In this document: piece by piece, positions 1-64,000 of the stretch
Layout of the letters: each line of letters opens with the position of its first letter
Position numbering within the stretch: the stretch's first letter is position 1
Source of the DNA: an uncultured Agathobacter sp.
GTDB taxonomy: Bacteria; Bacillota; Clostridia; Lachnospirales; Lachnospiraceae
Length of the DNA stretch: 64,000 nucleotides
Direction: 5' to 3'
NCBI GenBank assembly: GCA_945910395.1
Contig: CAMDYX010000006.1
Coordinates: 1-64,000 of the forward strand
Program-made: the position numbers and the translations under genes
Notes under the pieces: model-generated
What the model was told of the DNA's origin: nothing
Databases searched by the model: none
Seen by the model: the letters and a program-made list of their open reading frames with translations, nothing else

Positions 1-74
1 GGCGGATTCGGATATGCATTATAGAAATCATCCGTCAACTTAAGAATTTGATAATCATTCTCTGGTAAAATCAT
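1..74 (-). CDS. Type III toxin-antitoxin toxin, 5' fragment (CptN/TenpN/ToxN superfamily)
   Basis: Only the first 24 codons are inside the window; the gene runs off the left edge. The ATG at 72-74 follows an AAAGGAG ribosome-binding site at good spacing. The peptide starts MILPENDYQILKLTDD and continues FYNAYPNP, which resembles the N-terminus of type III toxin endoribonucleases found in Clostridia. The call rests mainly on context: directly upstream are a terminator hairpin and two near-identical tandem repeats behind a strong promoter, which is the standard promoter, repeat RNA, terminator, toxin layout. Such toxins are ribonucleases inhibited by, and maturing, the repeat RNA. The catalytic region is outside the window, so the family assignment is an inference. 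Confidence 0.6.
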   Translation of the reverse strand, partial: MILPENDYQILKLTDDFYNAYPNP

Positions 75-123
75 TCAATTTTTCTCCTTTGGGGAATAAC
101 TACTCGACTGAGTAAAAAAGAAA

Positions 124-145
124 CGAGAGACTTTTCAGCCTCTCG
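124..145 (-). terminator. Terminator between antitoxin RNA and toxin gene
   Basis: A stem of CGAGAG paired with CTCTCG is followed on the minus strand by TTTCTTTTTT. In type III toxin-antitoxin loci a leaky terminator at this position sets the excess of antitoxin RNA over toxin mRNA. Confidence 0.75.
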
Positions 146-296
146 TAATCAGCTTCATCATTCGGTCAATTTTTTATTTTACCGTCCTGTCGGAACCGTC
201 ACAGGACTCATCGCTCGGTCATTTTTTATTTTACCGTCCTGTCGGAACCGTCACAGGACTCATCCACTATGATGAAGAAGAACATTTCTGTTCTCA
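146..296 (-). ncRNA. Tandem-repeat antitoxin RNA of a type III toxin-antitoxin system
   Basis: Read on the minus strand there are two near-identical units, 213-264 (52 nt) and 160-212 (53 nt). Each starts GATGAGTCCTGTGACGG and holds the hairpin GUCCUGU...ACAGGAC, then an A-rich single-stranded stretch and GACCGA. A third unit begins GATGA at 159 and then diverges into the terminator. The predicted transcript also begins with a small GAACA-GAAA-UGUUC hairpin. About two repeats of about 50 nt ahead of a toxin gene is typical of this class, in which each repeat folds into a pseudoknot that occupies the toxin. Confidence 0.7.
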
Positions 297-301
297 ACTA
301 T

Positions 302-330
302 ATTATATTCGCATACTTTGAAAATATCAA
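302..330 (-). promoter_or_regulatory. Sigma-A type promoter of the antitoxin RNA
   Basis: Minus-strand -35 TTGATA (325-330) and perfect -10 TATAAT (302-307) are separated by exactly 17 bp, placing the start near 295. It lies just past the trpD stop codon. Confidence 0.8.
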
Positions 331-350
331 CGCCTTTTTGAATTTTTTCC

Positions 351-1370
351 CTACTTAGATGCTTCTACAAATTCTTCCAGCTTCTGATATGCTGCGCCGC
401 TGTCGATGAGCTCTGCCGCAAGCTTCACTCCGTCTGCGAGGGTTTTCGCCTTTTCTCCGATATAAAGCGCTGCTCCGGCGTTCAGGAGTACTGTGGTTCT
501 CTTTGGTCCCTGCTCCTTACCACTTAAAATATCTCTTGTAATCTTTGCGTTTTCTTCCGGTGTACCGCCAACAAGGTCTTCTTTTTGGCAGGATGTAAAT
601 CCAAAATCCTCCGGCTTGATCTCATAAGTCTTGTAGGTTCCTTCTTTAAATTCACATACCAGAGTTGGTCCTACTGCGGAAATCTCATCCAGTTTTTCTC
701 TTCCAAAAACAACCATTCCATTCTTTACTCCAAGGTTCGATAATACATGCGCAAGCGGCTCCACCAAGGATTTATCATACACACCAAGAAGCTGTCTCTT
801 CGGATGCACCGGATTGGTAAGAGGTCCTAAGATGTTGAATACGGTACGAATACCCAGTTCTTTTCGGATTGCTCCCACATACTTCATGGAAGTATGATAC
901 TTCTGTGCAAAGAAGAAGCATACGCCGACATTCTGTAACAATTCCACACATTTTTCAGGCTCAAGACTGATATTTGCACCAAGGGCCTCTAAGCAGTCTG
1001 CTGTACCGGATTTTGAAGATGCAGCTCTGTTTCCATGCTTGGAAACCTTCATTCCGCCTGCTGCCGCTACGAAGGCAGATGTGGTGGAAATATTAAAGCT
1101 GTGTGCATTGTCTCCGCCGGTTCCCACAATTTCAAAGGTATCCATATCACCTGCATCTACCACAAGTGCGTGCTCCCTCATTGCTGCTGCACATCCTGCG
1201 ATTTCATCGATGGTCTCCGCCTTGGTGCTCTTGGTGGAAAGTGCCGCAAGAAATGCCGCATTCTGGGTCGGTGTGGTCTCTCCGTTCATAATTTCATTCA
1301 TTACTGCATAAGCCTCATCATATGTAAGATCCTGCTTATCTACAATTTTTACAATTGCTTCCTTAATCAT
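351..1370 (-). CDS. trpD: Anthranilate phosphoribosyltransferase
   Basis: Transfers phosphoribose from PRPP to anthranilate, the second step of tryptophan synthesis, in the cytoplasm. The 339-residue length is normal. The PRPP-binding loop GTGGD is at residues 83-87 and [12 protein letters not shown], the anthranilate/Mg site region, at 111-122. The start is supported by AAGGAGG eight or so bases upstream. It is the last gene of the trp operon, 36 bp after trpA. In most Firmicutes trpD follows trpG, so it appears displaced here. No obvious terminator follows it; the antitoxin promoter begins about 20 bp beyond its stop. Confidence 0.97.
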
Positions 1371-1406
1371 TTTTCTCTTCCTCCTTACAATTGCCCTTTC
1401 TCTATC

Positions 1407-2207
1407 TTACAGCTCATTCAATTCCTTCTTAAAGGTTCTGCAATATTCCGCTGCGGCTTCCGGGTTAAAGTTATTTTCTCTCATCAGATTGATGAAATGA
1501 GAGCCTACAATCGCACCGTCAATAATGTCCTTCATCGGAGCTACATCTGCTGCGATACGAATTCCAAATCCCATCATAACCGGAATCCTGGAAGCCTCTT
1601 TTACATAGCTTAGATAGCTGACTACCTCCTTGTGGAAAGCTGCCGCCTGTCCGGTAACTCCCATAGAAGATACGCAGTATACAAAGCCTCTTGCGCCCTC
1701 TAGGATCATCGGGACACGATCCTTGGATACCGGTGATACAAGCTGGATGAAAATGGTACGGTCATCATTATCCAGTGCCTTTTTCATTTCCTCCTGTTCC
1801 TCAAAAGGAAGATCCGGTATGATGAGTCCATCTACTCCCACTTCTTTGCATTTCTTTGCAAAGGCCTCCACTCCATAATGAAGTACGGTATTGTAATACA
1901 TCATAAAAATAATCGGTACGTCTACACCATCTGCCCGCAGCTCTTCCAACGCAACAAATATCTTTTTTAAGGTCGCGCCATTTTGGATTGCATCAAAGGA
2001 TGCCTGCTGAATGACCGGGCCATCTGCGATGGGATCGGAAAAAGGAATTCCCATCTCAATCACATCCACACCGGCTTTTTCCTGGGCCTTGATAATTTCC
2101 TTGGTAGCCGAAAGATTCGGAAGTCCGGCTGTGATATAAGTAATAAATGCTTTTTCATTCTTCTCTTTTAAAGCTTCCATTCGAGCTTCTATTCTATTCT
2201 TACTCAT
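1407..2207 (-). CDS. trpA: Tryptophan synthase alpha chain
   Basis: Cleaves indole-3-glycerol phosphate to indole and glyceraldehyde-3-phosphate and passes indole to TrpB. At 266 residues it is full length. The catalytic glutamate region EMGIPFSDPIADGP, the second acid in GLIIPDLPFEE, and the glycine-rich phosphate site (GFGIR) near the C-terminus are visible. It lies between trpB and trpD. The trpB-trpA gap of 240 bp is filled by a copy of the dispersed inverted-repeat element. Confidence 0.97.
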   Translation of the reverse strand: MSKNRIEARMEALKEKNEKAFITYITAGLPNLSATKEIIKAQEKAGVDVIEMGIPFSDPIADGPVIQQASFDAIQNGATLKKIFVALEELRADGVDVPIIFMMYYNTVLHYGVEAFAKKCKEVGVDGLIIPDLPFEEQEEMKKALDNDDRTIFIQLVSPVSKDRVPMILEGARGFVYCVSSMGVTGQAAAFHKEVVSYLSYVKEASRIPVMMGFGIRIAADVAPMKDIIDGAIVGSHFINLMRENNFNPEAAAEYCRTFKKELNEL

Positions 2208-2263
2208 TATTTTTTCCTTTCTTTTTCCATTTCAAATTCAATTTTCTGATATCATTTTTTAAT

Positions 2264-2444
2264 TCAATTTTCGGAATTGTGTGCCTGAGAATGAATTTTG
2301 CTATTTGAATCAGAACGTTTAAAAAGCATCGGCACTTAATGAGCAATTTATTGCGAATTTAGTACCGCTATGCTTTTTACAAACGAGAGTGGGTTCTGAT
2401 TCAAATATGCAAATTCATTCAGAAACACATTTCCCAAATGGCAT
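2264..2444 (-). repeat. Dispersed inverted-repeat element, copy 1
   Basis: Full-length imperfect palindrome in the trpB-trpA gap. Core arms pair GAATGAATTTTGC with GCAAATTCATTC. It has the inner variant GCAT/ATGC (only copy 6 shares it) and a central GCAA-TTTA-TTGC hairpin. A CGAGAG side loop closed by A-T is present on the right arm. Confidence 0.85.
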
Positions 2445-2447
2445 TTT

Positions 2448-3635
2448 TTAATTTAAGTATCCTTTTCCTGCAAGATAGTCGGAAATGGTATTTACATCCT
2501 TATCTCCACGTCCAGACAGACAGACAACCATTGACTGCTCCGGTGTCATCTCTTTTGCTTTCTTAAAGGCATATGCCATCGCATGGGCACTTTCAATTGC
2601 CGGGATGATTCCTTCCATCTGAGTAAGCTCCATCAGGGCATCCATTGCCTCTGTGTCTGTGATCGCAACATATTTTGCCCTTCCGCTGTCCCTAAGATAT
2701 GCATGCTCCGGTCCTACTCCCGGATAATCAAGTCCTGCTGAGATGGAATGTGCCAGCTGGACGTTTCCATCCTCATCCTGCAGCAGATAGGATCTCATTC
2801 CGTGAAGCACTCCCGGATTACCCAGTGCCATGGCTGAAGCGTGTTCTCCTGTTTCAATTCCCTTTCCTGCAGCCTCAACTCCGATCAGCTCTACTCCTTC
2901 TTCATCGATAAAATCTGCAAACATACCGATGGAATTTGAGCCGCCTCCCACACAGGCCATCACCACATCCGGAAGTCTTCCCTCCGCTTCGTAATGCTGT
3001 TTTTTTGCTTCACGGCTGATGACTGCCTGAAACTCCTTTACCATCTTTGGATATGGATATGGTCCTACGGCAGAACCGATGATATAGAAGGTATCCTCTG
3101 CTGTTTTTGCCCAGGTACGGATTGCCTCATTGGTTGCATCCTTTAGGGTATTGCTTCCGGACTCCACCGATACGACCTTTGCCCCAAGCATCTCCATACG
3201 CATCACATTCAGTGCCTGCCGCTGGATATCCTCTTTTCCCATATATACGGTGCATTCCATGTTAAAAAGCGCTGCTCCTGTTGCAGTTGCAACACCATGC
3301 TGTCCTGCGCCGGTCTCTGCTATAACCTTAGTCTTTCCCATTCTCTTTGCAAGGAGTATCTGTCCGATTACGTTATTGATCTTGTGAGCTCCGGTATGAT
3401 TTAAATCCTCTCTCTTTAAATAAATCTTTGTTCCATACTTCTTGCTGAGTCTTTCTGCAAAATAAAGCGGTGTTTCCCGTCCTACATACTGCTTTAAATA
3501 GTAATGATACTGTTCCAAAAACTTCGGATCGCAAATGGCCTCCTCAAAGGCTTCATCCACTTCCTTTAACGTATTCATCAGTGATTCCGAAACATACTGT
3601 CCGCCGAATTCTCCATAATAAGCTTTCTCGTTCAT
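2448..3635 (-). CDS. trpB: Tryptophan synthase beta chain
   Basis: Condenses indole with serine to tryptophan using pyridoxal phosphate. The start is ATG at 3633-3635 ([17 protein letters not shown]), giving the usual 395 residues. The open frame extends 39 codons further upstream, but that stretch translates the neighbouring repeat element and lacks family similarity; an AAAGGG ribosome site sits before the chosen ATG. The PLP lysine is K85 in HKINN and the phosphate loop is GGGSNSIG. It precedes trpA. A second, divergent beta chain is encoded at 11128-12498. Confidence 0.96.
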
Positions 3636-3668
3636 ATTTTTATAACCCTTTCTATTCAAATTATTTTT

Positions 3669-3850
3669 ATCCCTTTTCGGAATTGTGTTCCTGAGAATGA
3701 ATTTTGCTATTTGAATCAGAACGTTTAAAAAGCGTCGGCACTTAATGAGCAAACACTTGCGAATTTAGTGCCGCTACGCTTTTTACAAGCGAAAGCGGGT
3801 TCTGATTCAAATATGCAAATTCATTCGGGAACACTTTTCCGAAATGGGAT
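3669..3850 (-). repeat. Dispersed inverted-repeat element, copy 2
   Basis: 182 bp between trpF and trpB, bounded by ATCCCTTTTCGG and CCGAAATGGGAT. The inner pairs are GCGT/ACGC and GGCACT/AGTGCC (fully paired). The central loop is GCAA-ACAC-TTGC and the side loop is GCGAAAGC. Translation of its left end makes a false N-terminal extension of trpB. Confidence 0.9.
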
Positions 3851-3858
3851 ATATATTT

Positions 3859-4497
3859 TTATACTTTCGCTCTGGCCGCCAAGACAAAAGCCCTTACCTT
3901 TTCTTCGTCTTTTCCGGCCTCTCCTTCCACCCCGGAGCTTACGTCAACGACATCCGGATGAAAAATTCCGATTCCCTGTTCCACATTGTCTGCATTTAGT
4001 CCTCCCGCCAGGACGAACCTTCTGTTTGAAAAAAGCTCCTCCGTCTGGGCGATCTGCTTACTCCAATCAAAGGTCTTTCCGCTTCCGTACTCTGCGCCGT
4101 CCACAACAAGTGCCTCGATTTTTTTGCTTAGCTCCCCCGGAAGTTCCTGCAAAAAATGCTGCTTTTCTTCGATTTGAGCCGGGTCTGCAATATTAAAGGC
4201 ATACCACACCGGAATGCGGGCAGCTTCAAGTACCTCCAGGGTTAATGCTTTATGAATCTGAAATACATCAAAGATATCCGCTTCCTGAAGTGTCTTTATC
4301 AACGCAGCATCCGGAGATACCAAAACCGCTACCTTTTTGATATCCTTAGACAGATGCCCTGCAATTTCCTTTGCTTTTTCAAGCGTCACATTTCTTTTAC
4401 TTTTTTCAAAAAAGACGAAGCCTGCATAATTTACGTTATTTTCATTCAGATATGCTGCTTCCTCCTTTTTTGTTAAACCACATATCTTAATTTCCAT
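3859..4497 (-). CDS. trpF: Phosphoribosylanthranilate isomerase
   Basis: Catalyses the Amadori rearrangement of phosphoribosylanthranilate to CdRP. The 212-residue protein starts MEIKICGLTKKEEA, with the catalytic cysteine in KICG. LAGGLNADNV and VDVSSGVEG form the C-terminal phosphate site. Its start lies 3 bp after the trpC stop, and the GAGGAA ribosome site overlaps the trpC end, so the two are probably translationally coupled. Confidence 0.96.
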   Translation of the reverse strand: MEIKICGLTKKEEAAYLNENNVNYAGFVFFEKSKRNVTLEKAKEIAGHLSKDIKKVAVLVSPDAALIKTLQEADIFDVFQIHKALTLEVLEAARIPVWYAFNIADPAQIEEKQHFLQELPGELSKKIEALVVDGAEYGSGKTFDWSKQIAQTEELFSNRRFVLAGGLNADNVEQGIGIFHPDVVDVSSGVEGEAGKDEEKVRAFVLAARAKV

Positions 4498-4500
4498 ATT

Positions 4501-5304
4501 TTATTCCTCGTAGATTGCCTTCCATCGCTTTGCCAGCTCCTTTGGATTTTCCGCCTCCATAAATGCCCGGCCAATCAAAAATCCGTCTACACCAACCTCA
4601 TGAAGGAACCGTACATTCTCATCATTCATAATTCCGCTTTCTGTTACGAATACTTTATCCTTTGGAATATAAGGCCGAAGTCGTTTCGTATTTTCCAGGG
4701 TGATGGAAAAATCCTTTAGATTACGATTATTTACCCCAATGATTCTTGGGTCGATTCTTAGTGCCCGCTCAATTTCATATTCATCATGGGTTTCTACCAG
4801 TACATCTAAATTTAGGCTTCTTGCCAGCTGGTAAAAATCTCTCATTTGCACATCATCTAAAATTGCTGTAATAAGAAGTACTGCGTCTGCTCCGATTACC
4901 CTTGCTTCATAGAATTGATATTCTTCAATCATAAAGTCCTTTCGCAAAATCGGAAGAGGTGACCTTTGCCGGATCTGCTTTAGGTACTCAACGCTTCCAT
5001 TGAAGTGATCCTCTTCTGTCAGACAGGAAATTGCATCCACCGATGCATTGTATTCATCAATCCGTTCCATCAAATCGATTTTGCTGCTTATCTTACCAAG
5101 GCTTGGCGAGGCCTTTTTAAATTCTCCGATAATGGAAAGCCCCGGCTTTCTTAGATTCTCATAAAAGGAGCAGCTTCCATGGGGCAAATCCTTTTGGTCT
5201 TTCATCGCCTGCTCCGCCAGATCTCTCATTCGGTTTTCGCTTATGATTTCTTTTTGTATTGGTAGACGCTTTTTCTTGTCTTCCACAATCTGATCTAAAA
5301 TCAT
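4501..5304 (-). CDS. trpC: Indole-3-glycerol phosphate synthase
   Basis: Closes the indole ring from CdRP. I start it at the ATG at 5302-5304 (MILDQIVEDKKKRL), preceded by AAAGAGGA. An ATG 11 codons upstream is in frame but not family-like. At 267 residues it is normal. IGEFKKASPS carries the catalytic lysine, ILRKDFMIEEYQ and GVNNRNLKDF are conserved barrel strands, and ESGI is near the C-terminus. Downstream is trpF; upstream, an inverted-repeat element separates it from trpG. Confidence 0.96.
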   Translation of the reverse strand: MILDQIVEDKKKRLPIQKEIISENRMRDLAEQAMKDQKDLPHGSCSFYENLRKPGLSIIGEFKKASPSLGKISSKIDLMERIDEYNASVDAISCLTEEDHFNGSVEYLKQIRQRSPLPILRKDFMIEEYQFYEARVIGADAVLLITAILDDVQMRDFYQLARSLNLDVLVETHDEYEIERALRIDPRIIGVNNRNLKDFSITLENTKRLRPYIPKDKVFVTESGIMNDENVRFLHEVGVDGFLIGRAFMEAENPKELAKRWKAIYEE

Positions 5305-5355
5305 GTTCAAATCCTCTTTTCCTGCAAATAGTACCAATATTTTTCCAAACTCTCA

Positions 5356-5532
5356 TTTAAAATTTGTGTCTCCGAAAATGAATTTTGCTATTTGAATCAG
5401 AACGTTTAAAAAGCGTCGGCACTTAATGAGCAAACACTTGCGAATTTAGTGCCGCTACGCTTTTTACAAGCGAGAGCGGGTTCTGATTCAAATATGCAAA
5501 TTCATTTCGGAACACAAATTTTTAAAAAGCAT
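5356..5532 (-). repeat. Dispersed inverted-repeat element, copy 3
   Basis: Between trpG and trpC. The core matches copy 2 (GCAA-ACAC-TTGC loop, GCGAGAGC side loop). The outer arms differ from other copies but match each other: AAAATTTGTGT on the left and its complement on the right. Confidence 0.85.
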
Positions 5533-5542
5533 TTGTAAAAAC

Positions 5543-6112
5543 TTACATGGTTCCGTTTACGAAATTTTCAATAATACGTTTTCCGTGTTCGGTATAAATG
5601 GATTCCGGATGGAACTGAAGTCCCACAACCGGAAATTCTTTATGCCGGATTGCCATGATTTCGCCATCCTCAGTTCTTGCCAGTACCTTTAAGCATTCCG
5701 GAAGATCCGCCTCCTGTACTGCAAGGGAATGGTATCTTGCCACCTTGATGGGTGAGTCGATTCCGGTAAATATGCTGCTTCCATCATGCTCAATCACGGA
5801 TTTTTTTCCGTGAAAAAGCGCTTTCGCATAGGATACGGTTCCGCCAAGGGCCTCTCCAATGCACTGATGCCCCAGACAGATTCCAAGGATCGGCTTTTTC
5901 CCGGTAAACTCCTTTACCACATCCATACACACTCCGGCCTCCTTCGGACTCTTTGGTCCCGGAGAAAGGATGATCCGCTCCGGATCTAATTCCTTAATCT
6001 CATCGACGGTGATCTTATCGTTTCTTACAACCCTGATATCATCATTAAAAATGCCGATGTACTGATACAGGTTATAAGTAAACGAATCGTAATTATCTAT
6101 TAACAGAATCAT
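5543..6112 (-). CDS. trpG: Anthranilate synthase glutamine amidotransferase subunit
   Basis: Supplies ammonia from glutamine to TrpE. At 189 residues it is a single class I GATase domain with MILLIDNYDSFTYN at the start, nucleophile C79 in GICLGHQ, and H168/E170 in FHPES. The ATG overlaps the trpE stop by 4 bp (ATGA), so the two subunits are translationally coupled. The gene could also serve folate synthesis, as some TrpG proteins do; no pabB is visible here. Confidence 0.95.
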   Translation of the reverse strand: MILLIDNYDSFTYNLYQYIGIFNDDIRVVRNDKITVDEIKELDPERIILSPGPKSPKEAGVCMDVVKEFTGKKPILGICLGHQCIGEALGGTVSYAKALFHGKKSVIEHDGSSIFTGIDSPIKVARYHSLAVQEADLPECLKVLARTEDGEIMAIRHKEFPVVGLQFHPESIYTEHGKRIIENFVNGTM

Positions 6113-7518
6113 AAATTTTCCTCCTCAACCAGGGTCTTTGCAAGGGCCATTACCTTGTTGCAGCACTCCATATACTCATTCTTTGGAACAGAATCTGCAA
6201 CGATTCCCGCTCCTGCCTGAAGGTAAACCTGCTTACCTTTCTTAATCATGGTGCGGATTGTGATGCAAAAATCCATATCTCCCGAAAAATCGATGTATCC
6301 GGTTGCACCTCCATAGAGTCCTCTTCGAACGTTTTCTAACTCATCAATGATTTCCATTGCACGAATCTTTGGTGCTCCGCTTAAGGTTCCTGCCGGAAGG
6401 AAGGAAGAAACAAGATCTAACGGATGAAACTCTCCTTTTTTCCGTCCTTCCACCATGGAGACGATATGCATGACATGGGAGTAATTTGCCACCTCCATAA
6501 ACTGGGTAACCTTCACCGTTCCAAATTCACTGATGCGGCCCATATCATTTCTTGCCAGATCCACCAGCATGACATGCTCTGCGCGCTCCTTCTCATCTCG
6601 TAGAAGCTCATCCTTTAGTAAGGCATCCTCCTCAGCATCCACACCTCTTCTTCTGGTTCCTGCGATCGGGCAGGTATATACCCGGTTGTTCTGCTGCTTT
6701 ACGATCATTTCCGGTGAGCTTCCGATAACTTCAAACTCCCCATAATTAAAGTAATACAGATAGGGAGAAGGGTTCAACTCCCGAAGCTCCTTATACAGTT
6801 CAAATCCATCCTGCTGTGTTTCAATGGTCCATCTCTGGGACAGTACCGTCTGGAAAATGTGCCCCTCTCTGATGTATTCTCTGATTTTTTCTACTTTTTC
6901 GCTGTACTGCTCCAAGGTATCGGATTTCTTAACGATCTTTCCGTCGTGAACGAAATGCTTCTCTTTTTCTTTTCCGGCACCGCTTCTTGCCTTTTGGATC
7001 ATTTCAAGAGCTTCTTTTTCTGCGAGAGCTCTTCCTTCTGCAGAATCCTCTCCCAGTACCACCGCTGTTAAGGTTTCCGCCACATGATCCACCATGATGA
7101 ATTTTGTCATGAGCATCATCTGTATGGTTTCCACCCCGATTTCATCCGGATTATTGTCCGGAAGAACCTCTGCATACCGAATGAAATCATATCCGAGATT
7201 TCCAACTAATCCACCGGAAAAGGATAACTCCTCATTGTCCTTTACAATATCAAACTCACTATAATATTCTTTTAACAGCTGAAGTGGATTTCCCTCCCGA
7301 ATCTCCTCTGTTCCATCGCTTTTTGTAATCACCAGGGCATTTCCCCTTGAAGTGATAATCTCCTCCGGTTCTGCACCAAAGAAGGTATGCCGGTCGTAAT
7401 TCTTATCGTAGCTTTCCAGCAAAAATCCCTTCTTCTTTCCCACCAGATTTTCATACATTCCCGTGGAAGTCTCATTTACAATACTGACTGTTTTCTTATA
7501 CACACGAAGTCTTCTCAT
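6109..7518 (-). CDS. trpE: Anthranilate synthase component I
   Basis: Converts chorismate to anthranilate, the committed step. I start it at ATG 7516-7518 (MRRLRVYKK), which has AAGGAG eight bases upstream. The earlier in-frame ATG lies in the T-tract of the leader terminator and has no ribosome site. The product is 469 residues. LLES near residue 37 is the tryptophan feedback site. PAGTLSGAPKIRAMEII and AGAGIVADSVP are chorismate-enzyme signatures. It is the first gene of the operon and is controlled by the T-box leader. Confidence 0.96.
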   Translation of the reverse strand: MRRLRVYKKTVSIVNETSTGMYENLVGKKKGFLLESYDKNYDRHTFFGAEPEEIITSRGNALVITKSDGTEEIREGNPLQLLKEYYSEFDIVKDNEELSFSGGLVGNLGYDFIRYAEVLPDNNPDEIGVETIQMMLMTKFIMVDHVAETLTAVVLGEDSAEGRALAEKEALEMIQKARSGAGKEKEKHFVHDGKIVKKSDTLEQYSEKVEKIREYIREGHIFQTVLSQRWTIETQQDGFELYKELRELNPSPYLYYFNYGEFEVIGSSPEMIVKQQNNRVYTCPIAGTRRRGVDAEEDALLKDELLRDEKERAEHVMLVDLARNDMGRISEFGTVKVTQFMEVANYSHVMHIVSMVEGRKKGEFHPLDLVSSFLPAGTLSGAPKIRAMEIIDELENVRRGLYGGATGYIDFSGDMDFCITIRTMIKKGKQVYLQAGAGIVADSVPKNEYMECCNKVMALAKTLVEEENL

Positions 7519-7542
7519 TTTTTTGCTCCTTACTTTTTTCAT

Positions 7543-7895
7543 AAAAAAATCCCTGACAGAATATGTTCTACTCTGTCAGGGACGATAACTCGTGGTGCCA
7601 CCCTTATTCATCGCGCAGCCCATAAGGGCATTAGAAAAAAAATAAAGCGGACTCTCCTAATCGGAAAATCCGCCACCAATTACGCGATCTCTGCGATACA
7701 GAAGATTACTCTTCGATATCTTACCCTTATAACGTAGGGAAACGGCGCTGCTACTCGGAAACTCCTTTCACTTTGCATCTAACGAATCCATTCCATCCAA
7801 ATGCTCCTATCTGCTCACACCAGCCGCAGACTCTCTGAAAAGATCAGTTCAGTGTACTACTTTCGCTCATTGATTTTAAGTATCTGCTTTAATTG
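7543..7895 (-). promoter_or_regulatory. Tryptophan T-box riboswitch with attenuator terminator
   Basis: The minus strand carries the T-box core AGGGTGGCACCACG (7591-7604). A strong terminator hairpin follows at 7550-7582 (TCCCTGACAGA paired with TCTGTCAGGGA), with a run of seven T. The stem I region contains GGATGGAATGGATTC; UGG in GAAUGGA (7788-7790) is the likely specifier, which matches tRNA-Trp. Uncharged tRNA-Trp would stabilise the antiterminator and switch on trpE. Confidence 0.92.
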
Positions 7896-7901
7896 TTTGT
7901 T

Positions 7902-7930
7902 AGTTTACTACTTTAAAGTGTTCATGTCAA
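7902..7930 (-). promoter_or_regulatory. trp operon promoter
   Basis: Minus-strand -35 TTGACA (7925-7930, perfect) and -10 TAAACT (7902-7907) are 17 bp apart, placing the start near 7895, just before the T-box stem I. Confidence 0.85.
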
Positions 7931-7951
7931 TACATGAAAAAAATTTTTCAA

Positions 7952-8133
7952 ATCCCTTTTCGGGATGGTGTTCCTAAGAATGAATTTTGCTATTTGAATC
8001 AGAACGTTTAAAAAGCGTCGGCACTTAATGAGCAATTTATTGCGAATTTAGTACCGTTACGCTTTTTACAAACGAGAGTGGGTTCTGATTCAAATATGCA
8101 AATTCATTCGGGAACACTTTCCCGAAATGGGAT
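7952..8133 (-). repeat. Dispersed inverted-repeat element, copy 4
   Basis: 182 bp with ends ATCCCTTTTCGG and CCGAAATGGGAT, placed between the radical SAM gene and the trp promoter. The core has GCGT/ACGC and the CGAGAG side loop. Confidence 0.9.
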
Positions 8134-8135
8134 TT

Positions 8136-9005
8136 TTAAAATAAAGATAACTGCTCCCCTGCTGTCTTATCCTCATACTCGCGCATGTAAGCAAACAACT
8201 GCTCTGCGTCACATACAATTCCCGCAGCCTTACATTCACTTTTCAGAAGCTGCCACAGATGCGGATGATTGTGTGATGGCAGTTCATAAGAATTTCCGTA
8301 AGCATGAATATACCGTTCCTTCATACCGGGAAAATGCTTATCCAGCTGTTTATAGTAATACTGCCTGTCGCCATCTCGCAGGGTCAGTCCGATTCCAAGG
8401 GAAAGTACACCATAAACCTTCGCCTCCCGGCAAATGTTAAGCAGTCCGGTGATATTTTCCTCCGTGTCATTGATAAAGGGCAGAATCGGTGTCATCCAGA
8501 CAATGGTCGGAATTCCCTCATCCCTTAAAATATTTAACACCTCGGCTCGCCTGCTGGTAGGACAGACGTTGGGCTCCAATATTCTGCAAAGCTTATCATC
8601 ATAGGTCGTCAGTGTTATCTGTACCACGCACTTTGCCTTCCTATGAATACTTTTGAGCAAATCCAGATCACGAAGTATCCTGTCTGATTTTGTCTGAATC
8701 GACAGACCAAATCCATAAGCATCGATCAGTTCTAAACATCTTCTGGTCAGCTTCAGTTCCTCTTCATAATGCAGATAAGGGTCGCTCATTGCACCGGTTC
8801 CAATCATGCATTTTTTCCGTTTGCTCCGAAGCGCCTTTTCCAAAAGCTCCGGGGCATTCTTCTTGACCTCAATATCCTCAAAGGGATGCTTCATCTGATA
8901 GCAGGTACTTCGGGCATCACAATAAATGCAGCCATGGGTACAGCCACGATAAATATTCATCCCGTTTTGCGCTGACAGGATTCCCTTTGCTTCTACCTGA
9001 TGCAT
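8136..9005 (-). CDS. Radical SAM protein of the SplB-like family
   Basis: A 289-residue radical SAM enzyme. Near residue 23 it has the cluster motif CTHGCIYC (CxxxCxxC), which binds a 4Fe-4S cluster for SAM cleavage. MIGTGAMSDPY and TKSDRILRDLDLL are typical of the spore photoproduct lyase-related family, which is mostly uncharacterised outside true SplB. Its ATG overlaps the stop of the PilZ gene (TAATG), so it is translationally coupled to it. True photoproduct lyase activity cannot be claimed; the substrate is unknown. Confidence 0.85.
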   Translation of the reverse strand: MHQVEAKGILSAQNGMNIYRGCTHGCIYCDARSTCYQMKHPFEDIEVKKNAPELLEKALRSKRKKCMIGTGAMSDPYLHYEEELKLTRRCLELIDAYGFGLSIQTKSDRILRDLDLLKSIHRKAKCVVQITLTTYDDKLCRILEPNVCPTSRRAEVLNILRDEGIPTIVWMTPILPFINDTEENITGLLNICREAKVYGVLSLGIGLTLRDGDRQYYYKQLDKHFPGMKERYIHAYGNSYELPSHNHPHLWQLLKSECKAAGIVCDAEQLFAYMREYEDKTAGEQLSLF

Positions 9006-9691
9006 TATTTCGATCCCTTCATCTGCTCATGCTGCTTTTGATTGATATATTTTGCCACAACCTCCGAGCGGTTCTTTAATCTGCAGCCATAGAGAGTTCT
9101 TCCGTCTGGCAGAGTTTCCTTTCGAATAACAACGACGGACAGATTGAAGTTGGTTCCACCGGAGCCTGCAATAAAGTTCAGATAAAGCACATCCCCTTTC
9201 TGATACTGCTCTGTACCACGGGTAATAAATGCAACGCCGCCCTCACTGATATCCTTTACGCTAACCGGTTTCGGCTCATCCATTTCCGTTCTACGGACCA
9301 ACCCTTCTGCCCCTACAAAGACGCGGAAATTCTGACGTCTGTTATAGGATACTGCTTCTTTTTTCGATACAATAATATGTACGCTGCCATATACCGGAAG
9401 CTTTATGTTTTTGATTGCGACACCACGCCATATCTGCGGCTTCTCATCCTTAATCAAAACCAGACTGTTTGTTACTCCCTCGGCGTTAAAATTAATCAGC
9501 AAATCCTGTTCACGGATTGCGTCTAATACCACAAATTTCAGAGATTTATTTTCCTTCTTTATGGAGTTTATTTTTTCCACATCTGCCGGATCTGTGATAT
9601 TTGCAACCGTAGTTTTTAAGTTTACCTTAGCATCCTTATTCGATGCTTCTATCGAAACCTCTGTGTTTGGTGTAAGATCACTTACAAACAT
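9005..9691 (-). CDS. YcgR-like PilZ domain protein (c-di-GMP receptor)
   Basis: 228 residues. The N-terminal half resembles the YcgR N-domain and the C-terminal half is a PilZ domain. The PilZ binding motif is intact: RRQNFR (RxxxR), then DISEGG (D/NxSxxG) about 30 residues later. Such proteins bind cyclic di-GMP and alter motility or surface behaviour. AAAGGAG precedes the start. It lies between an SDR gene and the radical SAM gene, which suggests a shared transcript but gives no direct functional link. An HD-GYP gene at 52-53.7 kb could supply the opposing degradation activity. Confidence 0.88.
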   Translation of the reverse strand: MFVSDLTPNTEVSIEASNKDAKVNLKTTVANITDPADVEKINSIKKENKSLKFVVLDAIREQDLLINFNAEGVTNSLVLIKDEKPQIWRGVAIKNIKLPVYGSVHIIVSKKEAVSYNRRQNFRVFVGAEGLVRRTEMDEPKPVSVKDISEGGVAFITRGTEQYQKGDVLYLNFIAGSGGTNFNLSVVVIRKETLPDGRTLYGCRLKNRSEVVAKYINQKQHEQMKGSK

Positions 9692-9709
9692 ATGCTTCTC
9701 CTTTGAAAC

Positions 9710-10519
9710 TTATTCCGAATCCCTGTTAGGTTCCATTTTCTTTCGCTGCTGGTGTGCTGCAATCCGAATATAAAGGCTCTGGGGAAGAAAACGTCCGAAT
9801 ACCATCGCAAGCTTCATCTTTAAGGTTGGAACAATCACTTTTTTTCCCCGAATCATCTGGTCGACTGCATAATTTGCGCACTCGTAGGATGAGATTCCTT
9901 TCAATGAAAAATGTACATTTGCCACCGCATCAAACTCCGTCTTTACCGGTCCCGGGCAAAGACACCCGATGTAAATCGGACTCTTTTGTTCTTTAAATTC
10001 CTCTGCAATTGCTCTTGTCAGACTAGCGACGTAGGCCTTTGATGCATAATAGGTTGCCATATATGGTCCTGCCGGCATCAGTCCCGCGGAGCTTGCCACA
10101 TTTAAAAGATATCCGCCCTTCTGCTTTTGCATGATCTCCAATACTTTTTTGGTCAGAAAATGAACGGCCCTGATATTGACGTCAATCATCTGAAGCTCCT
10201 TATCGAGATCTCCATCAAGAAACCGGCCACAATCGCCAAAACCGGCGTTATTGATAAATATTGCAAGCTTTTTCCCCTGCAGAAAATCACATAGCTTTTG
10301 GCATTCCTCCAAGGAGGACAAATCCGCCTCAAGGAGCAAGCATTCCCGCTCCTTATCCACTTCCCTATGTATTTCTTCGCAAAGCTTTAAAAGACGGTCT
10401 TTTCTTCTGGCGACAAGAATCAGGTCAAAGCCTTCTTTTGCAAACCTCTTGGCAAACTCAGCGCCGATTCCGGAGCTTGCTCCGGTAATTACCGCATACC
10501 CTCGATGCTTCTGGGACAT
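9710..10519 (-). CDS. SDR-family oxidoreductase
   Basis: NAD(P)-dependent short-chain dehydrogenase, about 269 residues. TGASSGIGAEFAKRF is the nucleotide-binding glycine motif, NNAGFGD the structural motif, and YYASKAYV the YxxxK catalytic pair, with S upstream in NVASSAG. I choose the ATG at 10517-10519, which overlaps the tdk stop (TAATG) and has GGAGG upstream; a GTG two codons earlier is also possible. The substrate is unknown; the sequence resembles DltE/YqjQ-type ketoacyl or sterol-like reductases. Confidence 0.88.
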   Translation of the reverse strand: MSQKHRGYAVITGASSGIGAEFAKRFAKEGFDLILVARRKDRLLKLCEEIHREVDKERECLLLEADLSSLEECQKLCDFLQGKKLAIFINNAGFGDCGRFLDGDLDKELQMIDVNIRAVHFLTKKVLEIMQKQKGGYLLNVASSAGLMPAGPYMATYYASKAYVASLTRAIAEEFKEQKSPIYIGCLCPGPVKTEFDAVANVHFSLKGISSYECANYAVDQMIRGKKVIVPTLKMKLAMVFGRFLPQSLYIRIAAHQQRKKMEPNRDSE

Positions 10520-11112
10520 TACCACTTTTCCTCCAACAGCTTTTTAAAATTCGGTCCGAGGTTTCCTTCCTTCCAGTGCTTTCTGCAAACTGCGACATAT
10601 GAGCTGTTTCCGGCAAGAAAAACCTGATCTCCTTCCCGAATGATTCCATTCTCGTTAAAACGAGCGTTACACTTTGCGGCTTTTCCGCACCAGCATACGG
10701 TCTTAATCTCTTCAATGACATCTGCCCATGCCAATAACCACAGACTGCCAGGAAACAATTCATTCCGAAAATCCGCACGAAGTCCGTAGCAGATCACCGG
10801 TACATTTAAGTCATCCACCACATGCACCAAAAACTCAATCTGTTCCTTGGAACAGAACTGTGCCTCATCAACGATGACACAATCATAGCCTTGTATATAC
10901 TCGTCGTCCATAAGAACCAGATCTTCCATAAGCACACAGGGACGCTCTAATCCAATTCTGGATTTAATGACATACTCGCCGTCTCTGGTATCTGTCTTTG
11001 GCTTTGCCAGAATTGCTTTTTTTCCGCGCTCTCTGTAATTGTATTCTACCATCAGCGCATTTGCTGTCTTGGAGCTTCCCATTGCTCCATATCGGAAAAA
11101 TAATTTTGCCAT
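10519..11112 (-). CDS. tdk: Thymidine kinase
   Basis: Phosphorylates thymidine with ATP in nucleoside salvage. At 197 residues it is a type II enzyme. The P-loop is GAMGSSKT, the Mg/base motif is DEAQF, and CWCGKAAKCNARF is part of the zinc lasso. It starts 15 bp after the trpB-like gene and its stop overlaps the SDR start. Confidence 0.95.
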   Translation of the reverse strand: MAKLFFRYGAMGSSKTANALMVEYNYRERGKKAILAKPKTDTRDGEYVIKSRIGLERPCVLMEDLVLMDDEYIQGYDCVIVDEAQFCSKEQIEFLVHVVDDLNVPVICYGLRADFRNELFPGSLWLLAWADVIEEIKTVCWCGKAAKCNARFNENGIIREGDQVFLAGNSSYVAVCRKHWKEGNLGPNFKKLLEEKW

Positions 11113-11127
11113 ATGAAATATTACCTT

Positions 11128-12498
11128 CTATTCTACTTTCGGAAGCTTTGAAAGAGCAGCCTCTAGCTCTTTGTCGGTTGGAATGTAATCAACCATCTGT
11201 CCATCATTAAATTTCTGATAAGCAACCATGTCGAAATATCCGGTTCCGGTAAGTCCGAATACAATATTCTTAGCCTCTTTGGTCTCCTTGCATTTCAGTG
11301 CTTCGTCAATGGCAACCTTGATGGCATGACTGCTCTCCGGTGCAGGAAGAATTCCTTCCACACGTGCAAAAGTCTGGGCAGCCTTAAATACCTCTGTCTG
11401 CTCCACACTCCTTGCCTTTAAGTAACCCTGATCGTAAAGCTCAGATACCACGGAGCTCATTCCATGGTAGCGGAGTCCTCCTGCATGGTTTGCAGATGGA
11501 ATGAAGCCGGAGCCAAGGGTGTACATCTTAGCCAGCGGACATACCTTGCCGGTATCACAGAAATCATATGCATATTTTCCTCTGGTAAGACTTGGGCAGG
11601 AAGCAGGCTCTACGGCGATAATCTCATAATCTGCCTCTCCACGAAGCATCTGTCCGACAAACGGTGAGATCAGGCCTCCAAGGTTTGATCCACCTCCGGC
11701 ACAACCGATAATGGTATCTGCTTTTACGCCATATTTATCAAGGGCGGTCTTTGTCTCGAGACCAATTACAGACTGATGAAGAAGTACCTGTGTCAAAACA
11801 GAACCTAGTACATAACGATATCCATCCTGAGTTGTCGCAGCCTCTACTGCCTCGGAAATTGCACAGCCGAGACTTCCTGTCGTTCCCGGAAACTCCGCAT
11901 TGATTTTTCTTCCGATTTCTGTATCCATAGAAGGAGATGGTGTAACCTTTGCACCGTAGGTTCTCATAACCTCTCTTCTAAACGGCTTCTGCTCATAAGA
12001 GCACTTTACCATATATACCTGACAATCCAGATCAAAGTAAGAGCAGGCCATAGAAAGAGCAGTTCCCCACTGTCCTGCACCGGTCTCTGTGGTAACGCCC
12101 TTTAATCCCTGCTTCTTTGCATAATAGGCCTGTGCGATGGCAGAGTTTAATTTATGGCTTCCGGAGGTATTATTTCCCTCAAACTTGTAGTAGATATGTG
12201 CAGGAGTCTGAAGCTTCTCCTCCAAGCAGTATGCTCTTACTAACGGTGATGGGCGGTACATTCTGTAGAAGCTTCGAATTTCTTCCGGGATATCAAAGTA
12301 TGGGGTAGTCTCATCCAGCTCCTGCTTTGCAAGCTCTTCACAAAAAATGTGGGAAAGCTCCTCTAAGGTAACCGGCTGTAGGGTTCCCGGATTTAAAATC
12401 GGAGCAGGCTTCTTTTTCATGTCTGCCCGAACATTGTACCACTGCTTTGGCATTTCGTTCTCTTCCAGATAAATCTTGTAAGGTATTTCTTTCATCAT
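11128..12498 (-). CDS. TrpB2-type tryptophan synthase beta-like protein
   Basis: A 456-residue PLP enzyme of the TrpB2 group, which is longer than TrpB and typical of paralogues that do not need TrpA. It has the TrpB2-like N-terminus PYKIYLEENEMPKQWYN. The PLP lysine is K116 in GSHKLNSA and the phosphate loop GCAGGGSNLGG. It may make tryptophan from free indole or from phosphoserine plus indole. The window already has a canonical trpB in the trp operon, so this copy is probably a salvage enzyme. It heads a co-directional run with tdk, SDR, PilZ and radical SAM genes. Confidence 0.9.
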   Translation of the reverse strand: MMKEIPYKIYLEENEMPKQWYNVRADMKKKPAPILNPGTLQPVTLEELSHIFCEELAKQELDETTPYFDIPEEIRSFYRMYRPSPLVRAYCLEEKLQTPAHIYYKFEGNNTSGSHKLNSAIAQAYYAKKQGLKGVTTETGAGQWGTALSMACSYFDLDCQVYMVKCSYEQKPFRREVMRTYGAKVTPSPSMDTEIGRKINAEFPGTTGSLGCAISEAVEAATTQDGYRYVLGSVLTQVLLHQSVIGLETKTALDKYGVKADTIIGCAGGGSNLGGLISPFVGQMLRGEADYEIIAVEPASCPSLTRGKYAYDFCDTGKVCPLAKMYTLGSGFIPSANHAGGLRYHGMSSVVSELYDQGYLKARSVEQTEVFKAAQTFARVEGILPAPESSHAIKVAIDEALKCKETKEAKNIVFGLTGTGYFDMVAYQKFNDGQMVDYIPTDKELEAALSKLPKVE

Positions 12499-12534
12499 GG
12501 TTATTTCTTCTCCTTCTCATTTCCATTTTCTTAA

Positions 12535-12720
12535 ATTCCTATTTTCGGAAATATGTTCCTGCATGAATTTGCATATTCGAATCAGAACCCACTCGCGTTT
12601 GTAAAAAGCGTAGCGGTACTAAATTCGCAATAGAATTGCTCATTAAGTGCCGACGCTTTTTAAACGTTCTGATTCGAATAGCAAAATTCATTCTAAGGAA
12701 CATATTTCCGAAATGGGAAT
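12535..12720 (+). repeat. Dispersed inverted-repeat element, copy 5 (opposite orientation)
   Basis: Same element, inverted relative to copies 1-4. The outer arms GGAAATATGTTCC and GGAACATATTTCC are specific to this copy and match each other. The inner TTCGAATC change is present on both arms. The side loop is C-GCGA-G, still GNRA. Confidence 0.88.
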
Positions 12721-12749
12721 TTCATAATAAACATAGTATAACATAAGAC

Positions 12750-15095
12750 TTAGAAAGAATCCATGAAATATAATCTTGCTCCAAAATCCTGGAAGAATCT
12801 CGTCTCTTCGTTGTATCCGGTTCCTCCGAAGGATTGCCTTAGCTTCACTCCGGCCTCCATCAACGAATCCCCGTATGCCACATAATCCTCCTGTTCCCCC
12901 GGCATTTTCACAAACCTTGCCAGAGTGTTATGAACCAGAGAATCCTGCTTAACATGTATCGGTGACACCATATTCACCAGATCACCGAACAATTTCAAAT
13001 TGTATTTTAATTCTCTGTTGTAAAAATGATATTTTTTCTCTGCACAAAGTCCTTTTGCAAAATACTGCTCAAACTGCGTATTTGGAACTACAAGCTCCTG
13101 CATAATCATCCCTACCGCTTTGCTCTGATCCGGTGCCACGCAGGTCCATTCATGAATATTTCCGTTTCTTCCCCGGTAAAAGCGTCCCTTTTGCAGTACC
13201 TCTCTCCACTCCTTATACAAAATGATTTGAAGTCTGATTTCGTCTAAATCCTCCTTTTTCATATCGCACAGATTGCATTCATATCCTAAGACACCAAATG
13301 CCGCAACCGCAAAACGAGTGGTAAGGGGCGTAACACGGAGGGTCTGATGATTCGGACAGGCTGAAACATGGGCACTCACCGTTGACATGGGATAGCCATA
13401 GCTGTAGCCGGTCTGACCATTTACGCGGTAAAGCGCATCCGTATCGTCGCTGGCCCAGATTTGTGGAAAATAGCATAGCATGCCAAGATCAAACCGGTTT
13501 CCGCCTGCGGCACAGCCCTCAAACAGGATGTGTGGGAAGCGTTTGGTAAGCGTATCCAGCATGCGATAGAGGCCTAGCATATAGCGGTGCCCCACCTCCT
13601 CCTGATGCTCCTCGTCCAGATATTTTGAATAATAATCGGAAAAAATACGGTTCATATCCCATTTCACATAGGAAATATTGGCGGAGGAAAATACGCCGGT
13701 CATAGACTCAATCAGATAATCCACCACCTTCGGATTACACAAATCCAAAATTCTTTGATTTCTTCCTTCGGAATGAGGTTTTCCCGGAATATCCAGAGTC
13801 CAGTCCGGATGTGCCCGGTAAAGCTCGCTGTCTACATTTACCATTTCCGGCTCTACCCATAGACCAAAATCAAGTCCCAGGGCATTGATTTTTTCTGCCA
13901 GACCACAAATTCCGCCTGGAAGCTTCTTCTTGTTTACGATGTTCCAGTCTCCAAGGGAGCTCCTGTCGTTATCCCGACTTCCAAACCAGCCGTCATCCAT
14001 GACAAAAAGCTCGATTCCCACTTCCTTTCCGGCTTTTGCTAGCTTTAACAGCTTGCTTTCGTTAAAGTCAAAATAGGCGGCCTCCCAGCTGTTTAAAAGC
14101 ACCGGGCGCACCTTGTTTTTCCACTCACCCCGCACAATACATTGGCGGACAAAATCGTGCATATGCTGGCTCATGCCGTTAAAGCCCTCATGGGAAAAGG
14201 TCATGACCGCTTCCGGTGCCTCAAATTCCTCCCCCGGATTTAGAATAAAGCAGAAGGACTGAGGATTGATTCCGGTCACCATGCGCGTCTTTTTATATCC
14301 GTTCACTTCTACCGCCTCATAATGATTTCCGCTGTAAATCAGGTTGAATCCATAGACAGCGCCGGTATCCTCTGTTGCATTTTTCTTTGATAACATTACA
14401 AAGGGATTCGCCCGGTTGGAGGAGCTTCCGGTATAGGATGCATTTACATGCTTTCCCGCCCTCACCGGAATATCGTTCCGATGCATTTCCCTCGCCCAGC
14501 TTCCGTTGAAGGTAGATAACACAAAGTCATCCGTCGGGAAATCAATCTGTGTACTAAGAAGTCTTTTCAATTTGATGGTCGTATCACAGGTATTGATCAG
14601 CCTGCTGCTTCTGGTGATGACATCCTGCTTTTCAAACACTCCGTAGGACAGTTCCAGGGTAAGTCCGTAATTCTTATCCATTAATGTCACTACAAGCTCT
14701 TTCGCTTCATGCTCTTCATCATAGGAGGAAGGCAGCGTCTTAAGTGCCTCCTTTTCTTCCTTTATTACTGCATGATCAACCAGGAAATCCGAGGTATAGC
14801 CTCCGTCTGCATGCAGGATTTCCACGAAGGGCTCCCGGATATCTCCCTTTCCATAGGAGGACATTTCAAGGCATATGTCTTCCAGGGAAAAATTGGTATG
14901 CTCGCTGTCATAGGTATTTGTATTTCCCGGCGCAAAGACATGCTTTTCCAAAAGGCTGTCCGCATCCTCTTTACTTCCTATGGTAATCCTTTTTCCATAA
15001 TATAAATGCTCTAAGTGCCCGGTGTCCATGACACGAAATGCATAAGTAGTATTTGCGGTGTGAAGCACCCATATATTCTCATACTGTTGAATCAA
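12750..15095 (-). CDS. Alpha-galactosidase, GH36
   Basis: Hydrolyses alpha-1,6-galactosides such as melibiose and raffinose. 781 residues with the GH36 architecture. MDDGWFGSRDND lies in the barrel, KWDMNR carries the nucleophile aspartate, CAAGGNRFD is conserved, and WASDDTDA holds the acid/base aspartate. No signal peptide is present, so it is cytoplasmic and the sugar must be imported. The start codon is TTG (15093-15095), the only one well spaced from GGAGG. It lies just downstream of a GPH sugar transporter but is separated from it by a repeat element. Confidence 0.93.
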   Translation of the reverse strand: MIQQYENIWVLHTANTTYAFRVMDTGHLEHLYYGKRITIGSKEDADSLLEKHVFAPGNTNTYDSEHTNFSLEDICLEMSSYGKGDIREPFVEILHADGGYTSDFLVDHAVIKEEKEALKTLPSSYDEEHEAKELVVTLMDKNYGLTLELSYGVFEKQDVITRSSRLINTCDTTIKLKRLLSTQIDFPTDDFVLSTFNGSWAREMHRNDIPVRAGKHVNASYTGSSSNRANPFVMLSKKNATEDTGAVYGFNLIYSGNHYEAVEVNGYKKTRMVTGINPQSFCFILNPGEEFEAPEAVMTFSHEGFNGMSQHMHDFVRQCIVRGEWKNKVRPVLLNSWEAAYFDFNESKLLKLAKAGKEVGIELFVMDDGWFGSRDNDRSSLGDWNIVNKKKLPGGICGLAEKINALGLDFGLWVEPEMVNVDSELYRAHPDWTLDIPGKPHSEGRNQRILDLCNPKVVDYLIESMTGVFSSANISYVKWDMNRIFSDYYSKYLDEEHQEEVGHRYMLGLYRMLDTLTKRFPHILFEGCAAGGNRFDLGMLCYFPQIWASDDTDALYRVNGQTGYSYGYPMSTVSAHVSACPNHQTLRVTPLTTRFAVAAFGVLGYECNLCDMKKEDLDEIRLQIILYKEWREVLQKGRFYRGRNGNIHEWTCVAPDQSKAVGMIMQELVVPNTQFEQYFAKGLCAEKKYHFYNRELKYNLKLFGDLVNMVSPIHVKQDSLVHNTLARFVKMPGEQEDYVAYGDSLMEAGVKLRQSFGGTGYNEETRFFQDFGARLYFMDSF

Positions 15096-15120
15096 AGTCT
15101 GGCCCTCCTAAATACGATAT

Positions 15121-15385
15121 AATTCTATAATCTGATGTTCGTGAAAATGAATTTCTTATATCCCATTTCGGAAAAGTGTTCCCGAGAATGAATTTTGCTA
15201 TTTGAATCAGAACGTTTAAAAAGCATCGGCACTTAATGAGCAATTTATTGCGAATTTAGTACCGCTATGCTTTTTACGAACGAGAGTGGGTTCTGATTCA
15301 AATATGCAAATCCATTCGGGAACACAATTCCGAAAAGAGAGTTTCTTATTTGAATTAGGAACACTTCTCTGAAATAGAAGTTTCC
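15121..15385 (-). repeat. Older element relic split by copy 6
   Basis: With copy 6 and one 8-bp duplication removed, the flanks join into GTTCGTGAAAATGAATTT, then CTTATTTGAATTAGG, then AACACTTCTCTGAAATAG. These match the left arm start and right arm end of the element, with the middle lost. The relic supplies the last codons and stop of the transporter gene ending at 15355. Confidence 0.6.
15160..15341 (-). repeat. Dispersed inverted-repeat element, copy 6, flanked by an 8-bp duplication
   Basis: Ends ATCCCATTTCGG (15160-15171) and CCGAAAAGAGAG (15330-15341) are immediately flanked by TTTCTTAT at 15152-15159 and 15342-15349. The core has the GCAT/ATGC variant shared with copy 1. The flanking DNA is itself a decayed older copy. 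Confidence 0.9.
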
Positions 15386-16779
15386 TTTAAGGATTTCGTT
15401 ATTTCTTCAATTTTTTCATCCGTTAAAATGTAATTCTTCTTAAATACAAACAGTCCGATCAAAAGCACCACAATCGGAATAATCGTCATACACAGACGAA
15501 GCCCCATTCGAGAAGACTCATCAATGGCTGTAAGAACGGCTGCCGTCTCATCCTTTTGAATATGGAAAACGGAAATGACGACAGATGCCACAAGTGCTGC
15601 AATTCCGGAGGCAAGCTTTACCACAAAGGTCTGCATGGAAAAAATGACGGATTCATCTCTGCGGTTGTTTTTCAGTTCCCCGTAATCCACGGTATTTGCA
15701 AGGAATACCGTTACGATAACGTTTAACATTCCGATTGCTGACATGATAAGAAATGCAGGAATCAACAGTAAGTAGATGTTTGCAGTTCCCGAAAATGCAA
15801 TGATCAGTAAAAGAACATATCCTGCCATTGCCATGGTAAAGCTTACATAGAAAATCTTTATGGTGTTCATAAACCTTCTGAAAAGAGGGAACAGTACCAT
15901 CATTGCAAGAATCTGGAATGCGCCGCCAAAGGTGTTAAATGAGGTATAGTTCGCTTCCCAGGAAGCCGGACTGAAATCATATTTGAAGAAATAAATGACC
16001 AGGTTTGAGGTAATGTAAAGTGCGGTATTGATCATGACGATCGCAATAACCATAGTCATGGCCTGATCGTTCTGGACGAGGGATTTAAACATTTCTCCCA
16101 CGGTCGCCTGCTTCATTTCCACCGAGGACTTTTCCTTGATGGTCATACAGGTAATGGTTGTAAACAATACAAACAGGATTGCAATAATCAGTGCAAAATA
16201 CTTGTATCCCAGGCGCTCTATCTCCGTTGCATTTGCTCCCCCTGCCAGATTTCCAAGGGCAGATACACTAAGCACGGTAATGATAGAAATAATTGCAGAG
16301 CCCACACCTGCGCAGGAACGAGCCAGAGCAGATAAGCCCTCCCGCTCTTTTCCGCTCTCGGTAAATGCAGGAATCATGGACCAGTAAGGAATATCCATCA
16401 TGGTGTAGGTAACGCCCCAAAGGATGTAGGTTGTTGCAGCATATGCAACCAGTCCGCTTCCGTTTAGGGTTGGCGGTGCAGAAAACATGAGGAACAATAC
16501 CACTGCATTAAGCAGGGTTCCTACGAAAAGCCAGGGACGGAATTTTCCCCATCTGGTCTTTGTCTTTGCAACCAAAACACCCATGATCGGATCATTAAAT
16601 GCGTCAAATATCCGGGCGATAAAAAGAATGATTCCCATTGCTACCGCACTTACGCCCATAATGTCCTGATAATAATACAGGATATAGGTTGCAGAAAGCA
16701 TATACACCATATCTTTTCCTACTGCGCCAATACCATATGCGAATTTTTCGCCCACACTAAGTTTCTTTTTTGTTTCCAT
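15355..16779 (-). CDS. GPH-family sugar:cation symporter (MelB-like)
   Basis: 474 residues with about 12 hydrophobic segments. KFAYGIGAVGKDMVYML at the N-terminus, then DAFNDPIMG and RWGKFRPW between helices 2 and 3, are the glycoside-pentoside-hexuronide transporter signatures. It probably imports a galactoside or the GH2 substrate with Na+ or H+. It follows the glycosyltransferase-like gene by 17 bp, in the tetR-GH2-GT-transporter run. Its final residues (about SISEKCS) and stop codon are encoded by a relic of the repeat element, so the natural C-terminus may once have been longer. Confidence 0.9.
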   Translation of the reverse strand: METKKKLSVGEKFAYGIGAVGKDMVYMLSATYILYYYQDIMGVSAVAMGIILFIARIFDAFNDPIMGVLVAKTKTRWGKFRPWLFVGTLLNAVVLFLMFSAPPTLNGSGLVAYAATTYILWGVTYTMMDIPYWSMIPAFTESGKEREGLSALARSCAGVGSAIISIITVLSVSALGNLAGGANATEIERLGYKYFALIIAILFVLFTTITCMTIKEKSSVEMKQATVGEMFKSLVQNDQAMTMVIAIVMINTALYITSNLVIYFFKYDFSPASWEANYTSFNTFGGAFQILAMMVLFPLFRRFMNTIKIFYVSFTMAMAGYVLLLIIAFSGTANIYLLLIPAFLIMSAIGMLNVIVTVFLANTVDYGELKNNRRDESVIFSMQTFVVKLASGIAALVASVVISVFHIQKDETAAVLTAIDESSRMGLRLCMTIIPIVVLLIGLFVFKKNYILTDEKIEEITKSLKETSISEKCS

Positions 16780-16796
16780 GTTATTTATCCTCCCAA

Positions 16797-18299
16797 TTAA
16801 TTATCTTTCTCTTTTAATCCCATAGCAAGCTCTACTACCTTATAAGCGCCATCATATAATCCAATAGCTTTGTTGGTAATGATTGCGTCACACATTTCAT
16901 TCAACAGATCGGTATTCAAAAACATCTCAACCATCTGCAGGGTGTGTGGTATATCACGGCACTCTAAGGTTCCATCCCCCATTTCTGCGGAGTGGATGGC
17001 GCCCCACATCTCATGCTTTCCAACACGCTTGATAAACAGCTTTGGAATCGGATAAAAGGCCAGCTCACTTGGCTTTGTCACAAGTACGTCTGCACTTCTC
17101 ATAAGAAGGTTCGTACAATACACTGCTTCAAAAATGTTTTTGTGCCAGAACCCATGAATTCCCGTGATTTCCGTTTCCGGATCAAGGGCAGACTCTGCAA
17201 AATGCTCGGTGTCCTTCCAGTTGTCAAAATGCTCGGTGGACAGCTCCTTCATCTTGGGGATTTCGGTAAGTAATGCATCCCAGACATTCTTGTAATCACC
17301 GACATTTACGTACAATGCCGCCTTTCCTGCCTTGATCTGTGGAAGCAGATTCTTAATGATCGCTGCAAAAATCTCCTTCTGCGCTCCGGCGCCACCGATG
17401 GTAAGAAGGAATCTCATTGGTTTTCCTTTGGCCCTGCGTGAGGTTCTTGCAGCACAATCTGCTTCAATATTGCTTACCAGCTCGTGGTCAATGTAATGTC
17501 CGGTATAAACCAGGCTTTCCTTCGGCATTGGATTACAAATCTTGTCCTTATTCATGCCATTTAAAATACGATATCCCATGTATGCATTTTTACACTGAAT
17601 CGTATGAACGGAACCTTCTGAGAGATGAAGTGCCATGGGCCAGTTATCCGGAATTGCATTTACCACATGCTTCATTCCCGCATGAATGGCAGCCTGTGCC
17701 GGCCATACATGGGTTCCGATTACCGGAATATCCTTTGGAACATTGCGGTATACCGGAGCCATAAGCTCTGCATTCTTCTGGTCGGAAGCATTGTAGGAAA
17801 GAGCACGAAAGCCTTCATAGTTCATGGGCTCCCACACAAGCTTATTGAAAATCGGATTTTTTGAAAGTCTTGAGCCTAACGAATACAATTCGTTCTGTGC
17901 CCCGATGACCTTTGTGCAGGTGGTCTGCCCATAGGAATTTAAGTCCATCCAGTAAGGCGTATATCCCATGGATTTTGCAGCGGACGCTATTGCCATCGAA
18001 ATACGATAATGCCCAAAGCCCATTCGGATATTTCCCACAATAATACCTTTTTCCGTATCAAAGTCGGTGCGATTCACCGGCTGGGTATCGTCATAGTGTG
18101 CGTTTGTCTTTGGCTCCCCAACCAGAATATTCTGCACTCCAAGCGAATCCCCAATATATGGATTTTTCTGGATATATGCCGGATAATTTACATTCGTATC
18201 ATCTCCAAATTTCTTAGCATACTTTTTCTTAGACTTCACAGCTTTTTTGTAAGCCCTGCCGGAAATCTCATTTCCAAAAATGATGTTTGATTTTTCCAT
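16797..18299 (-). CDS. MurG/MGDG-synthase-like putative glycosyltransferase
   Basis: A 500-residue cytoplasmic protein I cannot name. Around residue 90 GNIRMGFGHYRIS resembles the GxGH N-terminal loop of GT28-type enzymes. LLTIGGAGAQKE begins the second Rossmann half, and VTKPSELAFYPIPKLFIKRVGKHE resembles the nucleotide-sugar site (normally KPGG...E). The order fits a GT-B fold. It is co-directional with GH2 and GPH transporter genes under a TetR regulator, an odd place for a lipid or wall glycosyltransferase. Alternatives are a phosphorylase-like or regulatory GT-B protein. A start with AGGAG nearby is clear. Confidence 0.55.
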   Translation of the reverse strand: MEKSNIIFGNEISGRAYKKAVKSKKKYAKKFGDDTNVNYPAYIQKNPYIGDSLGVQNILVGEPKTNAHYDDTQPVNRTDFDTEKGIIVGNIRMGFGHYRISMAIASAAKSMGYTPYWMDLNSYGQTTCTKVIGAQNELYSLGSRLSKNPIFNKLVWEPMNYEGFRALSYNASDQKNAELMAPVYRNVPKDIPVIGTHVWPAQAAIHAGMKHVVNAIPDNWPMALHLSEGSVHTIQCKNAYMGYRILNGMNKDKICNPMPKESLVYTGHYIDHELVSNIEADCAARTSRRAKGKPMRFLLTIGGAGAQKEIFAAIIKNLLPQIKAGKAALYVNVGDYKNVWDALLTEIPKMKELSTEHFDNWKDTEHFAESALDPETEITGIHGFWHKNIFEAVYCTNLLMRSADVLVTKPSELAFYPIPKLFIKRVGKHEMWGAIHSAEMGDGTLECRDIPHTLQMVEMFLNTDLLNEMCDAIITNKAIGLYDGAYKVVELAMGLKEKDN

Positions 18300-18345
18300 T
18301 GTTATCTCCTATTCTTTCTTATACTCTCCTCTTGGCTTAGATATA

Positions 18346-18397
18346 ATCCCTTTTCGGAATTGTGTTCCTGAGAATGAATTTTGCTATTAGAATCAGA
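18346..18397 (-). repeat. Truncated element relic (left end)
   Basis: ATCCCTTTTCGG through AATCAGA of the standard left arm, then abrupt junction with the GH2 gene end. The TGA stop of the GH2 gene (18393-18395) lies in the relic. Confidence 0.75.
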
Positions 18398-20795
18398 TAT
18401 AAACCATGAATGTCACGGTTTCTGTCTGTCCTGTGATACTTTCTATGGTAAGAGCCGCCTTTCCGCTCTTTCCAACAGTCTTAATGTATGCTCCCGTCAT
18501 GCCTCCCTGCATTGGGATCACATTTGGCCCAATCAGTTCAATCGGTCCCTCTGTTTTCAGGGTAATCGGATCGTTATAAAAATGCAGCTGATTGTTATTT
18601 TCATCCAACATCGCAATTCGAACCTCGGCCACATCATAACTGTTCTGCTCCCTGAGTTCTGTATGGGAGGCTTTTATCTTCAGATGAGCTTTTGTCATCG
18701 GCTCTTTTGTAATCCTCTTTACAATCTGTCCATCCTGTATGGCTTCAAACCGATATACGGTGGAGGTTCCTCCCCAGTCACCGATATACGTATTGTAAAG
18801 TCTTACCGCATCCTCGAATTTCATGCGGTAAAGCACCATGCATTTTATCAGAATCCATAGGATACGGGGCGGAAAGTGATATCCATGCATTGCAACGTAG
18901 TTTAATGCTTCCTTTAACATATCCGCCTGTCTCTTGGTAAAGGGCTCATTTTTTGCAAGCTCTTCCCCGATAAAATCGTCTATTACAATTGGACCATGTC
19001 GTAGGTTTTTATATGGGGAATCACTTGCCCTATACTCCTTGATAAAGGCATTATTCTTATACATCCGGACCGAATCAGCGTTTGTAAAAATATAGGTAAG
19101 TCCTCTGTTACAGCCCGGGTGCTCCCCGATATCCATAGTTGAGCTAAGCTCTAAGACCGGTTCTGCCTCCTGCTCACAGGCGTATACCATAGCCGCAAGC
19201 TTTGGATTCCGGAACATATCCATAACTCCGTGATAGCAGATGCGGTCTCCACTTCCGAAATCCTTATGGGTATTGTAATCAAACATACACCAGCCAAAGC
19301 TTCCGGCAATATCCTCCTGACCTGCAACTGCCTCAAGGACATTTGCATGCCGCAGCGCATGCTCCACCCGGTGTTCTTCCCAATCGTAGGCTTTTGTCGG
19401 ATACATGTGTCCGTTATACTCACTGATCAGATATCCCTTGCTTTTATCCGAGGTTACTTTGTTCTTCGGATCACATCCCGGTGTTTTCCCATCATGCAAA
19501 AAGTCGTTGTAGGTATATACATCCTCGAACAGATGACTTTTCTTGTGCGCTCTTACTCCTCCGGTCTGCCTGCTGTCGTCTAAGTCGTGAGCTATCTCAT
19601 TCGTTTTCCGGTAAAACTCATCATCATCCTGGGATTCATTGATCCGTACGCCCCACAAAATGATGGATGGATGATTGCGGTACTGCGTAATCATCTCTTT
19701 CAAATTCGTAAGGGCCTGTTCCTTCCATGCCTCGTCTCCGATATACTGCCAACCCGGAAATTCCATAAATACCAGGAGTCCTATCGAATCACATTCGTCA
19801 ATAAAATAGTGGGACTGCGGATAATGGGAGGTTCTTACCGCGTTGCAGCCCAGCTCCTTCTTTAGGATATCCGCATCCTGTCGCTGCATGGACTTTGGCA
19901 TTGCATATCCCACATATGGATAGCTCTGATGACGGTTCAGACCACGGATTTTTGTCTTTACCCCATTTAAATAAAATCCATCTTCCTGAAATTGTGCCTT
20001 GCGGAAACCAAAGGTTACATTGTTCTCGTCAATCACTTTTCCATCCAATAAGAGCTGGGTTTTCAGTAGATAGAGCTTTGGCTGCTCAGGGGACCAGAGT
20101 TCAATGTCTTTTACCAAAGATATGATCTCGTTTTTTCCTGTGCAAAGCTTTGTCTCCCCCAGTAAGAACTCTCTTGCCCCGTCTAACAAAAACTGCCTGA
20201 CATAAAAGGAATCTGCGGTAAGAGCTCCTCCGTCAAATTCGATGGTGCTAAGAAGCCTTGCCTCTGTTGTCGCAGGCGTCACATCGCCCTCAAAGTCTGC
20301 ACGTACAAAGATGTCTGAGATATATGCCTGCTCCTTAATCTCCATATAGACGTCTCTGTATATTCCTCCAAAGGTCATATAATCCACCACAAATCCAAAG
20401 GGAGGTATATTCTGCTGTTCTGTGGTATCCACCTCAACTGCAAGAATGTTTTCCCGATCCCAAAGCAAATCCTCTGTCAGTTCAACGGTAAATGCGGTGT
20501 ATCCGCAGTGGTGGCTTGCTGCCTCTCTTCCATTGATAAAAACTCTCGCGGAATGTGCGACACCTTCAAAGGTGATAAATATCCGCTTGTTTTTCCACTC
20601 CTCCTTCGCCGGAAAGCTTTTCCTGTAGCCGCAGATCATCTGGTATTCATGTTCGTCAAAATAGTGGAACGGCACCTCCTTATTTGTGTGCGGAATTCTT
20701 ACATCCTCCATCTGTGAGGTATCATAATCGGTTCCACACATGGACGCTTCAAAGTGTTCGCTAAATTTCCATCCTTCATTGAAATAAATACGCAT
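18393..20795 (-). CDS. Glycoside hydrolase family 2 enzyme
   Basis: 800 residues, beta-galactosidase/beta-glucuronidase superfamily. An N-terminal jelly roll (to about 170) is followed by an Ig-like domain and a TIM barrel. The acid/base glutamate is in ILWGVRINES and the nucleophile in YLISEYNGHMYP. No signal peptide, so it acts on imported oligosaccharides. The exact substrate cannot be told from sequence. The start overlaps the tetR stop (TAATG), so it is co-translated with its likely regulator. The 3' end abuts a truncated repeat element that supplies the stop codon, and a few terminal residues may be non-native. Confidence 0.9.
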   Translation of the reverse strand: MRIYFNEGWKFSEHFEASMCGTDYDTSQMEDVRIPHTNKEVPFHYFDEHEYQMICGYRKSFPAKEEWKNKRIFITFEGVAHSARVFINGREAASHHCGYTAFTVELTEDLLWDRENILAVEVDTTEQQNIPPFGFVVDYMTFGGIYRDVYMEIKEQAYISDIFVRADFEGDVTPATTEARLLSTIEFDGGALTADSFYVRQFLLDGAREFLLGETKLCTGKNEIISLVKDIELWSPEQPKLYLLKTQLLLDGKVIDENNVTFGFRKAQFQEDGFYLNGVKTKIRGLNRHQSYPYVGYAMPKSMQRQDADILKKELGCNAVRTSHYPQSHYFIDECDSIGLLVFMEFPGWQYIGDEAWKEQALTNLKEMITQYRNHPSIILWGVRINESQDDDEFYRKTNEIAHDLDDSRQTGGVRAHKKSHLFEDVYTYNDFLHDGKTPGCDPKNKVTSDKSKGYLISEYNGHMYPTKAYDWEEHRVEHALRHANVLEAVAGQEDIAGSFGWCMFDYNTHKDFGSGDRICYHGVMDMFRNPKLAAMVYACEQEAEPVLELSSTMDIGEHPGCNRGLTYIFTNADSVRMYKNNAFIKEYRASDSPYKNLRHGPIVIDDFIGEELAKNEPFTKRQADMLKEALNYVAMHGYHFPPRILWILIKCMVLYRMKFEDAVRLYNTYIGDWGGTSTVYRFEAIQDGQIVKRITKEPMTKAHLKIKASHTELREQNSYDVAEVRIAMLDENNNQLHFYNDPITLKTEGPIELIGPNVIPMQGGMTGAYIKTVGKSGKAALTIESITGQTETVTFMVYI

Positions 20796-21361
20796 TACAT
20801 GCTCTCCTTCCTTGCTGTGATTCCGTCTGTAATAATTCCCACAACCTCATCCAGTGCATTTTTGTAGGAGATCTGATTTACAATCAGAATGTCTCTTTGG
20901 AAAAATTGCTCCAGTGTCGCTTCCAGCATGGTTTTTACCAGAAGCACATTCACCGGACGAATCACGCCCTCTGCCATTCCCTGATTTAATAGTGCAATCG
21001 TACTTTCCCATCCGGACTCCAATCGTTCCTCCACCTTACGATATATCTTGGGGTATTTATCCTTCAATAAATAGAGCTGCCTAAAATCAATATCCGCGTA
21101 GCTTTCCGGAAGGACTCCGAGAATTTTTCTGATTTTCTCAACCGTCGACAAATCATCCGCGCTCAAAATCCTTGCCTCACTCTCCTTGATTTTATCAAAG
21201 CAGTAGTCCACCATTTCGCCAAAAAGGGAATCCTTATCTGAAAACACGGTATAAATGGTTTTCTTACTCATGGAAAGCTCCTTGGCAATATCATCCATGG
21301 TAAATTTTAACCCTTTTTGATTAAAAACTTTTATAGTTGCTTCCAGTATCTTTTCCTTCAT
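20795..21361 (-). CDS. TetR-family transcriptional regulator
   Basis: 188 residues. The N-terminal helix-turn-helix (ILEATIKVFNQKG, then FTMDDIAKELSMSKKTIY) is clear; the C-terminal ligand domain is divergent. It is the first gene of the run with GH2, the GT-like gene and the GPH transporter and is translationally coupled to GH2, so it most likely represses this operon and itself, with a sugar or glycoside as inducer. The upstream DNA has several GGAAAC/GTTTCC half-sites. Confidence 0.88.
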   Translation of the reverse strand: MKEKILEATIKVFNQKGLKFTMDDIAKELSMSKKTIYTVFSDKDSLFGEMVDYCFDKIKESEARILSADDLSTVEKIRKILGVLPESYADIDFRQLYLLKDKYPKIYRKVEERLESGWESTIALLNQGMAEGVIRPVNVLLVKTMLEATLEQFFQRDILIVNQISYKNALDEVVGIITDGITARKESM

Positions 21362-21391
21362 AGCATCATCCTTTACTTTATTTATCCTTTT

Positions 21392-21526
21392 TTCAATTTG
21401 TTCTTTACTAAATTGGTCATTAGCAACAGTTCTTTAGGAAACCAATTTTATCATTTCCGTTTCCAACATTGTATCACTGTGCTATACAGGAAACAAGAAA
21501 CTGAATTAACAAAAATAGTTTCCTGT
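21392..21526 (-). promoter_or_regulatory. Candidate operator region of the tetR-GH2 operon
   Basis: GGAAAC or GTTTCC occurs four times upstream of tetR: near 21437, 21470, 21488 and 21520. The outer pair CAGGAAAC...GTTTCCTG is a perfect 8-bp inverted repeat. CAATTT...AAATTG brackets 21392-21413. No consensus -35/-10 pair is clear. Confidence 0.4.
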
Positions 21527-21541
21527 TTTTGTGCAGAATGC

Positions 21542-21579
21542 AAAAAGCACCGCCCCATGTCAAATGGACGGTGCCTTTT
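21542..21579 (-). terminator. Terminator after the amylase gene (bidirectional)
   Basis: GCACCG pairs with CGGTGC, flanked by A and T runs on both sides, 100 bp past the amylase stop. The rest of 21580-21677 shows no gene. Confidence 0.8.
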
Positions 21580-21677
21580 ACTGATCACTTTTCTTCTCAC
21601 GTCAGTAATTTTGACTTCACTCAGCCAATTTTACTGACTTTTACATTTTTCTAATCAGTATTTTTTCTATTCTTGTC

Positions 21678-24600
21678 TTATTTTACTGATTTCTTTTTTG
21701 TATAGAAGAATCCTCCACCTAATACAGCTGCAAAAAGGAGGACTACTCCTACTGCAACCGGTACAATCGGGAATCCGGATGCATTTTGGCTTGTTGCTGC
21801 AAGTGGTACTTCCGCATCGGAAATAGCTGCGCTTTCCTGACTTTCACTATTATCTGCTTCCACTGCAGCTTCATCTTTTTCTCCAACGGACTCCTCTGCT
21901 ACAACTTCCTCTGCCGCAGCCTCATTTACATCCGCATCTAAGGTGGTCTGAACCTGTGAATTATTTCTGCGTCCACGATTTCCAAAGATGTTATTGATCA
22001 GATTCATAACCGGTGATTCTGCATTAGCATCCCCTGCCTGAGTCACACTTGTAGCATCGCTGGTAAAAAGCTTTGAATTATCGGAAGTTTTATTATTATT
22101 TCCGGAGTTACCATTGTTGGAATTGTTGTTCTTATTAGAGTTATCCTTCTTTCCGGAATTCTCGTTCTTTCCGGAATTCTCGTTCTTTCCGGAATTCTCA
22201 TTCTTTCCGTTACCCTGCTGGTTTTCATTCTTGTTCTTTACTGCAAGAATCACAGTTCCGCCTTCGGCTGACTTTGGAACGGATATGGTTACTGTCTGAT
22301 CCTTTGCAACAACATATTCCTCATCGCTGTAGAGATCGGTGAGAACGGTACCTGCCTTTTCATTTACTACAAAAGTGATTTCTTTCTCTGCATCCTTAAT
22401 ATTCAAGGCTACATATACATTCTTCCTGTCAAGACTTCTGCTAAATACATCATAGCCCTCTTCGTTGGAGGATATGATAGCAGTTCTTGTTCCTCTTGCA
22501 AAAAGCTCTTTGTACGCATTTCGGATGGAAAGAAGCTTCTTATAGTGATTTAACATACTGTTTTCATCCGCAGACTGCTCTTCTACCTGATTCCAATCGA
22601 AATCATATCGATTTGTCTGATATGGATAGTTATCTGCACCATATAAACCAATTTCCTCACCATAGTAGATGACCGTCTGGCCCTTTGCAGTAAGCTGAAG
22701 TGCAGCCGCAACCTTAAATGCGTTAAGTGCCTCTTCTTCTGTCATGTTGCAATCGTTGATCAGTTTGTAAACCAGACCATTCTCATCATGGCTGCTTAGG
22801 AATGCACCTACGGTCTGCGTATTATCAATTCCTGCATTTCTGTTTGCCATAAAGGCTTCCACGCCGGAAATGTTTCCGGTTACAAAGTTCTGTGCCTGAT
22901 CATTGAAATCAAAATCAAGTAAGGAATCCATTCCACCAATTCCAAGCTGTGAAGAGGTATATCCATGTCCGGAATATTCTCCGATCATCTTAAAGTCTGG
23001 ATCTACTTCTGTAAGGGCATTCTTAAATGCCTGCCAGGTTTCTGCATCTACATGCTTTACGGTATCTACACGGAAATAATCGATTCCGTACTTCTCTACC
23101 CAGTCCACCTGCCACTCGATTAACTGTTCTCTTACACGGACATCCTCTGTTACAAAATCCGGAAGTCCTGCAAGGGAAGAATACACATCATCTCCGGTAA
23201 TCGTGTTGCTTGCATCACGGAGCATTGGAATTGTTTCTCCGGTTTCCTCATTTACAAGAATATTGTTAAAATACTCCTCGGGATCAAATCCGGTTGTCTC
23301 GTCCGCATATCCGCTGTGATTTAATACAACGTCTACCATCAGCTTCATGCCGCGGTTATGAGCTTCCTCAATCAGTGTGCTAAACTCTTCCTCGGTTCCA
23401 AGATGAGAATTTAAGCTGGTAAAATCGCTTGCCCAATAGCCGTGATATCCTGTGGACTCAATAACCTCTCCGTCCTTTTCCGTGGTTGTATTTGAGTTCT
23501 CTACAATCGGAGTAATCCAGATAGTATTTACTCCAAGCGCCTTCAAATAGTCTAATTTCTGGGTAAGACCGGCAAAGTCACCACCATGATAGCTTAAGCT
23601 TCCGCCTTTATTTACACCATCGTTATTTTCTGTATTTCCATCAAAGAAACGGTCAGTTACTGCAAAATAGATGACTGCTTCGTCCCAGTCGAAATCCGTC
23701 TTCTCATCTGCTACTACTTTTACTTTAAATGTTGTATCGTATACATTTCCGTAAATATCTGTCATGGTAACCGGGAGTTTTTTTGTACCTTTCGAAGTTC
23801 CCGTCTTTACGGAAATGACTCCGCTCATCAAATCCTTGTTGATGGATCTTGTTCCAAGGCCGAGTGCTTCCAGATCTACGGTAATGCTTGCGATTTCATC
23901 GTTGGTAATATTTGTTGCATCCTCGCCTTCTAAAGTAACTGTCAAAACACTATTGTCACCGGAATCCATGCTATCCTTTGAAAGTGTCGCCTTGATTTCC
24001 AGATTCTTAAAGCTCTTATAAGTAATGACAGAGCACTCTCTATCGTTATAGGTTGTTTTTTCTGCATTAAATGCGTCCAGAATTTCCTCGCCGTCCACTA
24101 CATAGTAATATGCATAGTCTCCGGTAGAGATGCCGGTAAGCGCAAACTCATAGCGCTCATTTTCGGCATTGTAAGTCATCTCATGGCTTACTCCGTTTAC
24201 AACTACTGCAACCTTTCCTTCCAAAGAAGCCTCGGTGTTGCTAAGCATCAATGCATCATCTCGGTACAGGAAGGTGATCTTTCCTGCTGCACCGTCCATT
24301 TCATATCCCTTATTATACGGAAGGACTTTTGTAACTCCCTTGTCCTGATCAAAGATTGCTTTTACTACAAGCTGATCTCCGGGAAAGGTAATTGCATGAT
24401 CTCCACCATCTTTTTCTGCCCATGGTGCATCTGCAGTAGTTCTTCTCATACAAAACTGCATGTCAAAATCAAACTCAGAATCCTTCACCGGAACAATAAT
24501 CTCGTTCTTACCATTCAGATTCTGTGTGTAGAGCTCTGTTTCAGATGCAAGTCCCGTATTCCAGCTGTAAATATTCCAGCCTTCGTAATCTCCTTGTGGA

Positions 24601-27107
24601 CGGTTGTATTCTACCATCACATATCTCTTCCTGGCTTCCTTGATTTCCGGTACAGAGGTGTAGGTGTTTGCATCATCCCCGTACACAATGTAGATATTGC
24701 TCTCCAGCTGCTTATCGGTATTTGTGAAGTAGTGATTTCCGGTCTGCCAGTTCCATGCTCCGATGGATCTTGGAATGATACCAAGGCTTGTAGCAGCGGT
24801 ATAGATGGTTCCCTTTAACCACTGATTTCCATCGATTTCCACAATCTCGTCAAAGGAAAGATCACCGATATTTCCTCCGCCGACTTCCCACACATGCATA
24901 TCTGCTGCATCCACAGACATATGTGCTTCGTTTGCATCATAGTAGTACACATTGTAAATATAGGAAGCAGGAACATCCACTACGCTGTTTCCATATACAT
25001 CCTTCTCTTCATTGAGGGGATCTGCCATCCAGTTGCTACCATCTGTAACAAACTTATAAGAATAGGTGCCCTCTGAAAGCTTTAGCGTGATACTCCATAC
25101 GCTGTCTTCATTCTTGGTAAGCGCATAAGCATCATTGGTGATTGCATCACCCCAGCCGTTCATGCTGCCGCAAAGTGCAACCTTCTCATACCCATTGTCT
25201 TCAAGCTGGAAGGTTACATATGGCGCATTGACCACAGGGCTTGCCAGATCTGCTTTAATCACAAAAGCACTGTTTCCGTTGGCATACTTTGTGTTCAGCG
25301 GATCAGTAATCCAAGAACCATCCACAACAAATTTATACTCATAGGAGCCCGGAGCAAGGGAAATGGTAAATGTCCACACTCCGTCTTCCTTCTTGGAAAA
25401 TGCATAATCTTCATTTCCGATGGCCGATGCCCAGTCATTCATATTGCCGCAAAGATATACAGCACTTGCACCTTCATTTTCGTACAAGAAGGTAACTGTT
25501 CCATCCTCGTTGATGACCGGACTTACTAACGTATCCTCCTCTTCCTGCTCTTCTTCATAGGTTCTTGAAACCGTAAGAAGCTCTTTGCCTTGCCATTCGG
25601 TAGGTCTCTCCTCTGATACTGCAAGACCTGCGGAAGTAAAGGTAGTCCATACCTCTTTGTCACCGGAAATACCTGTGATAGCATAGTTCGCAGTCTGATT
25701 TCCTGTCCCCCAGGAACCATTATTAAATAGTCCCTGTACTTCGGTGATATCTTTGCTTAATCCCACATGATAAGAATACCAGCCTGTATTGTTCTCATCT
25801 GCAGAAATTTCGCTTCCTTTTTCATTTTGTGTAAATTCTTCGTATCCTTCAATCACGCTCCAGCTTGTGCCTGCGCCAAATTTTGCATTAACCAGCTCCC
25901 AATTTAATTCATTCCGAAAATGAACATTTACATCATTTTTCCAATCCAAAGGAGCACTGTAAGCGGTCTTGATTACCGTGGTATTTTTTGCATCCACAAA
26001 GGTAATCCATGCCTCCCGATCTGTTGACAAATCTACTTTAAAGTTGTCCGACTGGTTCGCAATTCCCCAGGCTCCGCAGTTGAAAAGTCCATTTATTTCC
26101 GTTACACTTCCCGGCAGCTTTGCTGCGTATGTAAACCATCCGGTATTCACCACATCTTCTTCTACCGCAACGCCAAAGCTCTCCATAGCATCCTCAAAGC
26201 CAGGAATCACATTCCATGAGCTTCCTGAACCAAACTTGATGTTAGCGTTTTCCCAATTTTTGTCATTCTTAATATGAATAATAAAATTCTTGTACTCCGG
26301 ATCTTGGGCAGCCTCCTCCAATGGTTCAATCGAAGTCGTCACATCCTTTGTCTCATCATCCAAATCTATAGACAAAGTCACATTTGATTTCGCAGTCAAC
26401 ATCAGTGTACGGTTATCACTATCTCCCCATGGAAGATCCCAGTTCTTATTTTCCGGATCCTGTACAATTTTATATCTATAGTTTCCTTTTGGAACATTTT
26501 CATAGGTAACCGAATATACGCTGGCATCAGCAGCATCCTGCTTTAAAACATTTTTTTCATTTCCGGCAACTGCAATAGACCAGCTTACTCCGGTAAGTCC
26601 TGCATCTCCCGCAAGGACAAAAATGTTCTGAATCTCTGCTTCTTTTACTTCATTCTCTTTGGAAGCCTCCTGATACCATACACCGGCACCATCATCTCCC
26701 GGAACAAAGAAAGCGGCAGTCAGGTTCTGCTTTGCAATCTGACTGTTCCAACAGTCGTACTGGTATCCAGCTTTGTTTACAAACTGCATTCCCTGCACGG
26801 TGCCGGAAACCGTTACATATCCCCAACCGGATAAGCTTTCATCTGCAAACAGTGTAGGATATACGTCTCCGGTTCCCCATGTAGATGGGCGGAATGCATG
26901 CTCCGAATCTCCCTCCACGGAAATGTCCGTTCCCCAGACATTTACTGCCCAGTCAGTTTCCTCTGCATTCTCAGGAAGTTCAAAGTAAAGCTTTACGCTG
27001 TCCGCAGCCTTTACCACAACTCTCCCAAGGTTTGATACCGAACCCATGGTCAGTACCATTGCAATCATAAGTACAAAACTTAAGATTTGTTTCATTTTCC
27101 TTTTCAT
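21678..27107 (-). CDS. Large surface alpha-amylase (GH13) with multiple starch-binding modules
   Basis: 1809 residues from the ATG at 27105-27107, which begins a signal peptide (MKRKMKQILSFVLMIAMVL, cut after VVVKA). The open frame upstream is spurious. Approximate layout: N-terminal starch-binding-like module 36-155; two similar modules 270-500 with shared NxKFGxGxSW; two E-set/CBM48-like modules 529-710; two CBM41-like modules 714-932; E-set region; GH13 catalytic domain from about 1139. Regions I-IV are DVVLNH, FRVDTVKH (nucleophile D), IGEYSG (acid E) and SSHDEN. Then come an Asn-rich KNENSG linker (1620-1675), EVPLAA, a membrane helix and a basic tail, so it is held at the cell surface. 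It degrades starch outside the cell, as in Eubacterium rectale-type gut bacteria. Confidence 0.93.
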   Translation of the reverse strand: MKRKMKQILSFVLMIAMVLTMGSVSNLGRVVVKAADSVKLYFELPENAEETDWAVNVWGTDISVEGDSEHAFRPSTWGTGDVYPTLFADESLSGWGYVTVSGTVQGMQFVNKAGYQYDCWNSQIAKQNLTAAFFVPGDDGAGVWYQEASKENEVKEAEIQNIFVLAGDAGLTGVSWSIAVAGNEKNVLKQDAADASVYSVTYENVPKGNYRYKIVQDPENKNWDLPWGDSDNRTLMLTAKSNVTLSIDLDDETKDVTTSIEPLEEAAQDPEYKNFIIHIKNDKNWENANIKFGSGSSWNVIPGFEDAMESFGVAVEEDVVNTGWFTYAAKLPGSVTEINGLFNCGAWGIANQSDNFKVDLSTDREAWITFVDAKNTTVIKTAYSAPLDWKNDVNVHFRNELNWELVNAKFGAGTSWSVIEGYEEFTQNEKGSEISADENNTGWYSYHVGLSKDITEVQGLFNNGSWGTGNQTANYAITGISGDKEVWTTFTSAGLAVSEERPTEWQGKELLTVSRTYEEEQEEEDTLVSPVINEDGTVTFLYENEGASAVYLCGNMNDWASAIGNEDYAFSKKEDGVWTFTISLAPGSYEYKFVVDGSWITDPLNTKYANGNSAFVIKADLASPVVNAPYVTFQLEDNGYEKVALCGSMNGWGDAITNDAYALTKNEDSVWSITLKLSEGTYSYKFVTDGSNWMADPLNEEKDVYGNSVVDVPASYIYNVYYYDANEAHMSVDAADMHVWEVGGGNIGDLSFDEIVEIDGNQWLKGTIYTAATSLGIIPRSIGAWNWQTGNHYFTNTDKQLESNIYIVYGDDANTYTSVPEIKEARKRYVMVEYNRPQGDYEGWNIYSWNTGLASETELYTQNLNGKNEIIVPVKDSEFDFDMQFCMRRTTADAPWAEKDGGDHAITFPGDQLVVKAIFDQDKGVTKVLPYNKGYEMDGAAGKITFLYRDDALMLSNTEASLEGKVAVVVNGVSHEMTYNAENERYEFALTGISTGDYAYYYVVDGEEILDAFNAEKTTYNDRECSVITYKSFKNLEIKATLSKDSMDSGDNSVLTVTLEGEDATNITNDEIASITVDLEALGLGTRSINKDLMSGVISVKTGTSKGTKKLPVTMTDIYGNVYDTTFKVKVVADEKTDFDWDEAVIYFAVTDRFFDGNTENNDGVNKGGSLSYHGGDFAGLTQKLDYLKALGVNTIWITPIVENSNTTTEKDGEVIESTGYHGYWASDFTSLNSHLGTEEEFSTLIEEAHNRGMKLMVDVVLNHSGYADETTGFDPEEYFNNILVNEETGETIPMLRDASNTITGDDVYSSLAGLPDFVTEDVRVREQLIEWQVDWVEKYGIDYFRVDTVKHVDAETWQAFKNALTEVDPDFKMIGEYSGHGYTSSQLGIGGMDSLLDFDFNDQAQNFVTGNISGVEAFMANRNAGIDNTQTVGAFLSSHDENGLVYKLINDCNMTEEEALNAFKVAAALQLTAKGQTVIYYGEEIGLYGADNYPYQTNRYDFDWNQVEEQSADENSMLNHYKKLLSIRNAYKELFARGTRTAIISSNEEGYDVFSRSLDRKNVYVALNIKDAEKEITFVVNEKAGTVLTDLYSDEEYVVAKDQTVTISVPKSAEGGTVILAVKNKNENQQGNGKNENSGKNENSGKNENSGKKDNSNKNNNSNNGNSGNNNKTSDNSKLFTSDATSVTQAGDANAESPVMNLINNIFGNRGRRNNSQVQTTLDADVNEAAAEEVVAEESVGEKDEAAVEADNSESQESAAISDAEVPLAATSQNASGFPIVPVAVGVVLLFAAVLGGGFFYTKKKSVK
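22144..22206. repeat. 18-bp tandem repeat in the amylase linker
   Basis: Three near-perfect copies encoding KNENSG in the Asn-rich wall-spanning linker; copy number could vary between strains without breaking the frame. Confidence 0.8.
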
Positions 27108-27179
27108 GTTTTTCTTTCCTCTCCTTTTTTCGAAAATAGCCACCTCTCCTATTTCTACTTTCGAATTATTTCGTTGATA

Positions 27180-27185
27180 ATTATA
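27180..27185 (-). promoter_or_regulatory. Amylase -10 box with poor -35
   Basis: A perfect TATAAT on the minus strand, 73 bp before the start codon; the hexamer 17 bp upstream is TTTCTT, a poor -35, which suggests dependence on an activator. A GAAAC...GTTTC inverted repeat lies upstream at 27273-27290. Confidence 0.5.
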
Positions 27186-27205
27186 AGGAAAGCAGAGAAA
27201 AAAAG

Positions 27206-27242
27206 AAATTGGACAGAAAAGCAAAACTTTCCTGCCCAATTT
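27206..27242 (-). terminator. Terminator of the peptidase gene
   Basis: Imperfect stem TTGGACAGAAAAG/CTTTCCTGCCCAA with loop CAAAA, followed on the minus strand by TTTCTTTTTTTC. It sits between the peptidase stop and the amylase -10. Confidence 0.65.
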
Positions 27243-27367
27243 GTGAAAAACAGAGATTTTTAGTATTTTTTCGAAACTTTTCTACGTTTCATAGTCCCTT
27301 GGACTTAAATAAAATCAACAAATCTTTTTTGTACATTTTAGTAGATTTGCCGAAATTAAAATCCTGC

Positions 27368-28882
27368 TTATGCATCCGATCTTGCAAATGCATTCTTCAT
27401 TTCGCTGCTGGCTGCAAACAGTACCTTATCCAATAAATCATTGGTTTTTCCCTTTGCAAGATCTGCCATCTTCTGGTTCGCATTTTCAAGGAAATCATGA
27501 ACCTCTGACTGGCACAATTCTATATCCTTCCTCAAAGCTCCATCGACTTTTCCTTCACAGAATTTTTCGAAAAATGCTGCATCGGTCTCATTTAAGAATG
27601 CGTGGCCTTTTGCTGCCATATAGTTCTGATACCGTTCAATCGGAGATATGCAGCTGGAATAATGGGCATCCGCAAGAGCGCCGATGATTCGATTTGCCCA
27701 ATAGAAATTTTCCGTTGTAACCGTCTTATCCGCATTGGACAGATACTCCGGAGTCTTTGTAATATTCGCATAAAAAGGAACCATCTCATTAAAGGCATTT
27801 GAGCCAACAGCGATCCACTCTACTCCCATGATTTCCTTCGGAAGATTTGGGCGAAGCTGCGTAATCTTCACGAAATTGTTACGGTTAATGCCGATTACAC
27901 GATACTTTCCCTGCTCTTCCTTTGCCCCGTGCTTCGCATAGGGGTTGTAAGGTGTTCCCTGATAATAGCCGGAAAGCACATACTTGATATCCTCCGGTGT
28001 AATCTTATGCTCCGGTACAAGACTCCAGGGCAGATCATCGGATTCCGGTGTGAAATCTGCATCCGGTCCATCCCACTTATAGGTCTTTGGATTTAAGTAC
28101 CGCTCCATAAACCATGCTCTTGGCGTATTGTAGGAATGGTCGGAATCGCTATGACTGCCAAAGGCTGCCCGGCTGTCAAAAGCGGTGACATTGTTTAAAT
28201 CCTCCTCCTCTTCACAAAGATCCAGATGATATTTCTTCACAAATTCCACCAGATCCGCAGAGCACATATGGTTTTTCTTTTTTCCAAGAGCATCCTTAAA
28301 ATCAAAGGAAGGAATTCCCAACTGATTCGGCATCACCACATAGCTGTCATCCGGAACTCGCTTAGCCATCCAGTGATGTCCGCCGATGGTTTCAAACCAC
28401 CAGATTTCACCTACATCCTGAAAACCGATTCCGTTCATCTCATAGGTTCCGTATTCTTCCAGAAGGCGCCCCAGTCTCTCCACGCCTTCTCTTGCACTGT
28501 GAATGTAAGGAAGAACTAAAGTCAGCATATCCTCTTCTCCGATACCGCCCTTTACCAGCGGGTCTGCTCCCAATACTCTTGCATTGGAGGTAATGGTTTC
28601 GGTCTCTGACATAGCCACGTTACATTCATTGATTCCTGCCTCACCCCAGATTCCTTTTTCCGGGACAGCGTCGGGCATTGCCGTATATCGCATGGGGTTA
28701 TCCGGAAGCTTGATCTTTACCTTTGAAATCACAGAGGTATATTCCAAGGGCTGCTCATCCGGATTTACCACAATATATTTTTTTGCAGTAAATTCTCCCG
28801 CACAGGAGTCCTCATTTCTTGCCATCATGGTTGATCCATCATAGGTTGCATTTTTTCCTGCTAAAATTGTTGTACAAGGCAT
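27368..28882 (-). CDS. C69-family dipeptidase
   Basis: 504 residues of the U34/C69 N-terminal nucleophile hydrolase family. The protein starts MPCTTILAGKNATYDGST with the likely nucleophile Cys3, exposed after removal of the leading residues, and ARNEDS is conserved. These enzymes cleave dipeptides and related amides. No signal peptide. The ATG overlaps the stop of the upstream unknown gene (TAATG), so they are coupled. Confidence 0.9.
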   Translation of the reverse strand: MPCTTILAGKNATYDGSTMMARNEDSCAGEFTAKKYIVVNPDEQPLEYTSVISKVKIKLPDNPMRYTAMPDAVPEKGIWGEAGINECNVAMSETETITSNARVLGADPLVKGGIGEEDMLTLVLPYIHSAREGVERLGRLLEEYGTYEMNGIGFQDVGEIWWFETIGGHHWMAKRVPDDSYVVMPNQLGIPSFDFKDALGKKKNHMCSADLVEFVKKYHLDLCEEEEDLNNVTAFDSRAAFGSHSDSDHSYNTPRAWFMERYLNPKTYKWDGPDADFTPESDDLPWSLVPEHKITPEDIKYVLSGYYQGTPYNPYAKHGAKEEQGKYRVIGINRNNFVKITQLRPNLPKEIMGVEWIAVGSNAFNEMVPFYANITKTPEYLSNADKTVTTENFYWANRIIGALADAHYSSCISPIERYQNYMAAKGHAFLNETDAAFFEKFCEGKVDGALRKDIELCQSEVHDFLENANQKMADLAKGKTNDLLDKVLFAASSEMKNAFARSDA

Positions 28883-29367
28883 TATTCTTCATCCTCAGCT
28901 TTCTTTACTCCACGATCTTCATCGAGAGTTAATTTTCGTTCTGTTGCATCCAGTTGAATCAGGTTGGGATGCTTTTTGTGTTCTTCTAAAATTGTCAGCC
29001 ACAGCATGTGCGCATTGTAGGTTAACATCTGGTCCGCCTCAACGCTATACGGGAGAAGAACATTCAGATCAAAAATACGAATGCCCAGAGGCGGCAGAAA
29101 TACAAGATTGGTGGTCTTCTTCTGCGCCCCTGCGGAATTGATCATCTCATAGGTGATCATCAAAAATTCTTCCCCTTTATACTGACAGTAATAGGATACA
29201 AAACACTCATCCGAGGTCCAGGTCGTTTTGTTATCCACAATGGTAACCTTATCCTCCGGACGATTATACTCTGTTGTAGACACATCTACCTTCCACTCAA
29301 TTTTTCCGGCTTTGGTGTCCTTGATCATTTCCGTCAATTCACGTATCAATTCATTTTTCTTCTTCAT
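28882..29367 (-). CDS. Conserved-looking unknown protein coupled to the C69 peptidase
   Basis: 161 residues from the ATG at 29365-29367, with AGGAGG upstream. An earlier in-frame ATG lies inside the repeat element and is rejected. No signal peptide, membrane segment or recognised motif. The N-terminal 40 residues are basic/amphipathic (MKKKNELIRELTEM), the middle is beta-rich, and the C-terminus is charged. I do not recognise it. Its stop overlaps the peptidase start. Confidence 0.8.
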   Translation of the reverse strand: MKKKNELIRELTEMIKDTKAGKIEWKVDVSTTEYNRPEDKVTIVDNKTTWTSDECFVSYYCQYKGEEFLMITYEMINSAGAQKKTTNLVFLPPLGIRIFDLNVLLPYSVEADQMLTYNAHMLWLTILEEHKKHPNLIQLDATERKLTLDEDRGVKKAEDEE

Positions 29368-29412
29368 GTTTTTGTGCTTCCTCCTATTGTGCGAAACCAC
29401 TCTTCTTTTTTT

Positions 29413-29598
29413 AACTCCCATTTTACAATTGTGCGTCTATGAATGAATTTTGCTATTTGAAATCAGAACGTTTAAAAAGCGTCGGCACTTAATGAGCAAT
29501 TTATTGCGAATTTAGTACCGCTACGCTTTTTACAAACGAAAGTGGGTTCTGATTCAAATATGCAAATTCATTCAGACACACAAATGTAAAATGGGACT
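29413..29598 (-). repeat. Dispersed inverted-repeat element, copy 7
   Basis: Outer arms CCCATTTTACA and TGTAAAATGGG are specific to this copy and match each other; the core is standard with the CGAAAG side loop. Confidence 0.88.
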
Positions 29599-29636
29599 TT
29601 TGTAAAAGTAGTTTTCATATTCATTTTTTTCAATAC

Positions 29637-31013
29637 CTAGTATGTATGTTCGTCTACCCTCACCCCATGGACAACGAATCGTCCTTCTCCGGAAGTGGTG
29701 CTGCATGTAGAGAGTGTGATAATCTTATCATCCTTTGTTGCTACCGCCCCCGTCTGCCGGTAGGATATCCCATAGATCCGGTCAATAAACTCTGCAAAAT
29801 CCTCCGTTGGTCCGTAGGGTACCGCGTATATAAAGCTATCCTCACTTACATCTTCATAGGCAAAAATCTGATACCGGTAAACCACATCATTTTTTATAAT
29901 CTGAAAATACATATGATCGATGTAATAATCCGGGTCTTCTTTGTAGTATTTCAATTTTCCGAACATGCTTAAGTTGCGCATATTGTGACCATAAATCAGC
30001 GTATGACTGTCCTCAAAATCCGGATTGTTCATTCCTTCAATAAAAATGGATCCTGCCGTCGCTGATTTTTTATCCATGGTTCTGCGAAGATAGGTATCAT
30101 CATCCCCAGAGTACAGAATCGGATAACTGATAGCTTCATTTTCAAAATAGATCCAGCCCTTCACATCGGAATTCTGTTCCTGTAGACTTGCAAGATCCAC
30201 AGAAATCATCTCATACCATGGAACATTTTCTAGCTCTTCCTCTTTGCTTATCGTAGTAACATAATCATCTTCCAACTCATCATACAGATTGTTGGAGGAG
30301 TTGTAATCATGAAAAATGCGGTAGATGTTAAATCCGGCAGCTCCGATTAACAAGCATCCCACCCCCAGCAATAAAAGAATGGAAGCATTTTTGTTTCCTT
30401 TTTTCGGTTGAGCAGAGACTTCCTTAATGGAGTCATTCTCTTCTGTATCGATTTTTTCCGGAACGTTTTCTTCTAATGATTCCTGAATTGGATTGTTCTT
30501 TTTTAAAGTTTTCTTCCCGGAGCCCGTTTTCTCAAAAAATGAAGCCAAGAGATTCAGAAATAGTGCAACAAGAATCACACCACCGGCAATCAGCTTTCCG
30601 TTTTTTTCACTTAAGACAAGGGCAATCTTTCCAAATCCCGGAATGTATGACTTTACCCGCCCCACAAGCTGTTCGAATTTTACCGGAGTCACATCTGAAC
30701 TTGAATTGGCATCTCCTTTTGTGATAAAGGAACGTTCCTCCTTCTTTATCTCGACTACCCGATGGGTAATCACGCCCCCTCCGGCAATCTGACTGTTATA
30801 GGCAACAATATCATTCGTCAAAAGCTCTTCCGGTTCAACCTTCTCCACAAACACAAGGCTTCCGGTTGGGATCGTAGGTTCCATACTTCCGCTGATGACG
30901 GCATATACAGAAAATCCTGCAATCTTTGGCACAACTACCACAGCACAGGCAAGAATCATGCCAACCAATAGAATTGTTCCTACCGCCCGAAGTATTTTTG
31001 CAATTACTTTCAT
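29637..31013 (-). CDS. SipW-type signal peptidase fused to class B sortase
   Basis: About 458 residues. The start is the second ATG (31011-31013), which has GAGGA at proper spacing; the ATG two codons earlier is too close. Domain 1 (to about 163): membrane helix, then SGSMEPTI with catalytic Ser, and GGGVITHRVVE with His in place of the bacterial Lys. This is the Ser-His type of SipW/archaeal-ER signal peptidases. A second helix at about 143-160 and a charged linker follow. Domain 2: helix at about 213-237, then a class B sortase with HTLIYGHNM (His), LSTCSTTSGEGRFVVHG (Cys 20 or so residues from the end, and Arg). It probably processes and anchors SipW-type proteins encoded nearby. It lies outside the main pilus operon with its own upstream region. 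Confidence 0.88.
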   Translation of the reverse strand: MKVIAKILRAVGTILLVGMILACAVVVVPKIAGFSVYAVISGSMEPTIPTGSLVFVEKVEPEELLTNDIVAYNSQIAGGGVITHRVVEIKKEERSFITKGDANSSSDVTPVKFEQLVGRVKSYIPGFGKIALVLSEKNGKLIAGGVILVALFLNLLASFFEKTGSGKKTLKKNNPIQESLEENVPEKIDTEENDSIKEVSAQPKKGNKNASILLLLGVGCLLIGAAGFNIYRIFHDYNSSNNLYDELEDDYVTTISKEEELENVPWYEMISVDLASLQEQNSDVKGWIYFENEAISYPILYSGDDDTYLRRTMDKKSATAGSIFIEGMNNPDFEDSHTLIYGHNMRNLSMFGKLKYYKEDPDYYIDHMYFQIIKNDVVYRYQIFAYEDVSEDSFIYAVPYGPTEDFAEFIDRIYGISYRQTGAVATKDDKIITLSTCSTTSGEGRFVVHGVRVDEHTY

Positions 31014-31028
31014 ATCCATTCCTCATGT

Positions 31029-31109
31029 ATCTGATATATCTAATATTTCTGATATTTCTAATATATCTGATATATCTAATATTTCTGATATTTCTAATAT
31101 ATCTTATAA
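31029..31109. repeat. 9-bp minisatellite upstream of the peptidase-sortase gene
   Basis: Eight consecutive units of WTCTRATAT plus a degenerate ninth. Units alternate in a regular four-unit pattern (36 bp, twice). The array ends 4-5 bp from the GAGGA ribosome site. Confidence 0.92.
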
Positions 31110-31133
31110 ACTTTACATTTCTTATATTTCTTG

Positions 31134-31192
31134 TCCCTTTTCGGATTTGTGTTGTTAAAAATGAATTTTCAGTATCACGCTTCCGAAATGGA
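31134..31192 (-). repeat. Internally deleted element relic
   Basis: Retains TCCCTTTTCGGATTTGTGTT, GAATTTT and the right end TTCCGAAATGGA, with the middle missing. The rest of 31193-31500 has no gene. It holds two TATACCTAA motifs and one inverted copy, and a weak hairpin (AAACCGC/GCGGTTT, 31395-31418). Confidence 0.65.
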
Positions 31193-31503
31193 AATTACAG
31201 ATTTGTCTGATTTCGCGGTAAAAAAATCTCTCTATACCTAATTTTCTTCAAAAACAGGTCAAAATTTCCGCTTAAAAGGGCATTTTTTCCAATTTCAAAG
31301 TCCTGATTTTACCATATACCTAAGGATTATTCATTTCTTAGGTACAGAGGAAAAATCAACTAGTGAAATAATACAATTGACCAGGATAAAGCGCTTAAAA
31401 ACCGCATTTCGCGGTTTGTTTAGGTATAATCAAAAAATAATACCTCCAAACGTTCCAAATCACAAAAAACATCTTACTTATTGTATCATAAGATTCACAA
31501 AAG

Positions 31504-31571
31504 AAAAAGGTGCAGCCCCATTTTGATATGAACCGGAAAGTCCGGACCAGATCATTTTGTAGGACTGCACC
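31504..31571 (-). terminator. Terminator of the pilus operon, with an inner hairpin
   Basis: Outer stem GGTGCAG/CTGCACC (31509-31515 with 31565-31571) encloses a second hairpin CCGGA-AAG-TCCGG (31533-31545). On the minus strand it is followed by TTTTTC. It lies 12 bp after the last pilus gene. Confidence 0.75.
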
Positions 31572-31582
31572 ACATATTCATT

Positions 31583-32662
31583 TTACTTATCAGAATCCTC
31601 TGATTTTACATTTACTGCCTTACGTCTTCTTGAGATCACAAAAAGTGTAATCATTCCGGCAGCAGCTACGGCAACAAAGATTCCTGCAATAATCGGTGCA
31701 AGATTGGTAACTGTCTCCTGTGCCTGTGCAGCAAGAGGAACCTCTTCATCTGCATCAAGATCAACGATATCCTGTGTTGTAAGCGGAGTATCCTCATCTG
31801 CAATTACCGTATTCTCATCTGCATTTCCTGCGTCTGCGTTACCTGCATCAGCATTTCCGGCATCTGCATTACCGGCACCGGCATTACCAGCATTGGCATT
31901 TCCTGCTCCAGCATTCGCAGCCGGTGGAGTTACAACAGCTCCTGCCTGACCGTTTGCCGGGTTGGGAACAGTAACGGTTGATGTTGTTCCATCCTCATAA
32001 ATGTAAGTCGTAGTACCTGTCAACGTATTGTAAATCACGTTGGTTGCTCCGGCAGAGCTATGATATACAAAGGTAAATACATTCTCTTTCTCTTTGGAAA
32101 GAGTCATTGCCTTATTATTCGCATCCGGAAGGTATCCATCGATCTGGCGGGATGCTACGATGATCTTATCTCCTGCATTTCCATAATACTTACCATCAGA
32201 AGCCAATTTATTTCCATTCTGATCAACATACTGTACCGTGTACTCAACCGGATCAGATAATACACCATAAGCTACTACATAATCTGCATCACCTACTACC
32301 TGGAAGTTTTCAACTGTAATATCATCACTTCCGGTAAAACGAACACCTTTTTCGTAGTACTTGGTTGTTGAAGTGTCAATGGACTTTACTGCATCAAAAA
32401 CATTGACATAATCACCATAGGATAATCCGGTAATTACAAGAACTCGATTATTATCCTCTAATTTATACTGCTTATCTGAAAAAGCTTTTAAAAAAGATTC
32501 TGAAGTCGCATCAAACACCAGATCATTTCCTGTGCTTACAGTTACCGTATAAGTATATGGATCTGTAATAACAGCTTCAGCAGCGCTAACGTTCATAACT
32601 GAAGATCCCAAAAGACATACTACAGAGGCTGCACAAGCTGCAAGTTTCTTAAAATTCATCAT
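31583..32662 (-). CDS. Secreted, membrane-anchored protein with MucBP-like domain
   Basis: About 359 residues from ATG 32660-32662 (GAGGAGG upstream). A signal peptide (MMNFKKLAACAASVVCLLG) is followed by an unrecognised N-terminal domain, a MucBP-like segment (YTVQYVDQNGNKL to FTFVY), a low-complexity linker of NAGNAD/GNAGAG repeats, then EEVPLAAQ, a membrane helix and a basic tail. MucBP domains are linked with mucin binding, but this match is by eye only. It is the last gene of the pilus run, 4 bp after the LAPKTG protein. Confidence 0.75.
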   Translation of the reverse strand: MMNFKKLAACAASVVCLLGSSVMNVSAAEAVITDPYTYTVTVSTGNDLVFDATSESFLKAFSDKQYKLEDNNRVLVITGLSYGDYVNVFDAVKSIDTSTTKYYEKGVRFTGSDDITVENFQVVGDADYVVAYGVLSDPVEYTVQYVDQNGNKLASDGKYYGNAGDKIIVASRQIDGYLPDANNKAMTLSKEKENVFTFVYHSSAGATNVIYNTLTGTTTYIYEDGTTSTVTVPNPANGQAGAVVTPPAANAGAGNANAGNAGAGNADAGNADAGNADAGNADENTVIADEDTPLTTQDIVDLDADEEVPLAAQAQETVTNLAPIIAGIFVAVAAAGMITLFVISRRRKAVNVKSEDSDK

Positions 32663-32666
32663 ACTT

Positions 32667-33452
32667 TTATGCCTCCTCATTTTTCTTCTTCATCAGAACA
32701 ACTGCCCAAACCAGAAGAACTAAGCCGCCAACAAAGGCAACCATGGACATTACCATAGGAATCATAACGTCTCCTGTCTTTGGAGCAAGAGGTACAAGCT
32801 CCTCAAGAATTGTTACGATGGTATCCGGATTCTTAACCGTTACCACCTCCCCCGGAGTGTAACGATCCTCGTAACGAGTAGTGGTGGTTGGCGCATTTTC
32901 TACTGCAAAACGAAGCTGTAACTCAGCCAAAGTATTCATGTAGCTATTATCCTGCGTATTTCCATCCAAGGTAATATTCAGAAGAATTTTTCCCTTTCCT
33001 CCGGCCGGAATACCATCCAGATAAACATAAGAATCTGAATCTGTAATCTGTACCTGCTTCAAACCGACACCATTCGTTGTATTTTCACCACCAACTGTAT
33101 CGTTATTGTACAGAACCGTCTCACTTCCATCTGCATTCTGATATACCAGAGAAAATGTATATGCACCATTTGATGCACTTGAAGACTCCTCCAAAGATTT
33201 TACGATACTTGTTGTAAGATAATAATAGGTTGAATTGGAAGAATTATTATACAAATCAACAGAAATGGAAGCAGTATCTCCCGGCTGAACATTTTTAATG
33301 ATTTCAGTCAAATCTGTTTTTTCATTGGAAAGTGTTTTTCCATCATAGGTTACGCTGGTTGAAGCCGGAATGGTATCTGCCATAACAGTTGTTGTCATTC
33401 CAAAAGAAAATACACATACGGCTGCAAGACATAATAATTTTTTAATTTTCAT
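32667..33452 (-). CDS. Secreted protein with LAPKTG sorting signal
   Basis: 261 residues from ATG 33450-33452, preceded by GGAGG; the longer frame has no ribosome site. A signal peptide (MKIKKLLCLAAVCVFSFG) leads a beta-rich domain, then EELVPLAPKTGD, a hydrophobic helix and a KKKNEEA tail, a sortase signal of LPXTG-like form. It is probably attached to the wall or pilus base by one of the nearby sortases. The start overlaps the previous gene by 11 bp. Confidence 0.8.
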   Translation of the reverse strand: MKIKKLLCLAAVCVFSFGMTTTVMADTIPASTSVTYDGKTLSNEKTDLTEIIKNVQPGDTASISVDLYNNSSNSTYYYLTTSIVKSLEESSSASNGAYTFSLVYQNADGSETVLYNNDTVGGENTTNGVGLKQVQITDSDSYVYLDGIPAGGKGKILLNITLDGNTQDNSYMNTLAELQLRFAVENAPTTTTRYEDRYTPGEVVTVKNPDTIVTILEELVPLAPKTGDVMIPMVMSMVAFVGGLVLLVWAVVLMKKKNEEA

Positions 33453-34197
33453 TTGTCTGTCCCTCCGTTTCATGAGCAACACCCTGAATGGTTCCATTCT
33501 CATCAATATCTAAATAAACGCCCCAGGAAGCACGAGCTGCATCGTATGCATTGTGTGTCTGGATTTCATCTACCTGAACATCAATGGAAAATGATTTCCC
33601 ATCATAGTTGTAGGTAGTCTGGATAGTAGTCCCTGCCGTAGTACTCTCTACTGTGCTTTCGGTAACAATCTCCGTAATGACATCGTTGACTGTAAGTGAA
33701 TTTGTAATAGCAATAGGGTCCGCTTTTGCTGCTACAGGACTCTTATAATAATACACCGTACGCTCCGGAGTACTTGCAGCTTCATCAATAATCCAAGCAT
33801 CCGAATCTGCAATGGCAAGGTCAATCAATGCAGGATTTAAGGACTGATCCTTTTTCTCCCCCTCATACCAGCTCTTTGTGATAATCACGCGGGCATAAGC
33901 ATCGTAATCCTCTCCATTTTGAAAAGAAATCTTTTCTTCATACGTTTTCCCGATACAAAAACTGTTATCAATCCAACCTAAAAGAGAATTTACTTCTTCC
34001 TGTTTCCCATTCCCTATCAGCTCCTCATTTTCATAAAGGGATACCGCTACATTCGATGTTGCAAAGTCAGCAACAATCGCTTCATTGGTTGTGGCATTGA
34101 TTGCTGCTCTTGTACTTCCTACTGCAGAAAGACCAAGTAATGCAACTGCGCTTGCTGCAAGAATTGTTGTTTTATTAAGGAGGAAATTCTTTTTCAT
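33442..34197 (-). CDS. SipW-dependent-type secreted protein
   Basis: 251 residues. The N-terminus (MKKNFLLNKTTILAASAVALLGLSA then VGSTRAAINATTNEA) matches the layout of signals cut by SipW-type peptidases, as in TasA/CalY/camelysin proteins. The rest is beta-rich with a Thr/Ser-rich patch (TESTVESTTAG). No C-terminal anchor is visible. The ATG overlaps the preceding stop (TAATG). It is a likely fibre or ancillary subunit, processed by the signal peptidase-sortase fusion encoded at 29.6 kb; that pairing is inferred. Confidence 0.7.
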   Translation of the reverse strand: MKKNFLLNKTTILAASAVALLGLSAVGSTRAAINATTNEAIVADFATSNVAVSLYENEELIGNGKQEEVNSLLGWIDNSFCIGKTYEEKISFQNGEDYDAYARVIITKSWYEGEKKDQSLNPALIDLAIADSDAWIIDEAASTPERTVYYYKSPVAAKADPIAITNSLTVNDVITEIVTESTVESTTAGTTIQTTYNYDGKSFSIDVQVDEIQTHNAYDAARASWGVYLDIDENGTIQGVAHETEGQTNEN

Positions 34198-34772
34198 TAA
34201 TTGTTACCTCCTTCCGAATTTGCTTCAGAACTTGCTTCTGAACTTGTTTCTGAATTAGATTCTGTATTTTCTTCTGTGTAAATTTTCTGATCCCAACCTG
34301 CAGTTGGCTTTTCATTTTCGTCATAAAGAACCCTTGCAGATTCCGGAATAACAATTACATTGAAGTCAGCATAGGTTAACTTTGCATCTGCAAGAGCATT
34401 TGTTGTATCAATGGAAAGTGTAAGTTCCGTAGCACTTTCCCCAGGCTGAAGAATGCTATTATAGTAATAATAACCATCAGCATCAAGGCTCCATCCTTCA
34501 CCGACATATGTTGCCGAAATGCTTTCCGGCATGATGACTGCAACTCTTACATAGCAAGGTGTCTGCTCGGTATTTGCCACAGAAATCACTTTTGTCTGTC
34601 CCGATCCACTCTCTGTAATCTTTGCATGTGTATCATCAATTGCAACAGCAACCTTTCCATTGGCAGAAACGCTTGCCGTAAAATAAGCCATTGCAGGCTT
34701 TACGGAAAGTCCCACGATAAGGACAAGCGCACATGCTGCAAGTGAAATTACTTTTTTATTCATCTTCATCAT
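34197..34772 (-). CDS. SipW-dependent-type secreted protein (TasA-like)
   Basis: 191 residues with a signal followed by AYFTASVSANGKVAVA, the classic N-terminus of SipW-processed matrix proteins. A compact beta-sandwich-like region (TPCYVRVAVIMPE, LQPGESATELTLSI) follows and the C-terminus is Ser/Glu/Asn rich with no membrane anchor. Start supported by AAGGAGG. In Bacillus such proteins form extracellular fibres. Here it lies between a pilin-like gene and a second SipW-type gene. Confidence 0.78.
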   Translation of the reverse strand: MMKMNKKVISLAACALVLIVGLSVKPAMAYFTASVSANGKVAVAIDDTHAKITESGSGQTKVISVANTEQTPCYVRVAVIMPESISATYVGEGWSLDADGYYYYNSILQPGESATELTLSIDTTNALADAKLTYADFNVIVIPESARVLYDENEKPTAGWDQKIYTEENTESNSETSSEASSEANSEGGNN

Positions 34773-34788
34773 CTTTGCTCCTCCTTAT

Positions 34789-35985
34789 TTATTGTAAATT
34801 TCCTTCGTTAGTCTGGTCTGGATTTTCTTCGTTAGAAGGTTCTTCATCGCCACCATTCGCCTGGTCTGTAACCTTTGCAGAACTACTCCATTCCCAACCG
34901 GTCTCACCCTTTGTAAAGGTGTTTACAACAGCCGTTCCGTTTCCAACCAGCTTATCGTTATAAGTGTTTTCAAATCTTGCTACCGGATAATCATCTGCCT
35001 TACTAATTGCAGTAAGTGCATCCAGCTTTACAACATCACTAGTATCCTTAGCAATCTCATATGTTGCCCCTGTATAGACTTCCTTGACCGTTACAACAGA
35101 ACCGGCAGGAATCTTATCAACCACTATAGACTGGGTTCCGGCCTGCGAAAAATCAATAGCTCTTACATCATCGAATACCTTTACCATATTCGGATTTTCA
35201 GGATCTACGCTATAATTCTTTTCCGCCACAATAGAATAAACAAAGGAAGTCTGATTCATGGATGTATTAAATTTATCTACAGTCTTTTCAATTTTAATTC
35301 CGGTAAGACGCTCTGTTCTCTCATACTTTGAAGCCCAATTAAGTGCCACATCGTAGTTCCATTCATCCTCGCCTTCAAAAACATATTCTCCATCCTTCAA
35401 TACCCAAGAACCCGTTACATAAGGCAGCTGAATCAGATAATTGTTAAAGGTATAAATCTCTGTAGCAGTCTCGACATCAGGTACTACCACAAGATATAAA
35501 CCAACAGCTACACTATCTATACTTCCTTTTCCACCAACAACCTCCAGGGTATAATCTGGTGCCGGTTTTTGAACAGGATCTGAACCATGTACTGTTATAG
35601 GATTTACAATACTACTTGCCTTCTCAACAATGTTAATCCATTCCTCGGCAGTTACGGAAGAAAGCTCTGTAATTTCTTTACCATCAACATCCGTAACCCC
35701 TTTAAATTTATCCGTCAAGGTATATACAGCTGATTCAGAAACATTTGCCACCTTATAAAGATTTACTGAAAACTCTGCAGATGATAACTGCGCCGTATTG
35801 TATGCTCGGTCTGGATCTGCATTGTCTCCATCATTCAAATCTGCAACATTTACAGATACCGTACATTTTGTTGACGTCTCAATGGCTTTTGCCGCATACA
35901 CATTTGAAATTGCAAATCCGGATACCGCAATTACAGCAGTCAGTAAAACAGCGATTCCTTTTTTCAAATTCATCATCTTTTTCAA
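34789..35985 (-). CDS. Secreted pilin-like protein without a C-terminal anchor
   Basis: About 398 residues. The start is TTG (35983-35985), immediately after the sortase stop and 8 bp after GGAGG; an ATG three codons later is possible. A signal peptide (to about VYAAKA) leads two Ig-like pilin domains (FKGVTDVDGKEI, TGIKIEKTVDKFN, DKIPAGSVVTVKEVY). It ends in an acidic tail, without LPXTG or a membrane helix, so it could be a secreted or truncated pilin subunit. It is adjacent to class C sortases. Confidence 0.72.
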   Translation of the reverse strand: MKKMMNLKKGIAVLLTAVIAVSGFAISNVYAAKAIETSTKCTVSVNVADLNDGDNADPDRAYNTAQLSSAEFSVNLYKVANVSESAVYTLTDKFKGVTDVDGKEITELSSVTAEEWINIVEKASSIVNPITVHGSDPVQKPAPDYTLEVVGGKGSIDSVAVGLYLVVVPDVETATEIYTFNNYLIQLPYVTGSWVLKDGEYVFEGEDEWNYDVALNWASKYERTERLTGIKIEKTVDKFNTSMNQTSFVYSIVAEKNYSVDPENPNMVKVFDDVRAIDFSQAGTQSIVVDKIPAGSVVTVKEVYTGATYEIAKDTSDVVKLDALTAISKADDYPVARFENTYNDKLVGNGTAVVNTFTKGETGWEWSSSAKVTDQANGGDEEPSNEENPDQTNEGNLQ

Positions 35986-36870
35986 CTAGATATCCTCCTT
36001 CATACTCTTTGACTTTTTTCCTCCCAGAATCAGTCGAAGTAAAAGTATCAAAATAAGTGTTATTATCAAACCGACATAAACGTAAATCATGTAGTAGCTT
36101 GTTACGTTTTCGACTAAGGCCGAAGCCGGAGTGCTATCATCTGCAATCTCAGTTGGCTCAAATGGAATTCTCTCTCCCCGAACCAGCAAGCGATGTGTAT
36201 TTACACCATAAGGTGTACAGGTAAAAAGTGTAACGTAATCTTTTCCCTCTTCGATGGCCAAAGCATTTGATAAGGTATCCATATCATCCTTATCCACCAT
36301 CGGTAGAACCTGATCTACTTCGTATGCCAACGTATCATCCAATACGTGAATGTAAAAAACATCTCCCTCTTGAAGCTGATCCACATCTGTGAAAAGTTCT
36401 GCCGAAGGAAGTCCTCTGTGTGCTGCAAGAACACTGTGGGTCCCTTCTCCTCCGATTGGAAGGGAGGTTCCATTTAAGTGTCCCACACCGGTTTGTAAAA
36501 CGGCATCTGTAGTGCCATGGTAAATAGAAAGCTTAACGCCGATCTTCGGAATGGAAATATATCCCATGATTCCATCATTTCCGATGTTAAGTACATTTCG
36601 ATAATCGGAATTTGCAGCATCCCCACTATCTTCGCCAAACACATCCGCATAAATATTATTTTGTGTAATCTGTGAAGTAAAACCTTTTGCAGCGCTCCAT
36701 TCCGCAGAAAAATCTTCCACGGTCATTTCTTCCACAACATCGTCATAGGAAGAAATCAGCTGACTCTGGCGGTAGGTATTCCATTGATTGGAAACCACCG
36801 GATAAGTTAACACGCCAAACCCTGCAAGAAAAAGCAGGGCAAACAAAAGATTTGCAATCTTTCTAATCAT
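35986..36870 (-). CDS. Class C (pilin-polymerising) sortase
   Basis: 294 residues from ATG 36868-36870. One N-terminal membrane helix, then the sortase domain with HSVLAAHRG (His), TLFTCTPYGVNTHRLLVRG (Cys and Arg), then a C-terminal membrane helix, typical of pilus sortases. It lies directly after the other sortase C, which it resembles closely, with a start beyond that stop. Two class C sortases can have different pilin substrates or act together. Confidence 0.93.
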   Translation of the reverse strand: MIRKIANLLFALLFLAGFGVLTYPVVSNQWNTYRQSQLISSYDDVVEEMTVEDFSAEWSAAKGFTSQITQNNIYADVFGEDSGDAANSDYRNVLNIGNDGIMGYISIPKIGVKLSIYHGTTDAVLQTGVGHLNGTSLPIGGEGTHSVLAAHRGLPSAELFTDVDQLQEGDVFYIHVLDDTLAYEVDQVLPMVDKDDMDTLSNALAIEEGKDYVTLFTCTPYGVNTHRLLVRGERIPFEPTEIADDSTPASALVENVTSYYMIYVYVGLIITLILILLLRLILGGKKSKSMKEDI

Positions 36871-36874
36871 AATT

Positions 36875-37741
36875 CTATGCCTTTGTACTCTTTTTTGACA
36901 AACGTCGGTCCAGAATAAACAGCACAAGGATAAATGCAACAGTTATTCCCAGTCCGACCAGTACCCATAACAGATAATTTGTATGGTAGCTGTATGCAGC
37001 AAGAGGAATGTCTTCCTCCTCCACCATACCCTCTACATAATCCACTCTGTGACCTCTTACCAAAAGCCGCTGCGTATTTACGCCGTATGGTGTACAGGTA
37101 AGAAGTGTAACAAGATCTTTTCCATCTTCAACCACAAGGGCCGTTGTATCTACCGGCTCCACCGTAAGAATCTGATCCACCTCATAGGCAAGAGTCTCAT
37201 CCAATACATTGATGTAAAAATGATCGCCTTCCTTCATAAGATCAAGATCTGTAAAAAGAGATGCACTGGGCAAACCTCTGTGAGCAGATAAAACAGAATG
37301 TGTACTTTCTCCTCCAATCGGAAGGGAACTTCCTTCGAGATGTCCTGCTCCGATCTGAAGCACTTCATCACTGGTTCCATGAAAAATCGGAAGCTTAATT
37401 CCAATTTTGGGAATCTGAACATATCCCATAATGCCATCACCGTTTAGGTTCAGGCAGGACATATATTCTTCATCCTCTTCCTCTGCTGCTTCCGCAGTTG
37501 CAAATGAATCCGGCAATATGCATGGCAGAAGGTTTGTGTTATATGTATTTGCCGTCAGTACCTCAGACTCATAATCAATCTGTCCGTTTTCATCTGCCAC
37601 AACAATTGCCTCCTCATAGGAGGAAATCAATTGTGTCTGTCTGTAATTATTCCAGGTGTTGGAAACAAGTGGATACAGCAGTAAGGACAATCCGGCGAGC
37701 ATCAGTAATCCAATTGCTATGAACTTTATATTCTTTTTCAT
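36875..37741 (-). CDS. Class C (pilin-polymerising) sortase
   Basis: 288 residues: N-terminal helix, HSVLSAHRG, TLLTCTPYGVNTQRLLVRG with catalytic Cys and Arg, and a C-terminal membrane helix preceded by EEEDIPLAAYS. Clear AAGGAGAGG site. It is the first gene after the major pilin and a small intergenic hairpin. Its product would link pilin subunits through the LPSTG signal. Confidence 0.94.
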   Translation of the reverse strand: MKKNIKFIAIGLLMLAGLSLLLYPLVSNTWNNYRQTQLISSYEEAIVVADENGQIDYESEVLTANTYNTNLLPCILPDSFATAEAAEEEDEEYMSCLNLNGDGIMGYVQIPKIGIKLPIFHGTSDEVLQIGAGHLEGSSLPIGGESTHSVLSAHRGLPSASLFTDLDLMKEGDHFYINVLDETLAYEVDQILTVEPVDTTALVVEDGKDLVTLLTCTPYGVNTQRLLVRGHRVDYVEGMVEEEDIPLAAYSYHTNYLLWVLVGLGITVAFILVLFILDRRLSKKSTKA

Positions 37742-37783
37742 CCGGCCTCTCCTTATTGTTGTATCATCTAAAATTAGTCATCG

Positions 37784-37803
37784 AGGGGCGGTTGCCCGCC
37801 CCT
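37784..37803 (-). other. GC-rich GNRA hairpin between pilin and sortase genes
   Basis: Perfect 8-bp stem AGGGGCGG-GCAA-CCGCCCCT on the minus strand, with no T-run after it. It may stabilise the pilin mRNA 3' end or reduce readthrough to the sortases. Confidence 0.6.
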
Positions 37804-37826
37804 GTGCAAGACTAAAATAACCAATA

Positions 37827-39281
37827 TTAACGTGCGTTCTTTCTTCTAGATACGAAGAATAATCCAGCAGCTAAAACCATGATTGCTACACCAGCGATGG
37901 TGAAGATTGTAGTACCGATACCACCGGTTGATGGAAGAGCGGAAAGCTTGGTATCAACCATGTGAGTTGTTGCAACGAGAGCAGCTGTTGCAACAGTAGC
38001 ATTCTTAGCTAACTTTAAAGTAGCTGTTGAAGGAGCATTATTGATTGAATAACCAGTTGGTGCAACAACTTCAATAAAGCTATAAGTTCCTGCATCCAAT
38101 CCTGAAACTGTTACTTCTCCATTATCACCTGTAGTAACTACTGTTGCTTCTTCCTCAACAGAAACCCATCCTGTAAGCTGATTGTTTGTAAATGTGGCAT
38201 AGCTTGCTGCATCACCTACACTCTTAGCAACAATAAATCCTGCACCTGCAAGCTTTGCATTGTCAGTTAATGTTTCATTATCACTATCTGAAGCATACTT
38301 TGTAAGAGTGATAGAACCTGTAAAAAGTTTCTCAAAAGCAGGGTCAATTTTGTGTTTTCCATCATCTGGAGTAACTGTATTGTTAACTTCAGTTGCTGTT
38401 ACAGTAACATAATAAGATACTTCTACAAGTTTTCCTTCATTTCCTGTCAAATTGTCGGAAAGGTTAATTACAAGGTTACCATTTTTATTAAAAGAAGCTG
38501 TTCCTTCAACTGGTGCACCCGCAATCTTTACAGTTATTGGATAGTCAGTACTGTCCTTAAGGTATTTAGCACCTGTCAATACATCTGTAAGAGTAAAAGT
38601 AGATACCTGAGATGGAATATAAGTTGTAATGTTATACTTAACAATATCACTAATTCCAACTACCTTATCTGTATCAGTTGAAACCTTTGTAACAGGAATT
38701 GTTGTATACTTTGCAACTACAACATTACTTTTCTTCTCTGCATTTACATCATACACATAGCTTTTTGAAGCAGCAATATATGTAGCATCGTCATATTCAA
38801 CAGATACTGCCATATTGTTATAAACAATTGCAACATCAGCAGAAGAATTCGTTGCTGTAATTGCGTATAAACCAGCATCTACTGTTGCAGTAGCTTCTGC
38901 TGTCTTTTCATCGCTTGATAAAGCTACCTTCATAGAAACAGGATTTCCTCCCACCACACGTGTAAGAGCTTCCTGTAAATCCCCTGCGCCTAATGCTAAT
39001 AATTCTGCTACTGTATAATTAGCAGGTTCTTCACCTTCTGCAACCTTTTTTGCAACAGACACACCTTCTACGAATTTGTATCCGCCATCGGCCTTCACAT
39101 CAGCTTCAAGTACTTTTACATAGCTTACATTATTGGTTCCGGTTGCTACAAGATTGGTTACTTTAATCTCCGCTGTAGCATTTGCATTTGTGTTGATTTC
39201 CTCTGCAAAAACAGTTACGTTCATTGCGAGCATCATTACCATTGCAAGAGCAAAGGCAAAAAACTTTTTGATTCTTTTCAT
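37827..39281 (-). CDS. LPXTG major pilin (isopeptide-forming fimbrial shaft protein)
   Basis: 484 residues. Signal peptide (MKRIKKFFAFALAMVMM), a fimbrial N-domain, a middle CNA-B-like domain (TPDDGKHKIDP), and a SpaA-type domain with the E-box-like FIEVVAPTGYSI. LPSTGG is at about residue 449, followed by a helix and RRKNAR tail. Frequent AAA/GCA/GTA codons and simple composition suggest strong expression. It has its own SARP-type promoter and is followed by two class C sortases. Confidence 0.93.
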   Translation of the reverse strand: MKRIKKFFAFALAMVMMLAMNVTVFAEEINTNANATAEIKVTNLVATGTNNVSYVKVLEADVKADGGYKFVEGVSVAKKVAEGEEPANYTVAELLALGAGDLQEALTRVVGGNPVSMKVALSSDEKTAEATATVDAGLYAITATNSSADVAIVYNNMAVSVEYDDATYIAASKSYVYDVNAEKKSNVVVAKYTTIPVTKVSTDTDKVVGISDIVKYNITTYIPSQVSTFTLTDVLTGAKYLKDSTDYPITVKIAGAPVEGTASFNKNGNLVINLSDNLTGNEGKLVEVSYYVTVTATEVNNTVTPDDGKHKIDPAFEKLFTGSITLTKYASDSDNETLTDNAKLAGAGFIVAKSVGDAASYATFTNNQLTGWVSVEEEATVVTTGDNGEVTVSGLDAGTYSFIEVVAPTGYSINNAPSTATLKLAKNATVATAALVATTHMVDTKLSALPSTGGIGTTIFTIAGVAIMVLAAGLFFVSRRKNAR

Positions 39282-39387
39282 TTTTTCTCTCCTTTTGGGT
39301 CTTCCCCTATTTTTTATTTATTTTATTTATTGGGACCAGGCTCAAAAGGCGAATGCCATGGGCGTTCCTTTTCCCTTAATAAACACA

Positions 39388-39420
39388 TTATTACATATCT
39401 TGGTAACACCGCGGTCACAC
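39388..39420 (-). promoter_or_regulatory. SARP-type promoter of the major pilin
   Basis: Heptamers GTGTGAC (39414-39420) and GTGTTAC (39403-39409) with spacer CGCG, period 11 bp. Nine bp later is -10 TAATAA (39388-39393). No -35 TTGACA is present, as expected for activator-dependent promoters. Confidence 0.75.
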
Positions 39421-39448
39421 CTGACACATTTATTACCATTTTGCTTCT

Positions 39449-42400
39449 TTATACTCTGTAAGCTTTTCTTCTGCTCATGAAGATGTATAATGCACCAGCC
39501 ATCATTAAGAACATACCACCGAACATATAAGCAAATATTCCTGTTCCACCAGTTGCCGGAAGTGAATAAAGCGCCTCATCTTCATAGTAGATGGTGTAAG
39601 TCTTTGTTGCTTCATCATAAGATGCATTGCTTTGATCAAATCCGGAAATATTATTATCCAGCCCGATTACAAACGTCCAGTCCTCATTTACTGTATATCC
39701 GGTGGGAGCAAGTGTCTCTTTTAATGTATAGGTTCCTGCTGCCACTTCTTCGACAACCGTTGTATATTCATCATCTGAGTACCAGGTTATCTTTCCGTCG
39801 CTTTCGGATTTACCATAATAGGTATGATCGTCAGATGAAAGCGTAAACTCTGCTCCTTCAAGATAAATCATATTATCAGAAGTACTGCTTGCACTAATCT
39901 TATAGATGTTCCACTCGTAAATTCTTGCTAAATCGTTGTAAACAGTTACTGAATAAGCATTCTCAGCTGTGTTTACAATCGCACTCTCGCCTTCTCCGGC
40001 AGTAATAGACGTTGTCTCAGCTTCAGTCGGCAATTTCCAATGTGCATCTACCTCATCAAATGTGATAACACCCTTACTTACCGTAAATGTAAGTGCCTGC
40101 GATTCCTTATCTAACAAAGCATATTTTTCCGGTGCTGCTGTTTCTACAAGACGATAGCTTCCAGATGTAAGATAGCCAAAATCCAATCTTCCGTTTTCTG
40201 ATGTCGTCTTGGCAACGCCTGTTGTATCAGTATCCTTGTATAATGTGAAGGTAACACCTGAAAGCGGTTCTCTCTTTTCATTATGCTTTACAAGAATCAG
40301 CTTTGCTGCATCCACCTGAATAACCGGATGATCAAAGTTTTCGGTCTTTTCTTCTCCATCAAAGGAATAGGTTACCTTTGCTTCTGTGTTTGAATTGAAG
40401 CCTTGTTTTCCGGAAGAAGTCTCATTTCCTTCTGCATCTGTATTAGCAGCTCCAACGTTTGTGTATCCATCCGTTGCATATTCATTATATGCAGTCTCAG
40501 AAGCCTTTACTGTAAAGGTAACCGCATAAGTATAATCCTCGTCTAACTCATAGTCTTCCGGGAAGTTGAGTGTAACTACTTTATTACTGTAGCTGGCTGT
40601 AAGAGTTACATCACTCTCGCCATCCTTAAATGTATAGGAAGCATCTGATGCCCCAGGCTTTCCACTTGTGCAGGTTCCTACTTCATTACCTTCTGCATTC
40701 TTTACAGAAATTACCACATCACTATTTTCAACAATATCCACATACTCGCTTAAGGTATCTGTCAAAGTAACCTTTGATGCATATTTGTATGTTTTGGTAA
40801 TATGTGACTCGCTTTCTGTAATAATCTCACCTGCGATATTTGAGAACAGACTTCCCAATTCGCTTGGCTTTTTATTAACTGCGCTCTTTGTTGTTGCGTT
40901 TACTGCATTAGCAACATTTGTAAGCACGTCGATTCCGTTCAATGACTTACCATTTAATCTATATACATCATCTTGAAGTCCGATTCCAACTGCATAGAAT
41001 GTGTCACAAGATAATGCTTGAGCTCCCATGATAGAGCCTTCATAATCAGCGCGATATGTCTCATTGGAACCACCACAATATATATTTCCAGCATTGCTTA
41101 ACTTATCATAATGATTACATAATGAGTTCTGCCTCCAATAATCATCACCGTAATAATAACAATTATTATGCTTAGAGCACAAATGATAAGTTGGTGCTCC
41201 ATCCGTAATGAAAATTACAATCTGTGTTGCATCTTCACGAGCATTCGTAGAAACTGCGGTTTGTGCCTTTACAAGTCCATCTTGGTAATTTGTTCCACCA
41301 GTCGGATTATTAATACTCTTTACGTTTGATAATAAGGTGTCACTATTTCCCCAATCTGAGGTAACAATGTTTGCACCGGAAGAAAAAGTTACCAATTTCC
41401 ACCGGGCATCAACGGTTTGTTCCTTTGCCTTTATTGCGCCCACCATGTTTGATACAGCGTTTTTTGAATTTGAAAGATTGTCTCCATCCATAGACCCTGA
41501 AACATCCATCACAAGAACAATGTCAACCTTTGCTTTTGTAATAGTTGTAATATCTTCATATTCCGTTTTGGTTAATTCCTGCTTCGGACCTTTAAAGCTT
41601 AATGTAAGATCATAATCATTGTCTACGTCATCATGACGAATCACTTTTGAAAGAACACTATTTGTTTCATTTACCTCTTCTTTAATTAGAAGGTTTCTAA
41701 AATCAACACTTGAAGTATGCGCATCACTAACAGTAACGGTTGCCATTCTTGGTTTTTCAGACGCCGCGGTAATTGTAGTAAGTTCTCCACCATTTACCGA
41801 TACTCTTGTGCTGAAGTCGGATAACTTATAAGCATTGTTTGAATTCTTTACCTCTGTTTCTGTTACAGTATAATCTCCAGACTCTAAATTCGCGAAAACA
41901 GCACTCTGGCCATTCTTTAAAGTAAATACACCATTTTCATCTGTGCTATATACTGTTGATGATGTTCCTATCGTATAGGAAGCATTTTTTACTCCAACAC
42001 CATTTGTTGAATCCTTTAATACAAATTCATAATCAGATGTATCACCCTCTGCAACATCTATTGCATTCTTAGAAACAGAAAGGCTTCCCTTTGGAACCGT
42101 CTGCAGATTAAATTTAATCTTGCAATTGGATTCCTGATTTCCTCTTTCCAGATAGAAGAATTTCATGGTGTGAACCGAATAATCCTCTAACTTAATTCCA
42201 AGTGCAGAAAGCGTTGTATCGATACTATTTCCAATCTTAACATCGCCTGTTGCAAAATTGATGGAACCGCTTGCTGCACCATGAATTCCACCCAAGTCTA
42301 AAGCCAATATTCCGTCAATAAATACCCATACATCGTCATCCCCGGAAAATTCGAAAATCATATCCTCTCCGTTGATTTTTCCCGCTGCCGGCTGAAGGAA

Positions 42401-44425
42401 TTCGGTTTCAATTGTCATACCAAAATAATGGTTTATTTTGTTTGAACCAAGAACGTCGCCATCGGTATTATTGCATCCAGAACTTAAATCATTGGCTTTT
42501 GCAGTAAATGGGAAAAATCCACTACCTTTATCTGCATATACAATAAAATCATTTCCCTCTTCATCTGCAATTGTGGCAAAGTTTTGGTCGCTATCATATG
42601 AATAGTAACCTTCACTATCTAAGGTGAATAAATAATTAGCGTTAGGATATACCTTTTTAGCATTTGCAATATCTGATTCATCAAAAAGATAACTCAAAGA
42701 CTCTGTATAATTGCTTCCCCATACAGATGTATTTCCGGACAACTTCGGGAATCCATCACTGCCAAGAGTCGTTGCAACAATATTCTTTCTAACTCCGGAA
42801 CCGTCGGTATAGCAATTGGCAAGAGGTGTATTACCCGATGCATTATTCATAAACTTCAGCTTATGTCCGCTATTAATTCCAGAGCCACTATTGATTCCTA
42901 CTTTTCCAACTTCCTCGCTTCCGTTACCAGCTGCATTCGCTTTATAATCAAAAAGAGTAATCGTGACACCCTTGCTTGTTGTGTCAACGGTTTCAATTAC
43001 ATTTGAATTATTCTTCCAAACCGCAGTAAATATAACATTTCCTTTTACATCGTACTTTTCGCCCGCTTTATATGTAACTGTTCCGTCACTCCATCCGTCA
43101 AACGTGTATCCGGTCCTTGTCACAACATATGAGCCTGGAAGGTATAGACTTTCTCCTTCTAATTTGGTTTGAACTGTTTCAAAATTCGCATTTTCAACAA
43201 AGCTTCCTTTTCCTGCATCAAATGTAATGGTACATTTATTTTTCCATACCGCTTTTAAAGTTTCATTTTTTGTTACATTATAATAGGTAGTGGCAGGAGC
43301 CCAGATAGTCTTTTCGCTATCTTCCCATCCAGATAATTCATAGCCTTCTTTTTCCGGAACATCAGTTTTTCCCGGAAGTATTGTAGAACCCCACATGGAA
43401 ACATATGCCGGATCAGCTAATTCCGTTGTTCCATCCTCGTCAACAAAGGAAACCTTGCTTCCCCATACAGCACTAAATGCAGCGTCTCCATTTACAGTGT
43501 ATTGGTCACCCGGCTTATATATGGTCTGAGTTGCGTCTTCCTTCCATTCAACAACTACATTTGAATCCGTTGCATATTCTTCTGCTGAAGGAAGTGTTAT
43601 GGTATTTCCTTCATATACAGTTTCCGTTCCAAGCTCTGTCTGCCAATCTTCTTTGTACGTAATAGTATGTGTAGCTTTTGGCTCAAACACCATATATACG
43701 TTTACTGTGCCTGCATTATCACCTTTTGTTTTCCATCTGGTCCAATTTTCTGTAGAACTATCAACATAATGCCAAACATAATCATCTCTACTAGCATCCC
43801 ATGCTCTGTTAAAGCTAATATTTTTTACACTTGCCCCAGCGCTCTCTTCGCCCTGGTATCTATCTACACATGTTTTTCGATATTTATATCCTTCGAGATT
43901 GAGTCTTTCTGCAAGTATTTCAAAATAATCTACATTTTCACTAGCGCTTCCATCGTTAGCAACACCCACATTTAAATTCTGAGTATTGCTCATTTCATAT
44001 ACGGATACATTCTTCCCACTTATAGCTATTTCATTTCCTGAGGTGTCAACGGCATATACGTTTGCATAGTAGTAATTAGTTTTATCGCCCCAATACCAAT
44101 ATTCATACTTCCATGTAAATGTACATACCAAATTACTTGCCTCATTTGCTGTAAAAGTTGTAGGCACATCACTTGTTGACTCATCATTTGCCGGTGTACT
44201 GGAAAGGCTATATGAACCACTCGTCTTATCATTTTTATCTGTTGTCTCAGTTTCAACAACCTCAGTTGTCTCCTCCACCATTGTCTCTGTTGTTTCAACC
44301 GTTTCAGTAGACTCTGTTACCATTTCTCCAACTTCAGTAGCCATAGTTGACAGATTACCTGTCAGAAGTAATGCTACGCAAAGTACTGATACAATTGTTC
44401 TTTTTACGAAAGGAAACTTTCTCAT
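39449..44425 (-). CDS. Large pilus tip/adhesin with VWA domain
   Basis: 1658 residues. After a signal peptide and an acidic Thr-rich stretch there are InlB-type repeats (about 275-475, GYELSGWEDS and GYTFDGWSDG). A fibro-slime-like domain follows (DGILALDLGGIHGAAS). A von Willebrand A domain with MIDAS DVSGSM starts near residue 990. SpaA-type domains follow, then LPATGG at about 1622 with helix and RRK tail. VWA plus SpaA plus LPXTG is the usual design of pilus tip adhesins. It is the first gene of the pilus run, with two SARP-type promoters upstream. Confidence 0.9.
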   Translation of the reverse strand: MRKFPFVKRTIVSVLCVALLLTGNLSTMATEVGEMVTESTETVETTETMVEETTEVVETETTDKNDKTSGSYSLSSTPANDESTSDVPTTFTANEASNLVCTFTWKYEYWYWGDKTNYYYANVYAVDTSGNEIAISGKNVSVYEMSNTQNLNVGVANDGSASENVDYFEILAERLNLEGYKYRKTCVDRYQGEESAGASVKNISFNRAWDASRDDYVWHYVDSSTENWTRWKTKGDNAGTVNVYMVFEPKATHTITYKEDWQTELGTETVYEGNTITLPSAEEYATDSNVVVEWKEDATQTIYKPGDQYTVNGDAAFSAVWGSKVSFVDEDGTTELADPAYVSMWGSTILPGKTDVPEKEGYELSGWEDSEKTIWAPATTYYNVTKNETLKAVWKNKCTITFDAGKGSFVENANFETVQTKLEGESLYLPGSYVVTRTGYTFDGWSDGTVTYKAGEKYDVKGNVIFTAVWKNNSNVIETVDTTSKGVTITLFDYKANAAGNGSEEVGKVGINSGSGINSGHKLKFMNNASGNTPLANCYTDGSGVRKNIVATTLGSDGFPKLSGNTSVWGSNYTESLSYLFDESDIANAKKVYPNANYLFTLDSEGYYSYDSDQNFATIADEEGNDFIVYADKGSGFFPFTAKANDLSSGCNNTDGDVLGSNKINHYFGMTIETEFLQPAAGKINGEDMIFEFSGDDDVWVFIDGILALDLGGIHGAASGSINFATGDVKIGNSIDTTLSALGIKLEDYSVHTMKFFYLERGNQESNCKIKFNLQTVPKGSLSVSKNAIDVAEGDTSDYEFVLKDSTNGVGVKNASYTIGTSSTVYSTDENGVFTLKNGQSAVFANLESGDYTVTETEVKNSNNAYKLSDFSTRVSVNGGELTTITAASEKPRMATVTVSDAHTSSVDFRNLLIKEEVNETNSVLSKVIRHDDVDNDYDLTLSFKGPKQELTKTEYEDITTITKAKVDIVLVMDVSGSMDGDNLSNSKNAVSNMVGAIKAKEQTVDARWKLVTFSSGANIVTSDWGNSDTLLSNVKSINNPTGGTNYQDGLVKAQTAVSTNAREDATQIVIFITDGAPTYHLCSKHNNCYYYGDDYWRQNSLCNHYDKLSNAGNIYCGGSNETYRADYEGSIMGAQALSCDTFYAVGIGLQDDVYRLNGKSLNGIDVLTNVANAVNATTKSAVNKKPSELGSLFSNIAGEIITESESHITKTYKYASKVTLTDTLSEYVDIVENSDVVISVKNAEGNEVGTCTSGKPGASDASYTFKDGESDVTLTASYSNKVVTLNFPEDYELDEDYTYAVTFTVKASETAYNEYATDGYTNVGAANTDAEGNETSSGKQGFNSNTEAKVTYSFDGEEKTENFDHPVIQVDAAKLILVKHNEKREPLSGVTFTLYKDTDTTGVAKTTSENGRLDFGYLTSGSYRLVETAAPEKYALLDKESQALTFTVSKGVITFDEVDAHWKLPTEAETTSITAGEGESAIVNTAENAYSVTVYNDLARIYEWNIYKISASSTSDNMIYLEGAEFTLSSDDHTYYGKSESDGKITWYSDDEYTTVVEEVAAGTYTLKETLAPTGYTVNEDWTFVIGLDNNISGFDQSNASYDEATKTYTIYYEDEALYSLPATGGTGIFAYMFGGMFLMMAGALYIFMSRRKAYRV

Positions 44426-44500
44426 TTATGCCTTTCCTCCTATTTATATCTGTAACAATTCATTATATGCATTAAAATTTATCTATATGCATTTTAGATT

Positions 44501-44524
44501 AAAAAAGTCACATGGCGGTCACAC
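44501..44524 (-). promoter_or_regulatory. SARP-type promoter, proximal, of the tip adhesin
   Basis: Heptamers GTGTGAC (44518-44524) and ATGTGAC (44507-44513), spacer CGCC, period 11. Eight bp after the second repeat lies TCTAAAAT, a plausible -10. Confidence 0.65.
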
Positions 44525-44574
44525 CACGAAATTTTCTACTTTTTTGTATCTTTTTCCATTTGAACCACAATTAC

Positions 44575-44606
44575 TATATACATAAATAGTCACACCGCGG
44601 TCACAC
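44575..44606 (-). promoter_or_regulatory. SARP-type promoter, distal, of the tip adhesin
   Basis: Perfect direct repeats GTGTGAC (44600-44606 and 44589-44595), spacer CGCG, period 11. Exactly eight bp later is -10 TATATA (44575-44580). The rest of 44426-44746 holds only this, the proximal site and the terminator at 44662-44709. Confidence 0.78.
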
Positions 44607-44661
44607 GGAACAATTTTCTTGTGTGTTTGGTACTTTTTTCCCTTTTTTTCTGTTAATAAAA

Positions 44662-44709
44662 AACACCAAATATAGTTTTACCGTGTATCATTTAACTATA
44701 TTTGGTGTT
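44662..44709 (-). terminator. Terminator after the Rpn-like fragment
   Basis: A perfect 16-bp inverted repeat (AACACCAAATATAGTT with its complement) followed on the minus strand by TTTTTTATT. Confidence 0.8.
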
Positions 44710-44746
44710 CTATGGTTTTATTACTACTTATTTATCCGTCTATTCT

Positions 44747-45061
44747 TTACATCGCTTTTTCAAATTCTTCTACACTGCTTACTTTCGCAGAGAGCTTCAG
44801 CCATCTTGTAAGTACATCCATATCCTTCTGGCTCATGATTTTTTCCTTTAGGTCTATGGAAACTGTTCCTACTTCTTCCAGTAATTCTATTGTGGACTCT
44901 GCTTTCCCTTCGGACCTTCCCTTAAGGCGCCCCTCTTTTATTCCTTCTTTTATCCCCTCTTTTTTTCCTTCACCTAAAAGTTCCTGTTTCCAGTCTTCCA
45001 TTCCTTTGCACATCATATTTGTTTTTCCCTTCGTCTGATTTATTTGAAAATTCAAATTCAA
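44747..45061 (-). pseudogene. C-terminal remnant of an Rpn/PD-(D/E)XK nuclease family protein
   Basis: About 104 codons. It has CKGMEDWKQELLGEG then KKEGIKEGIKEGRLKGRSEG and ELLEEVGTVSIDLKEKI, DVLTRWLKLSAKVSSVEEFE. This is the C-terminal part common in Lachnospiraceae transposase-like Rpn nucleases; the catalytic N-terminal nuclease domain is missing upstream. The remnant may still be translated but cannot be a full recombination nuclease. 45062-45268 shows no other gene. Confidence 0.65.
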
Positions 45062-45268
45062 GCATGAATTGATTAATTGTGCGGTCTCTACATCGATATG
45101 CTAGCATCTACGATTTCGGAATTCAAGAAGGTACAGAAAAACCGTCAGATGTACCAATATTTTGTATTGTTTTAAGAATAATTCTTTTAAAATCACTCCA
45201 ATCTCAAGACAAAACACGCCTCTTTTTTGTAACCCCTCTTTTTTCACAAGATTTTCCGACAAAGAAAA

Positions 45269-45290
45269 ATCCAGCCTCGCAAGGCTGGAT
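45269..45290 (-). terminator. Terminator of the SARP regulator gene
   Basis: ATCCAGCCT paired with AGGCTGGAT, then TTTTTC on the minus strand, 60 bp beyond the stop. Confidence 0.8.
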
Positions 45291-45336
45291 TCGAATATGC
45301 AAATTCATTCAGAAACACATTTCCGAAATGAGATTT
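45286..45336 (-). repeat. Truncated element relic (right end)
   Basis: GATTCGAATATGCAAATTC, ATTCAGAAACACA and TTTCCGAAATGAGAT, the right arm end only. It starts inside the terminator stem of the SARP gene. Confidence 0.75.
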
Positions 45337-45352
45337 GAATTTTTACTTATTG

Positions 45353-46552
45353 CTATTGAACAAATTGTCCATTCATGGATACCTGTTCGATATTTACACG
45401 AACATTGACATTCTTGTACTTGGAATCAAGATCAAATAATTTTGAAATTAATCGGTTTGCAACAAGAAGCGCCAATTCCTCAGTAGTGCTCGGAAGTAGG
45501 ATAATAAACTGTGTATCGCTGTACTTTGCGGCCACATCTCCTACTCGAAGAGAATCTTTAATGGTTTTCTCCATTCCGTTCATCGCCTGTTTCGTTCGAA
45601 ACTGTGCAAGCTCTGGGGTATCTTCCTTTTTTCCTGTAATCGTAAGAAGCAGTAAGTATTCGCTTTCCTTTGCTCTGGTACTCTTTCTTGCTTCCAGATG
45701 ATAAATCTCTTTGAAAATCGGATATCCGCAAAAGAACACCCCTTCCGGCTCTTCCTCAACAATATCCTCACGAACTTCATTCATGCTGTATGCACTCTGC
45801 CCCTTACTCATTGCAAGAAGCTCTTCGTATACCTTATTTAATATTGTTGTTTTCCGGATTCCTAATTCTTTTTCCATGATTTCTCTCGCTTTTTCGTATG
45901 ATTCCAACGCAAGAGATATCTTGCCACAGCGCATACGTGCTTCAATCTGATAGCAGAAAAGCTGTTCATCTCCATTCTCATATTTTAGTGCATTATTACA
46001 TAACTTATCCAGCTTTTCATATTGCTCTGTTTTTACATACAGTTCTGCCAAGCCCTTGGCACAGGATAAGAAAAGCGAATGATAATAGGTATTTAATGTA
46101 AGAATCCAATGCATGTCCAAAATCTGTGGAAGGAAATCGCCCTGATAGATTGCAATTGCCTGTTCATATTTGATAATTGCATCCTCATAGACATTTTCGA
46201 CTTTTGCTTCGTTGATCAGCTTTTCAAACTTCTCAATATCAAGGATCACCTTTACATCCGGATTCCAACGATAAGAACCACGATTTGTAACAATGAAATC
46301 TTCCTCTCCGAAAAAGCTTGTAAGAGTCTTACGCAAACGGTACATCAGATTTTTTAATGCCCCTGCCGGATTATCGATTTCTTCATCCTGCCAGATTGCA
46401 GTTGAAATATCATCTGTAGTAAGTGTCTTCTCCCTGTATAAAAGCATATACATTAAAAGCTTTGACAACATAGGAGAACGAAGCTGTTCGTCATCTGCAA
46501 CCGTCAATCCGTCGGTCATCTGAAATTTTCCAAGCGTATTTACTGTTAACAT
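45353..46552 (-). CDS. SARP/BTAD-type activator with degenerate GGDEF-like C-terminus
   Basis: 399 residues. Residues about 1-100 form an OmpR-type winged helix (LLMYMLLYREKTLTTDDIS, LMYRLRKTL), 100-245 the bacterial transcriptional activation (BTAD) helical repeats. The C-terminal third (SEYLLLLTITGKK ... RVGDVAAKYSDTQFIILLP) has the pattern of a GGDEF domain with SDTQF in place of GGDEF, so a cyclase activity is unlikely. It is encoded on the same strand directly upstream of the pilus region. The three GTGTGAC-type promoters there fit its family's operator layout. AAAGGAG precedes the start. Confidence 0.85.
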   Translation of the reverse strand: MLTVNTLGKFQMTDGLTVADDEQLRSPMLSKLLMYMLLYREKTLTTDDISTAIWQDEEIDNPAGALKNLMYRLRKTLTSFFGEEDFIVTNRGSYRWNPDVKVILDIEKFEKLINEAKVENVYEDAIIKYEQAIAIYQGDFLPQILDMHWILTLNTYYHSLFLSCAKGLAELYVKTEQYEKLDKLCNNALKYENGDEQLFCYQIEARMRCGKISLALESYEKAREIMEKELGIRKTTILNKVYEELLAMSKGQSAYSMNEVREDIVEEEPEGVFFCGYPIFKEIYHLEARKSTRAKESEYLLLLTITGKKEDTPELAQFRTKQAMNGMEKTIKDSLRVGDVAAKYSDTQFIILLPSTTEELALLVANRLISKLFDLDSKYKNVNVRVNIEQVSMNGQFVQ

Positions 46553-46595
46553 GTCTTTTCTCCTTTTTCAAAGAGTCTTCTACATAAACATTCAA

Positions 46596-46624
46596 AGTAT
46601 ATCATAGTTCTACTACATATTAAA
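46596..46624 (-). promoter_or_regulatory. Promoter of the SARP regulator
   Basis: -10 TATACT (46596-46601), 17 bp after a TTTAAT -35-like hexamer on the minus strand. Confidence 0.5.
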
Positions 46625-46651
46625 ATAGGAAAAATCGCACAAAAACAGCTA

Positions 46652-47347
46652 CTAATTCTGTCCATAATAAGCATTTGCACCATGCTTACGGTAAAAATGC
46701 TTATTCTTAATACTGTCCGGCGCAGGCTGCACATTCGGATTGATAGCTTCCGTATTTCTTGCCATCTTTGCAACCTCTTCAAGTACTACCGCATTGTGAA
46801 CTGCTTCTGCAGCGTCCTTTCCCCAGGTAAAGGGTCCATGGTTCTTGCAGAGAACTGCAGGTGTGTAGGTCGGATTTATTCCTCTTGTCTCAAAGGTCTC
46901 AATAATCACAACACCGGTATTTTTCTCATAAGCCTCATCAATCTCTTCCTGTGTAAGATTTCTTGCACAAGGAATCGGGCCAAGAAAATAATCTGCATGT
47001 GTGGTTCCATAAAGCGGAATATCCCGTCCTGCCTGTGCCCAGGCTACGGCCTCCGGCGAATGGGTATGTACGATTCCTCCAATCTCCGGATACTTCTTGT
47101 AAAGCTCCAGATGGGTTGCGGTATCGGAGGAAGGCTTATATCTTCCTTCGATTTTATTTCCTTCCAGATCCATTACTACCATGTCTTCCGGTTTTAACTC
47201 ATCATAATCTACACCGCTTGGTTTGATTACAAAATATCCCGTTTCACGGTCAATCCCGCTTACGTTTCCCCAGGTATATGTGATAAGCCCTCTTTTGGGA
47301 AGCTCCATATTGGCTTCATATACTTTTTGCTTTAATTCTTCTAACAT
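46652..47347 (-). CDS. araD: L-ribulose-5-phosphate 4-epimerase
   Basis: Converts L-ribulose-5-phosphate to D-xylulose-5-phosphate. 231 residues, class II aldolase fold: TWGNVSGID and [10 protein letters not shown] at the phosphate site, [12 protein letters not shown] (zinc histidines), and NHGPFTWG. It follows the transaldolase gene by 12 bp and completes the arabinose pathway. Confidence 0.95.
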
Positions 47348-47359
47348 GTTTGTTTCCTC

Positions 47360-48016
47360 TTATTCTCCAAAAACAGCCTTATAATCAGCCTGGAATTTCT
47401 CAATTCCCTGATCTGTAAGCGGATGCTTGGTCATCTGCTCAATTACCTTGTATGGAATTGTTGCAATATCTGCACCTGCAAGGGCACAATCCGTTACATG
47501 AATCGGATTACGGATAGATGCTGCAATAATCTCTGTCTCATATCCATAGATATCAAAAATTTCTGCAATGTCACGAATCAGATCTATGCCCGGCTGGCTG
47601 ATATCGTCTAATCTGCCAAGGAATGGTGAAACATAGGTTGCTCCTGCATTTGCTGCTAAAATTGCCTGGTTTGCGGTAAAAATTAAAGTTACATTTGTTT
47701 TTATTCCTTCTGCGGAAAGAACCTTAACAGCCTTGAGTCCTTCGATGGTCATTGGAATCTTTACAACCATGTTTGGATGTAATGCTGCAATCTCACGTCC
47801 TTCCTTGATCATTCCCTCTGCATCAACGGTTGTAGCCTTTACTTCTCCACTGATTGGTCCGTCAACGATGGATGCGATTTCCTTTAAGATTTCCTCCTGT
47901 GGTCTTCCACCCTCTTTTGCAATAAGGGAAGGGTTTGTGGTTACACCACAGATAACACCCATATCGTTTGCCTTCTTGATTTCCTCAATTTTTCCGGTAT
48001 CAACAAAAATTTTCAT
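47360..48016 (-). CDS. Transaldolase / fructose-6-phosphate aldolase family
   Basis: 218 residues, the short TalC/Fsa type: [27 protein letters not shown], the Schiff-base Lys in VVKIPMT, and [15 protein letters not shown]. It works in the pentose phosphate rearrangements that follow arabinose entry. Whether it is a true transaldolase or an aldolase cannot be decided by eye. A 75-bp tandem array fills the gap upstream. Confidence 0.9.
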
Positions 48017-48086
48017 GATAGTAATCTCCTTTATTTTTAATTTTTTTCAATACTAGTTCTTATCTATTCGTTGAGATTTTCACTCT

Positions 48087-48437
48087 TTACGTATAACCTT
48101 GCTCTTTTCACACATTTTATATGTAGTTTGTGGCTTGAATAGAGCATCTGAAAAAGGAAGATTACATATAAATCTATTAGTTTCTTCTCAATTTATACGT
48201 AATGTTAAGCAAATATGCCTTCTGCAAAAGAGAGATATTACATATAAATGTATCTTTTTCACTCTACTTATATGTAATTGCAATTCAAAATACAAACCAG
48301 AGAGGACAAATGTTACATATAAATACACTTTTTTCTCTCGCCTTATATGTAATTGCAAGCAAAATCTATCTTTCCGAGGTCAATTACTACATATAAATCC
48401 TCATAATTCCGACGCTTATATGTATATCCTCCTATTT
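48087..48437. repeat. Five-unit, about 75-bp palindromic tandem array
   Basis: Units start near 48087, 48162, 48238, 48313 and 48387 (periods 75, 76, 75, 74). Each has TTACATATAAAT (or TTACGTATAA) and, about 18-20 bp on, TTATATGTAAT, able to pair. Loops are pyrimidine rich and spacers purine rich. No open frame crosses it; it fills the 475-bp araA-transaldolase gap. Confidence 0.85.
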
Positions 48438-48491
48438 CCCAGAATTTCATTCTATCAAATATTTTCCACTTACAAATAAATGAAATAAGCT

Positions 48492-49988
48492 TTATTTGTA
48501 AAATACATTTCCAAGCATCAAATCCTTCTTGAAGTTGCGGATGGTGGTATCCTTATCGATAAATACCGCTTCAATACCCATAGCCGCTGCCCAGTCACCC
48601 ATCTGCTCTGCAGTAAGATCATAAGAAAATGCGGTGTGGTGAGCTCCACCTGCAAGTAACCATGCTTCTGTTCCTGTATAGAAATCCGGCTGTGGTGTCC
48701 AGAAGTTGATTGCTGTAGGAAGCTTTGGAAGTGGCTTCTCAACCTTCTTGCAGTCCACATCCTGAATGATCAAACGGAAGCGATTTCCAAGGTCAATCAG
48801 GGATGTTGCGATACCCTTTCCTTCCTTTGACTGGAATACCAGACGGGCAGGATCTTCCCTGTTACCCATGGAAAGAGGCTGACACTTAATCTGAATCGGT
48901 CCTTCTGCAATGGTAGGACAAATCTCAAGCATATGAGCCTGAATGATTCCCTCCTTACCCTTTACAAGATTATAGGTATAATCCTCGAGCATGGAGGTTC
49001 CCTTTGCATCCTTCATTCCGGCAGTCATGATTTTCATGAGACGTACCATTGCTGCAACCTTCCAGTCTCCTTCTGCTCCAAATCCATATCCCTTTTCCAT
49101 CAGTCTTTGAATTGCAAGTCCCGGAAGCTGCTGTAATGCGCCAAGATCTCCAAAGTGAGTAACGATTGCCTGATAATTCTTTTCCTCAAGGAATCTCTCG
49201 AATCCCAGCTCAATCTGTGCCTGAACAGCAACATGCTTTTTAAACTCTTCCGGATCTCTTCCTTCTAGACAAATATCATACTTTGAATAGTACTCATCTA
49301 CCAGTGCGTTTGTATCGGAAGCAGATACAGCGGCAACCGCTTCTGCGATTTCGTTTACCGGGTAAGCATCAATCTCCCAGCCAAACTTAAGCTGAGCTTC
49401 TACCTTATCACCCTCCGTTACCGCAACATTTCGCATGTTGTCTGCCACTCTCATGACACGAATATGGCTGCTCTCTACGATACCAACTGCGGTGCGCATC
49501 CAGGAAGCAATTTTTTCCTGAACCGCTGCATCCTTCCAGAATCCTACAACAATCTTTCTCTCGATTCCCATTCTTGTTACGATATGGGCATACTCTCTGT
49601 CTCCGTGAGCTGCCTGATTCTCATTCATGAAATCCATATCCATGGTCTCATAAGGAATCTCTTCGTTGTACTGTGTATGTAAATGAAGAAGTGGCTTACG
49701 ATATTCCTGAAGTCCTAAAATCCAGCTTTTTGCCGGTGAGAAGGTATGCATCCAGGTAATGACACCTGCACATTCTTCATCATTGTTCGCCTCATTAAAG
49801 GTCTTTCGAATCAGTTCGTTTGTAATAAGAGTCGGCTTCCATACGACTTCATAGGGAAGAACTCCGGACTGATTGAGTGCTTCCACAATTTCCTTTGAGT
49901 GAGCTGCAACATGTGAAAGACACTCATCCCCATACAGATCCTGTGATCCGGTACAAAACCAGAACTTGTAATTTTTTACTGCTAACAT
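48492..49988 (-). CDS. araA: L-arabinose isomerase
   Basis: Converts L-arabinose to L-ribulose. 498 residues: FWFCTGSQDLYGDE at the N-terminus, WMHTFSPAKSWI, TQYNEEIPYETMDMDFMN, and GAEGDWKVAAMVR, all conserved in the family. GGAGG precedes the start. An inverted-repeat element separates it from araB upstream. Confidence 0.97.
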   Translation of the reverse strand: MLAVKNYKFWFCTGSQDLYGDECLSHVAAHSKEIVEALNQSGVLPYEVVWKPTLITNELIRKTFNEANNDEECAGVITWMHTFSPAKSWILGLQEYRKPLLHLHTQYNEEIPYETMDMDFMNENQAAHGDREYAHIVTRMGIERKIVVGFWKDAAVQEKIASWMRTAVGIVESSHIRVMRVADNMRNVAVTEGDKVEAQLKFGWEIDAYPVNEIAEAVAAVSASDTNALVDEYYSKYDICLEGRDPEEFKKHVAVQAQIELGFERFLEEKNYQAIVTHFGDLGALQQLPGLAIQRLMEKGYGFGAEGDWKVAAMVRLMKIMTAGMKDAKGTSMLEDYTYNLVKGKEGIIQAHMLEICPTIAEGPIQIKCQPLSMGNREDPARLVFQSKEGKGIATSLIDLGNRFRLIIQDVDCKKVEKPLPKLPTAINFWTPQPDFYTGTEAWLLAGGAHHTAFSYDLTAEQMGDWAAAMGIEAVFIDKDTTIRNFKKDLMLGNVFYK

Positions 49989-50024
49989 ATGCTTACCTCC
50001 AATAATTAAATTTAAAATTAATTT

Positions 50025-50192
50025 TAAGTTTATATTTCCAAACGAATTTGCATATTCGAATCAGAACCCACTCTCGTTCGTAAAAAGCGTAGCGGTACTA
50101 AATTCGCAATAAATTGCTCATTAAGTGCCGACGCTTTTTAAACGTTCTGATTCGAATAGCAAAATTCATTTCTGGAAATATAAATTAGAAAT
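50025..50192 (+). repeat. Dispersed inverted-repeat element, copy 8 (opposite orientation)
   Basis: Inverted like copy 5, between araB and araA. The outer arms TTTATATTTCCA and TGGAAATATAAA are unlike other copies but match each other. The TTCGAATC inner change is on both arms. Confidence 0.85.
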
Positions 50193-50197
50193 ACTTT

Positions 50198-51796
50198 TTA
50201 TAACGGTAACGCATTCACAGCTTCCTGCTCTGCTGCGATGCATGCCTTATAGCTTTCTATGTATGCGTCAAATCCGGCTACGTCTGCAGCATCCGGCTCC
50301 ATGACGGTTCCGCTCTCTCCTGCAAATACTTTTTTGTTCAAGAAATCTGCAAAGCTTTCGCCATCTGCTTTATTTACCATATAGGAGGCCAGGATTGCCA
50401 TTCCCCATGGTCCGCCTTCTCCGGCAGTCTCCATTACAGCAACCGGGGCATTCATTGCTGCCGCAAGAACGCTCTGTCCCACGCCCTTGGTCTTGAACAG
50501 GCCTCCATGTCCATAAATGGTATCCACTTTTACCTTCTCTTCTTTAAAAAGAATGTCGCATCCAATCTTAAGTGTTGCAAGGGATGCATATAAATGCGTT
50601 CTCATAAAGTTTGCCAGATTCATCCTTGCATCCGGCTTTCTTACGAACAATGGACGTCCCTCGTTCAGCCCGATTACAGGTTCACCAGAAAATGTATTGA
50701 AAGCGACCAGTCCTCCGCAGTCCTTATCTCCTGTCATTGCGTTGGTGTAAAGTTTTCCGTAAATGTCGTTCATGTCAAGATTCATTCCAAACATATCGGA
50801 AAATTCTTTAAATAGACCTACCCATGCATTCAGATCCGAGGTACAGTTGTTGCAATGTACCATTGCTACGGTATCTCCCACCGGAGTCGTTACAAGGTCA
50901 AGCTCCTCATGAACCTTTTTCAGCGCCTCTTCCAACACAACCATTGCAAAAACAGAGGTTCCTGCAGACACGTTTCCGGTACGGACAGCTACGGAATTGG
51001 TGGCAGTCATTCCGGTGCCCGCATCGCCTTCCGGCGGAGCAAGAGGAATACCTGCCTCTAAGTTTCCGCTGACATCGAGAAGCCTTGCTCCCTCTTCGGT
51101 CAGTGTTCCCGCAGACTCTCCTGCTACAAGCACCTTAGGAATAATTTGCTCTAAGGTCCAGGGAAGTGCTGCAACCTTTGGAAGTGCATCAAACTGTTTC
51201 ATCATCTTTGCGTCATAATTTCTTGTTTTTGAATCAATCGGGAACATTCCGGATGCTTCTCCGATTCCAAGCACCTTTTCTCCCGTCAGCTTCCAATGAA
51301 TATATCCGGCCAGAGTGGTAAAGAAATCGATTTTATCAATGTGCTCCTCCTGATTTAGGATTGCCTGATACAAATGGGCAATGCTCCATCTCTGTGGGAT
51401 ATTGAAATTGAAAACACCTGTAAGCTCTGCTGCCGCCGGACCGGTAATGGTGTTTCTCCAGGTTCTAAATGGCACAAGTAACTCTCCATTCTTATCAAAT
51501 GCAAGATATCCATGCATCATTCCTGAAATACCGATGGCGCCAAGCTTTTTAATCTCGATTCCGTACTTACTCTTAACATCCTCACGAAGCTTTGCATAAC
51601 AATCGGAAAGTCCGCCCCAGATGGCATCCAGACTGTAGGTCCAAACGCCGTTTTCCAGCTGGTTTTCCCAATCATGGGAACCGGATGCGATTGGAGCATG
51701 TGTCTCGTCAATAAGTACCGCCTTGATTCTGGTGGAACCGAACTCGATTCCAAGTACGGCTTTTCCGCTTTCGATTACTGCTTTTGCGTTGCTCAT
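50198..51796 (-). CDS. araB: FGGY-family kinase, probable L-ribulokinase
   Basis: 532 residues from ATG 51794-51796 ([20 protein letters not shown]), after a G-rich ribosome site; the frame upstream is spurious. [15 protein letters not shown] is the N-terminal phosphate loop, [13 protein letters not shown] is conserved, and [14 protein letters not shown] and [12 protein letters not shown] belong to the FGGY C-domain. Genome context (araA, transaldolase, araD) supports ribulokinase, although the FGGY family has other sugar substrates. Confidence 0.88.
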
Positions 51797-51834
51797 ATAA
51801 TTACCCCCGTATAATTTTTCTTTATATAAAAAAG

Positions 51835-51870
51835 AATACAACTTGTACACATGTCGTGACAAGTTGTATT
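51835..51870 (-). terminator. Perfect 12-bp inverted repeat before araB (terminator, maybe operator)
   Basis: AATACAACTTGT (51835-51846) and ACAAGTTGTATT (51859-51870) with a 12-nt loop, then CTTTTTTAT on the minus strand. It terminates the upstream 110-residue gene or acts as an araB leader attenuator. The loop and one arm also contain ACTTGTCACGACATGT, resembling an AraR-type site. Confidence 0.6.
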
Positions 51871-51873
51871 TTT

Positions 51874-52179
51874 CTAAACAATCCCTACGCCGAATCCTTT
51901 TTGTTTTTTTAAGATTTCCGCGTTTTTTCCATTTTTCATATACCCCTGCAGCCATTTCATAACTTCCATCTGCACTTCATACTCCTGTGCACATTTTTCA
52001 AACTTGAAACACGGCCATTCCCCGGTTCCTCGTTTTCCCCCATCTTTACCGGATATTTTTACCTCTACGCTCCAATAATTTGTTCCGGCTTTTCGAATGT
52101 TAAAATCCATTCCAGCTGACGAATCAAACCTTTCGCTTGACAGTATTTCATCCAGCCACCTATTAAACTCCAAGTTCAT
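51874..52179 (-). CDS. Unknown small protein
   Basis: 101 residues from ATG 52177-52179 (AAGGAG upstream). [13 protein letters not shown], then [25 protein letters not shown] and a basic, amphipathic C-terminus. No signal peptide or membrane segment. I do not recognise it. It follows the HD-GYP gene closely and precedes the terminator before araB. Confidence 0.65.
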
Positions 52180-52226
52180 ACGATCACTCCTTCCCAAGTA
52201 ACCAATCATCTACGCGGGCATCCCCA

Positions 52227-53675
52227 TTACTCGCGGTTCATATGAAATGCTTCACTTATACGTTCATAAATGTATACCGGTTTTACCGGCTTTAATATGT
52301 AATCAATGGCACCAAGCTCACGGCATTTTAAAATTGTTTCCCGGTCCTTTGCTGCAGACATAAACATCACCGGAACCTTTGTATATCCATTCTCCCGAAT
52401 CGTTCTTACCGCAGTAATTCCATTCGTGATTGGCATTTCAATATCCATAAGAATAAGATCCGGTATCCCCCTTTCTTTAATATAGTTAATTGCCTCTATT
52501 CCACTGTTTAATGCAATCACATCATATTCCTGCTGCAATGCTTCTTTAATGACCATAAGTGTCATCCTTGTGTCATCGACGACCATAACCTTCTTCTTTA
52601 ACTGTTTTACCGCCTGGCGGTTCTCATTTAAGGTCTCAATTTTTCCGGCATAGTCCTTCTGCGTAGTTCCGGATTCTGTGATGTACACACTCGCGTATTC
52701 CGCATCACAATACAGATTTACATTTCGTCCATCACTTTTTATCTTTATGATCGGTCGAAGCGAATCAGCGCTCTGATTGACGACAATTGCTTCCTCCCCA
52801 TTGGATAGCATAATGTCTATTCCGGCAGGATAGGCCGGAATTACAGAAATCAGAGCCTCCACTACTTTTTCATCAAACAAAATACCTTTTCCACCATTTA
52901 AGTACTCAAAAGCTGCTATTGGAGAATAGGGCTTTTTGTATGGTCTCTTGCTGGTGAGGGCATCATATACATCCACCACATGGATGATTTTTGCAAGGTA
53001 TGGTATTTCATTTCCTTCTTTTCCAAGGGGATATCCGGTTCCGTTTTCATTTTCATGATGAAAAAGTACTGCCTGTTTTACAACTGCGGAAATCCCATAA
53101 TTTTTTGACAAAATATCAAAAGAGCCTTTGGGATGTTGCTTGATGCAAGCATATTCTTCGTCGGAAAGCTTTCCCTCTTTGTTTAAAATAGCCTGGGGAA
53201 TTTTCATTTTCCCAAGATCGTGGGCAATTCCTGCCTGACAGAGAAGCCTTAAATCATTTTCCGATAATCCAAGCTTCTTTCCCACTACTACGCAGTAAAC
53301 GGCTACATTTACCGAGTGATGATAGGTATAATCATCATAGGATCGCAGATCAATTAAATCCAGGCCAACCTCATCCCGCTTCGTTATGAAAGAGACGATT
53401 TCCGTGGCAGTCTTTTCCATAGCGTCTACGTTTTCTTCTGAGACAGCCATCATTCCTTCATAGAAAAGCTTCGGCTCAATAGGCTCCTGTATTTGTATTT
53501 CTTCCGAAAGGCTATCTGTAATGTAAACTCCCACATACCCCTTTTCCTGAAGATATTCAATATACCTGGCGGTTAATTGAATTCCTTTACGAAGGACAGA
53601 AGCATTTTTTGTACTTACAATATCCCTTCCGACAATCATTCCCGGCTCTAGCTTATCTGTTTCGACAAATCGCAT
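52227..53675 (-). CDS. HD-GYP phosphodiesterase with C-terminal receiver domain
   Basis: 482 residues. An N-terminal region of about 100 residues (LEPGMIVGRDIV) precedes the HD-GYP domain: HHSVNVAVYCVVVG, GIAHDLGKMKIP, HHENENGTGYPLGKEG, ALTSKRPYKKP. Then a linker and a receiver domain at the C-terminus (VMVVDDTRM, phospho-acceptor D in LILMDIEMP, K in ILKPVKP). HD-GYP proteins hydrolyse cyclic di-GMP. The usual order is receiver first, so the reverse arrangement is notable. A pair of short ORFs precedes it. Confidence 0.9.
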   Translation of the reverse strand: MRFVETDKLEPGMIVGRDIVSTKNASVLRKGIQLTARYIEYLQEKGYVGVYITDSLSEEIQIQEPIEPKLFYEGMMAVSEENVDAMEKTATEIVSFITKRDEVGLDLIDLRSYDDYTYHHSVNVAVYCVVVGKKLGLSENDLRLLCQAGIAHDLGKMKIPQAILNKEGKLSDEEYACIKQHPKGSFDILSKNYGISAVVKQAVLFHHENENGTGYPLGKEGNEIPYLAKIIHVVDVYDALTSKRPYKKPYSPIAAFEYLNGGKGILFDEKVVEALISVIPAYPAGIDIMLSNGEEAIVVNQSADSLRPIIKIKSDGRNVNLYCDAEYASVYITESGTTQKDYAGKIETLNENRQAVKQLKKKVMVVDDTRMTLMVIKEALQQEYDVIALNSGIEAINYIKERGIPDLILMDIEMPITNGITAVRTIRENGYTKVPVMFMSAAKDRETILKCRELGAIDYILKPVKPVYIYERISEAFHMNRE

Positions 53676-53678
53676 TTT

Positions 53679-53792
53679 TTACAAATTTCCTTTTTTGATT
53701 TTTGTTATTTCCCCTAACAAATGTTGATATTGATTCATCCACGCGTTGTGATAATCCCTCACAAAAGCTATGTTATTTTCCCTGCAGGCCAT
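53679..53792 (-). CDS. Small ORF before the HD-GYP gene
   Basis: 37 codons (MACRENNIAFVRDYHNAW...ending ITKIKKGNL), with AAAGGAC before the ATG. It stops 3 bp before the HD-GYP ATG. It overlaps a second 37-codon frame by 20 bp in another frame. The two might be one protein with a frameshift near 53800. Confidence 0.35.
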   Translation of the reverse strand: MACRENNIAFVRDYHNAWMNQYQHLLGEITKIKKGNL

Positions 53793-53886
53793 CTCTAAGT
53801 CCTTTAAAAAGAATGATTGCAGCACATAAAATGTCTATGGATGCATGTTCGACAAACTGCAGAATAGAGATGTCTCGTTCTCCCAC
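53773..53886 (-). CDS. Second small ORF, possible first half of the same product
   Basis: GTG start with AGGA six bases upstream; ISILQFVEHASIDILC then AAIILFKGLRDGLQGK. The residues look protein-like (hydrophobic helix). An extended -10 promoter (TGGTATAAT, 53918-53923) lies just upstream. A +1 shift near the CTTTTTAAAGG run would join it to the next ORF. Confidence 0.3.
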   Translation of the reverse strand: MGERDISILQFVEHASIDILCAAIILFKGLRDGLQGK

Positions 53887-53917
53887 AGAAATTCCTGTTA
53901 TAAAAAAAGTCCAATTT

Positions 53918-53926
53918 ATTATACCA
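53918..53926 (-). promoter_or_regulatory. Extended -10 promoter for the small ORFs and HD-GYP gene
   Basis: TGGTATAAT on the minus strand, with only a weak -35. Confidence 0.5.
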
Positions 53927-53988
53927 TATTATTGTACAACAAATCAGACTTCTTTGCCTTATAAAATTAAAAATTTTTTGTATGATAT

Positions 53989-55338
53989 TTATTCTCCCGC
54001 CAATACAGCCTTCCATTTTTTCGAGAAAAGGTAATATGCAATCATGCAGAACATTCCGAAAAAGAAGCTGATGGGAAAGCAGATCATGATGTAGGTTCCA
54101 TCGAAATGGGAACTGATAGAATAGGCGCAGGGAATTCGAACCGCCCAAAGCATAAGCAGATTTACAATTGTTGTATATCGTAATTGCCCTACACCATTTA
54201 CAATACAGCTGATACTGTTGAATACTGCATATGCCCATTGCGATAACAGCATTGCCACAACGTATCGGCTGGCATACAAAAGCACCATCTCATTCTTTGA
54301 GAAGAAACGAAGAAGCGGCATACGAAACGAAATCATTGCCAACCCCAGTGCAAGTGTTATCAACCCATTTACTGCCGGGATTTTTATGTAGCCTTGCTTT
54401 AACCGTGCGATGTTTTTTGCTCCATAATTTTGCCCTGAAAATGTGGTGGCCGCTGAGGATACCGCCGTAATTGCCACATTCGTACATCCCGTAATTCTTC
54501 CGGCCACCGACGCTCCTGCCATAAAAGTGGTTCCCTGTGCATTTACTAACGTCTGCATCACCATATGTCCAAAGGAAAACAAGGAATTGTTAAGACCAAT
54601 GGGAACACCAAGCAGAAGCATGTTTTTCAATTCTTCGCCGGAAAAGCCTTTCGGAAATATAGAAAAACCGATCTCTTTGAATCTGCTCTTTATGTACCAG
54701 ATACTCACACCCCATGAGATGTACATTGCTATCATGGTAGACAGCGCCGCTCCGCCGACGCCCATCCCCATAACCGCTACAAAGAAAACATCAAAAACAA
54801 TATTCGCCACACAGGAAACAACAAGAAACCAAAGCGAAGCCTTGCTGTCTCCTATTCCTCGGAGTATACCGGCGTTCATATTGTATCCTAAATTGCCAAG
54901 GGTTCCGCAGAATACGATTCTGGTATAGGTAATAGCTGAGCCAAGTGCATCCTGCGGAACTCCCATGGCATTTAATATCCAGGGGGTTGCAAAAAATCCA
55001 AGCACTCCGATTGCAATACCGCTTACATATACAAAAAAGATTGCTGTCTGCGCGGTATTCCTAACCTTTTCTTCATCATTTGCTCCAATATACTGCGAAA
55101 TCAGAATGGACACTCCCGTTCCTATTCCAAGAAAAATACAAAGCAGTACCTCCACCGGCTGAGAGCTGGTTCCCACAGCTGCAAGTGACTCATCTCCGCA
55201 AAAATTTCCAACCACAAGTGTATCTACTGTGGTATAGAGCTGTTGCAGGATATTCCCAATTACAATCGGAAATGCGAACAAAAGCACATTCTTCATAATC
55301 GGCCCGGTTGTCATATCTATTTTTTTTGACTGTGCCAC
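53989..55338 (-). CDS. MATE-family efflux protein
   Basis: 449 residues with about 12 membrane helices. FAFPIVIGNILQQLYTTVDT then LVVGNFCGDESLAAVGTSS is the MATE signature start, and GAKNIARLKQGY marks the second half. It exports drugs or metabolites with Na+ or H+. It is divergent from the AraC-type gene, which could regulate it. Confidence 0.93.
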   Translation of the reverse strand: MAQSKKIDMTTGPIMKNVLLFAFPIVIGNILQQLYTTVDTLVVGNFCGDESLAAVGTSSQPVEVLLCIFLGIGTGVSILISQYIGANDEEKVRNTAQTAIFFVYVSGIAIGVLGFFATPWILNAMGVPQDALGSAITYTRIVFCGTLGNLGYNMNAGILRGIGDSKASLWFLVVSCVANIVFDVFFVAVMGMGVGGAALSTMIAMYISWGVSIWYIKSRFKEIGFSIFPKGFSGEELKNMLLLGVPIGLNNSLFSFGHMVMQTLVNAQGTTFMAGASVAGRITGCTNVAITAVSSAATTFSGQNYGAKNIARLKQGYIKIPAVNGLITLALGLAMISFRMPLLRFFSKNEMVLLYASRYVVAMLLSQWAYAVFNSISCIVNGVGQLRYTTIVNLLMLWAVRIPCAYSISSHFDGTYIMICFPISFFFGMFCMIAYYLFSKKWKAVLAGE

Positions 55339-55488
55339 TTTTCTGCTCCTTGCAAATATTTCTTGGTTCTGTTATATATTATTTCAAAGAATCATATTTT
55401 TCTTATTCTATATTTAAATTTTTTGCAGGAAATTTATGATTTCATGACATTTTTGTATTTGTATTAAAAAATGAAAGGACATCCTAAT

Positions 55489-56331
55489 ATGGCACTACCA
55501 TTACCGGAAGGAACATTATTTCAAATTACACGAAAAAAAAGATCCGGAAGCTACTCCATGCCTTCCCTTGAAGCAGCTTTGGACCATTATTCTCTTTCCT
55601 ATCTCATACAGGGGGATCGTACCATTATCACTCCGACCATGACCTATACCATACACGCCGGATATGTCAATGCGATGGCTCCCTATATCTACCATCAGAC
55701 GGTTCCGGCTTCAGACCTTGACTATGAGAGTATATTTATTAAATTTTCTCCTCAATTTATGAAGCCCTATACCGATCAGCTGGGAAGCCAGTTTCTGGAT
55801 CAAATTTTCAGTCGCTTTTCCATGCATTTTGCGGAAGCTTCCCGTCAAAAGGTGTATTCTCTCTTCTGTGACTTGCTGGAGGTCAGCCAGAAGGAGTCTG
55901 CCTATCGGGAAATTACTCTGCAAAGTCTTCTTTTTCGACTGCTCATCCTGCTTTTAGAGGAAAGCCGCCCCGACGAAAAAGCCAATTTGCGAAAAACGCC
56001 TTTATCCCCACCGATCCTGGAAGCGATTTTTTATATGGAAAAAAATTATGCCCAAAATCTCCATATTGAAACTGTTGCAGAGGTTTCCGGTTATGCCGTT
56101 TCCTACTTTTCAAGGCTGTTTCAGGAGCAGATGGGACATTCCTTCTCCGAATACCTCTGCAGCATCCGCCTGCGGCATGTGGAAAGCCTGCTTCTTAGCA
56201 CAGATAAATCCATAACCGATATTGCACTTGAAACCGGTTTTCAATATCCCGGTAACATGACCAGTACCTTTCGTCAAAAGGTAGGTATGACTCCAAGAGA
56301 ATACCGGAAAACAAGACGAAAACTCCCCTAA
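55489..56331 (+). CDS. AraC-family transcriptional regulator
   Basis: 280 residues from the ATG at 55489 (AAAGGA nine bases upstream; an earlier ATG lacks a site). N-terminal cupin-like sensing domain, then two helix-turn-helix motifs (IETVAEVSGYAVSYFSRLFQ and ITDIALETGFQYPGNMTSTF). GMTPREYRKTRRK is the AraC-type ending. It is the only plus-strand gene, back to back with the MATE gene, and may control that gene or a sugar pathway. Confidence 0.9.
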   Translation: MALPLPEGTLFQITRKKRSGSYSMPSLEAALDHYSLSYLIQGDRTIITPTMTYTIHAGYVNAMAPYIYHQTVPASDLDYESIFIKFSPQFMKPYTDQLGSQFLDQIFSRFSMHFAEASRQKVYSLFCDLLEVSQKESAYREITLQSLLFRLLILLLEESRPDEKANLRKTPLSPPILEAIFYMEKNYAQNLHIETVAEVSGYAVSYFSRLFQEQMGHSFSEYLCSIRLRHVESLLLSTDKSITDIALETGFQYPGNMTSTFRQKVGMTPREYRKTRRKLP

Positions 56332-56371
56332 AGAGCTAACAAGAAGAATCCATATTCTTTTAATCCTATTT

Positions 56372-57469
56372 TTAAAGTGCTCTTGTGGATTCCCGGATTA
56401 CCAGCTTCGGTTCAATGAGAAGCTGCGCTTCTTCCTTTTCTACCTGTTCATTATTGATAAAGCGTATCAAAAGCTCTGCCGCCATTCTTCCGAGCTGTTC
56501 CTGCGGATGTGTTACCGTCGTAAGCGGGACCTTGCAGGCTTCTGCAAGATATGAATTATCGTACCCTGTCACTGAAACATCCGTCGGGCAGGTTAAGCCT
56601 TCCTGCTCTAAGCCCTCCATGATCCAAACTGCAACCTGATCGTTATAGGCTACAACCGCATCGAAAAAAAGCTTCTTACGATTTTTGGCCATCTGGGCAA
56701 TCTGCTCCTTTGGATGGCGTTTTCGATCCTCTGTGTAGAACCAGATGACCTTATCCGGATCATATGCAATTCCTGCCTGCTGCAGCGCCTGGATATATCC
56801 CTTGTGTCGCTCCTGTCCCTGAATATCATCCGCCTTGAACACGCCGACAATATCCCTGTGTCCCTGCTTAATCAGATATTCCGTTACAAGAAAACCTCCT
56901 TTTCGGTCATCCATCAGGATGCGGGGTTTATCCTCCAAGCTGCTATAGCAGCCCTGAATGAATACATATGGAATCTTGTACTGGTCCAATATCTCATACA
57001 AATTCAAATGGCTGCATAGAATCTGGCTCTTGCTTGGCTCGATAATCAGTCCGTCTATATCCTTTTGGAGCAGTTCCTCCAGGCATTTTGCCTCCCGGCT
57101 TCTGGAATTATTGGTATTCTTCAAAATAATGCTATACCCTTTTTCCGTCATCACCTCATCAATCCCATTGATGACTCTTGGAAAAATGTAATCCGAAAGA
57201 TAGGTGGTGATAACCGCAATATTTTTTGAATTTTTCCTTGTCTTCACCATGCCGGAGCAGAAGGTTCCCCGTCCATGCTCCGCATAAATATAGCCCTCGT
57301 CATGGAGAACCTGAAGTGCTTTTCTTACGGTCTGCCGGCTGATACTGTACTTGTTCGCCAGCTCATTTTCAGACGGAAGCTTATCCCCTGCCTTGATATC
57401 ACCGTTTAACATTGCCACTCGAAGGTCCTGAACGAGAGCATCATACTTAATCTTTATTCCTGATCCCAT
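56372..57469 (-). CDS. araR: AraR-type arabinose repressor (GntR DNA-binding plus LacI-like sensor)
   Basis: 365 residues. The N-terminal GntR winged helix (KYDALVQDLRVAMLNGDIKA, LPSENELANKYSISRQTVRKAL, GRGTFCSG) is joined to a periplasmic-binding-like sensor (IAVITTYLSDYIFPRVINGI, VTGYDNSYLAEACKVPLTTV). This fusion is characteristic of AraR, which releases ara genes when arabinose is bound. The ara genes lie 5-10 kb away. The start overlaps the upstream gene by 16 bp. Confidence 0.88.
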   Translation of the reverse strand: MGSGIKIKYDALVQDLRVAMLNGDIKAGDKLPSENELANKYSISRQTVRKALQVLHDEGYIYAEHGRGTFCSGMVKTRKNSKNIAVITTYLSDYIFPRVINGIDEVMTEKGYSIILKNTNNSRSREAKCLEELLQKDIDGLIIEPSKSQILCSHLNLYEILDQYKIPYVFIQGCYSSLEDKPRILMDDRKGGFLVTEYLIKQGHRDIVGVFKADDIQGQERHKGYIQALQQAGIAYDPDKVIWFYTEDRKRHPKEQIAQMAKNRKKLFFDAVVAYNDQVAVWIMEGLEQEGLTCPTDVSVTGYDNSYLAEACKVPLTTVTHPQEQLGRMAAELLIRFINNEQVEKEEAQLLIEPKLVIRESTRAL

Positions 57470-57915
57470 GAATCTTCCCCTGTAAGCTTCATCATTTCGG
57501 TTATGTAAAAATCTACAGCTTCTTTTGAATTCTCAAACTCAAACAGCTTCCCCTGCTGATATTTGCTGTTCCGAAGAAATACCTTGTTGTAATTCAAATA
57601 CGAAATTTCAGAAAGAACATTTCCGTTCTTATCCTTTTTTTCTTTATGCATGACCGGAGCCTGCGTTTTTGTAATCTCCGGCACTTCTTCTGACCTCTCC
57701 GGTGCCCCCTCTTTGGACTCCTCCTCCGGCTCTTTTGCCTCTTCCGGTTCGATTGTCTCCTCCGGCACAACTGCTTCCTCCGGCTCTTTTGCCTCTTCCG
57801 GTTCGATTGTCTCCTCCGGAATCAAAGAGACCATCTCCACAATACTATCCTCCGGATTTGTATCGCCCCAGAAGTCAAACAGATTCAGTTGTCCGGACAG
57901 TCCCCTCTTTGCCAT
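57454..57915 (-). CDS. Unknown protein with an acidic repeat region
   Basis: 153 residues, starting MAKRGLSGQLNLFDFWGDTN, then a low-complexity PEEAKEPEE stretch (about 30-75) and a C-terminal part (KEKKDKNGNVLSEISYLNYN, GKLFEFENSKEAVDFYITEM). The repeat is mirrored by a 51-bp DNA duplication. It sits 6 bp after metF and overlaps araR. I do not recognise it; the GQLNLFDF start resembles small intracellular proteins of Lachnospiraceae of unknown role. Confidence 0.7.
   Translation of the reverse strand: MAKRGLSGQLNLFDFWGDTNPEDSIVEMVSLIPEETIEPEEAKEPEEAVVPEETIEPEEAKEPEEESKEGAPERSEEVPEITKTQAPVMHKEKKDKNGNVLSEISYLNYNKVFLRNSKYQQGKLFEFENSKEAVDFYITEMMKLTGEDSWDQE
57728..57820. repeat. 51-bp duplication in the acidic repeat
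   Basis: The segment CTCCGGCTCTTTTGCCTC plus TTCCGGTTCGATTGTCTCC occurs twice, 51 bp apart. Confidence 0.8.
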
Positions 57916-57921
57916 AAAACC

Positions 57922-58791
57922 TTACTCCCTGACATAAATATCTGAAAGATTCTGAAAAATAGCCGCAAGCACATCCGGCTTATTCATGGAATAAATATGT
58001 ATATGATTCACCCCATTTGCCACAAGGTCAATAATCTGATCCGTTGCATATGCAATTCCCGCCTGCTTCATGGCATTCGGATCATCTCCAAACCGCTCAA
58101 CGATGCGGATGAACTTCTGCGGAATCATATTTCCGGAAAGCGCACCGGCCTTCTTAATCTGCGTTGCACGGGTGATTGGCATGATTCCCGGAACTACAGG
58201 CACATTGATTCCCTTCTTTAAAGCCTTGTACATGAAGCTGTAATAGGTATTGTTATCATAAAAAAGCTGAGTGGTCAGATAATCTACACCTGCATCCACC
58301 TTTTCCTTTAAGAAATCCAGATCAGCCTCAATGGTTGGTGCCTCGGGATGTCCCTCCGGATAACATGCACCTCCAATGCAGAAATCCCCCGCAGCTTTGA
58401 TGTCCTGTACCAGCTCAATGGCATGATGATACTGATTCGGAAGCGGGAAATTTGCATCCACCGGAATATCGCCCCGAAGTGCCAATATATTCTCTATATT
58501 GTGAGCTTTCAGTTCTTCAATCACAGAAGAAACCTTTTCCTTTGTAGAAGAAACACAGGTAAGATGAGCAACGCTTGTCACGCCGCACTTATTGATTGTG
58601 TCGGCAATCTCTACGGTATAGTCACTGGTTCCACCGGTCGCCCCATAGGTACAGCTGAGATAAGACGGCTTCAGTGCTGCCATCTTCGCTGCAATTTCCT
58701 TATAATTTTCAAGCTGTGTTCCCATCTTTGGAGGAAACATCTCGCAGGATATCGTAACCTTATCTGTCTTTAAAATTTCTGATACTTTCAT
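57922..58791 (-). CDS. metF: Methylenetetrahydrofolate reductase
   Basis: Reduces methylene-THF to methyl-THF for methionine synthesis or one-carbon metabolism. 289 residues: SCEMFPPK at the N-terminus, SCTYGATGGTS, LALRGDIP, DYLTTQLFYDN, VVPGIMPIT. It heads the run metF, acidic protein, araR. An element copy lies between it and greA. Confidence 0.95.
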   Translation of the reverse strand: MKVSEILKTDKVTISCEMFPPKMGTQLENYKEIAAKMAALKPSYLSCTYGATGGTSDYTVEIADTINKCGVTSVAHLTCVSSTKEKVSSVIEELKAHNIENILALRGDIPVDANFPLPNQYHHAIELVQDIKAAGDFCIGGACYPEGHPEAPTIEADLDFLKEKVDAGVDYLTTQLFYDNNTYYSFMYKALKKGINVPVVPGIMPITRATQIKKAGALSGNMIPQKFIRIVERFGDDPNAMKQAGIAYATDQIIDLVANGVNHIHIYSMNKPDVLAAIFQNLSDIYVRE

Positions 58792-58829
58792 TTGATTAGT
58801 TCCTTCTCTTTTTATCTTCCATTTATGTC

Positions 58830-59012
58830 ATCCATTTTCAGATTTGTGATTCTAAGAATGAATTTTGCTATTTGAATCAGAACGTTTAAAAAGCGTCGGC
58901 ACTTAATGAGCAATTTATTGCGAATTTAGTACCGTTACGCTTTTTACAAACGAGAGTGGGTTCTGATTCAAATATGCAAATTCATTTAAGAACACAAATC
59001 TGAAAACAAGAA
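58830..59012 (-). repeat. Dispersed inverted-repeat element, copy 9
   Basis: Outer arms TTTTCAGATTTGTG and CACAAATCTGAAAA match each other and are specific to this copy; standard core with CGAGAG side loop. Confidence 0.88.
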
Positions 59013-59025
59013 ACTTAAATCCAGT

Positions 59026-59529
59026 TTAAAATTTTCTAAGTTCATCCGTTCCATCATCAATAGTATTTTTAATTCTCTTAATCTGCACAAAATAGGAGTA
59101 ATTTTCGTTTACCACTACCTCGCACCGGTCTCCGACTTTATGTCCGAAAATTGCCGCACCAAGGGGAGATTCCCGGCTGATCAAGTTCTTGAGGGAGTTG
59201 CTTCGAACCGTCGTGACAACCTTATAGGTCTCTGTCTCATCATCCTCTTCAAAATAGACATCCACCGTATTGTTCATTCCGACTTCGTCTTCCGCAGATT
59301 CCTCCGAAATAATGACAGCTGTCTTAATCATTTTTTCCAGATAACGAATTCTTCTTTCGTTTTCATTCTTGAACTGCTTTGCTGCCTTATACTCAAAATT
59401 TTCACTTAAGTCCCCCTGGGCTCTTGCGGTCTTTACATCCTCGAGGGCCTGCTTTCGGATGACAAGCTTTCTATGCTCAATCTCTTCTTCCATCTTCTGT
59501 ATGTCTTTTTCTGTTAATTCATCATGCAT
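59026..59529 (-). CDS. greA: Transcription elongation factor GreA/GreB
   Basis: 167 residues: an N-terminal coiled coil (EDVKTARAQGDLSENFEYKAA with the tip acids DLSEN) and a C-terminal FKBP-like domain (SPLGAAIFGHKVGD). It rescues backtracked RNA polymerase. GGAGG and its start lie inside the end of the PPTase gene. Confidence 0.92.
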   Translation of the reverse strand: MHDELTEKDIQKMEEEIEHRKLVIRKQALEDVKTARAQGDLSENFEYKAAKQFKNENERRIRYLEKMIKTAVIISEESAEDEVGMNNTVDVYFEEDDETETYKVVTTVRSNSLKNLISRESPLGAAIFGHKVGDRCEVVVNENYSYFVQIKRIKNTIDDGTDELRKF

Positions 59530-60185
59530 ATCTCTTCCTCCACAAGCTCAGGCAGCTGCTCCTGTTGTCCCACCGAATAAGCGCTCAACCAGCAGCCCTC
59601 CCTCAGACGGATCGAATAGAATCCCTTTTCCTGCAGGGTATCTATGGATTTAAAATCCATCGCAAGCCCTTTGCCATAGGCTTTTGCATAGGCTTCCTTC
59701 CTCGTCCATATATAAATAAAACGATCCTTTTTTTCCATGTCGTCTTCCGGGGCACTCACATAGCCAATCTCATCTTCCGAAAAAGCGCGCTTCATAACCT
59801 GCTCCATATGTCTTGTCCCGTTTTCAGAGCTAAACCGGCTCTTTTGCTCTTCGACGTCGATTCCAACCTTGCAGTCCGCTACCACCGCCGCTGCAAAATC
59901 CCCGGAATGGGACAGATTAAAATCAAGAACGTCATCATAGATGGTCTTCCCATACGGACCGGTCTGTGATGGTTTTTTAAGAGTTTTTCCATCACAGGTT
60001 AACAAACCGGCTTCTCTTTGCGCCTGCTTTAACAATAACCCGGCTCCTAAGGAGCGCATTTTGTCAGATTCATTTTTGCAGCTTAACACCTTTTTCTGCC
60101 TCACCGCATCTATCAGCTTTAATTTTTCCGTAAAAAGCTGTAAATCACAAAAAGGCGTTACGTCTGCATAATATATCTTCCACAT
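59514..60185 (-). CDS. Sfp-type 4'-phosphopantetheinyl transferase
   Basis: 223 residues. FNLSHSGDFAAAVV, VGIDVEEQ (metal Asp) and WTRKEAYAKAYGKGL (KEA) are the Sfp motifs. It adds the phosphopantetheine arm to acyl or peptidyl carrier proteins. The right edge of the window holds an adenylation enzyme whose carrier partner it could activate; that is an inference. Confidence 0.92.
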   Translation of the reverse strand: MWKIYYADVTPFCDLQLFTEKLKLIDAVRQKKVLSCKNESDKMRSLGAGLLLKQAQREAGLLTCDGKTLKKPSQTGPYGKTIYDDVLDFNLSHSGDFAAAVVADCKVGIDVEEQKSRFSSENGTRHMEQVMKRAFSEDEIGYVSAPEDDMEKKDRFIYIWTRKEAYAKAYGKGLAMDFKSIDTLQEKGFYSIRLREGCWLSAYSVGQQEQLPELVEEEICMMN

Positions 60186-60197
60186 AAATGCTTACTC

Positions 60198-61076
60198 TTA
60201 GAAAAATCCGACAAATCCACAGAGAAGCACAACAATTCCCAGCACGATCCGATACCATCCAAACACTTTAAAGTCGTGCTTTTTAATGTATCCCATCAAA
60301 AAATTGATGACTGCAAGGGAGACTACGAATGCCACCACCATGCCTACTGCAAGAATCATTGCCTCGCCACTGGTAAATTCCAGTCCCTCATTCACCTTTT
60401 GTACAAATCCAACCATCTTAAGCAGACTTGCGCCAAACATAACAGGGATAGCCAGATAAAAGGTATACTCAGCAGCCACGGTACGTGAAACCCCAATCAG
60501 TAAAGCTCCCACAATGGTCGCTCCGGATCTTGAGGTTCCCGGAAAAATCGCTGCAATCAGCTGGAAAAGTCCGATTAATAATGCGGTAGTGTAGCTGATG
60601 TCCACTAAAGAATTGATCTTTGCTTTTTTTCCCTTATGTAAGTTCTCGATTACAATAAAGGCGATACCAAACAAAATCAGCATGGTTGCTACCGTCTGGT
60701 AATTGTAGAACAGTTCTTCAAAAAGCTCATCAAAGAGCAACCCTATAATCGCTGCCGGAACACAGGATACCAGAATATGAAACCACAGCTGAAAAATATC
60801 TGTCTTAATCCATTGACCGGCCTTTCCCATATGCTCAAAGGGGTGCTCATTATCCTTCTTTCCAAAAGGCCATATTTTTTTCCAAAACAGAATTACTACG
60901 GCCAAAATTGCTCCAAATTGAATGACAACCTCAAACATGCTGTAAAAATCATCCGATACGTTTAAGGAAACAAGCTCATTCAGCAAAATCATATGCCCTG
61001 TACTGCTGACAGGGAGCCATTCGGTAATTCCTTCTACAATACCAAAAAGTATTGCCTTTAAAATCTCAATTATCAT
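60198..61076 (-). CDS. uppP: Undecaprenyl-diphosphatase
   Basis: 292 residues, about 7-8 membrane helices. GITEWLPVSSTGHMIL and FPGTSRSGATI are the two catalytic motifs. It recycles the lipid carrier for the wall and contributes to bacitracin resistance. It is 12 bp from the PPTase gene. Confidence 0.95.
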   Translation of the reverse strand: MIIEILKAILFGIVEGITEWLPVSSTGHMILLNELVSLNVSDDFYSMFEVVIQFGAILAVVILFWKKIWPFGKKDNEHPFEHMGKAGQWIKTDIFQLWFHILVSCVPAAIIGLLFDELFEELFYNYQTVATMLILFGIAFIVIENLHKGKKAKINSLVDISYTTALLIGLFQLIAAIFPGTSRSGATIVGALLIGVSRTVAAEYTFYLAIPVMFGASLLKMVGFVQKVNEGLEFTSGEAMILAVGMVVAFVVSLAVINFLMGYIKKHDFKVFGWYRIVLGIVVLLCGFVGFF

Positions 61077-61108
61077 GAATCTCTACCTCTTTTTTCCCGC
61101 AATATTCC

Positions 61109-61996
61109 TTAGTCTTCGCGTTCTTTTCCCCAGAAGAATAATGCAACAGTCCCCGGGCCGGTATGACTTCCGATGGTAGTTCCGATGTCATTGATGACCA
61201 CCTTGCCATTTAACCTCGGAAAACGCTCTTCAATCAGATCTGCCACTGCTCTTGCATCCTCATAGCATGCCGAATTTGATATATAGCACTTTCCTGAATA
61301 ATCCAGTCCGCCCTCTGCCAGCTCTTCCATCTTCTTTACGATCTCAAGAATCACCTTTTTCTTTGTGCGGATCTTTGCTCTTGGAATCAGCTTTCCTTCA
61401 AAGTCTACGTTAAGAAGTGGGCAAATATTCATAACTCCGCCAATAAATCCCGCTGCCTTTGAAACTCTTCCTCCTTTGATAAAGAAGGTAAGGTCACTGG
61501 TGAAGAACCAATGATTGCATTCTCTTTTGTGAGCCTCTGCCCAGTCACGAAGCTCATCGATTCCCATTCCTCCATCTCTTAAATCCGCAAGCTTATCCAT
61601 CAGGAGTCCGTAACCGGAAGATGCAGCAAGGGAATCCACAATATAAAGCTTACGGTCCGGATATTTTTCGGACAGTTCTTCTGCTGCAATTCTTGCGGAA
61701 TTGATGCTTCCGGAAATTCCGGAGGAAAGAGTAAGATGTAAAATATCCTTTCCTTCTTTTAAAAACGGCTCAAAATATTCGGCATATTCTTCCACATTGA
61801 CCTGGGAGGTTTTCGTATCTGCTCCGTCTACCATTGCCTGATAGAAATCCTTAAAGGCCATGGACTCTCCAAGATCATCCATGTACTGTTTTCCATCCAA
61901 TTCATAGTGGAAGCACACATAATGGATATCTCTGCTTAAAAAATGCTCCTTTGTTAAATCTGCTGTGGAACAACAGCTTAAAATATACTCTGCCAT
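61109..61996 (-). CDS. DegV-family fatty-acid-binding protein
   Basis: 295 residues from ATG 61994-61996 (GGAGAAA upstream; the longer frame belongs to the upstream exonuclease overlap). MAEYILSCCSTADL, TSQVNVEEY, TLSSGISGS and the C-terminal GTTIGSHTGPGTV are DegV signatures. These proteins hold fatty acids for FakA-type kinases. Confidence 0.92.
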   Translation of the reverse strand: MAEYILSCCSTADLTKEHFLSRDIHYVCFHYELDGKQYMDDLGESMAFKDFYQAMVDGADTKTSQVNVEEYAEYFEPFLKEGKDILHLTLSSGISGSINSARIAAEELSEKYPDRKLYIVDSLAASSGYGLLMDKLADLRDGGMGIDELRDWAEAHKRECNHWFFTSDLTFFIKGGRVSKAAGFIGGVMNICPLLNVDFEGKLIPRAKIRTKKKVILEIVKKMEELAEGGLDYSGKCYISNSACYEDARAVADLIEERFPRLNGKVVINDIGTTIGSHTGPGTVALFFWGKERED

Positions 61997-62024
61997 ATTT
62001 GTTTTCTCCTTTTCCTGCAAAATA

Positions 62025-62930
62025 CTATATATCCTTATCCTCTGTTCTTTTTCGGAAATACTCCTGAATGCTGTCAAATTCGGTATCAAAGGGAATTTCT
62101 CCCTTTAGGAAACGGATGTCATCCTCGAAAGCCCTAAGCCGGATGTCCTCTTCCCTTGACTTTTTCCCCAATTTTCCGTACAGATCGGCGCCCTTCGAGG
62201 TTGCCTTAAACCTACGGAAGGAATTGTAGGTGGAGCGCTCCTGATAATACCGGTTTACCAGCTCTCTTTTCTTTGAAAAATCCACATCCTGATCATCCAG
62301 AGGATAATGCTTTCTCAAAAATTTGCAGCATCTGTACAGATCATTTGCATCGGACAATGCATTATGCTCCTGTTTTTTGTCTATGCTGCACAAAAACATG
62401 AGATTTTCCATGTTGATTGCTAAGCCGCCCCGGATTCCCAGCATTTTGGAGGATACCTCCCCGGAAATATCCGTACACATGTCCATATAAGTCCATTTGT
62501 TGGCCTGCTGATAACCGCTTCTTCTTTTTTTCCGATACTCTGCCTTTTCACTTAGCAGACTATGCTTATCTGCGGCTCCCCATGCATAAATTTTCTTCAC
62601 CTCATATTTGCTCAAAAGCTCCATGACTTTTGCAGACATTTCGGCAAAGGAGGGCTGTCCCTCCAGCATCTCGGTGGTAATTCCTGTCATTTCACGAATC
62701 AGTGGAAAAACCGGCACCTTACTGATGGGGCTTACCAGCGTATAGTATTTTTTTATTCCATGATACTCTGCATCGCAAATCACCATGCCCACAGAGATAA
62801 TCTCACATATCTTTTCCCCGGATCTGTTATCCATTCCAGCATTAAACTCGGCGTCGAAAAAGGCAATATTTCCTTTCGGGTGAAACAGCCCGTCAAGCTG
62901 GTTTACATATTTACTTCTGATTGCCTTCAT
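62025..62930 (-). CDS. DEDDh-type exonuclease domain protein
   Basis: 301 residues. FFDAEFN (DEDD motif I), EYRKKRRS, and HNALSDANDLYRCC (H and D of motif III) mark a 3'-5' exonuclease fold. The ATG is directly next to GGAGG, which is poor spacing, so the start is uncertain. It lies just past the terminator at 62951-62973. Confidence 0.85.
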   Translation of the reverse strand: MKAIRSKYVNQLDGLFHPKGNIAFFDAEFNAGMDNRSGEKICEIISVGMVICDAEYHGIKKYYTLVSPISKVPVFPLIREMTGITTEMLEGQPSFAEMSAKVMELLSKYEVKKIYAWGAADKHSLLSEKAEYRKKRRSGYQQANKWTYMDMCTDISGEVSSKMLGIRGGLAINMENLMFLCSIDKKQEHNALSDANDLYRCCKFLRKHYPLDDQDVDFSKKRELVNRYYQERSTYNSFRRFKATSKGADLYGKLGKKSREEDIRLRAFEDDIRFLKGEIPFDTEFDSIQEYFRKRTEDKDI

Positions 62931-62950
62931 CCTCCGTTAAGAAACTGCAA

Positions 62951-62973
62951 AAAGGGCCGCATTACGGCCCTTT
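62951..62973 (-). terminator. Terminator of the lipoprotein gene
   Basis: AAAGGGCCG pairs with CGGCCCTTT, followed by T on the minus strand. Confidence 0.85.
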
Positions 62974-62981
62974 AAAAACCT

Positions 62982-63527
62982 TTAGTCAAGCACCTTTGAA
63001 AGATATTCGATGGTGGAAACAGTTCCATCCTTAAGAAGAATCACAAGCTTCATTCCACCCTTTTCAAAGATCATCTGTGTATCATCAGCAGTAGTTGCCT
63101 CTCCGTACAGCTCTGTCACTTTGTCCACTGAATCTCCAATGCAAAGCCCCTCCGGTGTGGCTACGGAATCATCCAAAAAGATGACCGCGGAAACATGGTC
63201 CACACCCTCTGTCTGATAGGTGTCAATTTCAAATCCGCTGTAGGTATAGACCTTATCCAGATCACCGAAGGCACAGCTTGGCGCCTCGTAATAATTTGCC
63301 GGCTCCCCAAGACCTGCTTCAAATTTACTGAAATCTCCATCCACTTCAACGGATACTCCGTTTGATTCGAAAACATAGCCCTCATAGGATGAGGTGTTTT
63401 CCTTGGAATTCTCCCCAGAAGCTCCTGCTGTCTGTGACTGGTTGGAAATTGTTTTCTCATTGCTTGCTCCGCATCCTGCCAGCATCAGTGCTGCTACAAG
63501 GATGGCTCCGATTACTCTCTTTTTCAT
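62982..63527 (-). CDS. Lipoprotein of unknown function
   Basis: 181 residues. Signal peptide MKKRVIGAILVAALM with lipobox LAGC, then a Ser/Asn-rich linker and a beta-rich domain (FEAGLGEPANYYEAPSCAFG). LCIGDSVDKVTELYGEATT resembles repeats seen in surface lipoproteins. It starts 4 bp after the adenylation gene. Confidence 0.85.
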   Translation of the reverse strand: MKKRVIGAILVAALMLAGCGASNEKTISNQSQTAGASGENSKENTSSYEGYVFESNGVSVEVDGDFSKFEAGLGEPANYYEAPSCAFGDLDKVYTYSGFEIDTYQTEGVDHVSAVIFLDDSVATPEGLCIGDSVDKVTELYGEATTADDTQMIFEKGGMKLVILLKDGTVSTIEYLSKVLD

Positions 63528-63531
63528 ACTC

Positions 63532-64000
63532 TTATTTCTCCTTATTCTGATATGTCTTTTTCAGCGTCACTCTGTCAATTTTTCCATTTGCAGTAAGTGG
63601 CATGCTCTCCAACTGTAAAATACGATTTGGAATCATATAGCGGGGAAGCTTCTCTTTTAGCGTTGCTGTCAGCTCCTTCTCAGTGATGCTTCCCACATAG
63701 TATAATACAATTTTACCCTTAATCTCATCATAAATGCAACCGGAAAGATCAATTCCCTCCAACATATTTACATTGGCCTCGATTTCTCCGAGCTCAATCC
63801 TGTGTCCCATATGCTTAATCTGGTAATCTTTTCTGGACACAAAAACAAGCTCTCCCCGTTCGTTGTATTTTCCAAGATCTCCGGTGCGGTAAATCAGCTC
63901 CGGATAAGCTGTATTTAATGGATTCTGAACAAATACTTCATTGGTCTTTTCCCAGTTATTGTAATAGCCAAGGGTAAGTGAGGTTCCGCGAATACAAATC
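63532..64000 (-). CDS. Adenylation-domain enzyme, 3' end only (DltA/NRPS-like)
   Basis: The frame runs in from the right edge. IYRTGDLGKYNERGELVFV, SRKDYQIKHMGHRIELGEIE and the catalytic lysine region YMIPNRILQLESMPLTANGKIDR are the A7, A8 and A10 motifs of adenylating enzymes. The N-terminal core and substrate pocket are outside the window, so the amino or fatty acid used cannot be told. The Sfp-type PPTase in the window would fit a carrier-protein partner. Confidence 0.82.
   Translation of the reverse strand, partial: ICIRGTSLTLGYYNNWEKTNEVFVQNPLNTAYPELIYRTGDLGKYNERGELVFVSRKDYQIKHMGHRIELGEIEANVNMLEGIDLSGCIYDEIKGKIVLYYVGSITEKELTATLKEKLPRYMIPNRILQLESMPLTANGKIDRVTLKKTYQNKEK

Follow-up and report, generated by a model that had tools for sequence, protein, structure and literature searches.

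Even though SARPs are usually regarded as activators of antibiotic clusters in actinomycetes, a gene for such a protein lies beside a pilus cluster in an uncultured Agathobacter sp. This raises the question of whether the regulator governs the pilus genes, by which operator it would do so and which signal it would obey. We analysed a window of 64,000 nucleotides (assembly GCA_945910395.1, contig CAMDYX010000006.1, positions 1-64,000, forward strand), whose relevant features are collected in Table 1.

Table 1. Features of the regulator and pilus region, in window coordinates
Feature	Position	Strand	Basis or remark
SARP-type regulator, 399 aa	45353..46552	-	Winged helix of OmpR type, then BTAD, then a degenerate GGDEF module at the C-terminus
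Degenerate GGDEF module, aa 268-390	45383..45751	-	36-sequence alignment, PDB profile alignment, I-site literature
Terminator-like stem-loop, 3' of regulator gene	45267..45292	-	11-pair stem and T run; weak, shuffles give equal counts
Operator 1, GTGTGACCGCGGTGTGAC	44589..44606	-	0 mismatches; upstream of adhesin gene
Promoter 1 -10, TATAGT	44573..44578	-	10 bp past operator 1
Operator 2, GTGTGACCGCCATGTGAC	44507..44524	-	1 mismatch; upstream of adhesin gene
Promoter 2 -10, TAAAAT	44491..44496	-	10 bp past operator 2
Tip adhesin, 1658 aa	39449..44425	-	VWA, SpaA and fibro-slime domains; LPATG anchor
Operator 3, GTGTGACCGCGGTGTTAC	39403..39420	-	1 mismatch; adhesin-pilin intergenic gap
Promoter 3 -10, AATAAT	39387..39392	-	10 bp past operator 3
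Major pilin, 484 aa	37827..39281	-	SpaH/EbpB-like, LPSTG anchor; NF033902 below curated cut-off
Class C sortase	36875..37741	-	NF033745, 277 bits vs cut-off 160
Second sortase	35986..36939	-	Pfam Sortase
Secreted pilin-like protein	34789..35985	-	DUF5979 match below cut-off; same direction
Small secreted protein	34197..34772	-	TIGR04090 (BsaA/SipW-dependent matrix proteins) matched weakly, E 1e-4, under the cut-off
Small secreted protein	33442..34197	-	TIGR04090 (BsaA/SipW-dependent matrix proteins) matched weakly, E 0.0016, under the cut-off
Surface protein	32667..33506	-	Weak LPXTG-type anchor match, NF033073, below cut-off

An LPXTG major pilin and a class C sortase together mark the cluster as one for a sortase-assembled pilus, and the secreted pilin-like gene is probably part of the same operon. 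Concerning fibres of the TasA/SipW type, the window gave nothing beyond the weak BsaA-type matches; among nine proteins from relatives, L183 matches Peptidase_M73 above the cut-off, and two matches fall short of it, L202 to Peptidase_M73 and L186 to Peptidase_S26. BsaA matrix proteins belong to another clostridium, Clostridium perfringens, in PMC7395162, whose terms include SipW and sortase.

The original prediction placed two pairs of GTGTGAC-type heptamers ahead of the tip adhesin and a third ahead of the major pilin, next to a SARP gene, and GTGTGAC-N4-GTGTGAC pairs were confirmed at these places. Its -10 boxes, named as TATATA and TAATAA and set 8-9 bp after the pair, had to be corrected to the hexamers of Table 1, which lie precisely 10 bp beyond the second heptamer at all three sites. 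This spacing recurs in all 14 pairs found in regulator loci, and TTGACA at 15-19 bp was found at none of the 14. The heptamers stand in the place of the -35, as had been proposed, an ordinary sigma-70 promoter was rejected, and the promoter should be weak unaided since the -35 is missing at 14/14 sites. The direct repeats have the 11-bp period expected for SARPs (11 or 22 bp). The published rule, in the excerpts available, puts the -10 at 8 bp from the 3' repeat; it does not hold literally here because the spacing is 10 bp in the GTGTGAC register. With the usual start site (-10 at -12 to -7), the repeats nevertheless begin at -40 and -29, as in the afs box. Position 8, unspecified in any pattern, is C or T in 68/68 distinct sites of the retrieved loci (at most 2 mismatches) and in 35/35 exact sites of the all-genome scan; the unit is therefore better written GTGTGACY.

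What sets the three window sites apart is their low number of mismatches (0, 1 and 1). The whole 3.14-Mb genome holds no other copy of the pair with 0-1 mismatch, in agreement with the earlier reading, which came upon no more of them. Relaxed patterns discriminate less: there are six other 2-mismatch copies, against six for a reversed-pattern control at 2 or fewer, and at 3 or fewer mismatches three matches in the window are unremarkable (shuffle mean 1.9; three reached in 32/100 shuffles). Matches to a promoter-like consensus in the region are likewise as many in shuffles. When the -10 is added to the pair (20 specified bases, at most 3 mismatches), only the three sites are found in the genome (1, 2 and 2 mismatches) and the control gives none. 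For the stricter pattern, a chance origin was rejected. A c-di-GMP riboswitch as control element was also discarded, the only Rfam match of the window at the gathering threshold being a T-box (7575-7879).

Among 84,980 species genomes, 54 exact matches were found, 35 of them with the -10 at 10 bp, which we call the (4,10) geometry. These 35 lie nearly all in Clostridia and mostly upstream of secreted TasA-, pilin- or adhesin-type genes; by manual reading the commonest first gene encodes a small secreted protein of TasA/camelysin type (16/35). LPXTG pilin promoters, proposed as the targets, are thus among them, but the set is wider. Outside the genus the sites mostly adjoin SARP genes and precede surface-protein genes, with exceptions. 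Thirteen sites in relatives that are distant from the regulator were read. Seven stand upstream of secreted or membrane proteins (L072, L075-L078, L082, L084); the other six do not or hardly precede such genes (L073, L074, L079, L080, L081, L083), the L081 site being located within an ORF. Lone matches with 2-3 mismatches elsewhere may be noise, since reversed-pattern controls also give matches (6 in 60 genomes at 3 or fewer mismatches, 3 in 294 genomes at 2 or fewer). A further 13 of the 54 exact matches have the -10 at 11 bp. This (4,11) class carries a purine at position 8 in 12/13 cases, and its first gene often codes for a short peptide of GG-leader type; of the nine ORFs found, three have a hydrophobic N-terminus. 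No SARP was found in four genomes with (4,11) sites (G088, G089, G090, G092). On these grounds the class was taken for a distinct motif and put aside, and since its pairs occur where no SARP was found, GTGTGAC pairs alone are no proof of a SARP.

The regulator bears out the domain assignment of the original prediction, with Pfam Trans_reg_C (E 3e-6) and BTAD (E 5e-17) both over cut-off. Matches to the AfsR and EmbR structures span residues 1-252, and the protein is the sole BTAD match of its genome (E<=0.001). A companion protein of about 145 aa (A4) adjoins several SARP genes; three were tested and had no Pfam match. The C-terminus, on which the original prediction is silent, has the GGDEF fold. 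Its active site is lost: in 36 homologues mostly S-x-x-Q-F/Y replaces GG(D/E)EF, and the metal Asp is Thr in 32 and Ser in 4. The inhibitory I-site, by contrast, is complete, with the RxxD and the R390-type and R313-type arginines all present, and its positions R293, R336, D339 and R367 are each kept in 36/36. The own genome has 28 GGDEF matches besides the regulator; the RxxD-plus-Arg set occurs in none of the 17 canonical domains, read at fixed offsets after 11 of the 28 loci were dropped, their canonical motif not lying near the centre. In a sample of 22 cyclase ORFs, whose modules were selected by profile, the same module comes after the catalytic domain.

A dead GGDEF domain that keeps a complete I-site makes gating by c-di-GMP probable, and on these sequence grounds we infer that the protein is a SARP which activates surface-fibre genes under the control of c-di-GMP. 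Alternatively, the SARP would bind and activate while its module senses no c-di-GMP, being a relic for dimerisation or protein contact, a receptor for another nucleotide or a redox sensor through Cys275. The I-site Arg and Asp residues may then be kept for structure instead. Cys275 is invariant in the 36 SARP modules and absent from all 22 cyclase-borne ones, which may point to an additional signal or to another one, and other degenerate GGDEF domains bind GTP or act otherwise, according to parts of PMC7288161. We nonetheless judge this rather unlikely. All four I-site positions are kept while metal and GG(D/E)EF residues are gone, and the pattern is kept also behind cyclases whose own catalytic domains mostly lack it (RxxD in 5/22, RxxD plus Arg in 1/22). 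That an I-site-only GGDEF module, a cyclase add-on as well, is fused to a SARP, so that throughout gut Clostridia c-di-GMP acts directly on the production of sortase pili, of TasA-type fibres and of adhesins, seems to us evenly balanced.

The pairs might also be bound by a different OmpR/PhoB-type regulator encoded elsewhere, the SARP being linked to them for another reason. Tandem 7-mers at an 11-bp period that replace the -35 are a general layout of winged helices of this type, as in the pho box. The (4,11) sister sites occur where no SARP was found, and none was found in G014 (identical to G079; 86% complete) and G078 despite exact (4,10) sites. Against this, a scan of relatives for sites together with a SARP, as the original prediction had suggested, gave sites in 9/9 genomes of the genus with the regulator vs 1/27 without it. 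Site and regulator are linked within about 3 kb in 17/25 genomes. Most regulators near a site carry a KN..YR recognition helix; in six that belong to other subfamilies (L192-L197) the helix residues differ, and these have no nearby site at 3 or fewer mismatches. We regard another binder as improbable.

The SARP gene is mostly adjacent to the sites, but not always: in G016 the site closest to the regulator precedes a sortase-pilus operon and is 22 kb away. Three regulators that carry the KN..YR helix, in G016, G030 and G307, have no site in the retrieved neighbourhood, with sites elsewhere in those genomes, and G352, whose 391-bit regulator shares this recognition helix, has no site at 2 or fewer mismatches. 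Two sites, L040/L092 and L198, adjoin paralogues with a different helix, and a regulator of the usual type is also present in those genomes. Near other SARP subfamilies, 11-bp direct repeats with a -10 are scattered and near background, so a code of its own for each subfamily is not shown. That the regulator binds but represses, the pair blocking polymerase at a weak promoter, is very improbable: the sites overlie the -35 region, which is open to repressors too, and GSU1771 deletion raised pilA in earlier work cited in the available part of PMC10599522 (pilA was down in the biofilm RNA-seq there), but the -35 is missing and the constant 10-bp gap in 14/14 is expected of a sigma-touching activator and unneeded by a repressor.

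The regulator thus appears, as far as sequences tell, to switch on genes for sticky surface fibres via a paired DNA signal. Computation establishes the geometry of the sites, the SARP fold, what the regulon contains, the co-occurrence, the lost active site and the invariant I-site positions; we infer that the protein binds these sites, activates from them and has c-di-GMP as its ligand. Two SARP protomers would bind GTGTGACY-N3-GTGTGAC head-to-tail in the -35 position and recruit RNA polymerase to -10-only promoters, as AfsR does at the afs box. The predicted regulon in the own genome is the sortase-pilus cluster, where the tip adhesin has two promoters and a third serves major pilin, sortases and minor proteins; in relatives it would extend to fibres of TasA/camelysin type and to further large surface proteins. 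The activator would probably be gated by c-di-GMP through the C-terminal module, where c-di-GMP, bound as a dimer across two domains in the manner of PleD and tDGC, might favour a protein dimer fitting the tandem repeats. This full explanation, a SARP activator of pilus and fibre genes acting via tandem pairs and probably c-di-GMP-gated, we hold to be somewhat better than an even proposition.

In comparison with AfsR of Streptomyces, the afs box repeat, as described in passages of PMC10936776, differs from GTGTGACY, and where AfsR has Thr88, which contacts a base, the present regulator has Asn68 in the alignment. AfsR ends in NOD plus TPR instead of a degenerate GGDEF module; here the targets are surface fibres and the host is a clostridium. 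EmbR of Mycobacterium tuberculosis carries FHA as its added domain (PMC10936776, in part), whereas the present protein carries a GGDEF-like one. SARP control of pili had been put forward as new. Among the literature matches listed, in which subscription journals are thinly covered, none suggests such control of sortase pili, but GSU1771 of Geobacter sulfurreducens is a partial precedent: passages of PMC10599522 describe it as a SARP-family protein affecting pilA, exopolysaccharide and biofilm, with an N-terminal receiver domain and mixed effects on pilA, up and down. Within the same thin coverage, no listed match suggests a SARP with a GGDEF module, and in those examined among the papers naming both BTAD and GGDEF no passage joins them in one protein. 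PopA and other degenerate GGDEF receptors likewise have a dead active site and keep the RxxD I-site; PopA is a response regulator tied to protein localisation and ClpXP degradation (passages of PMC12564702). VpsT, VpsR, FleQ/FlrA, BldD, BrlR, MrkH, LtmA and CLP are DNA-binding proteins under c-di-GMP control, and several of them regulate biofilm genes; in those passages none is described as SARP or GGDEF-bearing, and no SARP appears among the c-di-GMP effectors.

Gut Firmicutes apparently use the promoter geometry of SARPs for adhesive fibres. The readable operator code, GTGTGACY-N3-GTGTGAC-N10-TATAAT, is clear enough for much of the regulon to be predicted from sequence. If the module binds c-di-GMP, it would add a type of second-messenger receptor with a new architecture and explain how these GGDEF-rich bacteria could make their attachment to surfaces depend on c-di-GMP; where it follows a cyclase, the module would, if this is true, be a feedback device.

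The locus lies on the minus strand of a Lachnospiraceae-type draft genome (G000; 3.14 Mb, 127 contigs, 89% complete), in the order regulator, terminator-like stem, operators 1 and 2, adhesin, operator 3, major pilin, two sortases and four secreted proteins. Operators 1 and 2 are both located between the stem and the adhesin gene, operator 3 in the 167 bp separating adhesin and pilin. All three GTGTGAC heptamer pairs of the original prediction were confirmed in place, and at zero to one mismatch they are the sole copies in the whole genome. The -10 boxes predicted behind them have to be moved from the proposed 8-9 bp: the hexamers (TATAGT, TAAAAT and AATAAT) begin exactly 10 bp past the second heptamer in all three cases. 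The short ORF between the regulator and adhesin genes looks like the tail of what we take to be an Rpn-type transposase/nuclease gene.

Features of the window and of related loci (L-numbers, fetched loci)
Feature	Position	Strand	Remark
SARP-type regulator	46552-45353	-	399 aa
Terminator-like stem	45292-45267	-	3' of regulator gene
Short ORF	44747-45061	-	KEGIKEGIKEG stretch; no Pfam match over cut-off
Operator 1	44606-44589	-
Operator 2	44524-44507	-
Adhesin	44425-39449	-	1658 aa; VWA/SpaA/fibro-slime, LPATG anchor
Operator 3	39420-39403	-
Major pilin	3' of operator 3	-	SpaH/EbpB-like
Two sortases	after major pilin	-	first is class C
Four further secreted proteins	after sortases	-	
T-box leader	7575-7879	-	sole Rfam gathering-level match within window
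Regulator, Roseburia inulinivorans DSM 16841	L036:4337-5559		after reverse complement; split over two ORFs in draft
Companion ORF	L186:6394-6825
Companion ORF	L202:9463-9897
Companion ORF	L201:12034-12477
Companion ORF	L198:2613-3101
Companion ORF	L184:9603-10076
Companion ORF	L185:3404-3850
Companion ORF	L092:3717-4178
(4,11) loci	L089, L090, L097, L098, L102, L104, L113, L125, L127, L128, L129, L131, L136

To survey promoter geometry, heptamer pairs at up to one mismatch were sought, without the -10 box as a criterion, in the window plus 12 neighbourhoods of the regulator fetched from relatives, 13 sequences in all. A TATAAT-like hexamer (up to two mismatches) stands at gap 10 in 14/14 pairs, the second commonest gap, 7, occurring in six, and a TTGACA-like hexamer (up to two mismatches) at a spacer of 15-19 bp was found for none of the 14. 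The base 3' of the first heptamer, which is part of no search pattern, is C or T in all 68 distinct sites (up to two mismatches) of the fetched loci; one site outside these 68, in genome G337, carries an A. Because of the constant gap of 10 and the pyrimidine at position 8, the operator code is GTGTGACY-N3-GTGTGAC-N10-TATAAT.

Scanning 84,980 species genomes for GTGTGAC-N3..5-GTGTGAC-N9..11-TATART returned 54 stretches. Classified by the gaps between the heptamers and from the second heptamer to the -10 box, these are 35 (4,10), 13 (4,11), five (5,10) and one (4,9), with none at an inner gap of 3. The 35 (4,10) sites, all with a pyrimidine at position 8, are spread by record name over 25 genomes, by label nearly all Lachnospiraceae or other Clostridia and one Erysipelotrichaceae. 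A first downstream ORF was identifiable for 32; its N-terminus is strongly hydrophobic in 28, as against 364 of 1884 (19%) at random points of the same loci, and resembles a signal peptide by eye in the remaining four. Read by eye, small secreted proteins of the TasA/camelysin type (MKKK...GGTLA kind) follow 16 of the 35 sites and large surface proteins most others. Pfam backs the TasA/camelysin reading in part: among nine proteins of relatives, Peptidase_M73 was matched in two (one over, one below cut-off) and Peptidase_S26 in one (below cut-off), six giving no match, three of them the companion protein. Among 13 individually inspected sites of relatives away from the regulator, seven precede secreted or membrane proteins and six do not or hardly do so; such a site in G016 (L075) precedes a sortase-pilus operon.

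Sites and regulator co-occur. The genus set (36 genomes including our own) holds the regulator in nine genomes, sites (up to two mismatches) in ten and both in nine (Fisher 1e-7, uncorrected for kinship). The exception with sites only, G014, is 86% complete, and the regulator is split in two of the nine (G020, G033). The split Roseburia regulator reflects either a sequencing error or real inactivation. Among 294 genomes of the order, 11 carry sites at up to two mismatches (reversed control, 3 hits) and in 77 the regulator profile (E<=1e-20) finds a match, which for some covers the GGDEF part only. Sites occur in 8/9 genomes with a regulator match of at least 370 bits, a line chosen after the list was seen, versus 3/285 others; the association is lowered a little by G366, whose site has no same-strand gene directly behind it. 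Outside the high-scoring group, the G313 site looks real, with a TasA-type operon and, at a distance of 3.6 kb, an SARP. No same-strand gene stands behind the G103 site, and the third such genome is G337, with its A at position 8. Of the 25 exact (4,10) genomes, seven of them identical with genus-set genomes, 18 encode a full-length regulator, four a partial or split one (G060, G066, G076, G083) and G071 a BTAD match only, while no regulator was found in G078 and G079. Site and regulator gene are no more than about 3 kb apart in 17 of the 25, including two split genes and one distant paralogue.

In most of the regulators located near sites the recognition helix reads GALKNLMYRLR or is closely similar. 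Sites beside paralogues with a different helix (L040/L092, L198) belong to genomes that also encode the usual type, and for three usual-helix regulators (L032, L034, L199) the neighbourhood that was fetched contains no site, but their genomes have sites elsewhere. G352 has the usual helix, yet its genome contains no site at up to two mismatches. Six regulators of other subfamilies (L192-L197), taken for comparison, differ in helix residues and have no nearby site at up to three mismatches. Sequence analysis shows the sites and their geometry, the fold, the residues of the module, the co-occurrence and the content of the regulon. It is quite likely that the SARP acts at the GTGTGAC sites, where it would bind and activate transcription.

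A protein of about 145 aa (LRICVDE...GRI...RQHSSWQG) adjoins or neighbours several of these SARP genes; the three tested gave no Pfam match, the operator overlaps the ORF's end in L184 and L185, and none was seen beside the window's regulator.

The (4,11) sites, mostly in Clostridia-type records, have a purine at position 8 in 12/13, and in L089, L097, L102, L128 and L129 the first gene, read by eye, encodes a short peptide of the GG-leader type that resembles bacteriocins or RiPPs. Since some of these genomes yielded no SARP, a different regulator may read this motif. Near-identical (5,10) pairs in four cyanobacterial records (L096, L120, L122, L123), three of them from Microcoleus, are probably one conserved locus unrelated to the SARP-pilus system.

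SARPs, sortase pili and degenerate GGDEF receptors are known kinds of parts. Their combination was not found in the searchable portion of the literature, nor was a protein combining BTAD and GGDEF in the accessible parts of PMC2447327, PMC12487129 and PMC1262709. GSU1771 of Geobacter, an SARP acting on pili and biofilm, is a partial precedent as far as the available text describes it (PMC10599522).

In our genome, two ORFs have a canonical GGDEF domain followed immediately by a sister of the regulator's degenerate GGDEF module. With 20 loci picked from C-terminal-only profile hits they form a sample of 22 cyclase ORFs, all having the module 107-118 residues behind the canonical motif; one extra hit, in L211, was left out, being itself a catalytic domain. 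R336, D339, Q348 and R367 are conserved in 22/22 modules, a count biased by the profile, which itself holds these residues, and R293 in 21/22 of this profile-picked sample. RxxD is present in 5/22 upstream catalytic domains, and RxxD plus Arg in 1/22. C275 (window numbering) is Cys in 36/36 SARP modules and 0/22 cyclase modules, and a redox or metal input is possible. That the SARP both acts at its sites and is gated by c-di-GMP, the putative ligand, is slightly favoured. It appears that a dedicated, catalytically dead domain with an I-site provides feedback in the cyclases and acts as a sensor in the SARP.
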